45,855 nt of DNA from a virus: IMG/VR virus record IMGVR_UViG_3300048104_000385, positions 1 to 45,855 of that record; one strand, 5' to 3'. The notes below the pieces were generated by a model. That model had not been told where the DNA came from. It did no database searches and saw nothing but the letters and a program-made list of their open reading frames with translations. The translations under genes were made by a program, and so were the position numbers. Below are positions 1 through 45,855 of this stretch, piece after piece; position 1 is the first letter of the stretch; each line of letters begins with the position of its first letter.

Positions 1-789
1 AAAACTACTGTCGCTAAAGCTTTGTGCAACGAGTTGTCATTAGATTATATTATAATTAATGGCTCCGAAGAGGGTAACATTGATACTCTCAGAGGTAAAA
101 TCAAGCAGTTTGCTTCATCGGTATCATTACAGGGTGGCTATAAAGTAGTTATTCTTGATGAAGCAGACTACTTGAACCCACAATCAACACAACCAGCTTT
201 GCGTGGATTCATCGAAGAATTCTCAGGAAACTGTAGGTTTATACTAACATGCAATTTCAAAAACAGAATTATCGATCCACTTCATTCTCGATGTACAACC
301 ATTGAGTTTAATGTACCTAAAAAGTCAATGCCAAAACTCTGTGTTCAATTCCTTCACCGCTGTGAAGTTATTCTAAATCAGGAAAATATTGATTACGATC
401 GTACTGTTGTTGCAGAACTTATTACTAAACACATGCCTGATTGGCGTAAAGTGTTGAATGAGTTACAGCGATATAGTACCAGTGGAACAATTGATACTGG
501 AATACTTGTAACGCTTTCTGATGCATCTATTAGTGATTTAATGGAACATCTAAAACTTAAAAACTTTAAGCTTATGCGACAATGGGTTGCAGACAATATT
601 GATACAGAACCAGCTTCACTCTTTCGTAAAGTTTACGATAACATGAATGAATATGTTGATCCTCAAAGTATACCGCAACTGGTACTTATTTTGGCAGATT
701 ACCAATACAAAAATTCATTTGTTGCTGATCATGAGTTGAATATGGTCGCATGCTTAACTGAGATAATGGCTGGAGTTAAATTCAAATGA
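1..789 (+). CDS. 44: Sliding clamp loader large subunit (gp44), 5' partial
   Basis: The reading frame is open from base 1, so the gene begins before the window. The first visible residues, KTTVAKAL, are the end of a Walker A loop. A Walker B motif follows (VVILDEADYL), then the region with the arginine-finger type sequence HSRC, which together mark an AAA+ clamp loader ATPase. In T4-like phages gp44 forms a 4:1 complex with gp62 and loads the gp45 clamp on primer-template DNA. The next gene, with a 4-base overlap, is the gp62 homologue, which supports the assignment. Only the extreme N-terminus is missing. Confidence 0.95.
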   Translation, partial: KTTVAKALCNELSLDYIIINGSEEGNIDTLRGKIKQFASSVSLQGGYKVVILDEADYLNPQSTQPALRGFIEEFSGNCRFILTCNFKNRIIDPLHSRCTTIEFNVPKKSMPKLCVQFLHRCEVILNQENIDYDRTVVAELITKHMPDWRKVLNELQRYSTSGTIDTGILVTLSDASISDLMEHLKLKNFKLMRQWVADNIDTEPASLFRKVYDNMNEYVDPQSIPQLVLILADYQYKNSFVADHELNMVACLTEIMAGVKFK

Positions 790-1166
790 CACCATTCGAT
801 TATCTAAAAGCAATCAATAATTCTAAAAAGAATATTATTGTAGACGACTTATCGGAAAATGAGTATAACGCTTTTATGGTAAATAGAGGGTTATCGTTTT
901 TCCCTGATACTGTTCTTATGGCTAATGAAATGAATATATCACATCATTTAGATAGTAAGCTTCAATTCGATTTTCTTATAAATATTATTAAGAAAAAGAG
1001 TAGATTTACTAAATGGTCCAAAAAGACTAATATAGAAAATCTTGAAGTAATTAAACAATATTATGGATATAGCAATGAAAAAGCTAGATCTGTTTTATCA
1101 TTATTCAGCAATGACGAAATTGCTGATTTGAATCAAAGGATTAGTAAAGGTGGAAGAACTAAATAA
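786..1166 (+). CDS. 62: Clamp loader small subunit (gp62)
   Basis: This 126-residue protein overlaps the end of gp44 by four bases (ATGA), the typical arrangement of genes 44 and 62. The N-terminus TPFDYLKAIN and the C-terminal lysine-rich helix match the gp62 family as seen in marine T4-like phages, where it is shorter than the T4 protein (187 residues). It has no nucleotide-binding motif, as expected for the non-catalytic subunit of the clamp loader. The assignment rests on position and family resemblance. The reading is probably translationally coupled to gp44. Confidence 0.85.
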   Translation: MTPFDYLKAINNSKKNIIVDDLSENEYNAFMVNRGLSFFPDTVLMANEMNISHHLDSKLQFDFLINIIKKKSRFTKWSKKTNIENLEVIKQYYGYSNEKARSVLSLFSNDEIADLNQRISKGGRTK

Positions 1167-1197
1167 TAACCCAATACAAAATTGGACACCTGGTTCG

Positions 1198-1572
1198 ATG
1201 CTCGAAGTATCACTCAATGAACCAGACGATTTTCTAAAAGTAAGAGAAACACTAACCAGAATTGGAGTGGCTTCTCGCAAAGAAAGCAAACTATATCAAT
1301 CGTGTCATATTCTGCATAAGCAGGGTAGATACTTTATTGTACATTTTAAAGAATTATTTCTATTAGATGGAAAACCATCCAATCTATTAGAGAACGATAT
1401 TCAGCGACGCAACACAATTGCAACGCTGTTATCAGATTGGGGATTGGTCACTATGATTGAACCTAATCTGTTTAAGGACGTAGCACCTTTGAGACAAATC
1501 AAAGTGATACCACACAAAGATAAAGCTCTTTGGGAATTATGTCCAAAATATAACATAGGAAACACAAACTAA
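1198..1572 (+). CDS. regA: RegA translational repressor
   Basis: The sequence from residue 1, MLEVSLNEPDDFLKV, followed by LYQSCHILHKQGRYFIVHFKE and a C-terminal KYNIGN, closely matches T4 RegA, an RNA-binding protein that blocks translation initiation of many early mRNAs, including those of the clamp loader and its own. The ATG at 1198 is chosen because it aligns with the start of T4 RegA. A GTG at 1150 in the same frame has a better Shine-Dalgarno (AAAGGA, 9 bases upstream) and would add 16 residues, so the start is uncertain. If 1198 is right, the short leader holds a small hairpin (CCAAT/ATTGG, 1171-1185) that could be part of an autoregulatory site. Confidence 0.9.
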   Translation: MLEVSLNEPDDFLKVRETLTRIGVASRKESKLYQSCHILHKQGRYFIVHFKELFLLDGKPSNLLENDIQRRNTIATLLSDWGLVTMIEPNLFKDVAPLRQIKVIPHKDKALWELCPKYNIGNTN

Positions 1573-1584
1573 CTTCCTAAGTTG

Positions 1585-1592
1585 TATAAATA
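1585..1592 (+). promoter_or_regulatory. T4-type late promoter for hsp20
   Basis: An exact TATAAATA octamer, the T4 late promoter consensus recognised by the gp55 sigma factor, lies 61 bases upstream of the Hsp20 start. By the T4 rule (five bases between the octamer and +1) transcription would begin at G1598, the first base of a hairpin. Confidence 0.6.
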
Positions 1593-1597
1593 AACTT

Positions 1598-1618
1598 GGA
1601 TGCCGAATAATCGGGTCC
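1598..1618 (+). promoter_or_regulatory. 5'-terminal stem-loop of the predicted hsp20 late transcript
   Basis: GGA (1598-1600) pairs with TCC (1616-1618) and CCGA (1603-1606) pairs with TCGG (1611-1614) around an ATAA tetraloop, with a small internal loop between the two helices. The hairpin begins exactly where the upstream TATAAATA promoter predicts +1, so it could protect the 5' end of the mRNA or act as a sensor. Function is inferred. Confidence 0.4.
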
Positions 1619-1653
1619 ATATATTAATCTTGCTTTAAATAGGAGAAACTAAA

Positions 1654-2109
1654 ATGGTAAGAAATGCAATGAACGTGCCGCGTTCCCTCTTTATTGGATT
1701 TGATCCAATATTAAATGAACTTGAAAGAATCCACCAAGCTGGAAGATCTCAAGATAATTATCCCCCACACAACGTTGTGAAGATCGATGACGATAATTTC
1801 AATATCGAACTTGCAGTTGCTGGATTTTCTGAAGATGATATTTCATTGGAAGTAAAGGATGGTATTCTTTTAATAAAAGGTCAACACAATGAAGATGATG
1901 ATCGTGAATATGCACATAAGGGTATCTCATCCCGCAAATTCGAGAAGTCCTTCCGACTCTCAGAATTTGTCGTAATAGACGGGGCTGATCTAGTGAACGG
2001 AATACTTGTGGTTAACGCCAGAGTTGAGGTTCCAGAAGAGAGGCGTCCTAGGAAGATCGAAATCGGGTCTGCTGGGGCATCAAAGAAGAAGGAATTTATT
2101 CAAGAATAG
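1654..2109 (+). CDS. hsp20: Small heat shock protein Hsp20 (alpha-crystallin family)
   Basis: The 151-residue protein carries an alpha-crystallin domain: NFNIELAVAGFSEDDISLEVKDGIL near residues 48-72, then the conserved GI-S-RKFEKSFRL segment and a GILVV stretch before a C-terminal tail. It is an ATP-independent holdase for unfolded proteins. Hsp20 genes are common in marine T4-like phages, where they probably help virion assembly. The start is supported by AGGAG upstream of the ATG. It sits between regA and DNA polymerase but has its own late promoter at 1585, so it is probably expressed late, unlike its neighbours. Confidence 0.93.
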   Translation: MVRNAMNVPRSLFIGFDPILNELERIHQAGRSQDNYPPHNVVKIDDDNFNIELAVAGFSEDDISLEVKDGILLIKGQHNEDDDREYAHKGISSRKFEKSFRLSEFVVIDGADLVNGILVVNARVEVPEERRPRKIEIGSAGASKKKEFIQE

Positions 2110-2166
2110 ATTCCGGTGAGCAGCGAAAACTCAGTGGATTGTTTAACAATTTACTGGAGTCAAATC

Positions 2167-2286
2167 ATGGGTTACATACGTAAACACAAGGATGGCATTA
2201 GGACTGGATTCGAATTATTGTTTATTATGGCTGGTATACTAGCAGTATCACCAATCATAATTTATCTACAATTGAATTCATATTAA
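2167..2286 (+). CDS. Small single-pass membrane protein
   Basis: A 39-residue reading frame starts at ATG 2167 after a CTGGAG Shine-Dalgarno. The first 14 residues are basic (GYIRKHKDGIRTG) and are followed by one hydrophobic segment (LLFIMAGILAVSPIIIYL), so a single inner-membrane helix with the N-terminus in the cytoplasm is expected. It is not recognised. It ends just before a strong terminator, so it is the last gene of the hsp20 transcript. Its good RBS and position argue that it is real. Confidence 0.6.
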   Translation: MGYIRKHKDGIRTGFELLFIMAGILAVSPIIIYLQLNSY

Positions 2287-2301
2287 TGACTAAGCTTAGT
2301 C

Positions 2302-2328
2302 GGGGGAGTCATCTCCCCCTACTTTTTT
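2302..2328 (+). terminator. Rho-independent terminator after the hsp20 unit
   Basis: A 7-bp G/C-rich stem, GGGGGAG (2302-2308) with CTCCCCC (2313-2319), has a TCAT loop and is followed by a run of six T (2323-2328). It is preceded by a 14-base perfect palindrome, GACTAAGCTTAGTC (2288-2301). It separates the late hsp20 unit from the polymerase promoter. Confidence 0.85.
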
Positions 2329-2339
2329 CATTTTACATG

Positions 2340-2368
2340 TGTACATGTGCAGTAAAGTATGGTATAAT
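2340..2368 (+). promoter_or_regulatory. TGTACA/extended -10 promoter for DNA polymerase
   Basis: TGTACA (2340-2345), a 17-base spacer and TATAAT (2363-2368) preceded by TATGG. It is one of nine sites with the same layout in the window and probably a host-sigma early promoter. The whole 34-base stretch 2335-2368 recurs identically at 38471-38504. Confidence 0.8.
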
Positions 2369-2393
2369 AGACTATATTATCAAAGGTGAATGA

Positions 2394-4907
2394 ATGAATT
2401 TTTATACTAATGTCGGCCGATATGGCAATATGCTACTCTATCGTGGTATCGAAAACGGTAATCGAGTAAGCAGAAAAGTAAAATACAAACCAACCTTGTA
2501 CGTCGCTACAAGTAAACCTACAGATTGGAAAGCGTTGGATGGAACTCCAGTTGCACCAGTCACACAATTCGAATCTATGCGTGATGCTAAAGATTGGATT
2601 AGTTTAAACAAAGAAGTTTCAGGACGAAAAATATACGGAAACAACCGTTATATTTCTACGTTTATAAACGAAAAGTTTCCAGGCGATATTGAATTTGATC
2701 GTAACGCAATTAATGTTACTACAATCGATATCGAAGTCGCATCAGACGACGGGTTTCCTGAACCAGATGTAGCTTCAAAAGAAGTTACTGCTATCTGTAT
2801 TAAAAACAATATTGACAATACTTATTACGTATGGGCATTAAGAGATTACGATGTAAATCAATCTATTATGCAAACAAATCGTGTCGTGTATAAAAAGTGC
2901 GATACTGAAGGCCAACTACTTTTGGACTTTATAACACATTGGTCATCACCAACGCATTGTCCAGATGTTGTTACAGGTTGGAACTCAAGATTTTTTGATA
3001 TTCCATACCTTGTAAACAGAATTAATAATTTACTAGGTTCTGACTGGGTTAAAAAGTTATCACCTTGGGGATTAATTGATTCACGAGATGTTACTATCAT
3101 GGCTCGTAAACAAACAGCATACGAAATTGCTGGAATATCTCAACTCGACTATATGGAACTATTCAAGAAGTTTGGTTATTCATACGGTGCACAAGAATCA
3201 TATTCACTTAATCATATATCACACGTTGTTCTAGGCGAAAAGAAACTTTCTTACGAAGAACACTCAAGTTTATTTAGTTTATACTTAAACGATCATCAAA
3301 AGTTTATTGACTATAATATTAAAGATGTTGAATTGGTCGATAGGATCGAAGATAAACTTGGTCTTATTACCCTTGCTTTAACGATGGCTTATCGCGGTGG
3401 TGTTAACTACGGCGATACATTTGGAACTACAGCGATATGGGATTCTATTATTTACAGGGATCTTTCAACACAAAAGATTGCAGTTCCATTCCAAGAGGAT
3501 AAAGTAAAAACACCATATCCTGGCGGATATGTTAAAGATCCACAAGTTGGAATAAACGATTGGGTAGTATCTTTTGATTTAAACTCACTATATCCATCCT
3601 TAATTATGCAATACAATATGTCGCCAGAAACAATAGCATCTGGTGAATTATCTGATTATGACGTCGATAGTATTCTTAAAAACCACACAATTGTAAATAA
3701 CAGAGGTAAAGCTGTAAGTGCAAATGGCCAATATTTTAATATCGACAAAAAGGGTATCTTACCTAAGATCATCGAACAGATGTATGGCGAAAGAGTTCAA
3801 ATTAAAAAGGCTATGATTAAAGCACAAAAGGAATTACAGAAGGTAGATAAAAATGATAAACAAGAAGTCTATAGAATTGAAAGGGATATTGCAATCAATG
3901 AAAACAGGCAAATGTCTATTAAAATTCTTCTTAATTCTCTTTATGGTGCTCTTGGCAACAAATACTTCAGATTCTTCGATCAACGAATTGCCGAAGGAAT
4001 TACACTTTCCGGACAACTTACAATACGATGGGCTGAAGAAGCCATCAATACATATCTCAATAAAGTGCTCAAAACTAACAAAGATTACGTCTTGGCAATC
4101 GACACCGATTCAGTGTATGTATGTTTAAACGACCTAGTTAAAGCAGTTAACCCTAGTAATCCTATTGATTTTCTAGACACAGTCTGTAGAGAAAAGCTAG
4201 AACCTGTCCTTGAAGAAGCATATAAAAAGTTATATGGTATCATGGGTGGTATCGAAAACAAAATGGTCATGGGACGAGAAGTAATTGCTGATCGTGGTCT
4301 TTGGACAGCAAAGAAACGATACATTCTTAATGTGCATGATAACGAAGGTGTACGATATGCAGAACCTAAACTAAAAATTATGGGTATTGAAGCTATTAAA
4401 TCTTCTACACCTGCACCATGTCGAGAAGCACTAAAAGAAATATTCAAAGTTATTATGCATTCATCTGAATCTGATGTACAAAAATCTATTGAGCATTTCA
4501 GACAATACTTCAGAACACTAGAACCAAACGATATTGCATTCCCTAGGGGTATAACCAATCTTACTTCGTTCCAAGACAGAAACACTATTTACAGAAAAGG
4601 TACTCCGATACATGCTCGTGGCGGAATACTTTACAACAAATTAATCGATGATCTATCGCTAGGTAAGCGATATAACAAAATCAATAACGGCGAAAAGATT
4701 AAATTCATTTATCTTAGAACGCCTAATCCTATAAAGGAAAATGTTATATCATTCCTAGATTATCTTCCAACAGAGTTTGGATTGAATAAATATATTGATC
4801 ACGAAACCCAATTTCAAAAAACTTTCCTAGATCCTATCGAACCAATACTCGATGCGATTGGTTGGTCTTCAAAAGAGGTATCTACGCTAGATGAGTTTTT
4901 TGGATAA
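2394..4907 (+). CDS. 43: DNA polymerase, family B (gp43)
   Basis: The 837-residue replicative polymerase has all family B landmarks in order: Exo I with D112 and E114 (TTIDIEVASDDG), Exo III around YNIKDVELVD, polymerase motif A (SFDLNSLYPS, near residue 394), motif B (KILLNSLYGALGNKY, near 510-524) and motif C (AIDTDSVYV, near 570). It combines 5'-3' synthesis with 3'-5' proofreading and works with the gp45 clamp loaded by gp44/62. It is shorter than T4 gp43 (about 900), as in other marine relatives. The ATG at 2394 follows AAAGGTGA, and the gene has its own promoter. Confidence 0.98.
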   Translation: MNFYTNVGRYGNMLLYRGIENGNRVSRKVKYKPTLYVATSKPTDWKALDGTPVAPVTQFESMRDAKDWISLNKEVSGRKIYGNNRYISTFINEKFPGDIEFDRNAINVTTIDIEVASDDGFPEPDVASKEVTAICIKNNIDNTYYVWALRDYDVNQSIMQTNRVVYKKCDTEGQLLLDFITHWSSPTHCPDVVTGWNSRFFDIPYLVNRINNLLGSDWVKKLSPWGLIDSRDVTIMARKQTAYEIAGISQLDYMELFKKFGYSYGAQESYSLNHISHVVLGEKKLSYEEHSSLFSLYLNDHQKFIDYNIKDVELVDRIEDKLGLITLALTMAYRGGVNYGDTFGTTAIWDSIIYRDLSTQKIAVPFQEDKVKTPYPGGYVKDPQVGINDWVVSFDLNSLYPSLIMQYNMSPETIASGELSDYDVDSILKNHTIVNNRGKAVSANGQYFNIDKKGILPKIIEQMYGERVQIKKAMIKAQKELQKVDKNDKQEVYRIERDIAINENRQMSIKILLNSLYGALGNKYFRFFDQRIAEGITLSGQLTIRWAEEAINTYLNKVLKTNKDYVLAIDTDSVYVCLNDLVKAVNPSNPIDFLDTVCREKLEPVLEEAYKKLYGIMGGIENKMVMGREVIADRGLWTAKKRYILNVHDNEGVRYAEPKLKIMGIEAIKSSTPAPCREALKEIFKVIMHSSESDVQKSIEHFRQYFRTLEPNDIAFPRGITNLTSFQDRNTIYRKGTPIHARGGILYNKLIDDLSLGKRYNKINNGEKIKFIYLRTPNPIKENVISFLDYLPTEFGLNKYIDHETQFQKTFLDPIEPILDAIGWSSKEVSTLDEFFG

Positions 4908-4911
4908 ACAC

Positions 4912-4940
4912 TGTACATTTAATATAAAATATGGTATAAT
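4912..4940 (+). promoter_or_regulatory. TGTACA/extended -10 promoter
   Basis: TGTACA (4912-4917), 17-base spacer, TATGG then TATAAT (4935-4940). It drives the unit beginning at 4961, with an AAAGGA Shine-Dalgarno shortly downstream. Confidence 0.8.
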
Positions 4941-4960
4941 AGTACCAAAGGAAAATACTT

Positions 4961-5257
4961 ATGAAAGATGAATATAAATTAATACGACTATCTTCTGGTG
5001 AAGAAGTAGTTGGTAAAGTTACACAAAATGAAGAATCAGTTACCATTACAGATGGTTATTCTTTGATTCCAGCAGGTGAAGGTAAAATTGGCTTCATGCC
5101 ATTTATGGCTTATACGAAGGCAGCAGAGGGAATTACTATTCCAAATAGTTTTATTCTATTTACTGTAGAACCAGTTGATGAACTAGTAGATCAAGTTAAA
5201 GCTATGAGCAGTCCTATTCAGGTGCCAGAAAAGCAAGGGATTATTACAAATGTCTAA
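4961..5257 (+). CDS. Small beta-rich protein, possibly Sm-like fold
   Basis: This 98-residue protein opens with YKLIRLSSGEEVVGKV, which resembles the first strands of Sm/LSm-like beta barrels seen in small proteins of marine T4-like phages (RL-TGE-v-G-V). The rest alternates hydrophobic and polar residues, as expected for strands, and the C-terminal part (EPVDELVDQVKAM) looks helical. No catalytic motif is visible. It is the first gene of a promoter-driven unit and overlaps the MazG-like gene by eight bases. An RNA-binding role would follow from an Sm fold but is only a guess. Confidence 0.6.
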   Translation: MKDEYKLIRLSSGEEVVGKVTQNEESVTITDGYSLIPAGEGKIGFMPFMAYTKAAEGITIPNSFILFTVEPVDELVDQVKAMSSPIQVPEKQGIITNV

Positions 5258-5651
5258 GAACTGGGTAGAAGATATTCACTTAATGCAAAGCAAATATCTT
5301 ACTAGGCAATGGGTTGAAAACAATCCTGAGAAACTAAAAAAGTTTCTTGAGTTTAGAGTTGATTTTTTGAAAGAAGAACTAATGGAAACAACAGCTGCGG
5401 TTACTAATAATGACCCAGAAGAAATTGTAGATGGTTTAATTGATCTATGTGTTGTTGCTATTGGTACACTCGATGCTTTTGGCGTTGATCCCTATAAAGC
5501 TTGGGATGCTGTACTAGAAGCTAATATGAACAAAGAAGTAGGACAAAAGCCAAGTAGGCCAAATCCACTAGGAGTTCCAGACCTAATTAAACCTGAAGGT
5601 TGGACCGCTCCATCACACGCAGGCAATCATGGTAAGTTTAACGATATTTAA
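5250..5651 (+). CDS. MazG/phosphoribosyl-ATP pyrophosphohydrolase-like protein
   Basis: Within 133 residues the motif EELMET (residues 37-42) followed by EEIVDGLIDLCVVAIG (55-70) reproduces the metal-binding EExxE...ExxD pattern of the all-alpha NTP pyrophosphatase superfamily (MazG, HisE, dUTPase-like). Such enzymes hydrolyse (d)NTPs or ppGpp-like nucleotides. MazG-like proteins are common in marine phages and may tune host nucleotide pools. The C-terminal part (KPSRPNPLGVPDLIKPEGW) resembles the extension of PRA-PH-like phage proteins. The exact substrate cannot be read from the sequence. Confidence 0.8.
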   Translation: MSKNWVEDIHLMQSKYLTRQWVENNPEKLKKFLEFRVDFLKEELMETTAAVTNNDPEEIVDGLIDLCVVAIGTLDAFGVDPYKAWDAVLEANMNKEVGQKPSRPNPLGVPDLIKPEGWTAPSHAGNHGKFNDI

Positions 5652-6546
5652 CAGTATATACGATAATAAAACTGATAAAAACATTACATATAAATCCTTT
5701 GACGATTTTGAAAAAGTGTTGTATCAGTTATCGGAAAGTACAAAATATCCAACTAAAAAGTCAGCACCACTAATATCTCCAGCAACTTATGTACCGGAGA
5801 CAACTCGTGCAAACGATAATGTTCTTAGTTGGGGTGGCTTTGGAATCGTAGATGTAGATGATTATATTGGAAGTATCGATGATATTTCTGAAGTGTATAG
5901 CGAATACAAATACGTATGTTATTCCACTGCTAGCTCGACTAAAGAACACCCTAAGTTTCGTTTAGTATTTCCACTAACAAGAGCTATAAATAAAGATGAA
6001 ATCAAACATTTTTGGTACGCATTAAATAAAGAGATAGGAGATATCGCAGATGCCCAAACAAAAGACCTCAGCAGAATGTATTACGTCCCAGCTAAATATA
6101 AAGGATCTTACAATTTCATATTCTCACACGATGGATCTACCATGGACCCAGCAAAGCTTATGGGAAAACACAGATACGTCGTACCAAATGAATCGTTTTT
6201 CGATAAGTTACCTGAAGCTATTAAAAGGGGTCTTATACAACATCGACAAGCAAAACTCGATAACACTAACTTTTCATGGACAGGATATCAAGACTGTCCT
6301 TTTATAAACAAAAAACAAATTGAAGAATACAAAACTTTATCAGGTGCTGGTTGGTATTACAAACTATATCAGATAATGGTTTCAATAGCAGGTAACGCAA
6401 TGTCCAAGGGTTATCCAATAACATCTAAGGAAATTGAGTATATCATTAGAGATCTTGATGCAGACACTGGAAATTGGTATGCAAAAAGACCAATTCATAA
6501 AGAAGCTGAAAGAGCTATTGAATTTATTTTTAAAAACAACATATAG
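5629..6546 (+). CDS. Archaeo-eukaryotic primase (AEP)-like protein
   Basis: The 305-residue protein shows the three AEP-type motifs with normal spacing: a hydrophobic strand ending in DVDD (GIVDVDDY, 72-79), a small-residue/His segment before a strand (SSTKEHPKFRLVFPL, 102-116) and DLSRMYYVP (146-154). This pattern occurs in primase-polymerase and RepB-like proteins of mobile elements. T4 itself uses a Toprim primase (gp61), so the protein would be an addition. No helicase domain is fused and the C-terminal half (about 200-305) is helical and unassigned. It overlaps the MazG-like gene by 23 bases. A primer-synthesis or repair role is inferred. Confidence 0.6.
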   Translation: MVSLTIFNSIYDNKTDKNITYKSFDDFEKVLYQLSESTKYPTKKSAPLISPATYVPETTRANDNVLSWGGFGIVDVDDYIGSIDDISEVYSEYKYVCYSTASSTKEHPKFRLVFPLTRAINKDEIKHFWYALNKEIGDIADAQTKDLSRMYYVPAKYKGSYNFIFSHDGSTMDPAKLMGKHRYVVPNESFFDKLPEAIKRGLIQHRQAKLDNTNFSWTGYQDCPFINKKQIEEYKTLSGAGWYYKLYQIMVSIAGNAMSKGYPITSKEIEYIIRDLDADTGNWYAKRPIHKEAERAIEFIFKNNI

Positions 6547-6555
6547 GATTATATT

Positions 6556-7116
6556 ATGGAACAATTTTTTCACAAACATATTATTAAAATAACAGCTATC
6601 ATTTGCCTACCTCTATGGATAGCTTTTCTTTGTTCTAAAGTACAAGCTGATAACCATAACTATTCTTGGCACGGCCATACTATTGAATTAAATCCAGAAC
6701 TACAAGAAGCACAATATTGTATGGCAAAAAACATTTATTTTGAAGCTGGTAATCAACCCGTTGCTGGTAAAATTGCAGTAGCACAAGTAGTACAAAATAG
6801 AGTTATGAATCAAAGTTATCCAAATAATATTTGTGACGTTGTATACCAAGCAAAATGGAAAGAAAATTGGAAAGGCACTCTTATGCCAATTAAACATATG
6901 TGTCAATTTAGCTGGTTCTGTGATGGTAAGTCAGATGACCCAGTCGATAGTGCAACATGGATGTTTTCTTTATTAGTTGCTGACTCTGTTATGAATGGAG
7001 AGTATGGCGATATTACCGAAGGGGCAACTCACTACCATGCAGACTCAGTATATCCTTATTGGGCTGAGTCATTAAATCAAACGGTTATAATCAACAATCA
7101 CATGTTTTATAAATAA
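6556..7116 (+). CDS. SleB-type cell wall hydrolase (Hydrolase_2), probable endolysin
   Basis: The 186-residue protein begins with a hydrophobic segment (about 10-28, ending KVQA) that is a signal peptide or signal anchor. It is followed by the Hydrolase_2 domain: CMAKNIYFEAGNQPVAGKIA with the likely catalytic Glu63, AQVVQNRVMNQSYPNNICDVVYQ, and CQFSWFCDG (116-124). SleB-like enzymes are lytic transglycosylases that cut peptidoglycan glycan strands. In this phage it is the best candidate for an exported (SAR or signal-peptide) endolysin, matching the spanin pair at 30045-30885. The ATG follows AGGA. Confidence 0.9.
   Translation: MEQFFHKHIIKITAIICLPLWIAFLCSKVQADNHNYSWHGHTIELNPELQEAQYCMAKNIYFEAGNQPVAGKIAVAQVVQNRVMNQSYPNNICDVVYQAKWKENWKGTLMPIKHMCQFSWFCDGKSDDPVDSATWMFSLLVADSVMNGEYGDITEGATHYHADSVYPYWAESLNQTVIINNHMFYK
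7108..7115 (+). promoter_or_regulatory. Possible late promoter before the co-chaperonin
   Basis: TATAAATA overlaps the stop codon of the hydrolase gene, 18 bases before ATG 7134. The predicted +1 near 7121 leaves a 13-base leader that still contains AGGAG. An octamer of A and T can occur by chance here, but the fit to gene spacing is good. Confidence 0.45.
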
Positions 7117-7133
7117 ATAATAGGAGAATAATT

Positions 7134-7385
7134 ATGAAAATGATTGGAACAAACGTCTTAGTAACAGAGACAGCAAAGGAAGATACTACTGCAGGTGGTA
7201 TCATTTTAACAGCAGACACGACTAAAGGGTCTAAACCCGCACTAGTACTTTTAGTAGGACCAGATGTAGTTGATGTAGCCAAAGGAGATAGAGTATATCT
7301 TTCTTGGCCTGAAGCTATGCCGGTAGATGTAGAAGGAAAGGCAGGTGCAATAATCGATATGGAACATATCAAGGCAGTAGTGTAA
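7134..7385 (+). CDS. GroES-like co-chaperonin (gp31 counterpart)
   Basis: The 83-residue protein has the GroES layout: N-terminal strand IGTNVLV, a mobile-loop-like stretch with GGIILT (residues 21-27), LLVGPDVVDVAKGDRVYL and a C-terminal AGAIIDMEHIKAVV. It would cap host GroEL, as T4 gp31 does, to allow folding of the large capsid protein. It is shorter than GroES (about 97) and T4 gp31 (111). A possible late promoter upstream fits a role in virion production. The next gene starts on its stop codon. Confidence 0.85.
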   Translation: MKMIGTNVLVTETAKEDTTAGGIILTADTTKGSKPALVLLVGPDVVDVAKGDRVYLSWPEAMPVDVEGKAGAIIDMEHIKAVV

Positions 7386-7804
7386 TGTATACATACAGTG
7401 TAAAGGTAACAAGAATAGTAGACGGAGATACGGTCGACGTAGATATCGACTTAGGTTTTGGTATGTCTTATAGAAAACAGAGAGTTCGTATGATGGGTAT
7501 TGATACTCCAGAATCCAGAACTAGAAATTTAGAAGAAAAGTTCTATGGTAAAGCAAGTAAAGCTCATCTTGTAGAAAAACTTAAAGATCAAAAGGTTAAA
7601 TTAGTATCACATGATAAAGGTAAATTTGGTAGAATCCTTGGTGAATTATTTATTGGAGACAATCCAGTAAGTGTTAATCAGCAAATGATTGATGAGTTCC
7701 ATGCAGTACCATATTTTGGTCAATCTAAGGATGATACTGAACAAGGACACTTGTGGAATAAGCAAGCTCTAAATGAGCAAGGTATTATATATCAACCAAA
7801 ATAA
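7385..7804 (+). CDS. Thermonuclease-like (SNase) nuclease
   Basis: The 139-residue protein has the staphylococcal-nuclease OB-fold signature: VTRIVDGDTVDVDIDLG (8-24) with the metal-binding aspartates, then RVRMMGIDTPESR (residues 33-45) with the catalytic Arg and DTPE motif, and later GKFGRILGELFIG with the second Arg. No signal peptide is visible, so it probably acts in the cytoplasm or is packaged. It could degrade host DNA or RNA. It starts one base into the stop of the co-chaperonin gene (TAATG) and ends before the next promoter. Confidence 0.88.
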   Translation: MYTYSVKVTRIVDGDTVDVDIDLGFGMSYRKQRVRMMGIDTPESRTRNLEEKFYGKASKAHLVEKLKDQKVKLVSHDKGKFGRILGELFIGDNPVSVNQQMIDEFHAVPYFGQSKDDTEQGHLWNKQALNEQGIIYQPK

Positions 7805-7816
7805 TCAAAAAAAGTG

Positions 7817-7845
7817 TGTACAATTGAACAAAACTATGGTATAAT
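7817..7845 (+). promoter_or_regulatory. TGTACA/extended -10 promoter of the modification operon
   Basis: TGTACA (7817-7822), 17-base spacer, TATGG-TATAAT (7840-7845). It heads the unit 7872-13558; no further promoter of this type is seen until 13531, so the eight or nine genes between are probably one operon. Confidence 0.8.
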
Positions 7846-7871
7846 AGTACTATAAACAGAAAGGTTATATT

Positions 7872-8210
7872 ATGAAAGAATCACTAAAAGTATTACAAGA
7901 ATGTGCCGAACTTCAGGCAAAGAAAAGTAATGACTATCAAAATCCAAACTCCAGGATTAAACAAGCAGATTACTACCCTCGTGGTGTAGCTTCAATCCTG
8001 GACATTATCCATGCTAAAACTCTCAGAATGTTCTCAGTTCTAGAAGCTATGGAATCAGATCCTGACTACAACCCAAACTTTGAATCACTAGAAGACTCTG
8101 GTAAAGATTTAATTAACTATGCTTCATTTATGGTTGCATATATGAGAGGTGGTATCGACGGCCAATCAGAAGACAATGACTTTTTAAATAGGAACAAAAA
8201 TGAATCTTGA
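7872..8210 (+). CDS. DUF1599 / nucleotide-modification-associated domain protein
   Basis: The 112-residue helical protein contains the pattern AKKSNDYQN (16-24), RGVASILDIIHAKTLRMFS (37-55) and ESLEDSGKDLINYASFMVAY (74-93), which I recognise as the DUF1599 family, associated with nucleotide modification and related in style to all-alpha NTP pyrophosphatases. It is the first gene after promoter 7817 and overlaps the dCMP hydroxymethylase gene by 11 bases. This suggests a role in nucleotide pool control for modified DNA. The biochemical activity is unknown. Confidence 0.7.
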   Translation: MKESLKVLQECAELQAKKSNDYQNPNSRIKQADYYPRGVASILDIIHAKTLRMFSVLEAMESDPDYNPNFESLEDSGKDLINYASFMVAYMRGGIDGQSEDNDFLNRNKNES

Positions 8211-8865
8211 AATCGACCAACTAAGAACTTATTTTCACAACGAACTTCGTAATGAAAGATTTACTGTAGACAGAAATGGCAGTAAAACAATCGAGTTAAT
8301 TGGTGCTTCGTTTTATGCTGATGAACCAGCTATATTTGGTGTTCCAAACAAAGCTTACATTGATGCAGAACTAAATTGGTATAACAGCCAATCTACAAAC
8401 ATTAATGATATCTATTTGGATAGCGATAAAGAACCACCTGCAGCATGGAAGATGACTGCTAATGAACATGGCGAAATCAATTCAAACTATGGTCATTTAA
8501 TTTATTCAGACAAATACGGTGCACAATTTGATATGGCACTATCTGAATTGTTACAAAACCCAGATTCGCGTAGAGCATCAATGATCTATACAAGACCAAG
8601 TATATGGTGTGAATATAACGAAAATGGTAAAAACGATTTTATATGTACAAACTCTGTTACATATTATATCCGTGAAGGTAAACTCGATTGTGTTGTACAA
8701 ATGCGATCTAATGATGTTATCTTTGGTTATCGTAATGATTATGCATGGCAGAAAGCAGTACTTGATGATATGGCGTATATGCTAAAAGTATTTCCAGGTG
8801 ATATTGTTTGGCAAGTACAAAACTTACATGTGTACGAAAGACATTTTAATTTGGTAAACCGATGA
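8200..8865 (+). CDS. 42: Deoxycytidylate hydroxymethylase (gp42 type)
   Basis: The 221-residue protein belongs to the thymidylate synthase superfamily but matches T4 gp42: IELIGASFYADEPAIFG (31-47), EINSNYG (92-98), NPDSRRASMIYTRPS (120-134), CTN with catalytic Cys149, MRSNDVIFGYRNDYAWQ (168-184) and LHVYERHF. Asp180 stands where thymidylate synthases have the dUMP-reading Asn; T4 hydroxymethylase has Asp there, giving dCMP specificity. It would make 5-hydroxymethyl-dCMP from dCMP and methylene-tetrahydrofolate. A separate ThyX at 16783 covers dTMP synthesis, which supports this call over ThyA. It lacks the C-terminal tail of the T4 protein (246 residues). Confidence 0.88.
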   Translation: MNLEIDQLRTYFHNELRNERFTVDRNGSKTIELIGASFYADEPAIFGVPNKAYIDAELNWYNSQSTNINDIYLDSDKEPPAAWKMTANEHGEINSNYGHLIYSDKYGAQFDMALSELLQNPDSRRASMIYTRPSIWCEYNENGKNDFICTNSVTYYIREGKLDCVVQMRSNDVIFGYRNDYAWQKAVLDDMAYMLKVFPGDIVWQVQNLHVYERHFNLVNR

Positions 8866-8913
8866 GCAATAAATGGGAATTCCCGAAGTTTGAAGCGATG
8901 AGCAATAAATGGG
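8862..8913 (+). repeat. Duplicated start region of the dCMP deaminase gene
   Basis: A 16-base segment beginning ATGAGCAATAAATGGG occurs at 8862 and again at 8898, in the same frame, so that the protein reads MSNKW twice. It looks like a short in-frame tandem duplication or insertion at the gene start. Confidence 0.85.
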
Positions 8914-9341
8914 ACAATAGATACTTAAACCTAGCTAGGGAAGTTTCAACTTGGTCAAAAGATCCAAGTACTCAAGTAGGTGCAGTTGCTATTGGAGAAA
9001 AGGGACAAGTATTAGCACAAGGCTATAATGGTTTCCCTAGAGGTGTTAATGATTCACTTGAAAGATACAACGATAAAGAAGTAAAATATCGCTATGTAGT
9101 TCATGCAGAAATGAATTGTATCTATAATGCTACATTTACTGGAGCATCTCTAAACAACGCTACAATGTATGTTTGGGGTTTACCAGTTTGTAATGAATGT
9201 GCAAAGGGATTAGCTCAAGTTGGAGTTAAGAGGGTAGTATCACCTAAGACAGTTGCAGATGTACCAGACAAATGGAAGATATCAGCAATTAACACGGTTG
9301 ATTTATTAAAGGAGGTTGGTATAACGTATGACTTCATTTAA
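8862..9341 (+). CDS. cd: Deoxycytidylate deaminase
   Basis: The 159-residue protein has the zinc-dependent deaminase motifs HAEMNCIYNA (zinc His and catalytic Glu) and PVCNECAKGL (two zinc Cys), with an N-terminal STWSKDPSTQVGAVAI typical of dCMP deaminases. It converts dCMP to dUMP, supplying dTMP synthesis (ThyX) and competing with the upstream dCMP hydroxymethylase for dCMP. The first ATG (8862) overlaps the gp42 stop codon, but a near-duplicate start (ATG 8898, same MSNKW peptide) lies 36 bases downstream and could be the true start. Confidence 0.92.
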   Translation: MSNKWEFPKFEAMSNKWDNRYLNLAREVSTWSKDPSTQVGAVAIGEKGQVLAQGYNGFPRGVNDSLERYNDKEVKYRYVVHAEMNCIYNATFTGASLNNATMYVWGLPVCNECAKGLAQVGVKRVVSPKTVADVPDKWKISAINTVDLLKEVGITYDFI

Positions 9342-9582
9342 TGAACAGTTACTGTATAAGAAAAACAGAAGAAATCCTAAGTTTAAAGATTACACTAAAG
9401 AAGATTTAGAAAATCATATCGAAAGCTTTCAAAAAGATTTACATAAATTACATATATTAAATGCACCAGAATCAATAAAACTAAATAAACAGAACATGCT
9501 TGGTGAAATTGTAAAAGAATATAAAGTACGATACGATAAAGGCGAATTTCAATACACAGGAGAAATCTCAAAGGATGAGTGA
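9328..9582 (+). CDS. Small charged hypothetical protein
   Basis: The 84-residue protein is rich in Lys, Glu and Asn and is predicted to be helical, with no recognised motif. An AAAGGAGG Shine-Dalgarno lies inside the end of the deaminase gene, which this gene overlaps by 14 bases, so translation is well supported. It lies in the middle of the putative DNA-modification operon; any link to that pathway is by position only. Confidence 0.7.
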   Translation: MTSFNEQLLYKKNRRNPKFKDYTKEDLENHIESFQKDLHKLHILNAPESIKLNKQNMLGEIVKEYKVRYDKGEFQYTGEISKDE

Positions 9583-9874
9583 TTATAGCGAAGAAGAATT
9601 AGCTAATTCAAAAAGAATTTTTAAATCGGCAACACCAAAGTATACTTTAGATTGGTATATAAAATGGATAGCTTCAGTTGTAGTTTTAGCTGCAATGTCT
9701 TTACGAGGTGTCGAAGGATTTCAATTATGGGACTTAGGACTTAGTATCATAGGAATATTTCTATGGTTGATAGTATCGGTCTTATGGAAAGATAGAGCAC
9801 TTATTTTATTAAATGGTGCTGGATTATTTTTACTAATTAAAAATTTAGTAATGCATTTAGTGAACGGAGGATAA
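9575..9874 (+). CDS. Three-helix membrane protein
   Basis: After a charged N-terminus (residues 1-28) the 99-residue protein has three hydrophobic segments: about 29-44 (WIASVVVLAAMSL), 51-69 (LGLSIIGIFLWLIVSVLW) and 74-95 (ALILLNGAGLFLLIKNLVMHLV). It is an integral membrane protein of unknown function. It overlaps the previous gene by eight bases and abuts the glycosyltransferase gene, so it is co-transcribed with the sugar genes. A transporter role is not supported by any motif. Confidence 0.7.
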   Translation: MSDYSEEELANSKRIFKSATPKYTLDWYIKWIASVVVLAAMSLRGVEGFQLWDLGLSIIGIFLWLIVSVLWKDRALILLNGAGLFLLIKNLVMHLVNGG

Positions 9875-10708
9875 ATGGAACACTTAATTATACCTACATT
9901 AGGTAGGATGGACAAACAAAGAACTTACAATAACTTACCAGAAAAGTATCAAAAACTAGTAAAGTTTATAGTTCAAGATCATGAGTACGCTCCTATGAGA
10001 GAGCGATATGGTGATGCTGTAGTAAAACTACCTAAGGAAATTTCTAGGCTATCGCCAACACGGCAATGGATTTGGGATGAGTTTTATGGAACAAGGCACA
10101 TGGTTTTAGACGATGACTTTGAGTACTTTAAATATAAAGGGCCAGCACCTGAAGGTATGGACACTAAATGGGAAACCAAGGATATGACAGAAGAAGAGTT
10201 TGACGATGCTTTTGCTACATTCGATAAATGGATAAAAGAAGAAAAGATTTATCACGGTGGATTCTCAACATCATGGGTTGTACCAGATCTAAAGTATTGG
10301 CCTCACCAAAATAACGTAAGGATTATGACTAACTGTTATTTTGATTCTAAAAATTTACCAAGAAATCTTATATGGGATAGGTTAGAAACCTCTCAAGATT
10401 TTGATGCTAATCTTCAATTGCTTACTCAAGGGTTTGCAAATAGGATTACCACAAGGTATCGTGTTAGCGTAACAGCGACTAACACTGCAGGTGGTTGTTC
10501 AAATTATAGAACAATCGAATTAAGTAATAAAGTGCATCAGCAGTTAGCTGAAATTTATCCAGATTACGTTGCTCTAAAAAGTAAGGTATTGGCTAATGGA
10601 CCATGGAAAGGACAAGACAGAATTACTTGTCATATTAGCTGGTCAAAAGCTTATAAAGATGCAATTAAAAAACAACAAGAATCAAGTTTGGAGACATTTT
10701 TCGGATGA
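9875..10708 (+). CDS. GT-A fold glycosyltransferase-like protein, possible DNA (hmC) glycosyltransferase
   Basis: The 277-residue protein begins with a strand ending in IIPTLGR (5-11), followed by a QRTYNNLP turn, SPTRQWIWD (60-68) and HMVLDDDFEYF (75-85), whose DDD fits the metal-binding DxD of GT-A glycosyltransferases. The layout recalls the TET-associated glycosyltransferases of phages that decorate 5-hydroxymethylcytosine in DNA. The neighbours supply hydroxymethyl-dCMP (gp42) and nucleotide sugars (11910, 12704), making DNA glycosylation a coherent inference. It could instead act on another phage or host target. An AACGGAGG Shine-Dalgarno supports the start. Confidence 0.65.
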   Translation: MEHLIIPTLGRMDKQRTYNNLPEKYQKLVKFIVQDHEYAPMRERYGDAVVKLPKEISRLSPTRQWIWDEFYGTRHMVLDDDFEYFKYKGPAPEGMDTKWETKDMTEEEFDDAFATFDKWIKEEKIYHGGFSTSWVVPDLKYWPHQNNVRIMTNCYFDSKNLPRNLIWDRLETSQDFDANLQLLTQGFANRITTRYRVSVTATNTAGGCSNYRTIELSNKVHQQLAEIYPDYVALKSKVLANGPWKGQDRITCHISWSKAYKDAIKKQQESSLETFFG

Positions 10709-11913
10709 AACACGCAGGTATAGTACCACTAATTGGTGGTGAAATTTTGGCATCAGCAGATGCTTATGGAACAGACCCAGAATATTTAATGACATATTCT
10801 GGATTTATGGCTAATGAAACGCACCTTTTAAATTATTATAAGGAACAAGGGAAGGATATTCCATATCATATTTTAGATGAAACTTCTGAAAAAATGGAAA
10901 ATGTGGACATTGTCTCTTCAGTTTGTCCATGTGCTGGATTAAGTACTTACCATAACTCACATGGTGAACAGAACGAAAACAACCAGTGGATGGAAAAATC
11001 ATCTGAATACGTTTTAAAGGAAGTTAAACCAAAGGTATTATGGGGAGAGAATGCTCCAGGATTATCTGGAAAGATTGGTAAATTTATGAGAGAAAAGCTC
11101 TATAAAATTGGCCAAGATAATGGTTATAACTTTTCGATTTATTTAACTAAAAGTTTACAGCATGGTAATCCACAATATCGTAAAAGAACATTCTTTTTCT
11201 TTTGGAAGAAAGATGAATTTAACGATAGGATCCCATTGTTTAACTATTATAATAAAGAAAGACCATTGATTCAAGATCTAATTAAAGGTGTTAACACTAA
11301 CTTTCAAACACAAGTTTTAAACCAAAAGACACCTTCGCAGGATGATCCATATTATAAGTATACCCTAGAAGTTGAATCTAAATGTACTCATGCTGAATTT
11401 GTTGAAAGGCATTCCCATGAAGAAAAATCTATTAATGTAGAATCTAGGTTAATGAAACTAGGTCATGATCATCTTAAACTTGCTGAATGGATGGATCAAT
11501 ATCCTCAGTTTGAAAGAGAAGCTGCAAAGGCTAGACGTAAAGCAGGTAAAATTGCATCAGGCGGTGGAATCATGCTTAGAGGTACAATTATTCCAATTAA
11601 TTATATTGGAGCATTTGTTGTGCATTTACCTAAGGTTATTGCTCATCCAACTGAAGATAGATACTTAAATGTTGCTGAAGGTAAAGCTATTATGGGATTA
11701 CCCTTAGATATGGAAGTACTAGATGTAGAAAAGAACTACAATCATATTTGCCAAAATGTTCCATTTGCAACAGCAAGGGATATGGCAGTAGAAGTTAAAG
11801 CAGTATTAGAAGGTAAAAGAGATAGTGTTGAAACAAGTTACTTATTTCAAAACAATTTAAACAGAAGTTATGATTATAAAAGAGAAGAAAATAGTTTGGA
11901 GGCATTTTTATGA
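10705..11913 (+). CDS. C5-cytosine DNA methyltransferase family protein
   Basis: The 402-residue protein has C5-methyltransferase motifs: a degenerate SAM motif I (VPLIGGEILA, 7-16), motif IV CPCAGLS with catalytic Cys76, motif VI ENAPG (115-119), motif VIII QYRKR (157-161), a variable target-recognition region (about 200-330) and motifs IX-X near NVPFATARDMA. It should transfer a group to C5 of cytosine in DNA. Its position between a putative hmC glycosyltransferase and sugar-nucleotide genes is odd, because a genome containing hydroxymethylcytosine would leave few free C5 positions. It overlaps both neighbours by four bases. Confidence 0.85.
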   Translation: MKHAGIVPLIGGEILASADAYGTDPEYLMTYSGFMANETHLLNYYKEQGKDIPYHILDETSEKMENVDIVSSVCPCAGLSTYHNSHGEQNENNQWMEKSSEYVLKEVKPKVLWGENAPGLSGKIGKFMREKLYKIGQDNGYNFSIYLTKSLQHGNPQYRKRTFFFFWKKDEFNDRIPLFNYYNKERPLIQDLIKGVNTNFQTQVLNQKTPSQDDPYYKYTLEVESKCTHAEFVERHSHEEKSINVESRLMKLGHDHLKLAEWMDQYPQFEREAAKARRKAGKIASGGGIMLRGTIIPINYIGAFVVHLPKVIAHPTEDRYLNVAEGKAIMGLPLDMEVLDVEKNYNHICQNVPFATARDMAVEVKAVLEGKRDSVETSYLFQNNLNRSYDYKREENSLEAFL

Positions 11914-12704
11914 TGAGAATATTATTAACAGGAAGCAAAAGTGGACCAAGGAAGGGTTTTATTGGAAGCAGATTTGCTAAAAAGTATGGTGATCAATATG
12001 AGATTGTAGAGTACACTGCAGATATTAGAAATGCAGAAGGTATTATTGTAAGCGATTTTGATTTCGTAATACACCTTGCAGCTTTGGCTGGAGTTCGAAG
12101 ATCACATGAAATTCCACAAGAATATTGGAAAACTAATGTAGAAGCATCTAAGTATATTTTTGAAGCATGCGAAAAGGCTAATGTTCCAATCATATATGCT
12201 TCATCATCAAGTGTTTATGAATGGTGGTTATCACCTTATGCTGCTACAAAATATGCTATGGAAGCTATAGCACCTAAGAATTCTATTGGATTAAGATTCC
12301 ATACGGTGTATGGTCCTGATAGCAGAGAAGATATGTTATACGATGCGCTTTTAAGAAAAGATCCAAAGTTAACATACCTAACTAATCACACTAGAGATTG
12401 GACTCATGTTGATGACGTATGCAGTGCAATAGATATTTGCATAACATACTTTGATATGATAGTTCACAATAAAGCAATTGATGTCGGTAATGGTAAACCT
12501 GTTACAGTAAAAGAAATGGCTGATAAAGTTTGGCCAGAGAATAATTTACCACTAAAAGAAGTTACTGGTGAACGACAAGATACATGTGCTGATCCAACAA
12601 TTTTAACTAAATTTGGTTGGGTTGCAAACCACCATGTATTAGAAGATGATTATAAAACGCAAACAATGAAACAATTAGACTTAAACTGGGATGGTAATAT
12701 ATAA
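11910..12704 (+). CDS. Nucleotide-sugar epimerase/decarboxylase (extended SDR), compact
   Basis: The 264-residue protein has an NAD-binding TG...GFIGS loop (7-20) carrying an unusual insert (SKSGPRK), HLAALAGV (55-62), SSSSVY (98-103), the catalytic YAATK (Y110, K114), LRFHTVYGP and a RDWTHVDDVCSAI segment. These mark the extended SDR group acting on UDP-sugars such as UDP-glucuronate 4-epimerase or UDP-xylose synthase. The loop between SSSVY and the catalytic Tyr is about 20 residues shorter than usual. It is followed directly by UDP-glucose dehydrogenase, whose product UDP-glucuronate is a likely substrate. Confidence 0.82.
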   Translation: MMRILLTGSKSGPRKGFIGSRFAKKYGDQYEIVEYTADIRNAEGIIVSDFDFVIHLAALAGVRRSHEIPQEYWKTNVEASKYIFEACEKANVPIIYASSSSVYEWWLSPYAATKYAMEAIAPKNSIGLRFHTVYGPDSREDMLYDALLRKDPKLTYLTNHTRDWTHVDDVCSAIDICITYFDMIVHNKAIDVGNGKPVTVKEMADKVWPENNLPLKEVTGERQDTCADPTILTKFGWVANHHVLEDDYKTQTMKQLDLNWDGNI

Positions 12705-13558
12705 TGAGATTAGCAATTATAGGGCATGGTTTTGTAGGTAAAGCAGTTGATTATGGATTTAGTAATCAGCAAGTAGAAAAAAGAATTTTAGATCCAAAGT
12801 ATGCTCATACTGATAATGATCAATACAAATTAAAAGATTGGAAACCTGATTTAATTTTCGTGTGTGTTCCTACACCTATGGGCGATGATGGTAATATCAA
12901 TAGCAGTATTTTAAAATCTGTAATGGATAATCTTGATGAATGCTTAAAGGAAACACTAATTGTTATTAAATCAACTGTTACACCAAATGTAATAGCTGAA
13001 TACAAATTTTGGAATAACGTTGTGTATAATCCAGAATTTTTAACAGAAAAGTCTGCATGTGAACAATTTGTAAATCCTGAGTTTCATATCTTTGGTGGAG
13101 ACATATATAATACTAAAAGGTTAGAAGAATTCTACGAAAAATATAGTTTATGTACACCATGCCCATCTTATCATATGAACCATGAAGAAGCTTCTTTGGT
13201 TAAATACACAATCAATTCATTCCTAGCAACTAAGATTACATTCTTTAATCAGCTCTACGATCTATGTAGAACTAACGGCGATGTCAATTTCAATACTATT
13301 ATTAAAGCAGTTGGTGCTGATAATAGAATTGCACCTTCGCATACTAAGGTTCCAGGATTTGATGGAAAGCAAGGATACGGTGGTGCATGTTTTCCTAAAG
13401 ATACTTTGGCTTTTGCAAAGTTCAGCGATGAGCTTTCTCTTTTGGCCAAAGCAATTGAGATAAACAATACGTATAGATCTCAATATGAAAGAGACGAAAG
13501 AGAAAAAGAACAAAATATTCAATTTAACCATGTACAATTAAACCAAAATATGGTATAA
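12704..13558 (+). CDS. UDP-glucose 6-dehydrogenase family protein, lacking the C-terminal domain
   Basis: The 284-residue protein has a Rossmann start (RLAIIGHGFVGKAV), FVCVPTPMG (52-60), KSTVTP (89-94), NPEFLTEKSA (109-118), the central helical domain with KYTINSFLATKITFFNQ and the catalytic GYGGACFPKDT (Cys229). It would oxidise UDP-glucose to UDP-glucuronate using two NAD+. Full-length family members have a second C-terminal nucleotide-binding domain (about 390-450 residues in all), which is missing here. The last 11 residues are encoded by the promoter for the next gene, so the C-terminus may have been shaped by that promoter. It is the last gene of the putative modification operon. Confidence 0.88.
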   Translation: MRLAIIGHGFVGKAVDYGFSNQQVEKRILDPKYAHTDNDQYKLKDWKPDLIFVCVPTPMGDDGNINSSILKSVMDNLDECLKETLIVIKSTVTPNVIAEYKFWNNVVYNPEFLTEKSACEQFVNPEFHIFGGDIYNTKRLEEFYEKYSLCTPCPSYHMNHEEASLVKYTINSFLATKITFFNQLYDLCRTNGDVNFNTIIKAVGADNRIAPSHTKVPGFDGKQGYGGACFPKDTLAFAKFSDELSLLAKAIEINNTYRSQYERDEREKEQNIQFNHVQLNQNMV

Positions 13559-13559
13559 T
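13531..13559 (+). promoter_or_regulatory. TGTACA/extended -10 promoter for bS21 and replication genes
   Basis: TGTACA (13531-13536), 17-base spacer, TATGG-TATAAT (13554-13559). It lies inside the end of the dehydrogenase gene, and the TAA stop of that gene is formed by the -10 element. Confidence 0.8.
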
Positions 13560-13583
13560 AGACTATATTAAACAAGGAGAACT

Positions 13584-13844
13584 ATGCCAAGTGTAGATTT
13601 AAGACCTCGTAAGAGGCACCCAAAAGATAAAAGGCCAGCATCAGAAATGCCATTTGATGTTGCTCTTAGAAAATTCAGAAAGGCAGTTGAAAGAGCTGGA
13701 ACTCTTCAAGATGTAAGACGAAAAGAGTTTTACGAAAAACCAACAGCCAAAAAGAAAAGGAAAAAAGCAGAAGCTTTAGCCAGATGGCGCAAAAAAGAAC
13801 GCTCAATGCAATTAAGACCTGAACGTGGTCGAGGAGGAAAATAA
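13584..13844 (+). CDS. rpsU: Phage-encoded ribosomal protein bS21
   Basis: The 86-residue basic protein contains the bS21 core almost unchanged in style: [18 protein letters not shown] (23-40) and [24 protein letters not shown]. Around it are an Arg/Lys-rich N-terminal extension ([16 protein letters not shown]) and an Arg-rich tail. bS21 sits near the 3' end of 16S rRNA in the 30S subunit and affects translation initiation. Phage copies can replace the host protein and steer ribosomes. It is the first gene after promoter 13531 with an AAGGAG Shine-Dalgarno and is coupled to uvsX through a one-base overlap. Confidence 0.95.
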
Positions 13845-14911
13845 TGGGCATAATGGATAAACTTAAAAAGAACTCTAGAATTAAAGGTACAGATACTCTA
13901 GAAAAATCAATATACTTTGGTGAAAAGGATATAGTTTCAACTAGTGTACCAATGATAAACGTCGCACTTTCAGGAGATGTCGATGGTGGTTTATCATCTG
14001 GTCTAACAGTTTTAGCAGGTCCAAGTAAACATTTTAAAACCTCGTTTGCGTTATTGATGGCTGGAGCATATATGAAAGAACATGAAGATGCAGTTATGCT
14101 ATTTTATGATTCTGAATTTGGTTCACCACAATCTTACTTTGAATCCTTTGGAATTGATGTTTCAAGGGTATTACACACACCAATCACAGACGTAGAGCAA
14201 CTAAAGTTTGATTTAGTTAACCAATTAGATACGATTGAAAGAGATGATAAAGTTATTGTCGTAATCGATTCTATTGGTAACCTAGCTTCTAAGAAAGAAT
14301 TAGAAGATGCATTAAACGAAAAATCAGTTGCTGATATGTCAAGAGCTAAAGCACTAAAGGGATTATTCAGAATGGTCACTCCTTATCTGACTATGAAGAA
14401 TATCCCTTTACTTGCTGTTAATCATACATACCAAGAAATTGGATTGTTTCCTAAAGCAGTTGTATCAGGTGGTACTGGAATCTACTATTCAGCTGATAAC
14501 ATTTGGATTATTGGTAGAAGGCAGAACAAAAAAGGATCCGAAGTTAAAGGATATGACTTTGTTGTTAATGTTGAAAAATCAAGGTTTGTAAAAGAAAAAT
14601 CTAAGATTCCAATTAGTGTAACATGGGAAGGTGGTATTTCAGAATACAGTGGCTTACTCGATGTAGCTCTAGCTGGAAATTATGTTGCTAAACCAAGCAA
14701 TGGTTGGTACTGTAGAGTTGATAGAGAAACAGGTGAGTTGTTAGATCCAAAGGTAAGAGAAAAAGATACTCTTGATCAAGAATTTTGGACTCCAATTTTT
14801 GAAGGAACTGATTTTAAGAAATTTATTAAAGGCCATTATCAAATAGGCCAGAAGCCATTAATTGCAATGGACGAAGATTTCACTGTACTTTCAGAGGAAG
14901 ATGATGTATAA
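13844..14911 (+). CDS. uvsX: UvsX RecA-like recombinase
   Basis: The 355-residue protein has the UvsX version of Walker A (AGPSKHFKTS, about 57-66), the segment MLFYDSEFGSP, Walker B-like VIVVIDSIGNL, and AVNHTYQEIG and the VVSGGTGIYYSADNIWIIGR region typical of T4 UvsX. It forms filaments on ssDNA and drives strand invasion for recombination-dependent replication and repair. Length is close to T4 UvsX (391) but shorter at the C-terminus, which is acidic (EDFTVLSEEDDV), as in RecA. It overlaps the next gene by eight bases and precedes the helicase, as in T4. Confidence 0.97.
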   Translation: MGIMDKLKKNSRIKGTDTLEKSIYFGEKDIVSTSVPMINVALSGDVDGGLSSGLTVLAGPSKHFKTSFALLMAGAYMKEHEDAVMLFYDSEFGSPQSYFESFGIDVSRVLHTPITDVEQLKFDLVNQLDTIERDDKVIVVIDSIGNLASKKELEDALNEKSVADMSRAKALKGLFRMVTPYLTMKNIPLLAVNHTYQEIGLFPKAVVSGGTGIYYSADNIWIIGRRQNKKGSEVKGYDFVVNVEKSRFVKEKSKIPISVTWEGGISEYSGLLDVALAGNYVAKPSNGWYCRVDRETGELLDPKVREKDTLDQEFWTPIFEGTDFKKFIKGHYQIGQKPLIAMDEDFTVLSEEDDV

Positions 14912-15245
14912 TATATCAGATAGCGATTTTACATTAGTAGAAAATCCTGAATCAGATTTCTACGGAGTAAAGCTTTTAACCGGAAAGTACAAAGACGTTA
15001 CAGTTGTTTATGGAAAGGTTTCAATAAAAGAAGATGAAGCACTTGATATTGGAACCTTAGAGTTTACTTGGACCTGTATTGATCCAGCTGAATTTAATGA
15101 TAAAGAACTTAATAAAAACGAAGAGTTTAACAATCATTTAGGCGACGTACTTACATATATTATATCTGATTCATTGGAAAAAAAGAAGGGACAAATTGGA
15201 CATATCAACGCAAATACCGACACACGTACTCAATCATCTACTTAA
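14904..15245 (+). CDS. Hypothetical protein in the gene 40 position between uvsX and 41
   Basis: The 113-residue acidic protein (YNISDSDFTLVENPESDFYGVKLLTG...) is beta-rich in its first half and helical near the end. ATG 14904 is preferred to ATG 14901 because it places GAGGA five bases upstream. It lies between uvsX and the gp41 helicase, the place of T4 gene 40, and overlaps both neighbours. No sequence resemblance to gp40 can be claimed. Conserved small proteins occupy this position in marine T4-like phages, so a helper role in replication or recombination is possible. Confidence 0.65.
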   Translation: MYNISDSDFTLVENPESDFYGVKLLTGKYKDVTVVYGKVSIKEDEALDIGTLEFTWTCIDPAEFNDKELNKNEEFNNHLGDVLTYIISDSLEKKKGQIGHINANTDTRTQSST

Positions 15246-16584
15246 TGATGAGTCATTCTGCCGTAGGGTAATACCATTTTTAAAGAAGGAATATTTTGAA
15301 GGCGAACATCGAGTAGTATTTGATCTTATAGTAGATTTTGTAAGTACACACAATAAACTACCTACAAGTAAAATATTGGAAATTGAATTAACTGGTGTGC
15401 AAGCACCAGATGATTTACTTAATAGATCATCACACTTAATCACAGAAATTAAAGAAAGATCTGACATTGAAACAGAATGGCTAATTAAAGAGTCAGAAAA
15501 GTGGTGTCAAGAAAAAGCAATCTATGGTGCAATCATGGATTCTATTCAAATCATCGATGGTAAAAAGCCAGAGTTACAAGCAGGTGCAATACCTGATATT
15601 TTATCTCAAGCATTAGGCGTATCATTCGATCAAGATATTGGCCACGATTATATTGATAATTCAGAAGAGCGTTATGATTTCTATAACAAAGTCGAAGAGC
15701 GTATACCATTTGATTTAGATTACTTTAATAAAATTACCAAAGGTGGTTTACCAAAGAAAAGTTTAAACATATGTCTTGCTGGTACTGGTGTAGGTAAATC
15801 ACTCTTTATGTGTCACTGTTCAGCTGCAAATATTTCTGAAGGAAAGAACGTATTGTACATTACAATGGAAATGGCTGAAGAAAGAATTGCTGAAAGGGTC
15901 GATGCTAATTTAATGAATTTTCCAATAGAACAATTAGATACTTTACCACAGAATGTGTTTAATCAAAAGATTGAAAAGATTGCAAAGGGACATGTTGGTA
16001 AATTAATTGTAAAGGAATATCCCACAGGTGCAGCTCATGTTGGCCATTTTAGAGCATTATTAAACGAATTAAAGCTTAAAAAGAACTTTAGTCCCGATAT
16101 AATCTATATTGATTATTTGAATATTTGTGCCTCTTCTCGTATGAAAGGCCTTGGTGGAAACATAAATACTTATTCATACATTAAAGCAATTGCTGAAGAG
16201 CTGAGAGGCTTAGCAGTAGAGTTTAATGTACCAATCGTGAGTGCGACTCAAACCACGAGATCTGGCTTCAGTAATACTGATGTTGGATTAGAAGATACTT
16301 CGGAATCGTTTGGTCTACCGGCAACGGCTGATTTAATGTTTGCGTTAATATCTACAGAGGAGCTTGAAGAGTTAGGACAAATACTCGTTAAGCAATTGAA
16401 AAATCGTTATAATGATCCAACAAAGTATAAACGCTTTGTTATTGGGGTCGATAGATCTCGTATGAAACTTTATGACGTAGAAGAGGAAGCACAAACTGAT
16501 ATTATGTCAGATATGGTTCCTGATAAACCAATAAACAAATTCGGAGAATCTGAAGGCAAGGATTTTTCAGAGTTTAAAATATAG
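15196..16584 (+). CDS. 41: Replicative DNA helicase (gp41, DnaB family)
   Basis: The 462-residue protein has a DnaB-like N-terminal helical domain and a RecA-fold helicase domain with Walker A (AGTGVGKS, about 195-202), the H1a-type segment NVLYITMEMAEERIAERV, Walker B (DIIYIDYLNICAS) and VSATQTTRSGF with the sensor Gln. It unwinds the fork as a hexamer together with the gp61 primase. The start is a TTG at 15196 with GAAGGGA five bases upstream; no ATG is available nearby. It overlaps the preceding gene by 50 bases in another frame. Confidence 0.96.
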   Translation: MDISTQIPTHVLNHLLNDESFCRRVIPFLKKEYFEGEHRVVFDLIVDFVSTHNKLPTSKILEIELTGVQAPDDLLNRSSHLITEIKERSDIETEWLIKESEKWCQEKAIYGAIMDSIQIIDGKKPELQAGAIPDILSQALGVSFDQDIGHDYIDNSEERYDFYNKVEERIPFDLDYFNKITKGGLPKKSLNICLAGTGVGKSLFMCHCSAANISEGKNVLYITMEMAEERIAERVDANLMNFPIEQLDTLPQNVFNQKIEKIAKGHVGKLIVKEYPTGAAHVGHFRALLNELKLKKNFSPDIIYIDYLNICASSRMKGLGGNINTYSYIKAIAEELRGLAVEFNVPIVSATQTTRSGFSNTDVGLEDTSESFGLPATADLMFALISTEELEELGQILVKQLKNRYNDPTKYKRFVIGVDRSRMKLYDVEEEAQTDIMSDMVPDKPINKFGESEGKDFSEFKI

Positions 16585-16594
16585 AGGAAAATAT

Positions 16595-16771
16595 ATGTTA
16601 AATACAATTAAAACTTACGTAAGTGCAAGACTTGGGGAAAGAACTACTTGGGACGGAACTACACTATGTGTTGTTTGTGGATCAGTAATCCTATTCGGCG
16701 GAGTTGCTAAATTACTAGCATGGGCTGGATTTGCATGGGGTGTATATACTTTAGTTAAGAAAGAATCTTAA
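16595..16771 (+). CDS. Small membrane protein after the helicase
   Basis: A 58-residue frame starts at ATG 16595 after GAGGAAA. The N-terminus is amphipathic (NTIKTYVSARLGERTTWDG), followed by two short hydrophobic segments (TLCVVCGSVILFGGVAKLLA and WAGFAWGVYTL) and a lysine tail. Short proteins with the ARLGERTT signature occur in marine T4-like phages, but no function is known. Tight packing between 41 and thyX supports a real gene. Confidence 0.7.
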   Translation: MLNTIKTYVSARLGERTTWDGTTLCVVCGSVILFGGVAKLLAWAGFAWGVYTLVKKES

Positions 16772-16782
16772 GGAAATAAAAC

Positions 16783-17445
16783 ATGAACGTGAGTCTTATA
16801 TCATATTCGCAACCCTCAGAGGACCTCGCCCCGACAACGGGCGAGGATCTTCTTCAATTAGTTTCATACTGTGCTCGAGTGTCCAATCCTGGAAACCAAA
16901 CAAGTCATGAAACATCAGAAAAACTCGTTAAGTATTTAATTAAAAATCAACATTGGTCTCCATTAGAAATGGTATCAGTTTGTATGGAAATTAATACTAC
17001 ACGAGATATCGCACGACAAATTTTAAGACACAGATCTTTTTCATTCCAAGAATTTTCTCAAAGGTATGCTGATCCCACTAAGGATTTAGAATTTACCACC
17101 AGAGAAGCTAGGATGCAAGATACTAAAAATAGACAGAATTCTATTGAATTAAACCAAGAAGATTCTATTAATTATGTTTGGGAATCGTACCAAGAAGTAA
17201 TAATCGAAAGGTGCAGACAAGCATATGATTGGGCTATTGAAGCTGGTATTGCAAAAGAGCAGGCCAGAGCAGTATTACCAGAAGGATTAACTATGAGTAG
17301 GATGTACGTTAATGGTACTCTTAGATCATGGATTCACTATATTCAATTGAGGTCAGCACACGGCACTCAAAAAGAACATATAGAGATTGCTAAAATTTGT
17401 GGTGAAGTTATATCAAAAGTGTTCCCTTATAACGAAATAGTATAA
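16783..17445 (+). CDS. thyX: FAD-dependent thymidylate synthase ThyX
   Basis: The 220-residue protein has the ThyX signature RHRSFSFQEFSQR (82-94, RHRxxSxxxxSxR), HWSPLEMVSVCMEI upstream, ARAVLPEGLTMSRMYVNGTLRSW and the final RSAHGTQKEH region. It makes dTMP from dUMP using methylene-tetrahydrofolate, FAD and NADPH. Together with dCMP deaminase (8862) it completes a dCMP-to-dTMP route, and its presence argues that the ThyA-like protein at 8200 is the hydroxymethylase. Codons 14-22 form a GC-rich block that folds into a strong hairpin. Confidence 0.97.
   Translation: MNVSLISYSQPSEDLAPTTGEDLLQLVSYCARVSNPGNQTSHETSEKLVKYLIKNQHWSPLEMVSVCMEINTTRDIARQILRHRSFSFQEFSQRYADPTKDLEFTTREARMQDTKNRQNSIELNQEDSINYVWESYQEVIIERCRQAYDWAIEAGIAKEQARAVLPEGLTMSRMYVNGTLRSWIHYIQLRSAHGTQKEHIEIAKICGEVISKVFPYNEIV
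16824..16846 (+). promoter_or_regulatory. GC-rich hairpin inside the start of thyX
   Basis: CCTCGCCC (16824-16831) pairs perfectly with GGGCGAGG (16839-16846) around a seven-base loop. It lies about 40 bases after the start codon and is strikingly GC-rich for this genome. It is preceded by CCTCAGAGG. There is no T-run, so it is more likely an mRNA structure affecting translation or stability than a terminator. Confidence 0.6.
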
Positions 17446-17448
17446 AGA

Positions 17449-17467
17449 TATACTCTTCGGAGTGATA
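17449..17467 (+). terminator. UUCG-loop hairpin after thyX
   Basis: TATACTC (17449-17455), loop TTCG, and GAGT-G-ATA (17460-17467) form a 7-bp stem with one bulged G and a very stable C(UUCG)G tetraloop just after the thyX stop. A clear T-run is missing, so it may be a weak terminator or a 3'-end stabiliser. Confidence 0.45.
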
Positions 17468-17505
17468 CTTAGGCTAATTATTTTGCAAATAAATGCAGAA
17501 AACCC

Positions 17506-17534
17506 TGTACAATTGTGTCTGGTCCTGGTATAAT
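17506..17534 (+). promoter_or_regulatory. TGTACA/extended -10 promoter
   Basis: TGTACA (17506-17511), 17-base spacer, CTGG-TATAAT (17529-17534). The 21 bases 17492-17512 leading into and over the -35 are identical to 41315-41335 at another promoter. It drives the small-gene unit 17566-18947. Confidence 0.78.
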
Positions 17535-17565
17535 ATACTTATATTAAATGATAAGGAATCAAATT

Positions 17566-17910
17566 ATGAAGAACAAATTTCACGAACAGAACGTTAGCGA
17601 ACTAGCTAGTTACCTAACTAAAATTAAAGCTGACTATCACAGATATCAAGATAGATGTCTTGATGGCGATGATAGAATCAAAGATCAAATGTTCGATGAA
17701 TTTTGTGAAGGCTTATCTTACACAGTAGGAAGAAACTATATTAAAATTAGTGCTGGGCATTCAACCCATTCATTCATTGTGGCTAAACCTACTAAAGGAT
17801 TTAAAGAAGGTGATATATTAATGGCTAAATCATGGAAAGCACCGGCCACAAACTTCGCAAGAGGAAATATCTTCGAAGATTATACAATCAGATGGACAGG
17901 AGCGGTATAA
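17566..17910 (+). CDS. Hypothetical protein, first gene of a small-gene unit
   Basis: The 114-residue protein starts at ATG 17566, with AAGGA about ten bases upstream; an in-frame ATG at 17548 has no Shine-Dalgarno and lies too close to the promoter. It has an N-terminal helical half (VSELASYLTKIKADYHRYQDRC) and a second half with strands (YIKISAGHSTHSFIVAK, KGFKEGDILMAKSWKAPA). No family is recognised. It is immediately downstream of promoter 17506 and coupled to the next gene through TAATG. Confidence 0.7.
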   Translation: MKNKFHEQNVSELASYLTKIKADYHRYQDRCLDGDDRIKDQMFDEFCEGLSYTVGRNYIKISAGHSTHSFIVAKPTKGFKEGDILMAKSWKAPATNFARGNIFEDYTIRWTGAV

Positions 17911-18101
17911 TGAATTTAGAACAATCAATCAAACTATTAGCTGAACAAGCAATCGTAGACGGAAAGCAAGTACTTACAGAAGATCAGATAAGATCTATGG
18001 TAGGTGCACCAACGCTGGAAGAATCAATAAAATGTGTATGCGGAAAGGATTTATCGGAAAACGGTGATGACTGCTATGATCACATGACGCACGGAGTATA
18101 A
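17910..18101 (+). CDS. Small hypothetical protein with a CxC motif
   Basis: The 63-residue protein begins at ATG 17910, overlapping the previous stop by one base. A helical first half (LEQSIKLLAEQAIVDGKQVLTEDQIRSMV) is followed by KCVCGKDLSENGDDCYDHMTHG, whose three Cys and two His could bind a metal ion, although a full zinc-finger pattern is not evident. It is not recognised. The longer reading upstream is a shadow of the previous gene. Confidence 0.65.
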   Translation: MNLEQSIKLLAEQAIVDGKQVLTEDQIRSMVGAPTLEESIKCVCGKDLSENGDDCYDHMTHGV

Positions 18102-18102
18102 T

Positions 18103-18420
18103 ATGAATAACAGTAACTCACACGTAATGACAGCATACACAGCCTCAGCTGGAGATATGCTAGAACTTCAAACAGTTAGAAATACAATTAAAGCTATTAA
18201 CAAAATGGCTAAAGAAACCGACAGGATGAATGAATATCGATTTAATAGTGGATGGTCATCAACGCCACCTAGTAAATCAATTAGGTATAGAGTTAAGTGT
18301 CAAGGAAGAGGACCAAGAACAAAACACGCAATAGCTGATGGTAGACATCCTAGAGCGTATGATCAGTCTCTTCCACTAAGACACGCAGAAAGGATGGATG
18401 TTTATGTCTACAAAGTATAA
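18103..18420 (+). CDS. Basic hypothetical protein
   Basis: The 105-residue protein has an N-terminal helical part (GDMLELQTVRNTIKAINKMAKETDRMNEYRF) and a strongly basic Arg/Lys/Pro-rich second half (YRVKCQGRGPRTKHAIADGRHPRAYDQSLPLRHAERMDVYVYKV). The basic half suggests nucleic-acid or ribosome binding, but no family is recognised. GGAGTATA precedes the ATG and the gene follows its neighbour by one base. Confidence 0.65.
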   Translation: MNNSNSHVMTAYTASAGDMLELQTVRNTIKAINKMAKETDRMNEYRFNSGWSSTPPSKSIRYRVKCQGRGPRTKHAIADGRHPRAYDQSLPLRHAERMDVYVYKV

Positions 18421-18631
18421 GGCTTTAAAAGAAATAACTAATTGGGATGACGTAGGATATAAAGTTCCTAATCATACATATATCTTAAACGAACATGGCC
18501 AATGTGTTGGCTTTAAAGCTACTGGAACTAAAAAATATACTCAATTTAAATCACCTATGAAACAATTTTCAAAGTCTCGTAGAAAGTTTATTGAGCTCAA
18601 ACCAGTAGAAAAGTACATGAGGACTGGATAA
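18398..18631 (+). CDS. Small basic hypothetical protein
   Basis: The 77-residue protein may start at ATG 18398 or ATG 18404; AAAGGA lies three and nine bases upstream respectively, so 18404 (MSTKYKAL, 75 residues) is a good alternative. It has beta-like segments (VGYKVPNHTYILNEHGQCVGFKATGTKKYTQFKSP) and a basic tail. It overlaps the previous gene by 23 bases in another frame. No function can be assigned. Confidence 0.6.
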   Translation: MFMSTKYKALKEITNWDDVGYKVPNHTYILNEHGQCVGFKATGTKKYTQFKSPMKQFSKSRRKFIELKPVEKYMRTG

Positions 18632-18777
18632 TGGATAGTTGGAAAGTAGTAGCAGTTGATGAACATAACGATTTAGTAGCAGAATATCTTTTTGCTATTA
18701 AAGAAGATGCAGTAATGTTCTATGAAGACATGACTAATAAAGGTTATGAATGTGTATGTTTTAGAGTTGATGTATAA
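18631..18777 (+). CDS. Small acidic hypothetical protein
   Basis: A 48-residue frame starts at ATG 18631, on the last base of the previous stop codon (TAATG). The product WKVVAVDEHNDLVAEYLFAIKEDAVMFYEDMTNKGYECVCFRVDV alternates strand and helix like a compact alpha/beta domain. It is not recognised; its support is the tight coupling on both sides. Confidence 0.6.
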   Translation: MDSWKVVAVDEHNDLVAEYLFAIKEDAVMFYEDMTNKGYECVCFRVDV

Positions 18778-18947
18778 TGGAAATATATTTCATACTTACA
18801 TTTGTTATACTTGGAGTAGGATACACATCTTATAAGATTGGAGTACGTGAAGGCTCTGAACGAATGATTGATAAACTTCATGAAATTGGTGTTATTACAT
18901 ACGACGAAAAGGGAAGAATTAAACCAAATCCATTTTTCGGCGACTAA
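18777..18947 (+). CDS. Small single-pass membrane protein
   Basis: A 56-residue frame starts at ATG 18777, again sharing a base with the previous stop. Residues 2-20 (EIYFILTFVILGVGYTSYK) form one hydrophobic segment, followed by a soluble tail (GVREGSERMIDKLHEIGVITYDEKGRIKPNPFFGD). It resembles short membrane-anchored proteins of marine T4-like phages. It ends just before a late promoter, so it closes the early small-gene unit. Confidence 0.65.
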   Translation: MEIYFILTFVILGVGYTSYKIGVREGSERMIDKLHEIGVITYDEKGRIKPNPFFGD

Positions 18948-18952
18948 TAACT

Positions 18953-18960
18953 TATAAATA
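18953..18960 (+). promoter_or_regulatory. T4-type late promoter opening the tagged-protein block
   Basis: Exact TATAAATA, 25 bases before ATG 18986. The predicted +1 is G18966, and the leader contains AGGAG. It is the only clear late promoter before the long block 18986-28821. Confidence 0.7.
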
Positions 18961-18985
18961 GAATTGTATTTATACAGGAGAGTTT

Positions 18986-20374
18986 ATGAAGAAGTTCATA
19001 CATAGTTTTAAAGATGGATTTACTGAAATTAAAGAAGGCGTTGCCTTAGATAAAAATGAGCTACAGAAACCAAATAGTAATACTGGTGAAGCTAGAATAG
19101 ATATTCTTAGAAAGCTTATTAAAAATCGTGATCCACTTCAATTAAAAAAAGGCGGTACAGCAATTGTAACCGATATTGAAGACGCTCTCCAAAAATTAAA
19201 CGCATTCGAGCAAGCACCATCAAACATTTCATTTGTTTTTGGCGATAAGATGATTCCATTATCTCAACTTAAAAAGTCAGAGGTATTTGGTGGAGGAGTT
19301 TCTGGGGCAGGGTCTGGTACTAAAGATACTGCTAGGAATGAATCCCATCAAGCTGTAATGTGCCAAGCAATGCTTGACCATGGGTTACAGGCTGAAGAAT
19401 TTTTTACTCATGATATTCTTAAAGCAGCATACGGAAAAGTAAAAGTAGATGTCGATCTAAAAACTATACTTTCCTCGCCAGATGCTTGGGTATCATCATC
19501 ATACAACATTGCAAAAATGCTAGTTAAGGAAGGTTATATTAATAAAAGTATGACATTCCATAGAGGCGATGCTAAGATGATTAAAATATATGCACTTAAA
19601 AATCAAGCATATAAGAATAATGGATTTAAACCTTTAAAGGACGATAAATGGAACCCAGGCGATATGTGGGCGTTATCAACAGATTTTAACGTTGATAAAG
19701 AATTACCAACATCATCAGTTGGAGCTTTAAATAAAGCAATATTAAAACATTTTAATGATAGAAGATTAGTTGGTATATCACTTAAAGGTCCAATGTTAAA
19801 GTTCCCTACACCATTAAAAGAATATAATAACGAATATCCACCTGACACAGATAACCATAAACTAAAAAAGGTTGCCTTAGAATCCAACAGAGGAAACTTT
19901 TGGTCATCAAAGAGTGCAACTATTGAGTACGATACAGGTGCATTAAACCTTAAGGATAACGCTAATGGTGAAGCAGTAAAGGCTGAAATCAAAGGCAGTA
20001 AAGCAAGAGGCGGTGGATTATCATGGGGTGTTATTCAAGAATTTATAAAAAGAGAAACTGGTAAAATAATTCCTGATCATGCTAAGGGTGTTAAAAAAAT
20101 AGCACAGAAGATTAAAAAGGGTGATAAAAGATCTATTAAAATATTCTATACAATGTTTAAACACTTTTATCCAAACGTTACTGATAAAGAATTTTATGCA
20201 GAATTAGATCAAAAAGATTGGTTCTGGGTATCTGCTAAACTTGGTTCATTATACGTATGTTACTATATTGATACTAACACTGGAAGAAAAGCTAATGCCG
20301 TTGTAACGCAATTTGTAAATTACGCTGGATCTGCAACACTAGATTCAAGTACATACGTTAAATTAGGAAAATAG
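18986..20374 (+). CDS. Large unknown late protein with capsid-targeting-like N-terminus
   Basis: The 462-residue protein begins MKKFIHSFKDGFTEIKEG, which carries a FK core and an IKEG site like the tags of the following proteins. The body is lysine-rich and shows no motif I can name; AVMCQAMLDHGLQAEEFFTHDIL, a GGVSGAGSGTKDTARNE stretch (101-117) and ARGGGLSWGVIQEFI are notable. Being the first gene after a late promoter and next to other tagged proteins, it may be packaged in the head. Function is unknown. Confidence 0.75.
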   Translation: MKKFIHSFKDGFTEIKEGVALDKNELQKPNSNTGEARIDILRKLIKNRDPLQLKKGGTAIVTDIEDALQKLNAFEQAPSNISFVFGDKMIPLSQLKKSEVFGGGVSGAGSGTKDTARNESHQAVMCQAMLDHGLQAEEFFTHDILKAAYGKVKVDVDLKTILSSPDAWVSSSYNIAKMLVKEGYINKSMTFHRGDAKMIKIYALKNQAYKNNGFKPLKDDKWNPGDMWALSTDFNVDKELPTSSVGALNKAILKHFNDRRLVGISLKGPMLKFPTPLKEYNNEYPPDTDNHKLKKVALESNRGNFWSSKSATIEYDTGALNLKDNANGEAVKAEIKGSKARGGGLSWGVIQEFIKRETGKIIPDHAKGVKKIAQKIKKGDKRSIKIFYTMFKHFYPNVTDKEFYAELDQKDWFWVSAKLGSLYVCYYIDTNTGRKANAVVTQFVNYAGSATLDSSTYVKLGK

Positions 20375-20375
20375 A

Positions 20376-21617
20376 ATGAAATCATTTAAACAAAACTTAT
20401 CCGAAGCCGCAGGTAAGAACACTCATATGACACATATTGAGGATCTTATTTTAGACGGTGGAGTTAAGGGAGCACGCCAAGCAATCCTTGCCCTAAGATC
20501 ACTAAGGGATATGTTAAGCGGTAGCGCTAAATCAGCTGTAGACGTTACTGTTAAATGGGACGGTGCTCCCGCCGTATTTGCTGGAATTGATCCAGGAGAT
20601 GGCCAGTTCTTTGTTGCTAAAAAAGGTATATTTAATGCAAATCCTAAAGTATATAAATCACATGCTGATATTGATGCTGATACTTCAGGTGATTTATCTA
20701 CAAAATTAAAATTAGCCTATGACACTTTCAAAGATCTTGGAATAACTAATGTTATACAAGGTGATTTTATGTTTGATAAAGGCGATTTAAAAACAGAAAA
20801 TATTGGTGGCGTAAAACATATAACGTTCCATCCAAATACAATTGTATATGCAGTACCTGTTGGTAGTCAACTTGCTAAAGATATTACATCTGCAAAAGTT
20901 GGAGTAGTATGGCATACGGTTTATACCGGTGCTACATTTGAAACAATGTCAGCTGAGTTTGGAAAGGAAATAGTACCTAAACTAAAGCCATCAAAAAATG
21001 TTTGGATGGTCGATGCAACACTTCCTGATATGTCAGGTACAGCAACATTTACAGCGAAGGAAACTGAACAAGTAACTTCTCATTTATCTCAAGCAGGTAA
21101 AACATTTAAACAAATATCAGGTTCTACATTAAAAGAAATAGAATCTAATAAGGAATTAAACCTTGTGATTAATACATTTAATAACACAAAGGTAAGAGCT
21201 AACGAAAGAATTAAAGATACTAAAAGACATGTAGCAGAATTAATTGTTTGGGTTAATAATAGATACCAAAAAGAAATTGATAAAAGATCATCTCAAAAAG
21301 GTAAAGACGCTCAAATTAATAAAAGAGATGAATTATTAAAGTTTTTTAGTAAATCTAACCAAAAAAACTTAGAAAAAGTGTTTAATTTACAGAATAATGT
21401 GGTGGATGCAAAATTAATTATTATAAATAAACTAAATGGTCTTAACAATATAGGAACGTTCCTTAAGACTAAAACCGGATTTAAAGCAACCAACCCAGAA
21501 GGTTTTGTTGCAATAGATCGTATGGAAGGTGGCGCGGTCAAGTTGGTTGACAGATTAGAATTTTCAACCAATAACTTTGACCCAAATATTATAAAAGGCT
21601 GGCAGAATCCAGGCTAA
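20376..21617 (+). CDS. Ligase-type covalent nucleotidyltransferase homologue with packaging-type tag
   Basis: The 413-residue protein contains the motifs of the DNA/RNA ligase and mRNA-capping superfamily in order: motif I KWDGAPAV with the nucleotide-accepting Lys60, a motif III-like VIQGDFMFD (126-134), motif IV PEGFVAID (374-381) and motif V AVKLVDR (387-393). It should form a lysyl-AMP intermediate and may seal nucleic-acid nicks or ends. The N-terminus MKSFKQNLSEAAG looks like a capsid-targeting tag with an LSE/A cleavage site. Between motifs III and IV there is a long helical insert (about 230-350). I have seen similar KWDG proteins in marine T4-like phages, where they are annotated as hypothetical. 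Confidence 0.75.
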   Translation: MKSFKQNLSEAAGKNTHMTHIEDLILDGGVKGARQAILALRSLRDMLSGSAKSAVDVTVKWDGAPAVFAGIDPGDGQFFVAKKGIFNANPKVYKSHADIDADTSGDLSTKLKLAYDTFKDLGITNVIQGDFMFDKGDLKTENIGGVKHITFHPNTIVYAVPVGSQLAKDITSAKVGVVWHTVYTGATFETMSAEFGKEIVPKLKPSKNVWMVDATLPDMSGTATFTAKETEQVTSHLSQAGKTFKQISGSTLKEIESNKELNLVINTFNNTKVRANERIKDTKRHVAELIVWVNNRYQKEIDKRSSQKGKDAQINKRDELLKFFSKSNQKNLEKVFNLQNNVVDAKLIIINKLNGLNNIGTFLKTKTGFKATNPEGFVAIDRMEGGAVKLVDRLEFSTNNFDPNIIKGWQNPG

Positions 21618-21638
21618 TGGGATACTTACCGAGGAAAT

Positions 21639-22025
21639 ATGGAAACTTTTAAAGAGTTCACATCAAAAAACGAAGCTTTGTCTATTGCTACTCGTAATAA
21701 GATGAAAGCTGCAGCTCGAAAAAACAAAGCTAAGATTATGCTTGGTAAAAAGAAAGCTGCCAAAAAACTAGCCTCCCCTGAACAGCTTAAGAAACGAGCT
21801 GAAAAACAAGCCAAAAACCTAATAATTAAAAAGATTTTAAAGAACAAAACTAAAGCTGATTTAGGATTTGCTCAAAGGGCTTCACTTGAAAAACAAGTAG
21901 CCAAAAAACAAGGTGCAATTAAAAAGATTGCTAAAAAACTGTTTCCTTCTGTTAAACAAGCAGATAGAGATAAGTTAAAAAAACAAAAAGCTGAACAATC
22001 AGTATTAGATAGAATGGGGAAGTGA
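21639..22025 (+). CDS. Lysine/alanine-rich histone-like protein, probable internal head protein
   Basis: The 128-residue protein begins METFKEFTSKNEA, a tag like T4 internal proteins (MKTYQEFIAEA), and continues as an extremely basic helical protein (RNKMKAAARKNKAKIMLGKKKAAKKL, KKRAEKQAKNLIIKKILKN). No Cys, Trp or Tyr is present. These features fit a DNA-binding protein packaged with the genome, like T4 IPI-III. GAGGAAAT precedes the ATG. Function beyond DNA binding is inferred. Confidence 0.75.
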   Translation: METFKEFTSKNEALSIATRNKMKAAARKNKAKIMLGKKKAAKKLASPEQLKKRAEKQAKNLIIKKILKNKTKADLGFAQRASLEKQVAKKQGAIKKIAKKLFPSVKQADRDKLKKQKAEQSVLDRMGK

Positions 22026-22978
22026 TGGAGATTAAGTCGTTTAAAAGTTATTTAGTAGAAGATACAAAGGATATTACCTTTGTGTTTGGTAGGTTTAATC
22101 CACCAACTACTGGACATGAATTACTATTTGATAAATTAAAGAAAGTATCAAAGGGTTCATATAGAATTTACGCATCTCAATCGCAAGATGCAAATAAAAA
22201 TCCATTTGATTTTAAAACAAAAGTTAAGATATTAAGAAAGATGTTTCCTAAACATGCACGAAGTGTTATGGCAGATAAGGGAATACGAACAGCTATGGAC
22301 GTAGCAGTATCGTTATACGATCAAGGTTACACTAAAGTTTCTATGGTTGCAGGAGATGATCGAGTTAAAGAATTTGAAATACTGTTAAATAAATATAACG
22401 GCGTTGACGCAAGACATGGATTCTATCAATTTGAAGGTGGAATAAAAGTTATTTCAGCTGGACAAAGAGATCCAGATTCAGATGATGTATCTGGAATGTC
22501 AGCTTCTAAAATGAGAAAAGCAGCTAAGGACAACGATCTTAGTTCATTTTCTAAAGGTGTTCCATCAAGCTATAAGGATATACAAGGCCTATTTAATATG
22601 TTACGAAAGGCTATGGGATTGAAAGAATCTAATAATTTTAGACAACATATTCAATTAGATCCAGTGTCAGAAACAAGAGAAGAATATATTGACGGAACTT
22701 TATTTGAGGTAGGAGATACAGTAACTGTAAAAGAAACAAATGAACAAGGTAGTATTAAAATGCTTGGTTCTAACTATGTTACTATTCAACTTGAATCTGG
22801 AACTAAAAGAGTATGGCTTGACGATATTGCACTAGCTGAAAACTGTGGCGGAGTTGGAGAAGACAAAGTTACACAAAAGTACGCAAAGGTAACACCAGGC
22901 GAAGAAGTTCCTAAGAAGAAAAAGAAGAAAAACGGAAAAAAACAATTATCATTTAGGGATTTTAAAGATGAACTTTAA
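22025..22978 (+). CDS. Cytidylyltransferase/nucleotidyltransferase-fold enzyme with packaging-type tag
   Basis: The protein has an N-terminal tag (MEIKSFKSYLVEDT), then a nucleotidyltransferase domain of the HxGH class: FVFGRFNPPTTGHELLFDKL (20-39, TTGH replacing HxGH), VSMVAGDDRVKEF, and GMSASKMRKA, the counterpart of the ISSTxIR motif. Such enzymes transfer AMP or CMP, for example onto NMN or phosphopantetheine. The C-terminal part (about 220-317) contains a small beta domain (FEVGDTVTVKETNEQGSIK) and ends in a poly-Lys stretch. Start ATG 22025 overlaps the previous stop (TGATG). Similar proteins in marine T4-like phages are annotated as putative nucleotidyltransferases. Confidence 0.78.
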   Translation: MEIKSFKSYLVEDTKDITFVFGRFNPPTTGHELLFDKLKKVSKGSYRIYASQSQDANKNPFDFKTKVKILRKMFPKHARSVMADKGIRTAMDVAVSLYDQGYTKVSMVAGDDRVKEFEILLNKYNGVDARHGFYQFEGGIKVISAGQRDPDSDDVSGMSASKMRKAAKDNDLSSFSKGVPSSYKDIQGLFNMLRKAMGLKESNNFRQHIQLDPVSETREEYIDGTLFEVGDTVTVKETNEQGSIKMLGSNYVTIQLESGTKRVWLDDIALAENCGGVGEDKVTQKYAKVTPGEEVPKKKKKKNGKKQLSFRDFKDEL

Positions 22979-23264
22979 ACAATTAAGATCTAAATTATTA
23001 GAAGGAACGATGGAATTCGGTATATTTTCTGATAACCCAGATGAGGCTGAAAAGATTGCACAGCAACTTGTAATGTTCATGAGAAAAAGCAAGGATATAG
23101 TAGTAGGAGACGATAAATCACAAGCCTATTTAGATACTATTGCAGGGTTTATTTACGATGATGAACTGTTAGACGATTTACATCCAGAAACTGGAAAGGT
23201 TGGTAAGGATGCAAACGATATTGTCGTAGCAAGATTAAAACAATTAGGAGTTAATATACACTAA
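22968..23264 (+). CDS. Small tagged protein
   Basis: The 98-residue protein begins MNFKQLRSKLLEGT, a tag ending in LLE/G, the type of site cut by the T4 prohead protease. The rest is acidic and helical (FSDNPDEAEKIAQQLVMFMRKSKDIVVGDDKSQ), with a probable small alpha/beta domain. It overlaps the previous gene by 11 bases. No family is recognised; packaging in the capsid is inferred from the tag. Confidence 0.65.
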   Translation: MNFKQLRSKLLEGTMEFGIFSDNPDEAEKIAQQLVMFMRKSKDIVVGDDKSQAYLDTIAGFIYDDELLDDLHPETGKVGKDANDIVVARLKQLGVNIH

Positions 23265-23536
23265 TGAAAACATTTAAAGAATTAAGAGATAAGCTAGTAA
23301 AGGAAATATCTCCAGCTTTAGCTACTAGATACAGAGATAAAGCTTTAAAGGATAGACAAAAATTACCAGGAGCTTCTGATTTAGGAATTTCTAGTAGAGA
23401 TGCTCGTAAAGTAAAAAACAGAATTAAAGGTAGTAATAGAGCTTTAGATAGAGCTTATGGAAGAGGCGCTAGTTCAAGGCCTAAAGGTCAAAACGCAAAA
23501 TACTACGATAGAGACTTTAAAGGAACAAAAAAATAA
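23264..23536 (+). CDS. Small basic tagged protein
   Basis: The 90-residue protein starts MKTFKELRDKLVKEI. The first 26 bases of the gene are identical to those of the gene at 24007. The rest is rich in Arg/Lys/Gly (RYRDKALKDRQKLPGASDLGISSRDARKVKNRIKGSNRALDRAYGRGASSRPKG) and probably disordered and nucleic-acid binding. An internal head protein is likely. It starts one base into the previous stop codon. Confidence 0.65.
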   Translation: MKTFKELRDKLVKEISPALATRYRDKALKDRQKLPGASDLGISSRDARKVKNRIKGSNRALDRAYGRGASSRPKGQNAKYYDRDFKGTKK

Positions 23537-23537
23537 A

Positions 23538-24005
23538 ATGAAAGATTTTAAAGCATTTTTTAATGAAGCTGAAGATAAAGATATTGGCGATCGTAAAGGA
23601 AGTCAACCTAAAGCTTATTATGCTAAGGATGCTAAAGGCGATGAAATGGCTAAGTCTACTAAGCAAAAGAGAGCAGCTCATTTTAAGAAAAAATCTAGTA
23701 AGCCAGCTCCAGGCGATAAATCTGCAGAAACAAAACCTTCACAGCATACTAAGAAATTTAAAGATATGTTTGGTGAAGCTTCAGCACCTGACAAAGCACT
23801 TAAAGATAAAGCAGATAAGTCTGGAATGCCATTAGGTATATTAAGGCAAGTATTTAATAGAGGAGTTGCAGCTTGGAAAACAGGACACAGACCTGGAACA
23901 ACTGCAGTACAATGGGGATTAGCAAGAGTTAATTCATTCGTAACAAAATCCAGTGGAACCTGGGGTAAAGCCGATGCCGATTTGGCTAAAAAAGTAAGAG
24001 GATAA
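23538..24005 (+). CDS. Tagged protein with C-terminal DUF5824-like domain
   Basis: ATG 23538 gives a 155-residue protein beginning MKDFKAFFNEAED, a tag with an FNE/A site. A second similar segment, KKFKDMFGEASAP (about 73-85), lies between a lysine-rich linker and the C-terminal domain KSGMPLGILRQVFNRGVAAWKTGHRPGTT..WGLARVNSFVT, which I recognise as the DUF5824 type found at the ends of many phage proteins. Function is unknown. A frame extending upstream to 23457 is a shadow of the previous gene. Confidence 0.72.
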   Translation: MKDFKAFFNEAEDKDIGDRKGSQPKAYYAKDAKGDEMAKSTKQKRAAHFKKKSSKPAPGDKSAETKPSQHTKKFKDMFGEASAPDKALKDKADKSGMPLGILRQVFNRGVAAWKTGHRPGTTAVQWGLARVNSFVTKSSGTWGKADADLAKKVRG

Positions 24006-24006
24006 A

Positions 24007-24294
24007 ATGAAAACATTTAAAGAATTAAGAGAAAATAGTCAACTCAATGAAAAGGGGTGGGCACCTGAATCTCCTGAAGCATTTGCTAAAACTATGAAAG
24101 ATAAAAAACTCCAAAAGGATATCGCAAAGTTTTTTGATACTGACAGACATGAATTTATGTCAGTAAAGGACGCAGAAAAGAAATTTCCTTACATGATAAA
24201 ATACATGAAGAATTCTGAGTTTTTAAAAATAAACAAACAAAAGCTAACTGATAAAAATTTAATGACGGTTGCTATAACAATGTCAGACGATTAA
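24007..24294 (+). CDS. Small tagged protein
   Basis: The 95-residue protein starts MKTFKELRENSQLNEKG; its first 26 bases are identical to those at 23264. The remainder (APESPEAFAKTMKDKKLQKDIAKFFDTDRHEFMSVKDAEKKFPYMIKYMKNSEFLKINKQKLTD) is a lysine-rich helical domain of unknown family. Its tag and location suggest packaging in the head. It lies one base after the previous stop. Confidence 0.65.
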   Translation: MKTFKELRENSQLNEKGWAPESPEAFAKTMKDKKLQKDIAKFFDTDRHEFMSVKDAEKKFPYMIKYMKNSEFLKINKQKLTDKNLMTVAITMSDD

Positions 24295-24295
24295 T

Positions 24296-24532
24296 ATGAA
24301 AACTTTTAAGGAACAATCTAATCTTGACGAAGCACCATTAGTGATGTCCGATATGGATATGATTGATACGTTGTTTAATAAAATAAAAAATGATATGCTG
24401 AAAGCCAAAAGAAAAAACCAAGGTGAAAAAAACTGGCCAGCGTTACAGCAATTAGCAAAAATGGCTGGATATGGTATTACTAAAGCTGGGCAAGCTAAAG
24501 ATAAATCATTTAGGTACGATCTTAAAAAATGA
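24296..24532 (+). CDS. Small tagged protein
   Basis: The 78-residue protein starts MKTFKEQSNLDEAP, a tag with an LDE/A site. The body is helical and basic at the end (MIDTLFNKIKNDMLKAKRKNQGEKNWPALQQLAKMAGYGITKAGQAKDKSFRYDLKK). It overlaps the next gene by four bases (ATGA). No function is known. Confidence 0.65.
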   Translation: MKTFKEQSNLDEAPLVMSDMDMIDTLFNKIKNDMLKAKRKNQGEKNWPALQQLAKMAGYGITKAGQAKDKSFRYDLKK

Positions 24533-24759
24533 AAACATTTAAAGAGCTTAGAGAAAAGAAAAGCGAATCCTGGGAAGCAGGATATAAAAGAAGAGTCGTA
24601 AAAACAACTAAGCCTGAGCACAAAGAAAAAGGTTATGAGTGGAGAATTAAAGGTAAAGAAAAAGACCATTTATCTATTAAGTTATATAAGACTAAACCAT
24701 CACAATCAGAATTTAATAAGCAAATGAAAAGAGTTGCAGGTCATGAGTTCGGTGGATAG
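24529..24759 (+). CDS. Small tagged protein, basic beta-rich
   Basis: The 76-residue protein starts MKTFKELREKKSESWEAG and continues with basic, probably beta-rich sequence (YKRRVVKTTKPEHKEKGYEWRIKGKEKDHLSIKLYKTKPS) and a tail FNKQMKRVAGHEFGG. It is the fourth gene in a row with a MKTFKE start. No family is recognised. It overlaps the next gene by 17 bases. Confidence 0.65.
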   Translation: MKTFKELREKKSESWEAGYKRRVVKTTKPEHKEKGYEWRIKGKEKDHLSIKLYKTKPSQSEFNKQMKRVAGHEFGG

Positions 24760-25420
24760 TTTTAAAGAACATTATAATATTATGGAAGGTATTAATGATC
24801 CTTCTATTTTTAAAGCAGTATTCCTAGCAGGTGGTCCAGGTTCTGGAAAATCATTTGTTGTAGGTAAAACATCATTAGCATCATTAGGGTTTAAAATTAT
24901 AAACTCAGATACTAATTATGAAAATTCTCTTAAAAAGGCTGGGCTTACAATGGACGCAGAAGATATATTTTCTGCACAAGGGCAAGCATTAAGAGACAGA
25001 GCTAAGGCTATTACTGGTAAACAGTTAACCCTAGCTTTAAAGGGAAGATTAGGAGTAGTTATAGATGGAACTGGTAAAGATTACGCTAAAATAAAAGATA
25101 ATGTTGATCAGTTTAGAGCTGTAGGATATGCTGTACATATGATATTTGTTAATACTGATTTAGAAACTGCATTAGCACGAAATAAAAGCAGAGATAGAGT
25201 ATTACCAGATGAGCATGTAGAAAAAATGTGGAAATCAGTACAGAAAAACATTGGTAAATTCCAAGGGCTTTTTCGTAATAGAATGACAGTAATAGATAAC
25301 TCAACAGATGCAGATATTAACACATCTACTTTAGAAGCTTATAAGGATATACAACAGTGGGCTAAGAAACCACCAGAAAATTCATTAGCAGTTAAGTGGA
25401 TAAAAGGACAAAAAAAATGA
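24743..25420 (+). CDS. P-loop kinase (zeta-toxin/polynucleotide-kinase-like) with packaging-type tag
   Basis: ATG 24743 gives 225 residues beginning MSSVDSFKEHYNIMEG, a tag with an IME/G site. Then comes AVFLAGGPGSGKSF (25-38, Walker A), INSD near the end of the second strand, GVVIDGTGKDYAKI (Walker B region), VNTDLETALARNKSRDR and a lid-like region with arginines. The layout is that of P-loop kinases of the zeta-toxin/AAA_33/polynucleotide kinase type. The substrate may be a nucleic-acid 5' end, a nucleotide or a sugar nucleotide. Together with the ligase-like protein at 20376 it could form a repair pair delivered with the genome; that is inference. Confidence 0.75.
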   Translation: MSSVDSFKEHYNIMEGINDPSIFKAVFLAGGPGSGKSFVVGKTSLASLGFKIINSDTNYENSLKKAGLTMDAEDIFSAQGQALRDRAKAITGKQLTLALKGRLGVVIDGTGKDYAKIKDNVDQFRAVGYAVHMIFVNTDLETALARNKSRDRVLPDEHVEKMWKSVQKNIGKFQGLFRNRMTVIDNSTDADINTSTLEAYKDIQQWAKKPPENSLAVKWIKGQKK

Positions 25421-25869
25421 ATAAAGAAGAAGTAAAAATAAGAGATAAAATTGTATCATCATTTAACAGTAAATGGAAATACAGAAAGGATAAAACTCAG
25501 TACGGTATGGCTGATGCATGGAAAATTATATATTCTGAAGATGCAGAAGGTAAATTCGTAGGAGACTGTGAAGATTATTCTTTATCTATTCTTTATAGAT
25601 TATGTGGTGAAAGCCATTTAAAAATGTGGTGGATGTTATTAACACACCAAGCCGGTATATGTTGTGTAGGACCAAGCAAATGGAAAATGTCCCATGCTGT
25701 TTTAAGATATAAAGGTGAATACGTTGATAATTGGACTAAGAAATTTGGTGGTAAAGCCGCTATCGAAAAAAATCATACCTTTCATATTTTTTACGGATAT
25801 GGCTGGGCATATTTTACTGCTATTAAAATGATTATAAGTAAAGTAGTAAGAACTATTAAAGGAAACTAA
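25417..25869 (+). CDS. Transglutaminase-like cysteine protease fold protein
   Basis: ATG 25417, overlapping the kinase stop codon, gives a 150-residue protein with VGDCEDYSLSILYRL (Cys in GDCEDY), MSHAVLRYKGEYVDNW (His followed by Asp/Asn) in the order Cys-His-Asp expected of the bacterial transglutaminase-like cysteine proteinase family. The N-terminus is not tag-like and there is no signal peptide; the C-terminus has a hydrophobic helix (AYFTAIKMIISKVV). It could process proteins or peptides. It sits in the middle of the tagged-protein block. Confidence 0.68.
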   Translation: MNKEEVKIRDKIVSSFNSKWKYRKDKTQYGMADAWKIIYSEDAEGKFVGDCEDYSLSILYRLCGESHLKMWWMLLTHQAGICCVGPSKWKMSHAVLRYKGEYVDNWTKKFGGKAAIEKNHTFHIFYGYGWAYFTAIKMIISKVVRTIKGN

Positions 25870-25870
25870 A

Positions 25871-26620
25871 ATGAAACTATTTAAAGCAATTCGCGAAAAC
25901 TACGCACAAGACCTAGATCTTGCCCAGAAAAATGTAGCAAGACTTTCTAAGAAAGAAACAGGTCAAGATCAAAAAGATTATCAAGCAGTAGCTCGAGCTC
26001 TTAATCAAGGCAACCTTGGTGCAGTTAAAAAGGTAATCAAAAGTATTTCAACAAAAGAAATTCAAGCTGATATATTAAATATACTTGTAGGTTATAACGA
26101 CTTAATTGCTAAAATGTATCCTAAAGCAGTAGATAAAAACGGTAATCTTAAATCTGGCCTGAATGTAGATAAGCTGATTAAAGAAGAAACAGTTGAAGAA
26201 GGTAAGAAAATTCAAGACATAGTTCGTAAACACAAAAGAGAACTTCAGAAAGCACAAAAAAGTGGTAACCTAGAGCTATCTAAGAAAGCAGAAGACGAAC
26301 TCAGTAATTGGGCAAGTTCCAGTGGTGAGATTCGTGGAGACGATGAAGACGAATTCATTGACTGGTTAGATAGTAACCTTGACGATTTAGTTAAAGGTAA
26401 AATTAAAGAAGACGTTAATGAAGCTAAACCACCGAAGATGAAAAGTTTATCAATATACGGTTCTGAAATTTCTGGTTTAAAGCGTTCTAATGGAAGTAAA
26501 CTGAGTACATATACCGCTAAACCTGTAATAATTAAAGGTAAGTTAGGATTTAAAGTTACTGATGATAGTGGTTCATTTGAAACACTTGACCTTAAAAAAT
26601 TCGCGAAGATGTACGGATAA
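25871..26620 (+). CDS. Tagged multi-segment protein
   Basis: The 249-residue protein starts MKLFKAIRENYAQ and contains internal segments ending in glutamate sites, such as VEEGKK and VNEAKP, that separate a helical N-terminal domain (1-105), an acidic helical middle (EDELSNWASSSGEIRGDDEDEFIDWLDSNLDDL) and a beta-rich C-terminal domain (KSLSIYGSEISGLKRSNGSK...FKVTDDSGSFETLDL). The arrangement suggests a polyprotein that could be trimmed by the prohead protease. No family is recognised. Confidence 0.65.
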   Translation: MKLFKAIRENYAQDLDLAQKNVARLSKKETGQDQKDYQAVARALNQGNLGAVKKVIKSISTKEIQADILNILVGYNDLIAKMYPKAVDKNGNLKSGLNVDKLIKEETVEEGKKIQDIVRKHKRELQKAQKSGNLELSKKAEDELSNWASSSGEIRGDDEDEFIDWLDSNLDDLVKGKIKEDVNEAKPPKMKSLSIYGSEISGLKRSNGSKLSTYTAKPVIIKGKLGFKVTDDSGSFETLDLKKFAKMYG

Positions 26621-26988
26621 TGCATAAATTTTTAGAGCACATCGATGAAAGATTTGGACTATACGAAGGTAGGAATGTTCCATTAGAGCAACCTATGATC
26701 GAGGCTCCTGAGCCAGCACTTAATAAACCAAGCAGAAGCTCAGGCCCAAAGAAATATGTTGTATATGTTAAGAATCCAAAAACTGGAAACGTAAAGAAAA
26801 TTAATTTTGGCGACGAAAAGGGAGGTTTAACCTCTAAAATAAACGATAGAGATGCTGCAAGAAACTTTGCATCTCGTCATAACTGCGATACTAAAACGGA
26901 TAAACTATCACCAGGATACTGGTCATGTAGATTACCAAAGTATGCAAAGGACTTGGGGCTTAAAGGTGGTGGAGACTATTTTTGGTAA
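26620..26988 (+). CDS. Conserved phage protein (DUF5872-like) with short tag
   Basis: The 122-residue protein starts MHKFLEHIDERFGLYEGRN, with an LYE/G site, then a proline-rich linker and a conserved domain KKYVVYVKNPKTGNVKKINFGDEKGG....INDRDAARNFASRHNCDTKTDKLSPGYWSCRLPKYAKDLGL. This domain (DUF5872-like) is common in marine phages; its ASRHNC...GYWSCR part has Cys and His but no clear catalytic arrangement. Function is unknown. It overlaps the previous stop by one base. Confidence 0.7.
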   Translation: MHKFLEHIDERFGLYEGRNVPLEQPMIEAPEPALNKPSRSSGPKKYVVYVKNPKTGNVKKINFGDEKGGLTSKINDRDAARNFASRHNCDTKTDKLSPGYWSCRLPKYAKDLGLKGGGDYFW

Positions 26989-27256
26989 TCCATATATCGA
27001 TAGTGTATTAAACAGTACTACTATCGAAAGATCGTTCTTCTTAGATAAAGAAGATGCAGAATATGTTTGGCACTCAGATAAAGAGTTAAGAGAAGTAGAA
27101 GTATTAAACGGTGAAGGATGGCAATTTCAATACGAAAATTGTTTACCTTGGCTGATAGAAAAGGGAATGGTATTTTATATACCATTAGGAGAAAGACACA
27201 GACTAATAAAAGGTAAAACTACCTTACATTGTAGGATTATAAAACATGCCAAATAG
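26942..27256 (+). CDS. Cupin-like protein
   Basis: The frame reads IFGNPYIDSVLNSTTIERSFFLDKEDAEYVWHSDKELREVEVLNGEGWQFQYENCLPWLIEKGMVFYIPLGERHRLIKGKTTLHCRIIK. The pattern WHSD...VEVLNGEGW...L..G..FYIPLGERHRLIKG is that of a small cupin barrel, with possible metal-binding His and Asp. The start is uncertain: ATG 26942 lies inside the previous gene without a good Shine-Dalgarno, and GTG 26969 is an alternative giving VETIFGNP. No catalytic function can be given. Confidence 0.65.
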   Translation: MQRTWGLKVVETIFGNPYIDSVLNSTTIERSFFLDKEDAEYVWHSDKELREVEVLNGEGWQFQYENCLPWLIEKGMVFYIPLGERHRLIKGKTTLHCRIIKHAK

Positions 27257-27554
27257 CAACACCGCATCTCAACAAAGAGCTGAAGCTGCTTTAAGACTAG
27301 ATAGAATAGAAGAAAAAATTGATAGAATGTCTGAAGCAATTATTGCACTTGCTAGAGCTGAAGAAAAGATTCAAACACTTACGTCATTTTCTAAACAGCA
27401 ATCAGAGCAGATTGTTTTACTTATAAATAGAATAGACAAAGTGGAAAGCATCGTAGTAAACAATGCAAATACAATTAATATAATTAATAAAATATTTTGG
27501 ATAGTAATGGCTGCAGCTGCAACCACTATTACCGGAATGTTAATAATGCAATAA
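27246..27554 (+). CDS. Coiled-coil protein with C-terminal membrane helix (XhlA-like)
   Basis: The 102-residue protein has a long heptad-like helix (residues 10-75, RLDRIEEKIDRMSEAIIALARAEEKIQTL...INRIDKVESIVVNNANTINIINK) followed by one transmembrane segment at the C-terminus (IFWIVMAAAATTITGMLIM). This topology is that of haemolysin XhlA-like proteins, which can take part in phage lysis. No holin is otherwise obvious in the window, so it is one candidate for a lysis membrane protein, but the evidence is topological only. Confidence 0.6.
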   Translation: MPNSNTASQQRAEAALRLDRIEEKIDRMSEAIIALARAEEKIQTLTSFSKQQSEQIVLLINRIDKVESIVVNNANTINIINKIFWIVMAAAATTITGMLIMQ

Positions 27555-27567
27555 AATAGGAGAAAAT

Positions 27568-28821
27568 ATGAAATTGCAAGATAAAGAAACTCTAAGCGTT
27601 GCAGCAGCAGTCCAGAACGTATTAGAAGGTAAAAAGCCTGCAGTTAAGGAAGAACCAAAGTATCCACATGCGATGTATCATCCTGAAACTGGCAAAGAAG
27701 AAACTGCGAAAAACGAAGAAGAGCATAAAGCTTTATCTGCTAAGGGTTATACACATGAGAAGAACGAATCTCCTGAAGAGCCAAAAGCACGAGGCGAAAA
27801 AGATTTTAAAGCTAAACATGTAGTTAAGAAATCTGGTGCAAAATCTGATGGTTCAGTAGTAAAAGAAGATGTTGACGCACTTCATGAAGAAGCTATTGAA
27901 ATGGATAAAGAACTTTCTGAAGGTTTTTCCCCATCTCAAGTTAAAGCTGCTATCAAAATTGCTTCTAAAATGGGCGGTAATATGACAGGTGCTGTTAAAA
28001 AAATCGAAGCCATGAAAAAAGGTCTTTCTGATGAAAAGGAAGTTAAGGATGCATTACGCTTAGCTAACGAAGGAACAATGTCAGAAGAAGAAAAATCTGC
28101 AAAGCAAAAGAAGTACCAAGCTTTCTTTGATAAAGCACTTAAAAAGTTTGGTGTTAAATCACCTGCTGAACTCGAAGGCGACAAGAAAAAAGAATTCTTC
28201 GATTATATCGATAAGAATTATGAAGCTGACGATGAAGAAGATGAAATCGTATCAGAAGGTAAGGTTACAGTTGATGTTGACTGGATTGGCGATACCAAAG
28301 TAACTAAAGATGCTGAAAAGAAATTTAAAGTAAAAATTAAAGTAGATACCAGAAAAGGTACTGCTGATGTAACTGGTGATCATAAGCAAGTTGTTAAAAT
28401 GTTAATGGATCCAGACGTATACGGATTAGATAAAGGTGACATTGAAGACATGTTCCCAGGCCTTATGAAAGGTAAATTAGAATCTGTCCAAGAAGATGTT
28501 AGAGATATGAAAAACTATGATGATAGAAATCGTAGAGGCTTCGAAGCTAGAGCAAGTATTGAAGTAGTTAAAGGTAATAGCTCTAATAAATTTGATGATG
28601 ACTTTGGATTTAATAAAGCTGAAATGACAGTTATGGATAAAGTAATTAGTAAAATTAAGAAAATGCATGTAACTAGCTTTGATGGTGGTTCATCTGGCCC
28701 TGCATCTTTAGAATTTTACGGTGATGAAGCTGCTTTAACTAAGTTTCTTGCTGATAGAAATGTACAAAAGATTGTTAAAAAATATAAGGCTAAGGTATAC
28801 GGACCGACTTTAAACAAATAA
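27568..28821 (+). CDS. Highly charged multi-segment late protein
   Basis: The 417-residue protein, starting MKLQDKETLSVAAAVQNVLEGKK after AGGAG, is very rich in Lys and Glu. Repeated glutamate sites (VLEGK, LSEGF, ANEGT, VSEGK) separate low-complexity linkers from small domains: a helical SPSQVKAAIKIASKMGGN, a KKYQAFFDKALKKFGVKSPAELEGDKKKEFFDYIDKNY unit, and a beta-rich C-terminal part. This looks like a scaffold-like or packaged polyprotein processed by the prohead protease. No known family is evident. Confidence 0.65.
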   Translation: MKLQDKETLSVAAAVQNVLEGKKPAVKEEPKYPHAMYHPETGKEETAKNEEEHKALSAKGYTHEKNESPEEPKARGEKDFKAKHVVKKSGAKSDGSVVKEDVDALHEEAIEMDKELSEGFSPSQVKAAIKIASKMGGNMTGAVKKIEAMKKGLSDEKEVKDALRLANEGTMSEEEKSAKQKKYQAFFDKALKKFGVKSPAELEGDKKKEFFDYIDKNYEADDEEDEIVSEGKVTVDVDWIGDTKVTKDAEKKFKVKIKVDTRKGTADVTGDHKQVVKMLMDPDVYGLDKGDIEDMFPGLMKGKLESVQEDVRDMKNYDDRNRRGFEARASIEVVKGNSSNKFDDDFGFNKAEMTVMDKVISKIKKMHVTSFDGGSSGPASLEFYGDEAALTKFLADRNVQKIVKKYKAKVYGPTLNK

Positions 28822-28826
28822 TTGAT

Positions 28827-28834
28827 TATAAATA
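28827..28834 (+). promoter_or_regulatory. Late promoter placing +1 on the start codon
   Basis: TATAAATA is followed by exactly five bases (ACTAT) and then ATG 28840. By the T4 rule the transcript would start at the A of the ATG and be leaderless. Upstream late transcripts would also read this gene. Confidence 0.5.
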
Positions 28835-28839
28835 ACTAT

Positions 28840-29211
28840 ATGATGAAATTATTTGATAAACTAACTAGTAGGAATTTTAAGCTATTTGCTGCTAACCATT
28901 ATAATAACCCTGAATGTATTTCGGTGGATGAATTTATAGAGGATGTAAGTAGATTTAAATACTTAAAAAGATTATTAAAGAGGTATGAGCAATCAGGTGA
29001 TTTACAGGAGAGATTAATCCTAAATCACCTGATTGTAATATACAATGTGTTTGGCATTGAAGCTGCTGATAGAATGGTTTGGTTCAAAGTGAACGAAGCA
29101 CACTATCCAGCATTGAAAACCTTTTTAGTATTTTTGCATTTTATAAAAGAAAACGATAAGGTAGAAATACCTATGGACACTAATATAGTGGAAAGGTTAA
29201 GAAATATATGA
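28840..29211 (+). CDS. Conserved hypothetical protein of marine T4-like phages
   Basis: ATG 28840 (or ATG 28843) gives about 123 residues: MMKLFDKLTSRNFKLFAANHYNNPECISVDEFIEDVSRFKYLKRLLKRYEQSGDLQERLILNHLIVIYNVFGIEAADRMVWFKV. It is mostly helical, without membrane segments or catalytic motifs. I recognise the general type as common in marine T4-like genomes, but no function is known. No Shine-Dalgarno precedes the start and a late promoter lies five bases away. A 15-bp perfect inverted repeat lies inside the gene at 28990-29035. Confidence 0.75.
   Translation: MMKLFDKLTSRNFKLFAANHYNNPECISVDEFIEDVSRFKYLKRLLKRYEQSGDLQERLILNHLIVIYNVFGIEAADRMVWFKVNEAHYPALKTFLVFLHFIKENDKVEIPMDTNIVERLRNI
28990..29035 (+). 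repeat. 15-bp perfect inverted repeat inside a gene
   Basis: CAATCAGGTGATTTA (28990-29004) is the exact reverse complement of TAAATCACCTGATTG (29021-29035), with a 16-base spacer in which GGA and TCC can pair further. It lies within the coding region at 28840-29211. It could form a long hairpin in RNA or a cruciform in DNA. Role unknown. Confidence 0.85.
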
Positions 29212-29822
29212 GAACTGTATTAAATAAACGAAACGAAATAAACGAAGGTTTATTGTCTCGTGGTGCAGATATGGTTTATGCTATTAGATTTCTTAAACTT
29301 TTAGTAACGCCATTTAAAAAGACAGAAGCTTTTAAACAAGGCCTTGTTGACGAAAATGGATATAGAACAGAAATACCAATTGAAACTAATGATCAAAGAT
29401 CAGCATTTACAATATTTCATAGATTGGTATTTAATGTTAAGAAATTAATGGCTAAGGTTCCATTTGGTAAAACCAGATTAGCATCTTATGCCGCAGCTTT
29501 ATTCCTTGTTAAAGAACATACTGGAATATCAAGTGAAAGATTAAAAAGTATATTAATAGAATCTGGAGAAACGGATTTAGATACTATTAATGAAAGTGCT
29601 TGGTTTGAGAATAATAATAAACTAAATAAAGGCACTTATATATTAGTTAACGATATAGCATCACCAGATACTGCTGAGTTTATCGCTAAAAAGAACACAA
29701 AGGTAATAGTATCAGAAGTGACAGAACCAGCTGATACACTATTCAATATAAATATATACAAGGTTAAACACTTAAATACCAAACAATTTGTATATGTAAC
29801 AAATATGGATATAAAAAGATGA
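29208..29822 (+). CDS. Hypothetical late protein with possible tag
   Basis: The 204-residue protein starts MRTVLNKRNEINEGLLSRG, in which INE/G resembles the tag cleavage sites of neighbouring proteins although the FK core is absent. A helical domain follows (MVYAIRFLKLLVTPFKKTEAFKQGLVDENGYRTEIP), then a Lys-rich helical part and a C-terminal small beta domain (GTYILVNDIASPDTAEFIAKKNTKVIVSEVTEP...FNINIYKVKH). No family is recognised. It overlaps the previous gene by four bases. Confidence 0.68.
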   Translation: MRTVLNKRNEINEGLLSRGADMVYAIRFLKLLVTPFKKTEAFKQGLVDENGYRTEIPIETNDQRSAFTIFHRLVFNVKKLMAKVPFGKTRLASYAAALFLVKEHTGISSERLKSILIESGETDLDTINESAWFENNNKLNKGTYILVNDIASPDTAEFIAKKNTKVIVSEVTEPADTLFNINIYKVKHLNTKQFVYVTNMDIKR

Positions 29823-30040
29823 AATATAAAAGTTTTAAACAATGGGAAGATGCTGCTGCTAATTCCGTAGCAAGTGGCGGAGTCGATATGGCTCCAAACG
29901 CTATGGGTAAAAAAGCACTTCTAAAAAGAAAGAAAAAATCTGAAGGTAAATACGACGGCCGTACCAGAGAAGGTAGAAAATTCGTAGAAAGAATGTTAGC
30001 AAAGAGGTTGGCCAGAGAAGCTAAAAAAATAGAGAAATAA
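29819..30040 (+). CDS. Small basic tagged protein
   Basis: The 73-residue protein starts MKYKSFKQWEDAAAN, a tag-like sequence with an FK core. It continues with small residues (SVASGGVDMAPNAMG) and a highly basic helical tail (KKALLKRKKKSEGKYDGRTREGRKFVERMLAKRLAREAKKIEK). It is probably a DNA-binding internal head protein. It overlaps the previous gene by four bases and is the last tagged gene before the lysis genes. Confidence 0.65.
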   Translation: MKYKSFKQWEDAAANSVASGGVDMAPNAMGKKALLKRKKKSEGKYDGRTREGRKFVERMLAKRLAREAKKIEK

Positions 30041-30044
30041 TATT

Positions 30045-30437
30045 ATGTCGAAAATTTTGATGGGAATTATAGGAGCTATGGGACTTATAGGGTTTATGTA
30101 TTATAATTTCTCTGTAGTACCTATGAAGACTAAACTAGAAGAACAATCCAAAGTAATTATAGCACAAGACCTAAGAGACCAAGAACAAAAGGCTACAATC
30201 GAAGCCATTCAAAATAATCTTCAAAAAACTTCACAAGAGTTAACAGGATTACAAGTTAGAAATCAAGCATACGAAACAGAAATGAATGAGTATATGGATA
30301 TATTCAGACGTCATAATCTGTCTAAATTGGCTAGTGCCAAACCTGGTATGATTGAGAAAAGAGCAAACACTAGAACAAAGGAGGCATTCGATGCGATTGA
30401 AGCAGATAGTCAGCGTATTAGCACTCTTAACGATTAG
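30045..30437 (+). CDS. Inner-membrane spanin (i-spanin, Rz-like)
   Basis: The 130-residue protein has one N-terminal transmembrane segment (ILMGIIGAMGLIGFMYYNFSVV, 4-25) followed by a long periplasmic coiled coil (TKLEEQSKVIIAQDLRDQEQKATIEAIQNNLQKTSQELTGLQVRNQAYETEMNEYMDIFRRHN). This is the topology of Rz-type i-spanins. The overlapping, out-of-frame lipoprotein gene at 30391 completes a classical two-component pair. Spanins fuse inner and outer membranes at the end of lysis of Gram-negative hosts, which indicates a Gram-negative host. Confidence 0.8.
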   Translation: MSKILMGIIGAMGLIGFMYYNFSVVPMKTKLEEQSKVIIAQDLRDQEQKATIEAIQNNLQKTSQELTGLQVRNQAYETEMNEYMDIFRRHNLSKLASAKPGMIEKRANTRTKEAFDAIEADSQRISTLND

Positions 30438-30885
30438 TGGTTGTTCACTACTTCAACAAGCCCCAAGGGAAGTTGAAATAATAACAAAACCAGTTCAGAT
30501 AGATATTGTTCAGCCAGTAATGCCTAGAGCAATAGACTTAAAAGAACCTAAATGGTATGTAGTTTCAGATACCAAGATAATAGAAAATTGTCTAAAAGAT
30601 CCTGAAACTAAAAAATCAAACTGTAAATTAGGTAGAGAAGATTTATACCCAGAAGGATATACATACCTTGATAAATTTATAGATGATATAAAGAAAAACC
30701 ATGGCGGTGATATTGTATTTGTTGCTATGACTGTTGATGATTATGAGTTAATGTCTTATAATACTCAAGAAATAAGAAGATATATTAATCAGCTCGGTGA
30801 GGTGATAGTTTACTATAGAAATGTAACAATAGGTGATGAAGATGCTGGAGCAGTGGAAATTAAAGTGGAGAAAGAAAATGAGTAG
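30391..30885 (+). CDS. Outer-membrane spanin lipoprotein (o-spanin, Rz1-like)
   Basis: ATG 30391, after AAAGGAGG, gives a 164-residue protein with a lipoprotein signal peptide: RLK then a hydrophobic stretch ending LTISGC, so Cys18 would be lipidated. The gene overlaps the end of the i-spanin gene by 47 bases in another frame, the usual embedded Rz/Rz1 layout. The mature domain (KWYVVSDTKIIENCLKDPETKKSNCK..., GGDIVFVAMTVDDYELMSYNTQEIRRYINQ) is much longer than typical Rz1 proteins, so it may have an additional role. An in-frame ATG at 30352 has no signal sequence support. Confidence 0.78.
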   Translation: MRLKQIVSVLALLTISGCSLLQQAPREVEIITKPVQIDIVQPVMPRAIDLKEPKWYVVSDTKIIENCLKDPETKKSNCKLGREDLYPEGYTYLDKFIDDIKKNHGGDIVFVAMTVDDYELMSYNTQEIRRYINQLGEVIVYYRNVTIGDEDAGAVEIKVEKENE

Positions 30886-31630
30886 AATGAAAGATGATAT
30901 GACGGTATGGGAAAGAGCAGAGATAGCAGCCAAGCTATCAGCAATTGCTTATATGAACCCCAAACCAGCAGAAACCGCATGTAAGAAATTAGGTTTTTCT
31001 TCAGGTAAACTAATCAGTAATGGCGGTGCAGAAGTACTTATTGCTAAAGACCGTAATGACCTATGGTTTGCATTCAGAGGAACAGAACCATCTAAACTAA
31101 ATGATGTTATGGCCGATTTAAAAATTGTTAAAAATACTGCTAAAGCTGGTGGTAAAGTACATGGCGGATTTCAACAAGAAGTTGACGATGTATGGATGGA
31201 AATCGTAAAAGAATTAGAGCATAATGATCAATTAAAAGTAAGAAAAGATGTATATATTACTGGTCATAGCTTAGGTGCTGCAATGGCCACAATTAGTGCT
31301 ACGCGTTATCAGCCTGAAGAACTCTTCACCTTTGGATCACCAAGGGTAGGTGGTAAACACTTTATTAAAAATATTAAATGTCCACATTACAGATTTATGA
31401 ATAATAACGATATCGTATGTAGAATTCCACCAGCATGGTTAGGATTTAGACATCATGGCGAGATGATTTATTTTAATAGATTTGGAGATAAGCAACTTAA
31501 GCCAACATGGACAGATTTCTTTTATGGAATTGGTCAGTCATGGAAAAGATTTAAATTCTTTGATGGCGTAGTAGACCATGGAATGCCAAACTATGTTAAA
31601 GCAATTAAAAAGCTTTCAAAGGAAAAGTAA
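30878..31630 (+). CDS. Class 3 lipase (alpha/beta hydrolase)
   Basis: ATG 30878, preceded by GGAG and overlapping the o-spanin stop, gives 250 residues with Lipase_3 motifs: FAFRGTEPSKLNDVMADL (oxyanion region), KVHGGFQQEVDDVW, YITGHSLGAAMATISA with the nucleophilic Ser in GHSLG, TFGSPRVGGKHF, NNNDIVCRIP (Asp) and DHGMPNYVKA (His). It would cleave lipid esters. It has no signal peptide. Its position next to the spanins suggests it helps to break host membranes at lysis, or it may be a virion enzyme. Confidence 0.88.
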   Translation: MSRMKDDMTVWERAEIAAKLSAIAYMNPKPAETACKKLGFSSGKLISNGGAEVLIAKDRNDLWFAFRGTEPSKLNDVMADLKIVKNTAKAGGKVHGGFQQEVDDVWMEIVKELEHNDQLKVRKDVYITGHSLGAAMATISATRYQPEELFTFGSPRVGGKHFIKNIKCPHYRFMNNNDIVCRIPPAWLGFRHHGEMIYFNRFGDKQLKPTWTDFFYGIGQSWKRFKFFDGVVDHGMPNYVKAIKKLSKEK

Positions 31631-31956
31631 TGTATTTTTTACTAATATTATCACTTAAATCCATTTTAAGTTCTATTATAGGTTCTTCATTCTATAACTG
31701 GTTCCAAGGAACAAAAGGTGGTATATGGTTCCAAAAACAAGTCGATAGATTTATGGCACATGTCGCAGATAAATACGATTTAGAATTAGCAAAAAAGGAT
31801 GCTAAATTTAGAAAACAATATCCACTTATAGCTGAAAGGCTTGATTATGTAGAAAGCGTTGCACATTGCAAATGCGGTATTGAAGAGTTCGACGGTTATA
31901 AACCTCTTATATCTCGAATTGAAGAAATTGAAAGAAGACTCAAAATAAAAAAATAA
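31630..31956 (+). CDS. Hypothetical protein with N-terminal hydrophobic helix
   Basis: The 108-residue protein starts on the last base of the lipase stop codon. Residues 2-22 (YFLLILSLKSILSSIIGSSFY) are hydrophobic and could be a membrane anchor. Then follow WFQGTKGGIWFQKQVDRFMAHVADKYDLELAKKDAKFRKQYPLIAERLDYVESVAHCKCGIEEFDGYKPLISRIEEIERRL, a helical, partly coiled domain. The type is familiar from marine T4-like phages but has no function assigned. It ends the lysis unit. Confidence 0.65.
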   Translation: MYFLLILSLKSILSSIIGSSFYNWFQGTKGGIWFQKQVDRFMAHVADKYDLELAKKDAKFRKQYPLIAERLDYVESVAHCKCGIEEFDGYKPLISRIEEIERRLKIKK

Positions 31957-31966
31957 CACAAACCAG

Positions 31967-31995
31967 TGTACATTTGTTGAGTTTTATGGTATAAT
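31967..31995 (+). promoter_or_regulatory. TGTACA/extended -10 promoter for nrdA-nrdB
   Basis: TGTACA (31967-31972), 17-base spacer, TATGG-TATAAT (31990-31995), followed by the ATATTAA sequence often seen just after the -10 in this promoter family. Confidence 0.8.
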
Positions 31996-32037
31996 AGATA
32001 TATTAAATGAAACACAAATATGAACGGGATAAACATT

Positions 32038-34344
32038 ATGGATATAAATGTCACTAAGAGGGACGGCTCTCTCCAAAGCTTTGATTTAGAAAAAGTACAT
32101 AAGGTACTAGAGTGGGCTGTAGAAGATATTTCAGGAGTATCACAATCTGAAATAGAACTAAAATCTAATATTCAATTGTATGATAAGATACCTGCATACG
32201 ATATACACGAACTACTCATTAAGAGTGCATCTGAATTAATCTCTGAGCATACGCCGAATTATCAATTTGTAGCGGCTCGATTAATCAATTATAAATTACG
32301 AAAAGAAGTTTATGGTCAGTATGAACCATGGTCTCTTGCGCGCATCATCATTGAAAATATTTCACGTGGAGTATACGATGGTGGGATTATGCAAAGTTAT
32401 ACTCGTGATGAAATAGATCAGTTAGATTCATACATAAAACATGATAGAGATGATCTATTTACATATGCTGGAATGGAACAGTTCCGTGGTAAATACCTAG
32501 TACAAGATAGAAAAGAAAAGGTTTATTACGAAACACCGCAAATGCTGTATATGATGGTTGCAGCAACTCTATTCTCAAACTACTCAAAAGAAACTCGAAT
32601 GAAATTCGTGAAGGATTATTATGATGCAATTAGTCAATTTTATATATCACTCCCTACTCCGATTATGGCAGGAGTACGTACTCCAACCCGTCAGTTTTCA
32701 AGTTGTGTGCTTATCGAATCTGGTGATAGTCTCGATTCTATTAATGCTACTGCAACCTCCATTGTAAAATATATAAGTAAGAAAGCAGGTATTGGAATCG
32801 GTGCTGGCTCTATTAGAGCTAACGGTGCTAAAGTAGGTGATGGTTCAGTTGTTCATACTGGACTTATTCCATTCTTAAAATATTTTCAATCGGCAGTTAA
32901 ATCATGCTCTCAAGGCGGTGTTCGTGGTGGTGCAGCAACTGTATATCTACCAATATGGCACTATGAATTTGAGGACTTAGTAGTACTTAAAAATAATAAA
33001 GGAACTGAAGAAGGTCGTGTAAGACACATGGATTATGCGTTCCAATTAAATAAGTTAATGTATGAAAGACTATTAACAGGTGGTAATATAACGTTCTTTG
33101 ATCCTAACGATGTTCCAGGATTGTATGAATCGTTCTTTGATGACCAAGAAAAATTTAAAGAGTTATACGAAAAATACGAAAGAGCATATTCTGTACGTAA
33201 AAAATCTTTACCAGCACTCGAAGTATTTCAACAGCTATTAACTGAAAGAAAAGATACTGGAAGAATTTATGTAATGAATGTTGACCATGCAAATGATCAT
33301 GGTGCATTTAAACCAGATAGAGCACCAATTAGAATGAGTAATTTATGCTGTGAAATTGATTTACCGACAAAGCCATTGGAATCATATGATGACGATGAAG
33401 GTGAAATTTCACTATGCACATTATCAGCAATTAATTGGGGTTTAATTAACCATCCTGGCGAATTTAAAAAGTACTGTGAATTAGCAGTAAGAGGTTTAGA
33501 TGAATTATTGGATTATCAAGCATATCCAATTCCAGCTGCAGAAAAATCTACAATGGCTCGAAGACCATTAGGTATTGGTATTATAAACCTAGCTTATTTC
33601 TTAGCAAAAAGAGGATTAAAATACGATGAATCGGCATTTAAGGTTGTAGATGAATATGCTGAATCTTGGTCGTATTATCTTATTAGAGCTTCATCAAAAC
33701 TAGCCAGAGAAAAAGGTAAAATATCTGCAATTGATGACACAAAATACGGCTCTGGAGTACTTCCAATTGATACATATAAAGGTGCAGTAGATAATTTAAT
33801 AGAGCATAAAGAACGCGTACCTTGGAAGCAATTAAGAACTCACTTAAAGGAACATGGTATTAGAAACAGTACTCTCATGGCATTAATGCCAGCCGAAACA
33901 TCTGCACAGATTAGTAATAGCACTAATGGTATTGAACCACCTAGAGCACTCGTATCTTATAAACAATCTAAGGACGGTGTATTAGCTCAGGTTGTTCCAG
34001 GATACCACCATTTAAAAAATAAATATGATTTATTGTGGGATCAAGAAGGAACCGATGGATATCTCAAGATATGCGCAATCCTTCAAAAGTATATTGATCA
34101 GGGTATTAGTGTTAATACTTCTTACAATCCAGAAAAGTTTGAAGACAATAAAATTCCTATGTCATTAATGATACAGGACCTTGTTAATGCATACAAATTT
34201 GGATTAAAACAACTCTACTATTTTAACACTCATGATGGTGCAGGAGAAATGAAAGACGATGACCATCACCCATACGATAGTGGAACAACTGAAACCCAGT
34301 CAGTAATTATTGACGATGACGATTGCGAAAGCTGTAAAATATAA
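32038..34344 (+). CDS. nrdA: Ribonucleoside-diphosphate reductase class I, large subunit
   Basis: From ATG 32038 (aligning with the usual start MDINVTKRDGSLQSF; ATG 32020 is an upstream alternative) the 768-residue protein has an N-terminal ATP-cone, the active-site region RQFSSCVLIESGDSLDSI, KKAGIGIGAGSIRANGAKV, the NLCCEIDLP segment and CTLSAINWG, QSKDGVLAQVVPGYH and a C-terminal CESCKI redox pair. It reduces ribonucleoside diphosphates to deoxy forms with NrdB. It heads a nucleotide-metabolism unit with nrdB and a glutaredoxin. Confidence 0.97.
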   Translation: MDINVTKRDGSLQSFDLEKVHKVLEWAVEDISGVSQSEIELKSNIQLYDKIPAYDIHELLIKSASELISEHTPNYQFVAARLINYKLRKEVYGQYEPWSLARIIIENISRGVYDGGIMQSYTRDEIDQLDSYIKHDRDDLFTYAGMEQFRGKYLVQDRKEKVYYETPQMLYMMVAATLFSNYSKETRMKFVKDYYDAISQFYISLPTPIMAGVRTPTRQFSSCVLIESGDSLDSINATATSIVKYISKKAGIGIGAGSIRANGAKVGDGSVVHTGLIPFLKYFQSAVKSCSQGGVRGGAATVYLPIWHYEFEDLVVLKNNKGTEEGRVRHMDYAFQLNKLMYERLLTGGNITFFDPNDVPGLYESFFDDQEKFKELYEKYERAYSVRKKSLPALEVFQQLLTERKDTGRIYVMNVDHANDHGAFKPDRAPIRMSNLCCEIDLPTKPLESYDDDEGEISLCTLSAINWGLINHPGEFKKYCELAVRGLDELLDYQAYPIPAAEKSTMARRPLGIGIINLAYFLAKRGLKYDESAFKVVDEYAESWSYYLIRASSKLAREKGKISAIDDTKYGSGVLPIDTYKGAVDNLIEHKERVPWKQLRTHLKEHGIRNSTLMALMPAETSAQISNSTNGIEPPRALVSYKQSKDGVLAQVVPGYHHLKNKYDLLWDQEGTDGYLKICAILQKYIDQGISVNTSYNPEKFEDNKIPMSLMIQDLVNAYKFGLKQLYYFNTHDGAGEMKDDDHHPYDSGTTETQSVIIDDDDCESCKI

Positions 34345-34355
34345 AGGATATATAA

Positions 34356-35429
34356 ATGGCAATACTGAAAAAAAATAAAAAATCTCATTTAGCAAAAAAC
34401 ATGTTTTTAGATGAAGCAGTAGATATACAAAGATTCGACGTTTTAAAATATCCACAAATAGATAAAATTACAGAAAAACAACTTGGATTCTTTTGGAGGC
34501 CCGAAGAGGTAGATATTTCAAAAGATAAAAAGGATTTTGAAGGATTAACTGAACACGAAAAACACATTTTTACAAGTAATCTTAAAAGACAAATTCTTTT
34601 AGATTCTGTTCAAGGTAGAGCACCAAACCTAGCATTTTTACCAATTGCAAGTTTACCAGAAATTGAAAACTGGATTGAAACTTGGAGCTTCTTTGAAACA
34701 ATCCATAGTAGATCATATACACATATTATACGAAATGTTTATGCGGATCCTTCATTGGTTTTTGATAGTATGCTTAATGTTAAAGAAATATTGGATTGTG
34801 GTAACGATATCGCTAAGTATTATGACGATTTAATCGATTGTAATGCAGGTCCAACAAATAAACTTGACCATAAAAGAGCACTATATATGTGCTTAATGTC
34901 AGCTAATGCTTTAGAAGGCATTAGGTTTTATGTGTCATTTGCATGTTCTTGGGCATTTGCTGAACTTAAAAAAATGGAAGGTAATGCAAAGATCATTAAG
35001 TTTATCGCTAGAGACGAAAATACACATTTGGCAGGTACAACAGTTTTAATTAAAAATCTATTAAAAGAAGATAAAGATTATATTAAAATTGCGAAGGAAA
35101 TGGAAGAAGATGTAATTAAATTATTTACTAATGTTATTGAACAAGAAAAACAATGGGCACATTACCTATTTAGAGATGGCTCTATGATTGGTCTTAACGA
35201 AAATATTTTAGGTAATTATATTGAATGGATTGGTTGTAAGAGAATGAGAGCATTAGGTTTAACATGCCCTTACACTGTTCCTAAAATAAACCCATTACCA
35301 TGGACTGAGAAATGGATTGGTGGTGGAAACGTACAAGTAGCTCCACAGGAAACCGAAATTAGTTCATATGTAACTGGTGGTGTTAAACAAGATGTTGATC
35401 AAAAGGCATTATCAGGATTGAGCCTATGA
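34356..35429 (+). CDS. nrdB: Ribonucleoside-diphosphate reductase class I, small subunit
   Basis: The 357-residue protein has the R2 signature ETWSFFETIHSRSYTHIIRN with the iron ligands Glu and His and the radical Tyr (SRSYTHII), the later KFIARDENTHLAGT iron-binding segment and WIGCKRMRALGL. The radical tyrosine is present, so this is a class Ia-like subunit, not a tyrosine-less type. It follows nrdA by 11 bases after an AAGGA Shine-Dalgarno. The C-terminal tail differs from the E. coli type (DVDQKALSGLSL). Confidence 0.97.
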   Translation: MAILKKNKKSHLAKNMFLDEAVDIQRFDVLKYPQIDKITEKQLGFFWRPEEVDISKDKKDFEGLTEHEKHIFTSNLKRQILLDSVQGRAPNLAFLPIASLPEIENWIETWSFFETIHSRSYTHIIRNVYADPSLVFDSMLNVKEILDCGNDIAKYYDDLIDCNAGPTNKLDHKRALYMCLMSANALEGIRFYVSFACSWAFAELKKMEGNAKIIKFIARDENTHLAGTTVLIKNLLKEDKDYIKIAKEMEEDVIKLFTNVIEQEKQWAHYLFRDGSMIGLNENILGNYIEWIGCKRMRALGLTCPYTVPKINPLPWTEKWIGGGNVQVAPQETEISSYVTGGVKQDVDQKALSGLSL

Positions 35430-35620
35430 TGCATATACCATGGTTTACAAGACCTGAAAAAGTTTTACAAGTAGTAAACTTAGCACCAAGTGAATCTTGG
35501 ATAGAAAAATTAACAGAAATACATCCTATGAAACAAATCTTCTGGGCATCAATAATTCAATTTATTGTGTTCGGTTTTATGTTATTTTCATTTTGGATGA
35601 TTAACGGAGTAGTAAATTGA
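35426..35620 (+). CDS. Small single-pass membrane protein between nrdB and glutaredoxin
   Basis: The 64-residue protein overlaps the nrdB stop by four bases. A soluble N-terminal part (MMHIPWFTRPEKVLQVVNLAPSESWIEKLTEIHP) is followed by one transmembrane segment (IFWASIIQFIVFGFMLFSFWMI). It is not recognised. Co-translation with nrdB and the glutaredoxin suggests expression together, not a shared enzymatic role. Confidence 0.65.
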   Translation: MMHIPWFTRPEKVLQVVNLAPSESWIEKLTEIHPMKQIFWASIIQFIVFGFMLFSFWMINGVVN

Positions 35621-35850
35621 ATATAGAAATTTGGGGTAAAGAGCCATGCCCATTTTGCACAATGGCAAAAAATTTATGTGAATCTAAAGGATTAGAATTT
35701 ACGTATAAACACTACGGAATAGATTTTAGTAGAAACGAAATGTTAGATACATTTCCAGCTGCAAGAACATTTCCTCAAATTATTGTTAACGAAGAAAAAA
35801 TTGGTGGGTATGATAACTTAAAGGCTCTGTTAGAATGTCAACCACAATAA
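35617..35850 (+). CDS. nrdC: Glutaredoxin
   Basis: The 77-residue protein has the glutaredoxin fold signature IEIWGKEPCPFCTMAKNLCESKG with the CPFC redox motif (residues 9-12), then the cis-proline segment RTFPQIIVNEEKIGGYDNL. It would reduce ribonucleotide reductase, whose genes lie just upstream, as T4 NrdC does. The start is TTG 35617 with GGAG about ten bases upstream; there is no nearby ATG in frame. Confidence 0.93.
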   Translation: MNIEIWGKEPCPFCTMAKNLCESKGLEFTYKHYGIDFSRNEMLDTFPAARTFPQIIVNEEKIGGYDNLKALLECQPQ

Positions 35851-36005
35851 TAGAATGTAGTATTTGTTTTCATGCTTCTGAAATTTATTATGAAATTGAT
35901 GAAGACGACAACCCAGACCTACTACCAAAGCATTGTCCATTTTGTGGTTATAAAGAACCAGAAGAAGACGATGAAGAAGATTGGGACGATATAGACGATA
36001 CATAA
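35835..36005 (+). CDS. Small zinc-ribbon protein with acidic tail
   Basis: A 56-residue frame starts at ATG 35835 inside the end of the glutaredoxin gene. It contains CSIC (8-11) and CPFC (34-37), two CxxC pairs about 22 residues apart, as in a zinc ribbon, and ends in an extremely acidic tail (EPEEDDEEDWDDIDDT). Such small ribbon proteins can bind RNA polymerase or nucleic acids. The reading overlaps the glutaredoxin by 16 bases and ends nine bases before the next start, so it fills the gap cleanly. Confidence 0.68.
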   Translation: MSTTIIECSICFHASEIYYEIDEDDNPDLLPKHCPFCGYKEPEEDDEEDWDDIDDT

Positions 36006-36013
36006 ATATAATT

Positions 36014-36436
36014 ATGGAATGGTTATATGAAGGTAAAGTGTTTGTCCCACCAGAGAACTTTAGTTCTGATGATTACTATGGTTTCGTTTATGAAATAACA
36101 AATCGTTGTAATGGAAAAAAGTATATAGGAAAGAAGTTTTTCTGGAGTCAGAAAACATTACCTAAAACAAAAAGTAGAAAACGTAGAAAGAAAATATTAA
36201 TAGAATCTGATTGGAGAAAGTATTTTGGATCGAATAAAATTTTATGTGAAGAAGTTAAAACTCAAGGCGAAGATATTTTCTATAGAAATATATTATATCT
36301 ATGCAAAACTAAGGGTGAATGTGCTTACCTGGAAGCGAAAGAACAATTTGATAAAGAAGTACTAATGAGCGATACATATTATAATGGTATTATAAATGTA
36401 AGACTTGGCGGAAATGCAGTAAAAGGGCTAAAATAA
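36014..36436 (+). CDS. GIY-YIG family nuclease-like protein
   Basis: From ATG 36014 the 140-residue protein reads MEWLYEGKVFVPPENFSSDDYYGFVYEITNRCNGKKYIGKKFFW; GFVYEITN...KKYIGKK corresponds to the GIY-YIG motif, followed by the basic helix KSRKRRKKIL. Later an Arg/Glu-containing helix (ECAYLEAKEQF) could provide the catalytic Glu. Stand-alone GIY-YIG proteins in T4-like phages can be homing (Seg-like) or repair nucleases. A late-promoter-like CATAAATA lies exactly five bases before the ATG. Confidence 0.7.
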   Translation: MEWLYEGKVFVPPENFSSDDYYGFVYEITNRCNGKKYIGKKFFWSQKTLPKTKSRKRRKKILIESDWRKYFGSNKILCEEVKTQGEDIFYRNILYLCKTKGECAYLEAKEQFDKEVLMSDTYYNGIINVRLGGNAVKGLK

Positions 36437-36439
36437 CAC

Positions 36440-36468
36440 TGTACAATTAATGGAATATATGGTATAAT
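36440..36468 (+). promoter_or_regulatory. TGTACA/extended -10 promoter with +1 on the start codon
   Basis: TGTACA (36440-36445), 17-base spacer, TATGG-TATAAT (36463-36468). The next six bases are followed directly by ATG 36475, so the expected transcript starts at the A of the ATG. Confidence 0.8.
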
Positions 36469-36474
36469 AACACT

Positions 36475-36873
36475 ATGAAAGCAGAAAAAAGTAATGTAAT
36501 TCAGTTTCCAACAGAACGTAGAAAAGCTGAAGTAGAAGAAGAAAGAATGGACATCATGCTTCAAAACGAAGATGATGCTATTAATGTCTCACATTATATA
36601 ATGGATCTAATACAATCAGCATTAGATGAATTATCAGTAGAATATCCAGATCTTAACATTGATATGGCAGATACTGATGACGTTAACTATAAAGATTTTA
36701 TGGTTATTCTAAATATGCTGGTTAGTTTATTTTTCAGAAGAGCTGGAATGGATCATATCTTACACGAAGATTTAGAGTCATCCTATGAAAAATTAGCTGC
36801 TTTAGTTGCTTTCAGACTAGAGGATTACCAATTAACAGTAGAGGACATTGACGACGAAGATGATATTACTTGA
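36475..36873 (+). CDS. Acidic hypothetical protein, probably translated from a leaderless mRNA
   Basis: The 132-residue protein begins MKAEKSNVIQFPTERRKAEVEEERMDIML, with a conserved-looking NVIQFP box, and continues as an acidic helical protein (INVSHYIMDLIQSALDELSVEYPDLNIDMADTDDVNYKDFMVILNMLVSLFFRRAG). It ends in EDIDDEDDIT. No family is recognised. It has no Shine-Dalgarno and lies at the predicted +1 of promoter 36440. An internal ATG at 36547 is less likely since it would cut off the conserved start. It is followed by RNase H with a 14-base overlap. Confidence 0.68.
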   Translation: MKAEKSNVIQFPTERRKAEVEEERMDIMLQNEDDAINVSHYIMDLIQSALDELSVEYPDLNIDMADTDDVNYKDFMVILNMLVSLFFRRAGMDHILHEDLESSYEKLAALVAFRLEDYQLTVEDIDDEDDIT

Positions 36874-37720
36874 TTATAGCCAAATCGCACTATCAAATAT
36901 TATAGTGCAAAAACTAAATGATGAAAAAATGATTAGACATATGATACTAAACAGTATTAGAATGTATAATAAAAAATACCGAGCAGAATACGGACAAATG
37001 GTTATTTGTGCTGATGGTATGAATACCTGGAGAAAAAGTTTTTTTCCAGAATATAAAGCTCATAGAAAAAAGAAGAGAGCAGAAACTGATTCAACTATGG
37101 ATTGGAATGAAGTATTTAGAATTTTAAATTTAGTTAGAGAAGAACTTAAAGATAATTTTCCATATAAAGTAGTACATATGGAAGGTGCAGAAGCTGATGA
37201 TATTATTGGTGCTTTAGTACAAAATACTCAAGAGTTTGGCAATCATGAACCAGTAATGATTATATCTTCTGATAAAGATTTTATACAATTACACAAATAT
37301 TCAAATGTGAAACAGTTTTCACCAATTCAAAAGAAAGCTGTTTCAGATAAAAATCCTAGGACATATTGTTTTGAACATATATGTCGTGGCGACAAGGGCG
37401 ATGGTATACCAAATATACTATCACCTGATAACTCTTTTGTTGATGAAATTAGGCAATCGCCAATGACACAAAAGAAAATAGCTTATTGGTTAGAAAACTC
37501 CGATAAGTTACAGGAAGTGATGACAACTGAGGAATTCAGAAATTACCAAAGGAATAAGAAACTTATTGATTTGGAAGAAATCCCGGTTGATCTATCTCAA
37601 ACTATTATAAATAATTTTGTAGAGCAAAAGCCAGCTATGCGAATGAAAGTTTTAAACTATCTAATTAAAAACAGATTGAAGAATCTGGTTGAATGTGCGG
37701 AGGAATTTTACAATGGCTAA
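36860..37720 (+). CDS. rnh: RNase H / 5'-3' flap exonuclease (T4 Rnh type)
   Basis: ATG 36860 gives 286 residues: MILLDYSQIALSN (first catalytic Asp), DGMNTWRKSFFPEYKAHRKKKR (DNA/metal site), MEGAEADDIIGALV (acidic cluster), MIISSDKDFIQLHKYSNVKQFSP and RGDKGDGIPNI with the two aspartates of the helix-hairpin region. These are FEN-1 family motifs matching T4 RNase H, which removes RNA primers and flaps during lagging-strand synthesis. A TTG at 36848 would add four residues but is less likely. Confidence 0.93.
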   Translation: MILLDYSQIALSNIIVQKLNDEKMIRHMILNSIRMYNKKYRAEYGQMVICADGMNTWRKSFFPEYKAHRKKKRAETDSTMDWNEVFRILNLVREELKDNFPYKVVHMEGAEADDIIGALVQNTQEFGNHEPVMIISSDKDFIQLHKYSNVKQFSPIQKKAVSDKNPRTYCFEHICRGDKGDGIPNILSPDNSFVDEIRQSPMTQKKIAYWLENSDKLQEVMTTEEFRNYQRNKKLIDLEEIPVDLSQTIINNFVEQKPAMRMKVLNYLIKNRLKNLVECAEEFYNG

Positions 37721-38186
37721 TTTATTAATCTCTGAGGTATTAGCTAATACCGGTAAAAAAAGAGGAAAAGCTGAGAAGCAAAAATATCTAAAAGACAACT
37801 ATTCAGTTGCCTTAATTACAGTACTTAAAGGAGCTTGGGATCCCATTGTAGAATGGAATCTTCCTGAGGGTGTGCCACCTTACACAAAGGACGATGCACC
37901 TATAGGACATAGTTCTAGTAATCTGCATTTAGAGCAGAAAAGATTACCTTACTTTGTTAAAGGTCATCCCTTAGCAAAGGGATTACCAAACAGTAAGGTA
38001 GAAAAAATGTTTATCGACATGTTAGAATCAGTACATCCTGACGAAGCCGATATTCTTATTGCAATGAAGGACAAGGCGTTCACCGGTAAATTCGGTGGTG
38101 TTACTAAAAAAATGGTAGCAGAAGTTTGGCCTGACCTATTTAGTGATATGGTGTTAGATGACGCTATTATTGATAAAGCAATCTAA
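37713..38186 (+). CDS. Conserved phage protein (DUF6433-like)
   Basis: ATG 37713, after CGGAGGA, gives 157 residues: MANLLISEVLANTGKKRGKAEKQKYLKDNYSVALITVLKGAWDPIVEWNLPEGVPPYTKDDAP...FVKGHPLAKGLPNSKVEKMFIDMLESVHPDEADILIAMKDK. This is a conserved helical family of T4-like phages (DUF6433 type) without known activity; LESVHPDEADILIAMKDK is the most conserved part. It overlaps RNase H by eight bases, suggesting translation together with replication genes. Confidence 0.72.
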   Translation: MANLLISEVLANTGKKRGKAEKQKYLKDNYSVALITVLKGAWDPIVEWNLPEGVPPYTKDDAPIGHSSSNLHLEQKRLPYFVKGHPLAKGLPNSKVEKMFIDMLESVHPDEADILIAMKDKAFTGKFGGVTKKMVAEVWPDLFSDMVLDDAIIDKAI

Positions 38187-38263
38187 TTAAAATTAACTTA
38201 ACAGGAGAACCCAATACCTATATTATGTTTTTTTAAATTTTAACTAACCAACAAGGAGAATCC

Positions 38264-38428
38264 ATGCACGAGATTCATCGATTGAGGCGAGATATCATTG
38301 AAACTAAACATTATAGAATGAGATTAATTAAAAAAGGCAAAGAAGTTCTGGCATATAAAATGGCTAAAAAAGTATTATATATGGAAAAGAATCTTCAAGA
38401 CCTTGAACAGGTATATATGGGGAGGTAA
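38264..38428 (+). CDS. Small basic helical protein
   Basis: A 54-residue frame starts at ATG 38264 after a strong AAGGAGAA Shine-Dalgarno. The product HEIHRLRRDIIETKHYRMRLIKKGKEVLAYKMAKKVLYMEKNLQDLEQVYMGR is a basic amphipathic helix, possibly nucleic-acid binding. It is not recognised. It follows a 77-base gap (38187-38263) that contains another AGGAGAA sequence but no usable frame, and is followed by a terminator. Confidence 0.6.
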   Translation: MHEIHRLRRDIIETKHYRMRLIKKGKEVLAYKMAKKVLYMEKNLQDLEQVYMGR

Positions 38429-38435
38429 CCATGGG

Positions 38436-38463
38436 GTTAACCTCACTCGTGGGGTTAACTTTT
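38436..38463 (+). terminator. Rho-independent terminator
   Basis: GTTAACCTCA (38436-38445) pairs with TGGGGTTAAC (38450-38459), one T-G wobble, around a CTCG tetraloop, followed by TTTT (38460-38463). It ends the nrd-rnh unit just before promoter 38476. Confidence 0.8.
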
Positions 38464-38475
38464 ACTAAAAACATG

Positions 38476-38504
38476 TGTACATGTGCAGTAAAGTATGGTA
38501 TAAT
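38476..38504 (+). promoter_or_regulatory. TGTACA/extended -10 promoter, copy of the polymerase promoter
   Basis: TGTACA (38476-38481), 17-base spacer, TATGG-TATAAT (38499-38504). Bases 38471-38504 are identical to 2335-2368 in front of DNA polymerase, including the spacer and an ACATGT repeat around the -35. Confidence 0.82.
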
Positions 38505-38531
38505 GGTATTATATTACAAACAGGTTATATT

Positions 38532-39086
38532 ATGAATATATTTATCTTAAATGATGATCCAGTGAAAGCAGCACAAGACCAGTGCGATAAACATGTGGTG
38601 AAAATGATTGTAGAATCAGCTCAAATGCTTTCTACAGTACATCGTATGCTTGATGGCGTAATGGAACGTAGGCCATCAAAGTCTGGTTCCATGTTACAAT
38701 ACTTTAAACTCAATGACGAAAGAGAAGACATTCTATATAAAGCATGTCATTTTAATCATCCATCTACCGTATGGACTAGAGAATCAGTGCATAATTACAA
38801 ATGGCATTATGAACATTTTGTAGCCTTATGTGATGAGTATACATACAGATATGGTAAAATACATGCGACAGATACAAAGCTCAGAGGTGAGTTATATGAC
38901 ACACCAGATAATATTCCTCAAATACCAATGACACCGTTTAAATTAGCAATGGCTTCATTTCCGGAATGTATATCAGAATGTCCAATTACGTCATATCGTA
39001 AATTTTACGAAACAAAACAACATAGGTTCAACATGGCTTGGACTAAACGAGAAGTACCGGAGTGGTTTAATTATGCCAATGTATGA
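38532..39086 (+). CDS. Conserved phage protein of unknown function (MNIFILNDDP family)
   Basis: ATG 38532, after AGGTTATATT, gives 184 residues beginning NIFILNDDPVKAAQDQCDKHVVKMIVESAQMLSTVHRML. I know this type as a widespread family in large phages, with conserved features CDKHVVKM, ESAQMLST and a late YRKFYETKQ/WFNYA part (SYRKFYETKQHRFNMAWTKREVPEWF). The function is unknown; the conserved Lys, His and Trp suggest an enzyme or nucleic-acid binding. It is the first gene of a promoter-driven unit. The reading upstream of 38532 overlaps the promoter and is not used. Confidence 0.75.
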   Translation: MNIFILNDDPVKAAQDQCDKHVVKMIVESAQMLSTVHRMLDGVMERRPSKSGSMLQYFKLNDEREDILYKACHFNHPSTVWTRESVHNYKWHYEHFVALCDEYTYRYGKIHATDTKLRGELYDTPDNIPQIPMTPFKLAMASFPECISECPITSYRKFYETKQHRFNMAWTKREVPEWFNYANV

Positions 39087-39315
39087 TTTTAAAAATTTAG
39101 AAACTGGTGAAGTAGAAACTAAAATGATGTCAATTGCTGACATGCAAGAATATGTTAAGGATCCAAATATTCAGCAGGTTATATCTCCATCTCATATAGG
39201 TTATGAAGGAAATAAATCTATATTAACAAGAGCTGGAGGTGGTTGGAAAGAAGTTCAAGATAGAATTAAAAGTGGATTACCACCACAGGATAGGGATAAA
39301 ATTAAAACGCAATGA
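39073..39315 (+). CDS. FmdB-like small protein without zinc cysteines
   Basis: The 80-residue protein starts MPMYDFKNLETGEVETKMMSIADMQEYVKDPNIQQVISP, which follows the pattern of FmdB-type regulatory domains (MPxYdY...TGE...) in phages. The four Cys of a real FmdB zinc ribbon are missing, so it may keep only the fold. The rest is Gly/Lys-rich and ends in a basic segment. It overlaps the previous gene by 14 bases and the phoH gene by four. Confidence 0.6.
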   Translation: MPMYDFKNLETGEVETKMMSIADMQEYVKDPNIQQVISPSHIGYEGNKSILTRAGGGWKEVQDRIKSGLPPQDRDKIKTQ

Positions 39316-39995
39316 ATAAGAAGCCATCAAAACTTAGAATTGAGCATTTAGCTAAATTAGAACCACTAACAGAAAACCAAAAACTAGCATTTGATTCATT
39401 TGCTTCTGGTAATCATATGTGCTTAGATGGTTCAGCAGGTACAGGTAAAACTTTTATATCACTATATCTTGCACTAGAAGCTGTCTTAAAGAAAGAATAC
39501 AGTAAGGTTATTATTGTTCGTTCTGCAGTTCCTACAAGGGATATGGGATTTCTACCAGGAACACAAGAAGAAAAAGAAGATGCATACACTGCACCTTATA
39601 AAGCTATTGTTAATGATTTATTTCAAGATAACGATGGATGGTCCAAAATGGTCCAAAATAAAAATATAGAGTTTCTTACAACTTCGTTTATAAGAGGATT
39701 AACTATTAAGAATGCAATTGTAATAGTTGATGAATCTCAAAACTGTAATTACCATGAGCTATGTTCAGTAATCACAAGATTAGGTGAAGACTGCCGATTT
39801 ATAATGTCAGGTGATTATTACCAATCCGATTTTACAAGAAATGGTGATAAAGACGGAATTAAAGAATTTATTAACATTATTCAAAACATGAAATATTTTG
39901 ATCATATCGAATTTTCATGGGAAGATATCGTACGAAGCGGATTCGTAAGAGACTTTATTATGACAAAGGAATTATATGAAAATGGGAAACTTTAA
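39312..39995 (+). CDS. phoH: PhoH-like ATPase
   Basis: The 227-residue protein has PhoH features: LTENQKLAFDSFASGNHMCLDGSAGTGKTF with Walker A at 40-47, KVIIVRSAVPTRDMGFLPGTQEEKEDAYTAPY, Walker B IVIVDESQN and a sensor-like FIMSGDYYQSDF. PhoH proteins are P-loop ATPases widespread in marine phages, some with RNA helicase/ribonuclease links; the role in infection is unclear. The Q-like motif at the start and the RSAVPTRDMG block match the family well. Confidence 0.93.
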   Translation: MNKKPSKLRIEHLAKLEPLTENQKLAFDSFASGNHMCLDGSAGTGKTFISLYLALEAVLKKEYSKVIIVRSAVPTRDMGFLPGTQEEKEDAYTAPYKAIVNDLFQDNDGWSKMVQNKNIEFLTTSFIRGLTIKNAIVIVDESQNCNYHELCSVITRLGEDCRFIMSGDYYQSDFTRNGDKDGIKEFINIIQNMKYFDHIEFSWEDIVRSGFVRDFIMTKELYENGKL

Positions 39996-40659
39996 ACATG
40001 AACCAATTGATCTTGGCTATACAGACCTTACTGCACAATCTACTGGCTCTGGGCGAGAATACGCCGATCCTGATAATAATCGCTATCCTAGTGTTACAAC
40101 AGTACTTTCAATATTAAGCGAAGATCATATTCGTGCTTGGAGAGCTCGTGTTGGTGAAGAAGAAGCCAATAGGATATCACGAAGAGCTTCTACAAGAGGC
40201 ACAAAAGTACATGCTGTACTAGAGAAATACGTAGATAACGATAAAGATTATTTAGATGGTGCAAATCCAATTGTTACTTCTAATTTTCTTGAAGTTAAAA
40301 AGATTTTAGATGAAAGGCTAAGCTTGGTTTATGCACAAGAAGCAGCACTATATTCTAAACACTTAGGATTGGCTGGAAGGGTCGATTGTGTTGGTGTATG
40401 GGATGGTAAAAATTCTATTATAGATTATAAAACAGCAGCCAAACATAAACGAAAAGAATGGTGTGAAAACTATTTTATTCAAGAAACTGCATATGCTATT
40501 ATGTGGGAAGAAAGAACAGGAATGCCAATCACTCAATTGGTAACTGTAATCGCAGGAGACGAAGGCGCACAAGTTTTTGTTGAACATCGCGATAATTGGA
40601 GCAATAAGTTATTAGAGACAATTGCTGAATACAAAAAACGTAAGATTTTCGGGAGATAA
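39976..40659 (+). CDS. PD-(D/E)XK superfamily exonuclease
   Basis: The 227-residue protein contains YPSVTTVLSIL, RGTKVHAVLEKYV (RecB-type motif I helix), LGLAGRVDCVGVWDGKNSIIDYKTAAK with the Asp and the D-Y-K motif of the nuclease core, and YFIQETAYAIMWEERTG (motif QxxxY-like). This pattern is that of RecB/Cas4/MGME1-like exonucleases and is common in marine T4-like phages. It overlaps phoH by 20 bases. ATG 39982 is a possible alternative start. Confidence 0.85.
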   Translation: MKMGNFKHEPIDLGYTDLTAQSTGSGREYADPDNNRYPSVTTVLSILSEDHIRAWRARVGEEEANRISRRASTRGTKVHAVLEKYVDNDKDYLDGANPIVTSNFLEVKKILDERLSLVYAQEAALYSKHLGLAGRVDCVGVWDGKNSIIDYKTAAKHKRKEWCENYFIQETAYAIMWEERTGMPITQLVTVIAGDEGAQVFVEHRDNWSNKLLETIAEYKKRKIFGR

Positions 40660-40660
40660 T

Positions 40661-40870
40661 ATGAAAAACTTTAGAGATCAGATGGTAAAAACATCGATGG
40701 AATACATGCAAGCTCAGGCTGCAAAACATAAGATGAATGCAGATATTATTTTAAGCAATCAAGTATCAGTTGGTGAACATTCAGACCAAATGGAAACACT
40801 TGAAAAAGAGCTTGGTTTAATGGCTGAATACATCGACAAATACGAAGTTTTGGAAAACTATTTTAAATAA
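40661..40870 (+). CDS. Small helical hypothetical protein
   Basis: ATG 40661, after GGGAG, gives 69 residues: MKNFRDQMVKTSMEYMQAQAAKHKMNADIILSNQVSVGEHSDQMETLEKELGLMAEYIDKYEVLENYF. The protein is helical throughout, with a conserved-looking HKMNADI..L...VGEHSD..E.LE.E. pattern that I associate with small proteins of marine T4-like phages. No function is known. The longer upstream reading is a shadow of the nuclease gene. It shares one base with the next start. Confidence 0.7.
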   Translation: MKNFRDQMVKTSMEYMQAQAAKHKMNADIILSNQVSVGEHSDQMETLEKELGLMAEYIDKYEVLENYFK

Positions 40871-41316
40871 TGTTAAAGTGGTTACAAAATTATGAATCAA
40901 AGGGCCACGTAGGTATTACATGTGGTGCCTTTGATTTACTTCATGCAGGACACATTACAATGTTGGCTGAAGCTAAAAATGAATGCGATTATTTAGTAGT
41001 AGCATTACAGTGTGATCCTACACTTGATAGACCAGAAAAAAACAAACCTGTTCAATCCATAGTTGAACGTCAATTACAAGTTGCTGCAGTTAGGTATGTA
41101 GACGATGTAATTATCTATAATACAGAAGAAGAGTTAAAAGATATATTTCTATCACTTCCAATCGATGTAAGAATTATTGGATCTGATTACCTTAATAAAG
41201 ACTTTACAGGTAAAAATATATGTGAAGAAAGAAACATTCGTATAGTTTATAACACTAGAGATCACTCTTTTTCTTCTACGTCCTTACGTGAAAGGATCAA
41301 AAAACAAGAGAAATAA
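40870..41316 (+). CDS. Cytidylyltransferase-family enzyme (RfaE C-domain/glycerol-3-phosphate type)
   Basis: The 148-residue protein has the classical nucleotidyltransferase motifs GITCGAFDLLHAGHITML (HxGH variant HAGH) and a C-terminal SSTSLRERI (ISST.LR type), plus VVALQCDP and RQLQVAAVRYVDDVI. It should couple CTP or ATP with a phosphorylated sugar or polyol. Such proteins occur in T4-like marine phages and may feed sugar-nucleotide synthesis or NAD metabolism. A separate, less canonical nucleotidyltransferase is present at 22025. Confidence 0.88.
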   Translation: MLKWLQNYESKGHVGITCGAFDLLHAGHITMLAEAKNECDYLVVALQCDPTLDRPEKNKPVQSIVERQLQVAAVRYVDDVIIYNTEEELKDIFLSLPIDVRIIGSDYLNKDFTGKNICEERNIRIVYNTRDHSFSSTSLRERIKKQEK

Positions 41317-41328
41317 TGCAGAAAACCC

Positions 41329-41357
41329 TGTACAAATATGTATAATAATGGTATAAT
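41329..41357 (+). promoter_or_regulatory. TGTACA/extended -10 promoter
   Basis: TGTACA (41329-41334), 17-base spacer, ATGG-TATAAT (41352-41357). The sequence 41315-41335 is identical to 17492-17512 at promoter 17506. Confidence 0.8.
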
Positions 41358-41386
41358 ATACATATTAAATAAACAAATAAAGAAAG

Positions 41387-41977
41387 ATGAAAACGATGAA
41401 AGAAAATATAATTTTAGTAGATTGCGATGGAGTACTATGTGATTGGGAATACTCATTTACGCAGTGGATGAACCATAAGGGTTATCCAACAAGTGATTAC
41501 ACACAATACAATGTTGCTAAAAGATTTAATTTAACACCAGAGTTTAGTAAAAAGTGTGTTCAAGAATTTAATGAATCAGCAGCAATTGCTTTTTTACCAC
41601 CTTTAAGAGATGCTGTTTATTACATGAAAAGACTTAATATGTTACATGGTTATAGATTCCATTGTATTACATCTTTAAGTGATAATAAATACGCTCAAAG
41701 ATTAAGAACTCAAAATCTTGAATTACTTTTTGGTAAAGAGTTATTCGACGATTACATTTATCTACCTTGTGGTGCTGATAAAGATAAAGAGCTTAAAAGG
41801 TATGAAGGTACAGAATGCTTTTGGGTAGAAGACAAAGTAGAGAATGCAGAAGTTGGAAAGGGATTTGGTCTTAATTCAATTCTTGTAGCTCATGAACATA
41901 ACGCTTATTATGAAGGAGATATTCCAAGGTATTGGAAGTGGAAAGACATATATAAGCATATAACTGGAGAAGTATAA
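41387..41977 (+). CDS. HAD-family 5'(3')-nucleotidase-like phosphatase
   Basis: The 196-residue protein starts with ENIILVDCDGVLCDWEYSF, the HAD motif I DxDG(V) with nucleophile Asp12 and Asp14, a cap with MNHKGYPTSDYTQYN, motif II-like CITSLSD and a late FWVEDKVENAEVG with motif IV acids. It resembles deoxyribonucleotidases of phages, which would remove phosphate from (d)NMPs. A role in nucleotide balance fits the operon. ATG 41396 is an alternative start three codons in. Confidence 0.82.
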   Translation: MKTMKENIILVDCDGVLCDWEYSFTQWMNHKGYPTSDYTQYNVAKRFNLTPEFSKKCVQEFNESAAIAFLPPLRDAVYYMKRLNMLHGYRFHCITSLSDNKYAQRLRTQNLELLFGKELFDDYIYLPCGADKDKELKRYEGTECFWVEDKVENAEVGKGFGLNSILVAHEHNAYYEGDIPRYWKWKDIYKHITGEV

Positions 41978-42144
41978 TGCCAATAAAATTTAAAGAATCA
42001 GTGAAGAATAGAGATGGATCAGTCCAAAACTTTTACATGAAATCAACCCCACTTGCGGAATTGAAAGAAGCGTTAGATAGACAACATACGCCTAATAAAA
42101 AGAAACAAAAAATACGCAATGAGTTGGTTAGGCGCGGTGCTTAA
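41977..42144 (+). CDS. Small basic hypothetical protein
   Basis: A 55-residue frame starts at ATG 41977, sharing a base with the previous stop. The product PIKFKESVKNRDGSVQNFYMKSTPLAELKEALDRQHTPNKKKQKIRNELVRRGA is basic, with the KxRxG..QNFYMKS...L..EL pattern familiar from small proteins of marine T4-like phages. It overlaps the next membrane protein gene by 26 bases. Function is unknown. Confidence 0.7.
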   Translation: MPIKFKESVKNRDGSVQNFYMKSTPLAELKEALDRQHTPNKKKQKIRNELVRRGA

Positions 42145-42301
42145 ATATCTGTGGAAGATATGGGCTAAATCCCTGGGTGGGAAAGCAAGTAAAAATGATG
42201 ATCGCCAAAACGATCATGTAGCGATTGCAAGGACAATAATTATCTTAATTTATATTATAACAAATTTGGTTATTATTTCTGGTGTGATACGTCATTGGTA
42301 A
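42119..42301 (+). CDS. Small membrane protein
   Basis: The 60-residue protein begins MSWLGAVLKYLWKIWAKSLGGKASKNDDRQ, an amphipathic helix followed by a charged linker, and ends in one transmembrane segment (TIIILIYIITNLVIISGVI). It is not recognised. Its start lies inside the previous gene (ATGAGTTGG), so it is probably translationally coupled. Confidence 0.62.
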   Translation: MSWLGAVLKYLWKIWAKSLGGKASKNDDRQNDHVAIARTIIILIYIITNLVIISGVIRHW

Positions 42302-42302
42302 T

Positions 42303-42374
42303 ATGGCAGAATTTTCTGACTACCTTGTGCATCCTTCCAGATTTCATCATCCTGTGAAATTTCTTCCAGTATAA
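42303..42374 (+). CDS. Possible 23-residue peptide
   Basis: A short frame from ATG 42303 encodes AEFSDYLVHPSRFHHPVKFLPV after the initiator Met, then stops at 42374. It begins just after the stop of the membrane protein gene but has no clear Shine-Dalgarno. It may be a real small peptide or chance. It is listed because it fills the gap neatly. Confidence 0.25.
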   Translation: MAEFSDYLVHPSRFHHPVKFLPV

Positions 42375-42402
42375 TTTAATCATATAACTATTTATAAGAC
42401 TT

Positions 42403-42549
42403 ATGGCAACGAAAAACGAAATAACAGGCGACTCTATTAAAAGTAAGGGTCCAAGTAAAGCATATTCTGATAACTGGGAAGCTATCTTTGGTAAAAAGAA
42501 GAAAGACAAAAAGAAAGATCAGGATAAAAAAGAGGTGCAGCGCCCTTAG
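42403..42549 (+). CDS. Small lysine-rich protein overlapping the tRNA gene
   Basis: A 48-residue frame starts at ATG 42403: MATKNEITGDSIKSKGPSKAYSDNWEAIFGKKKKDKKKDQDKKEVQRP. It is disordered and strongly basic at the end. No Shine-Dalgarno is obvious. Its last ten bases overlap the 5' end of the tRNA gene, so the two RNAs cannot both be made fully from one molecule. It is plausibly real because the composition is like other small phage proteins, but the evidence is modest. Confidence 0.5.
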   Translation: MATKNEITGDSIKSKGPSKAYSDNWEAIFGKKKKDKKKDQDKKEVQRP

Positions 42550-42616
42550 CTCAGCTGGATAGAGCAACAGCCTTCTAAGCTGTGGGTCCCAGGTTCGAAT
42601 CCTGGAGGGTGCGCCA
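42540..42616 (+). tRNA. tRNA-Arg (anticodon TCT)
   Basis: The sequence folds into a full cloverleaf: acceptor GCGCCCT (42540-42546) with AGGGTGC (42606-42612, one G-T pair), D-arm GCTC...GAGC, anticodon stem ACAGC/GCTGT with loop CTTCTAA (anticodon TCT), T-arm CCAGGTTCGAATCCTGG, discriminator G and an encoded CCA (42614-42616). It reads AGA and AGG, the arginine codons favoured in this AT-rich genome. It is the only tRNA gene found in the window. Confidence 0.95.
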
Positions 42617-42675
42617 AAAATATATACTTAAATGTATATTAGAATATATAATTATTAACTAAAAAGGAAAGTGAA

Positions 42676-42933
42676 ATGAGTAGTATTATTATACCATCGT
42701 CGGATGCAGACAAAAAACGTATCAGAGAAGCAATGCAAGAGATTAGTAACTCTTATATTAGAATGGAAAGTGAAAGGGCTTTTGTAAAAGAAGCTATTGA
42801 GGCATTGGAAGACGATGTTGAAATCCCAAAGAAAATTCTAAGGAAGATGTCAAAGGCTTTTCATAAGCAAAATATATCTGAAATTGTTACAGAAGTTGAG
42901 GATATTGAGGCATTAATGGAAGCTACTAAGTAA
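42676..42933 (+). CDS. dsbA: Late-transcription dsDNA-binding protein (DsbA-like)
   Basis: The 85-residue protein has a helical sequence IREAMQEISNSYIRMESERAFVKEAIEALEDDVEIPKKILRKMSKAFHKQNISEIVTEVEDIEALME. The ISNSYIRMESER and KAFHKQ pattern is the one seen in the T4 DsbA family and its marine relatives, a small dsDNA-binding protein linked to late promoters. AAAGGAAAG precedes the ATG. It sits just upstream of a late promoter. This DsbA is unrelated to the thiol oxidoreductase of the same name. Confidence 0.78.
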   Translation: MSSIIIPSSDADKKRIREAMQEISNSYIRMESERAFVKEAIEALEDDVEIPKKILRKMSKAFHKQNISEIVTEVEDIEALMEATK

Positions 42934-42940
42934 GAAATCT

Positions 42941-42948
42941 TATAAATA
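42941..42948 (+). promoter_or_regulatory. Late promoter placing +1 on the RimK start codon
   Basis: TATAAATA, five bases (GTAGT), then ATG 42954. As at 28827, the expected +1 is the A of the ATG, and no Shine-Dalgarno is present in between. Confidence 0.55.
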
Positions 42949-42953
42949 GTAGT

Positions 42954-44378
42954 ATGATTAATTTTAATGGCTACATCACGGAAGAGATAGAAAAACGAGG
43001 AGTCACGGAAGTTGCTATATTGGCACTAGATGCTGATGAAGGAACTGCCGCTGACATAATCTCTAATGTTTGTGAGTTTAACGATGTTAAATGCACACTT
43101 ATACACACCAACAAAGCATTCCTAGCGGATAGCGATGTAGAACTAAGGAAGGTTGAGATACATAATATTGATGGTGAAGGTAAACTTATATCTTTAGACA
43201 TTGATAATACTATCATCTTTGTTAGGGCTGGTGCTGTAGGAACCTTAGTAGGGCAGGCATTAGTATCATCATTACAGACAGCTGGATTCTTTTTAATAAA
43301 TGATTTAGAATCTATGTTATTATGTAATAATAAAATGGCAACAAGTATTGCACTACAAAGAAACAATGTGCAGATACCTAAAACAGCCATTTTAAACAAT
43401 GAAGAATCTATTGATTTAGCTGTAAAAAGCGTTGGTGGTAAATATCCATTAATCATAAAAACACTTACAGGAACACAAGGTATTGGTGTATCTAAGGTAG
43501 AATCATATGATTCGTTAATCTCAGTATGCCAATCTTTATGGAAGTTTGAAGCACAGTTGTTATTACAAGAATATTTAGAAATGAAATCTGATATTAGAAC
43601 ACTTGTAATAAATGGCCATATTATGGCATCAGCTGAAAGAAAACAAACTAAAAAATCTAAAGACTTTAGAAAAAATGTTCATAGGGGTGCGGAAGCAATT
43701 CCATATAAACTATCTGAAGAGGAAGTAGAAGTAATACTAAATGCTGCTCGAGCAACTGGCGCATATTATTGTGGAGTTGATCATACAGTAGTTAATGGTG
43801 AAATATATGTTGTTGAAGTAAACGGTTCGCCTGGTGCTAAATCACACTTTATGGGTTATGATTTAGAAACTAATAAACCTACTAAACCTTTAACTGCTGA
43901 GAAAGCAATCGATTTAATGATTAAACATATATTAGAACCATACAATAGAAAAACTTGGTTTAGACAAGAAGCTGGATATATAGAAACAGTTCATATTGAA
44001 GGTTATAAACTACCGATTAGAGCTAAATTTGATACAGGTAATGGAACAGACGCTTCCATGTTACATGTTGATAAAGTAGAAGTAAAGAATAATAAAGTTT
44101 ATTGGGAAAAGAATGGTCAAAAATTCGTTAACAAATACCTTGGTAAATCAGTAGGTGTTAGAGGTCCTAATAATAAAATTGAAAGAGCTAAGGTAGAACT
44201 TACAGTTAAATTTAATGGTAGATCATATAATGCATTTATTGGTTTAACTGTAGAAGACTCAGCAAGTGAAATGTTAGTTAATAGAGAATTAATGACACTT
44301 ATGAGAATAGCAATTAATCCAAGCTTAAGGTTTGGTATTAGTGATTGGACAAGAAAGAACGATGAAACTGACGTTTAA
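42954..44378 (+). CDS. RimK-type ATP-grasp ligase fused to a retropepsin-like domain, tag-like N-terminus
   Basis: The 474-residue protein has three parts. Residues 1-14, MINFNGYITEEIEK, look like a capsid-targeting tag. Residues about 18-325 are a RimK-like ATP-grasp enzyme: DLESMLLCNNKMAT, PLIIKTLTGTQGIGV (ATP-binding Lys169 and Gly loop), QEYLEMKSDIRTLVINGHIMASAERK and the metal-binding VVEVNGSPG. Residues about 340-465 match the RimK-associated retropepsin-like protease domain, with KFDTGNGTDAS (DTG at 360-362) and the late MLVNRELM. Bacterial RimK adds glutamates to ribosomal protein S6. A packaged enzyme that modifies host translation is inferred. The start follows a late promoter by five bases. 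Confidence 0.85.
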   Translation: MINFNGYITEEIEKRGVTEVAILALDADEGTAADIISNVCEFNDVKCTLIHTNKAFLADSDVELRKVEIHNIDGEGKLISLDIDNTIIFVRAGAVGTLVGQALVSSLQTAGFFLINDLESMLLCNNKMATSIALQRNNVQIPKTAILNNEESIDLAVKSVGGKYPLIIKTLTGTQGIGVSKVESYDSLISVCQSLWKFEAQLLLQEYLEMKSDIRTLVINGHIMASAERKQTKKSKDFRKNVHRGAEAIPYKLSEEEVEVILNAARATGAYYCGVDHTVVNGEIYVVEVNGSPGAKSHFMGYDLETNKPTKPLTAEKAIDLMIKHILEPYNRKTWFRQEAGYIETVHIEGYKLPIRAKFDTGNGTDASMLHVDKVEVKNNKVYWEKNGQKFVNKYLGKSVGVRGPNNKIERAKVELTVKFNGRSYNAFIGLTVEDSASEMLVNRELMTLMRIAINPSLRFGISDWTRKNDETDV

Positions 44379-44502
44379 TAATAGAAATATAAAAGTTAGG
44401 AAGATAGTTCCAGTGCATGCTTTGACCAAAATCCAGGAAGATAAAACTAAGAAAATTCCTAGGAAAGAGAAGCATAAGCATATAAATAGTTACGAGGTAT
44501 AA
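44362..44502 (+). CDS. Small basic protein
   Basis: A 46-residue frame starts at ATG 44362 inside the end of the RimK gene: MKLTFNNRNIKVRKIVPVHALTKIQEDKTKKIPRKEKHKHINSYEV. It is very basic. Its reading fills the 126-base gap before the next gene and ends two bases before ATG 44505, overlapping a late promoter. A real gene is likely, but no family is recognised. Confidence 0.5.
   Translation: MKLTFNNRNIKVRKIVPVHALTKIQEDKTKKIPRKEKHKHINSYEV
44481..44488 (+). promoter_or_regulatory. T4-type late promoter for the structural block
   Basis: TATAAATA, 16 bases before ATG 44505. The predicted +1 near 44494 leaves an 11-base leader that starts with GAGG, a usable Shine-Dalgarno. Confidence 0.6.
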
Positions 44503-44504
44503 AA

Positions 44505-44771
44505 ATGGCAGATATAAATTTAGATTTCGATTTTGGCTTTACAGCTGTTGATGAAAATGAATTAGAAGCAGTACAAAAAGTTACAACTGAGGCTTCTGAT
44601 GCATCAGCTAGTTTACAAGAAACCGAAGAAAAACTAAATAAATTATATAACGCTATATTACCATTGTTAACAAATTTAAAGAAAAATCCTGAAAAGGAAT
44701 ATATTCTCTGGCCCAATCGAGTTGAGAAGATTGAGCAGTTTGAAGATTTAATTACGGGGATTATTAAGTAA
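44505..44771 (+). CDS. Small acidic conserved protein of the structural block
   Basis: The 88-residue protein MADINLDFDFGFTAVDENELEAVQKV... has an acidic aromatic N-terminus, a coiled helix (ASDASASLQETEEKLNKLYNAILPLLTNLKKNPEKEYILWPNRVEKIEQFEDLITGII). The NPEKEYI.WP.R..KI..F pattern is familiar from marine T4-like phages. It is late (promoter 44481) and precedes tail-type proteins, so a structural or assembly role is likely but unproven. It shares one base with the next start. Confidence 0.72.
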   Translation: MADINLDFDFGFTAVDENELEAVQKVTTEASDASASLQETEEKLNKLYNAILPLLTNLKKNPEKEYILWPNRVEKIEQFEDLITGIIK

Positions 44772-45499
44772 TGCCAATACCAAGTTCAAATATATCTATG
44801 GCTGCAATTAATACTGAAGTTACTAGTGTTGATAGTCATTCATTAAAAACATTGTCCGATAATGCTACATCTGGTTCTGATCCTAATGACGGCGCGCCGT
44901 ATGGAATGTCAGAGTTTAGTGGTTATACACACGCTGTTCCATACCCAGCTGCTACATCAAGTCTTGTTCAGTTTGCAAGTGCTAGTGGTACTAGTTTGAC
45001 AAGTTATAAGTTTAGCACAGGTAGCAGTATTCCACCAAATGCTGCTGCTCCTAAAGCTGGATTTACCGTTAGAGTATTTACTAATGCGTATGGATCATAT
45101 TACTATGTAAAAGAAGCTTATAGTTCGTCAATTAGTCAATACCGTAAAAATTCTACAAATAACACGTTAACTACCACAGAGAAATTAATGTCTTATAACT
45201 CGAATACAATAAGTCAAATTAGTCATATTAAAATAAACTTTACTGCTTCTTTGCTCGCATCAGGGCCAAGCGGGTTTTTATCAAATGGATCTACTGGCTG
45301 GATAGCAACTTCTGGATCAAGCTTTTCGCATTCAGCTACGTTATATGTTCAAGCATCTGCAGAATGTTATAATACATCTATAAGAGAAGCAACTGGAAAT
45401 GTTCAAATCTACCTTAGAGGTAGTGGTTTTCAAGATACTTTAGTTGCAGAGCACGATTATAGTGCAGAAGCACAAGCAACAGCAACGGCTTGTTTATAA
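44771..45499 (+). CDS. Virion structural protein, probable tail-fibre related
   Basis: The 242-residue protein begins MPIPSSNISMAAINTEVTSVDSHSLKTLSDNA, followed by DGAPYGMSEFSGY, a segment often found in N-terminal parts of marine phage tail-fibre and baseplate proteins. The rest is rich in Ser, Thr, Ala and Gly with alternating strands, and has no catalytic motif. It is late and precedes a second protein of the same style. Bases 44889-44900 form a GC-rich palindrome within the DGAPYG codons. Confidence 0.72.
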   Translation: MPIPSSNISMAAINTEVTSVDSHSLKTLSDNATSGSDPNDGAPYGMSEFSGYTHAVPYPAATSSLVQFASASGTSLTSYKFSTGSSIPPNAAAPKAGFTVRVFTNAYGSYYYVKEAYSSSISQYRKNSTNNTLTTTEKLMSYNSNTISQISHIKINFTASLLASGPSGFLSNGSTGWIATSGSSFSHSATLYVQASAECYNTSIREATGNVQIYLRGSGFQDTLVAEHDYSAEAQATATACL

Positions 45500-45509
45500 G
45501 GGATAATAT

Positions 45510-45855
45510 ATGGCATTACAAACATCAGGAGCAATATCATTAGCAGATATTCACGTGGAGGCTTCAGGGTCTGGTTATGCGGCCTCATCCATCTCTTCGT
45601 TAAATGATACTGATATTAGAAATTTAACGGCTGCACCTGGTAGAACTATTAATAGTACACTAGGTACAGAGATAGATTTTGGTGATTTCTATGGAGCATC
45701 TTCATTGTCTACAATGACTACTACTAACTATATGCGACAAGCATCTAGTGGTACTACAAATTTTGCTGGTTATTCAAATCACAGCCAGTCAGGCGGTATT
45801 GTATTTGGTGCGGGTGGGGGTTTTTATGTAAGATTAAGAAGAGCCGATCCTTATG
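45510..45855 (+). CDS. Virion structural protein, 3' partial
   Basis: From ATG 45510, after AAGGGATAA, the frame is open to the end of the window (115 codons): MALQTSGAISLADIHVEASGSGYAASSISSLNDTDIRNLTAAPG...EIDFGDFYGASS. The start LQTSGAISLADIH and the FGDFYGAS segment are typical of marine phage tail-fibre or virion proteins. The rest lies outside the window. Confidence in a structural role is good, but the exact protein is unknown. Confidence 0.72.
   Translation, partial: MALQTSGAISLADIHVEASGSGYAASSISSLNDTDIRNLTAAPGRTINSTLGTEIDFGDFYGASSLSTMTTTNYMRQASSGTTNFAGYSNHSQSGGIVFGAGGGFYVRLRRADPY

Follow-up and report, generated by a model that had tools for sequence, protein, structure and literature searches.

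A viral gene operon for putative replication-coupled hypermodification of cytosine

The operon and its surroundings

The window, that is, the whole stretch of DNA analyzed here, comprises the 45,855 nucleotides of the IMG/VR record IMGVR_UViG_3300048104_000385, from a marine T4 relative, and the operon occupies its positions 7872-13558; all features described below lie on the plus strand. Nine abutting genes encode, in this order, a DUF1599/Nmad1 protein, a T4-type dCMP hydroxymethylase (HMase), a dCMP deaminase, two small proteins, a glycosyltransferase of the TAGT family, a C5-cytosine methyltransferase homologue (C5MT), a sugar-nucleotide SDR and a UDP-glucose 6-dehydrogenase (UGD). The genes named by the initial annotation were all confirmed in position and strand. 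The gene set is flanked by two copies of a repeated promoter-like element. The first copy, TGTACAATTGAACAAAACTATGGTATAATA (7817-7846), stands in front of the operon, where a promoter had initially been placed, and its position is conserved in relatives; the second (13531-13560) overlies the end of the last gene, UGD, closes the operon and heads the S21-uvsX genes. Since the window contains four close copies of this element (at most 3 mismatches), against 0 expected by shuffling, and two of them lie at 7817 and 13531, the gene set is bracketed, and this bracket was found again in most near relatives. A promoter pattern with incorrect spacing gave matches at chance level only and was discarded.

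Homologous IMG/VR loci retain the gene set, and the five operon enzymes tested present dN/dS values of 0.06-0.27. The operon sits in what is the modification slot of T4 (the T4 slot), with DNA polymerase on one side and UvsX on the other, an arrangement which agrees with the T4 order 43-imm-42-b-gt-uvsX and with the order polymerase-hydroxymethylase-TAGT-DNA repair protein of Klebsiella Jiaodavirus. The S21 protein of the window is similar to gamma- and betaproteobacterial S21, a likeness too weak for naming a host. Two small genes inside the operon had not been stressed previously: one (9328-9582) encodes a protein of 84 aa with no usable profile match, and the other (9575-9874) a DUF6552 membrane protein of 99 aa (PF20189, E=9.1e-19) which is weakly SemiSWEET-like (NF037968 SemiSWEET_2, E=0.0037). 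Of the four PDB matches of the latter, at E 0.12-0.63, two are annotated as SemiSWEET, and the others as "chemical transport protein" and as "uncharacterized".

From dCMP to a predicted glycosylated base

The HMase (8200-8865, 221 aa) is of the T4 gp42 type (PDB 1b49, E=2.4e-69): it has the thymidylate synthase (TS) fold with the catalytic Cys, presents an Asp replacing TS Asn177 and is nearer to gp42 than to other TS. In the alignment, Cys149 and the T4-specific Asp180 noticed at the outset (the Asp of RNDYAWQK) are conserved. The base is predicted to be hydroxymethylcytosine (hmC) because the HMase is 53% identical to T4 gp42 vs 25% to RB69 ORF048, a 5-hydroxy-dCMP synthase. Counting the gp42 homology with both residues, the distance from the RB69 enzyme and the existence of a separate thymidylate synthase, ThyX (16783-17445; PF02511, E=5e-41), we predict with high confidence that the HMase makes hydroxymethyl-dCMP.

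Other enzymes acting on nucleotides surround it. The dCMP deaminase (8862-9341, 159 aa) was confirmed by PF00383 (E=9.5e-19) and phrog_174 (E=3e-43). The DUF1599/Nmad1 protein (7872-8210, 112 aa) is a putative nucleotide pyrophosphohydrolase (phrog_18404 hydrolase, E=4.5e-12), and its assignment to DUF1599 holds through relatives: the window protein itself falls below scoring with PF07659, and 4 of 7 aligned relatives match (best E=7.4e-07). Upstream of the operon, a MazG/PRA-PH-like pyrophosphohydrolase (5250-5651; PF01503, E=9.1e-12; phrog_671 nucleotide pyrophosphohydrolase, E=1.9e-22) is a candidate dCTP remover. With PF21448, no T4-type hydroxymethyl-dCMP kinase was found in the window or in four relatives, and phmmer found neither a gp1 nor a gp56 homologue in the window or in three contigs from relatives (136.8 kb, 88.8 kb and 67.4 kb), which are possibly incomplete records.

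The protein initially described as GT-A glycosyltransferase-like with a DDD motif (9875-10708, 277 aa) belongs to the TAGT family (PF20691, E=4.9e-18, with 66.2 bits vs a Pfam cut-off of 27.5; phrog_842, E=2.4e-36), and its DDD, the acidic metal motif at residues 79-81, is invariant in the alignment. Because phmmer searches of PDB with the single TAGT or C5MT sequence gave no matches, family profiles and structure models were needed; the TAGT model (pLDDT 82.5) yielded GT-A structural matches. Sister phages have homologues of the T4 alpha-GT at this position (PF11440, with E down to 1.4e-74). This putative DNA glycosyltransferase very probably glycosylates hmC. With the hmC glucosylation of T4 and T6, the window has in common the T4-type HMase, a glycosyltransferase between gene 42 and uvsX, the TAGT family and a clamp link, putative here and known for the T4 alpha-GT, which binds gp45 (PMC13216743). 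It differs in that it also encodes UGD and SDR, which would supply a uronic donor, a C5MT partner and clamp-like C-terminal tails, and in that no recognizable alpha- or beta-GT accompanies the TAGT, as searched in the window and in four relatives; the alpha-GT model did match sister contigs, and the beta-GT model had no positive control.

The probable sugar donor and the methyltransferase partner

The UGD (12704-13558, 284 aa; PF00984/PF03721; TIGR03026, E=6e-41) confirms the UDP-glucose dehydrogenase of the initial annotation, and its residues C229, K167, N171 and D233 are invariant. It does not have the C-terminal UDP-binding domain of the cellular enzymes, Pfam matching only the N-terminal and central domains, and it ends at about the same point as eight other short aligned relatives. 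Bacillus phage SP-15 likewise encodes a UGD, and the DHPU of its DNA bears glucuronic acid (PMC5977210), but its base is uracil, the link a phosphodiester and the UGD full length.

The SDR (11910-12704, 264 aa; PF01370; PDB matches including MoeE5 6kv9 and 6zl6) is a probable UDP-glucuronate 4-epimerase. It carries Tyr-x3-Lys, HLAALAGVR and TVYGPxxRxDM, plus SSSS at the position of the decarboxylase Glu, these class residues being judged against PMC7984243 and the PDB segments of 6zl6 and 6kv9. It had been read as a UDP-sugar epimerase/decarboxylase: the epimerase part stands, and the decarboxylase (UXS/ArnA) part does not, a Ser occupying the key position where ArnA has Glu. As the SDR agrees with UDP-glucuronate 4-epimerases in these residues and has no decarboxylase Glu, the donor is likelier UDP-galacturonate than a pentose. 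Among phages, the nearest homologues of this SDR come from cyanophages, and in one of them, S-PRM1, no UGD adjoins. The proposal that a sugar decorates hmC is consistent with the predicted hmC at the nucleotide level, the adjoining DNA glycosyltransferase and the T4 slot; of the two sugars first put forward, we moderately favor a uronic acid, probably galacturonic acid, over the pentose. We found no report of a uronic acid on phage hmC in the open literature searched.

The TAGT could also add plain glucose to hmC from host UDP-glucose, as in T6, the SDR and UGD serving for instance a surface or virion glycan. Known TAGTs do use UDP-glucose (PMC13216743, PMC13390438), and one TAGT-anchored locus, L070, has the HMase without SDR and UGD. 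That the uronate goes to DNA is something we infer, because the complete related phage C48C1 presents SDR and UGD at the same slot, with hydroxymethylase, alpha-GT and TAGT not detected; from this phage and from the many UGD-anchored loci in which HMase is absent from the available flank, the uronate may serve another use. We nevertheless consider plain glucose unlikely, as SDR and UGD are present in 28 of 29 TAGT-anchored loci with enough flank (HMase in 29/31, C5MT in 25/29), the operon is one promoter-bracketed unit, and the SDR and UGD pair is likewise found in alpha-GT-type cassettes, placed between the glycosyltransferase and C5MT. Such sugar cassettes are common in IMG/VR, and the first description of the modification as "not expected in known marine T4-like phages" proved an understatement.

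The C5MT (10705-11913, 402 aa; PF00145, E=3.5e-18) is indeed the C5-methyltransferase homologue first noticed, with PC, ENA and QxRxR invariant. The best PDB match of its model (pLDDT 89.4) is M.HhaI, with an HhaI-like fold and a similar active site; the canonical motif I FxGxGG is absent and replaced by a family-specific invariant PLIGG. The CmoX DNA carboxymethyltransferase of S-B43 shares the phage C5-methyltransferase fold, and PDB 8yf3 is among the top structural matches, but its key Arg350 is Asn351 in the window and TIGR00740 found no CmoA in five records; CmoX-type carboxymethylation was rejected on these two grounds. Whichever sugar cassette is present, T4 alpha-GT homologues included, C5MT is a near-constant partner of the HMase: C5MT-anchored loci with enough flank contain HMase in 50 of 51 cases and deaminase in 45 of 51, and the cultured phages S-TIM5 and XG4 encode a C5MT homologue and an Asp-type TS homologue. 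C5-methyltransferases act on hmC in vitro, and this activity, the pairing, the invariant catalytic Cys, Glu and Arg and the PLIGG motif would all suit an enzyme working on hmC itself, for example by adding a second group via Cys-activated hmC, with no 5mC made. The likeness of fold and active site to M.HhaI, the Asn351 together with the missing CmoA, and the greater simplicity of protecting leftover cytosines make this a rather doubtful reading, and 5mC remains a possible product to which we give slightly less than an even chance.

A pentose, xylose or arabinose, would require the SDR to be a UDP-glucuronate decarboxylase. Decarboxylases belong to its superfamily, and pentoses are known on the cytosine of RB69 and Thanatos (PMC13390438, PMC12838424); we rejected this donor on the SDR residues and hold the pentose improbable, the Ser instead of Glu and the HLAAxxGVR and TVYGPxxRxDM patterns being like those of UDP-GlcA 4-epimerases, with the latter kept in the full-length relatives L026 and L068. 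Shewanella phage Thanatos shares the hydroxymethyltransferase, the deaminase and a dedicated donor enzyme with the window, but follows a UDP-xylose pyrophosphorylase route (PMC12838424). RB69-type phages had been cited initially as using UGD products on hmC, which found no support: for RB69, the base that bears the sugar is now reported to be 5-hydroxy-dC instead of hmC (PMC13390438), and the RB69 cluster, between gene 43 and uvsX, is a different gene set with an annotated arabinose-5-phosphate isomerase and guanyltransferase-like protein. As no UGD is annotated there, RB69 is a poor model. A phage-made sugar donor and a cluster between polymerase and uvsX are common to both; RB69 and the Mosigviruses, with arabinosyl cytosine, differ by their base and a GT-B candidate transferase, and the window module has an HMase distant from the 5-hydroxy-dCMP synthase and none of the annotated RB69 sugar genes. 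Finally, Mosigviruses possess a TS-family 5-hydroxy-dCMP synthase (PMC13390438), but a 5-hydroxycytosine base, rejected because the HMase resembles the T4 and not the RB69 enzyme, or a TS homologue feeding nucleotide salvage only, is very improbable given the identities above, Asp180, the separate ThyX and the linked glycosyltransferase.

Clamp-like tails and a proposed mechanism

The TAGT, the C5MT and the phage polymerase share a C-terminal motif, S/T-L-D/E-x-F-F/L, resembling T4 clamp-binding tails. The family-B DNA polymerase (2394-4907) provides the reference tail, STLDEFFG (4881-4904), which is matched by SSLETFFG in TAGT (10682-10705); that of C5MT, NSLEAFL (11890-11910), follows the same pattern. 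The termini of T4 gp43 (ASLDFLFG) and gp55 are similar to these putative clamp-binding tails. Across loci, a loose pattern recovered the motif in 12/14 TAGT and 46/70 C5MT, vs none of the SDR (0/33), UGD (0/65), deaminase (0/63) and Nmad1 (0/50) proteins; for HMase, the strict pattern gave 0/72 and the loose one 4/72. The 24 of 70 distinct C5MT tails off pattern include several variants, such as DITEFMT, and the tail is missing from coliphage-type and other outside TAGTs. From the motif, TAGT and C5MT are probably tethered to the sliding clamp.

On balance, we lean toward a replication-coupled cytosine hypermodification by a galacturonosyl route with clamp-tethered enzymes. The sequences themselves show the families of the enzymes, their key residues, the linkage of the genes and the tail motif, and from these the chemistry, the donor and the clamp contact are predicted. 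Nmad1, together with the MazG-like protein encoded upstream, would lower the dCTP pool; the deaminase would route dCMP to dUMP for ThyX, and the HMase would convert dCMP to hydroxymethyl-dCMP, leading to hmC in DNA. UGD would then produce UDP-glucuronate and SDR UDP-galacturonate, from which TAGT, clamp-bound at the fork via its tail, would put the uronic acid on the hmC of new DNA. C5MT, with the same tail, would act on this DNA too, at cytosine or at hmC, methylation of leftover unmodified cytosines being the simplest case.

More tentatively, marine viruses may commonly carry a modular, clamp-tethered cytosine-writing system, built from a constant core of dCMP hydroxymethylase, deaminase, a C5MT homologue and, in most cases, Nmad1, to which interchangeable sugar cassettes would be joined: UDP-uronate genes together with TAGT or alpha-GT, an alpha-GT by itself, another GT-B, or an inositol-phosphate type. 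The window would represent galacturonosyl-hmC, with a C5MT step on hmC DNA. If true, a uronic acid on phage hmC would give the surface of the DNA an added negative charge, with possible effects on its recognition by nucleases and modification-dependent defences. The polymerase-like tail on TAGT and C5MT offers a concrete, testable way for modification to match the pace of replication, and the near-constant pairing of HMase and C5MT raises a question which can be answered with purified proteins.

A conserved operon framed by promoter-like repeats

The window, 45,855 bases and itself one virus record, carries T4-like replication genes together with the operon on the + strand at 7872-13558. The starts and stops proposed by the initial annotation agreed with those that we found, and each of the genes it named was confirmed by family searches, the DUF1599 protein (Nmad1, 7872-8210) through its relatives: 4 of 7 gave a match and the window protein gave none. 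A 30-base promoter-like repeat occurs in four copies in the window at up to 3 mismatches and in none of the shuffled sequences, and two of these copies bound 7872-13558 exactly. Both framing copies are also found in most near relatives; the upstream copy departs from the pattern in loci L014, L016 and L021, and no copy was found in the most diverged loci, L023-L026. The genes mostly abut or overlap, and members of the set recur in 23 IMG/VR loci found with the PF20691 glycosyltransferase (TAGT, 9875-10708), whose identity ranges from 100% to ~67%; the four most diverged present instead the order TAGT-SDR-UGD-C5MT. The dN/dS values, 0.06-0.27, indicate purifying selection.

Other genes were noted in the window. 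The DUF6552 membrane protein of the operon (9575-9874) shows a weak likeness to the SemiSWEET sugar transporter (NF037968, E=0.0037) and four weak PDB matches, two annotated SemiSWEET, one "chemical transport protein" and one "uncharacterized". Nmad1 and a MazG-like protein (5250-5651) match different parts of one PHROG (18404, hydrolase), which suggests a joint function. A phage ribosomal protein S21 (13584-13844) is nearest to gamma- and betaproteobacterial S21, except for one 79% match in a Pirellulales MAG contig which may be viral, and 42954-44378 encodes a RimK-like ATP-grasp protein (PF08443, E=2.4e-33).

The predicted modified base and its sugar

The dCMP hydroxymethylase (HMase) has its Asp and Cys invariant in the alignment and is 53% identical to T4 gp42 versus 25% to the RB69 homologue, described in PMC13390438 as a 5-hydroxy-dCMP synthase. 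RB69 is not the right model here. The presence of a separate ThyX makes a thymidylate role of HMase less likely. An experimental metagenome study (PMC8670742) reported domains that co-occur on contigs with modified cytosine, among them PF00303, PF00383 and PF01503, all present in the window. TAGT occupies the slot of T4 b-gt and of the Klebsiella TAGT, and its model (pLDDT 82.5) matches GT-A enzymes; in sister phages this position is held by T4 alpha-GT homologues, which supports hmC in DNA as acceptor. Solitary TAGTs were noted as probable new transferases in a 2026 paper (PMC13216743). The claim that this phage makes and glycosylates hmC is well supported by sequence.

The UDP-glucose dehydrogenase (UGD, 12704-13558) keeps its catalytic residues, and its C-terminal domain is absent both from the window protein and from the eight short relatives in its alignment. 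The strongest PDB matches of the sugar-nucleotide protein SDR (11910-12704) are MoeE5 (6kv9), 5u4q and 6zl6, the last being the Bacillus cereus UDP-glucuronate 4-epimerase. A carboxylate-binding Ser of UDP-glucuronate epimerase becomes Glu in decarboxylases (PMC7984243); at this diagnostic position the window has Ser and ArnA has Glu, and GalE likewise differs from the window SDR. These differences make UDP-galacturonate the best-supported candidate donor, and a uronic acid on the DNA of this phage is a specific, still unproven prediction. Against this reading counts the complete genome of phage C48C1, where the SDR-UGD pair is present, yet HMase, alpha-GT and TAGT were not detected.

The C5-methyltransferase homologue and neighboring cassettes

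The C5-cytosine methyltransferase homologue (C5MT, 10705-11913) has invariant catalytic motifs, an HhaI-like model and an invariant PLIGG in place of motif I; the simplest reading of its predicted product is 5mC on residual cytosine. An IMG/VR search with the family alignment gave at least 591 loci, of which the best-scoring 80 were studied, a non-random set including about 10 near relatives of the window. Among the 51 of these 80 with at least 4 kb upstream, HMase is found in 50 and the deaminase in 45, TAGT and UGD in only 10. A gene-by-gene reading of eight loci places C5MT directly 3' of a variable sugar cassette. The cultured phages S-TIM5 and XG4 have a C5MT homologue and a TS homologue with Asp, assigned by eye from the motif for S-TIM5.

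Other clusters were also noted. Two loci (L096, 4251-8297; L090, 5961-10004, products assigned from sequence only) have 5' of C5MT a different cassette with inositol-1-phosphate synthase-like and HAD-like proteins. In L096 two further proteins with polymerase-like tails follow, one resembling a 5-hmdU-DNA kinase (PF18723, E=1.6e-11), the other of 367 aa and without Pfam match. Close to the SDR-UGD pair of C48C1 (L002, 9178-10062), an adenine-N6 methyltransferase (PF02086) ends in the polymerase-like tail STLDAFFG. In Pseudoalteromonas phage XG4 (L004, 100-6580) an unannotated cluster comprises an HMase homologue, a nucleotidyltransferase-kinase fusion, the C5MT homologue and, by reading, two probable glycosyltransferases.

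C-terminal tails of the DNA-acting enzymes

The window polymerase ends in STLDEFFG, TAGT in SSLETFFG and C5MT in NSLEAFL. In T4, gp43 ends in ASLDFLFG and gp55 has SLDFLYEAND at its end, and both tails are known to contact gp45. A loose tail pattern, devised after the tails had been seen so that its counts are descriptive and no test of the pattern, matches 5 of the 115 window ORFs of at least 60 aa: the polymerase, TAGT, C5MT and two ORFs on the minus strand that have no gene-like features. Across loci the tail is present on polymerases, TAGT, C5MT and cassette glycosyltransferases and is not a mark of SDR, UGD, HMase (strict pattern), deaminase or Nmad1; as evidence, this separation of DNA-acting from nucleotide-level enzymes outweighs the tail counts. 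The tail is absent from the TAGTs of Klebsiella, Acinetobacter and Brevibacterium phages. We read it as a putative tether of DNA-acting enzymes to the clamp. The observation behind the initial annotation was right, and the window operon is a new form of T4-type cytosine glycosylation.
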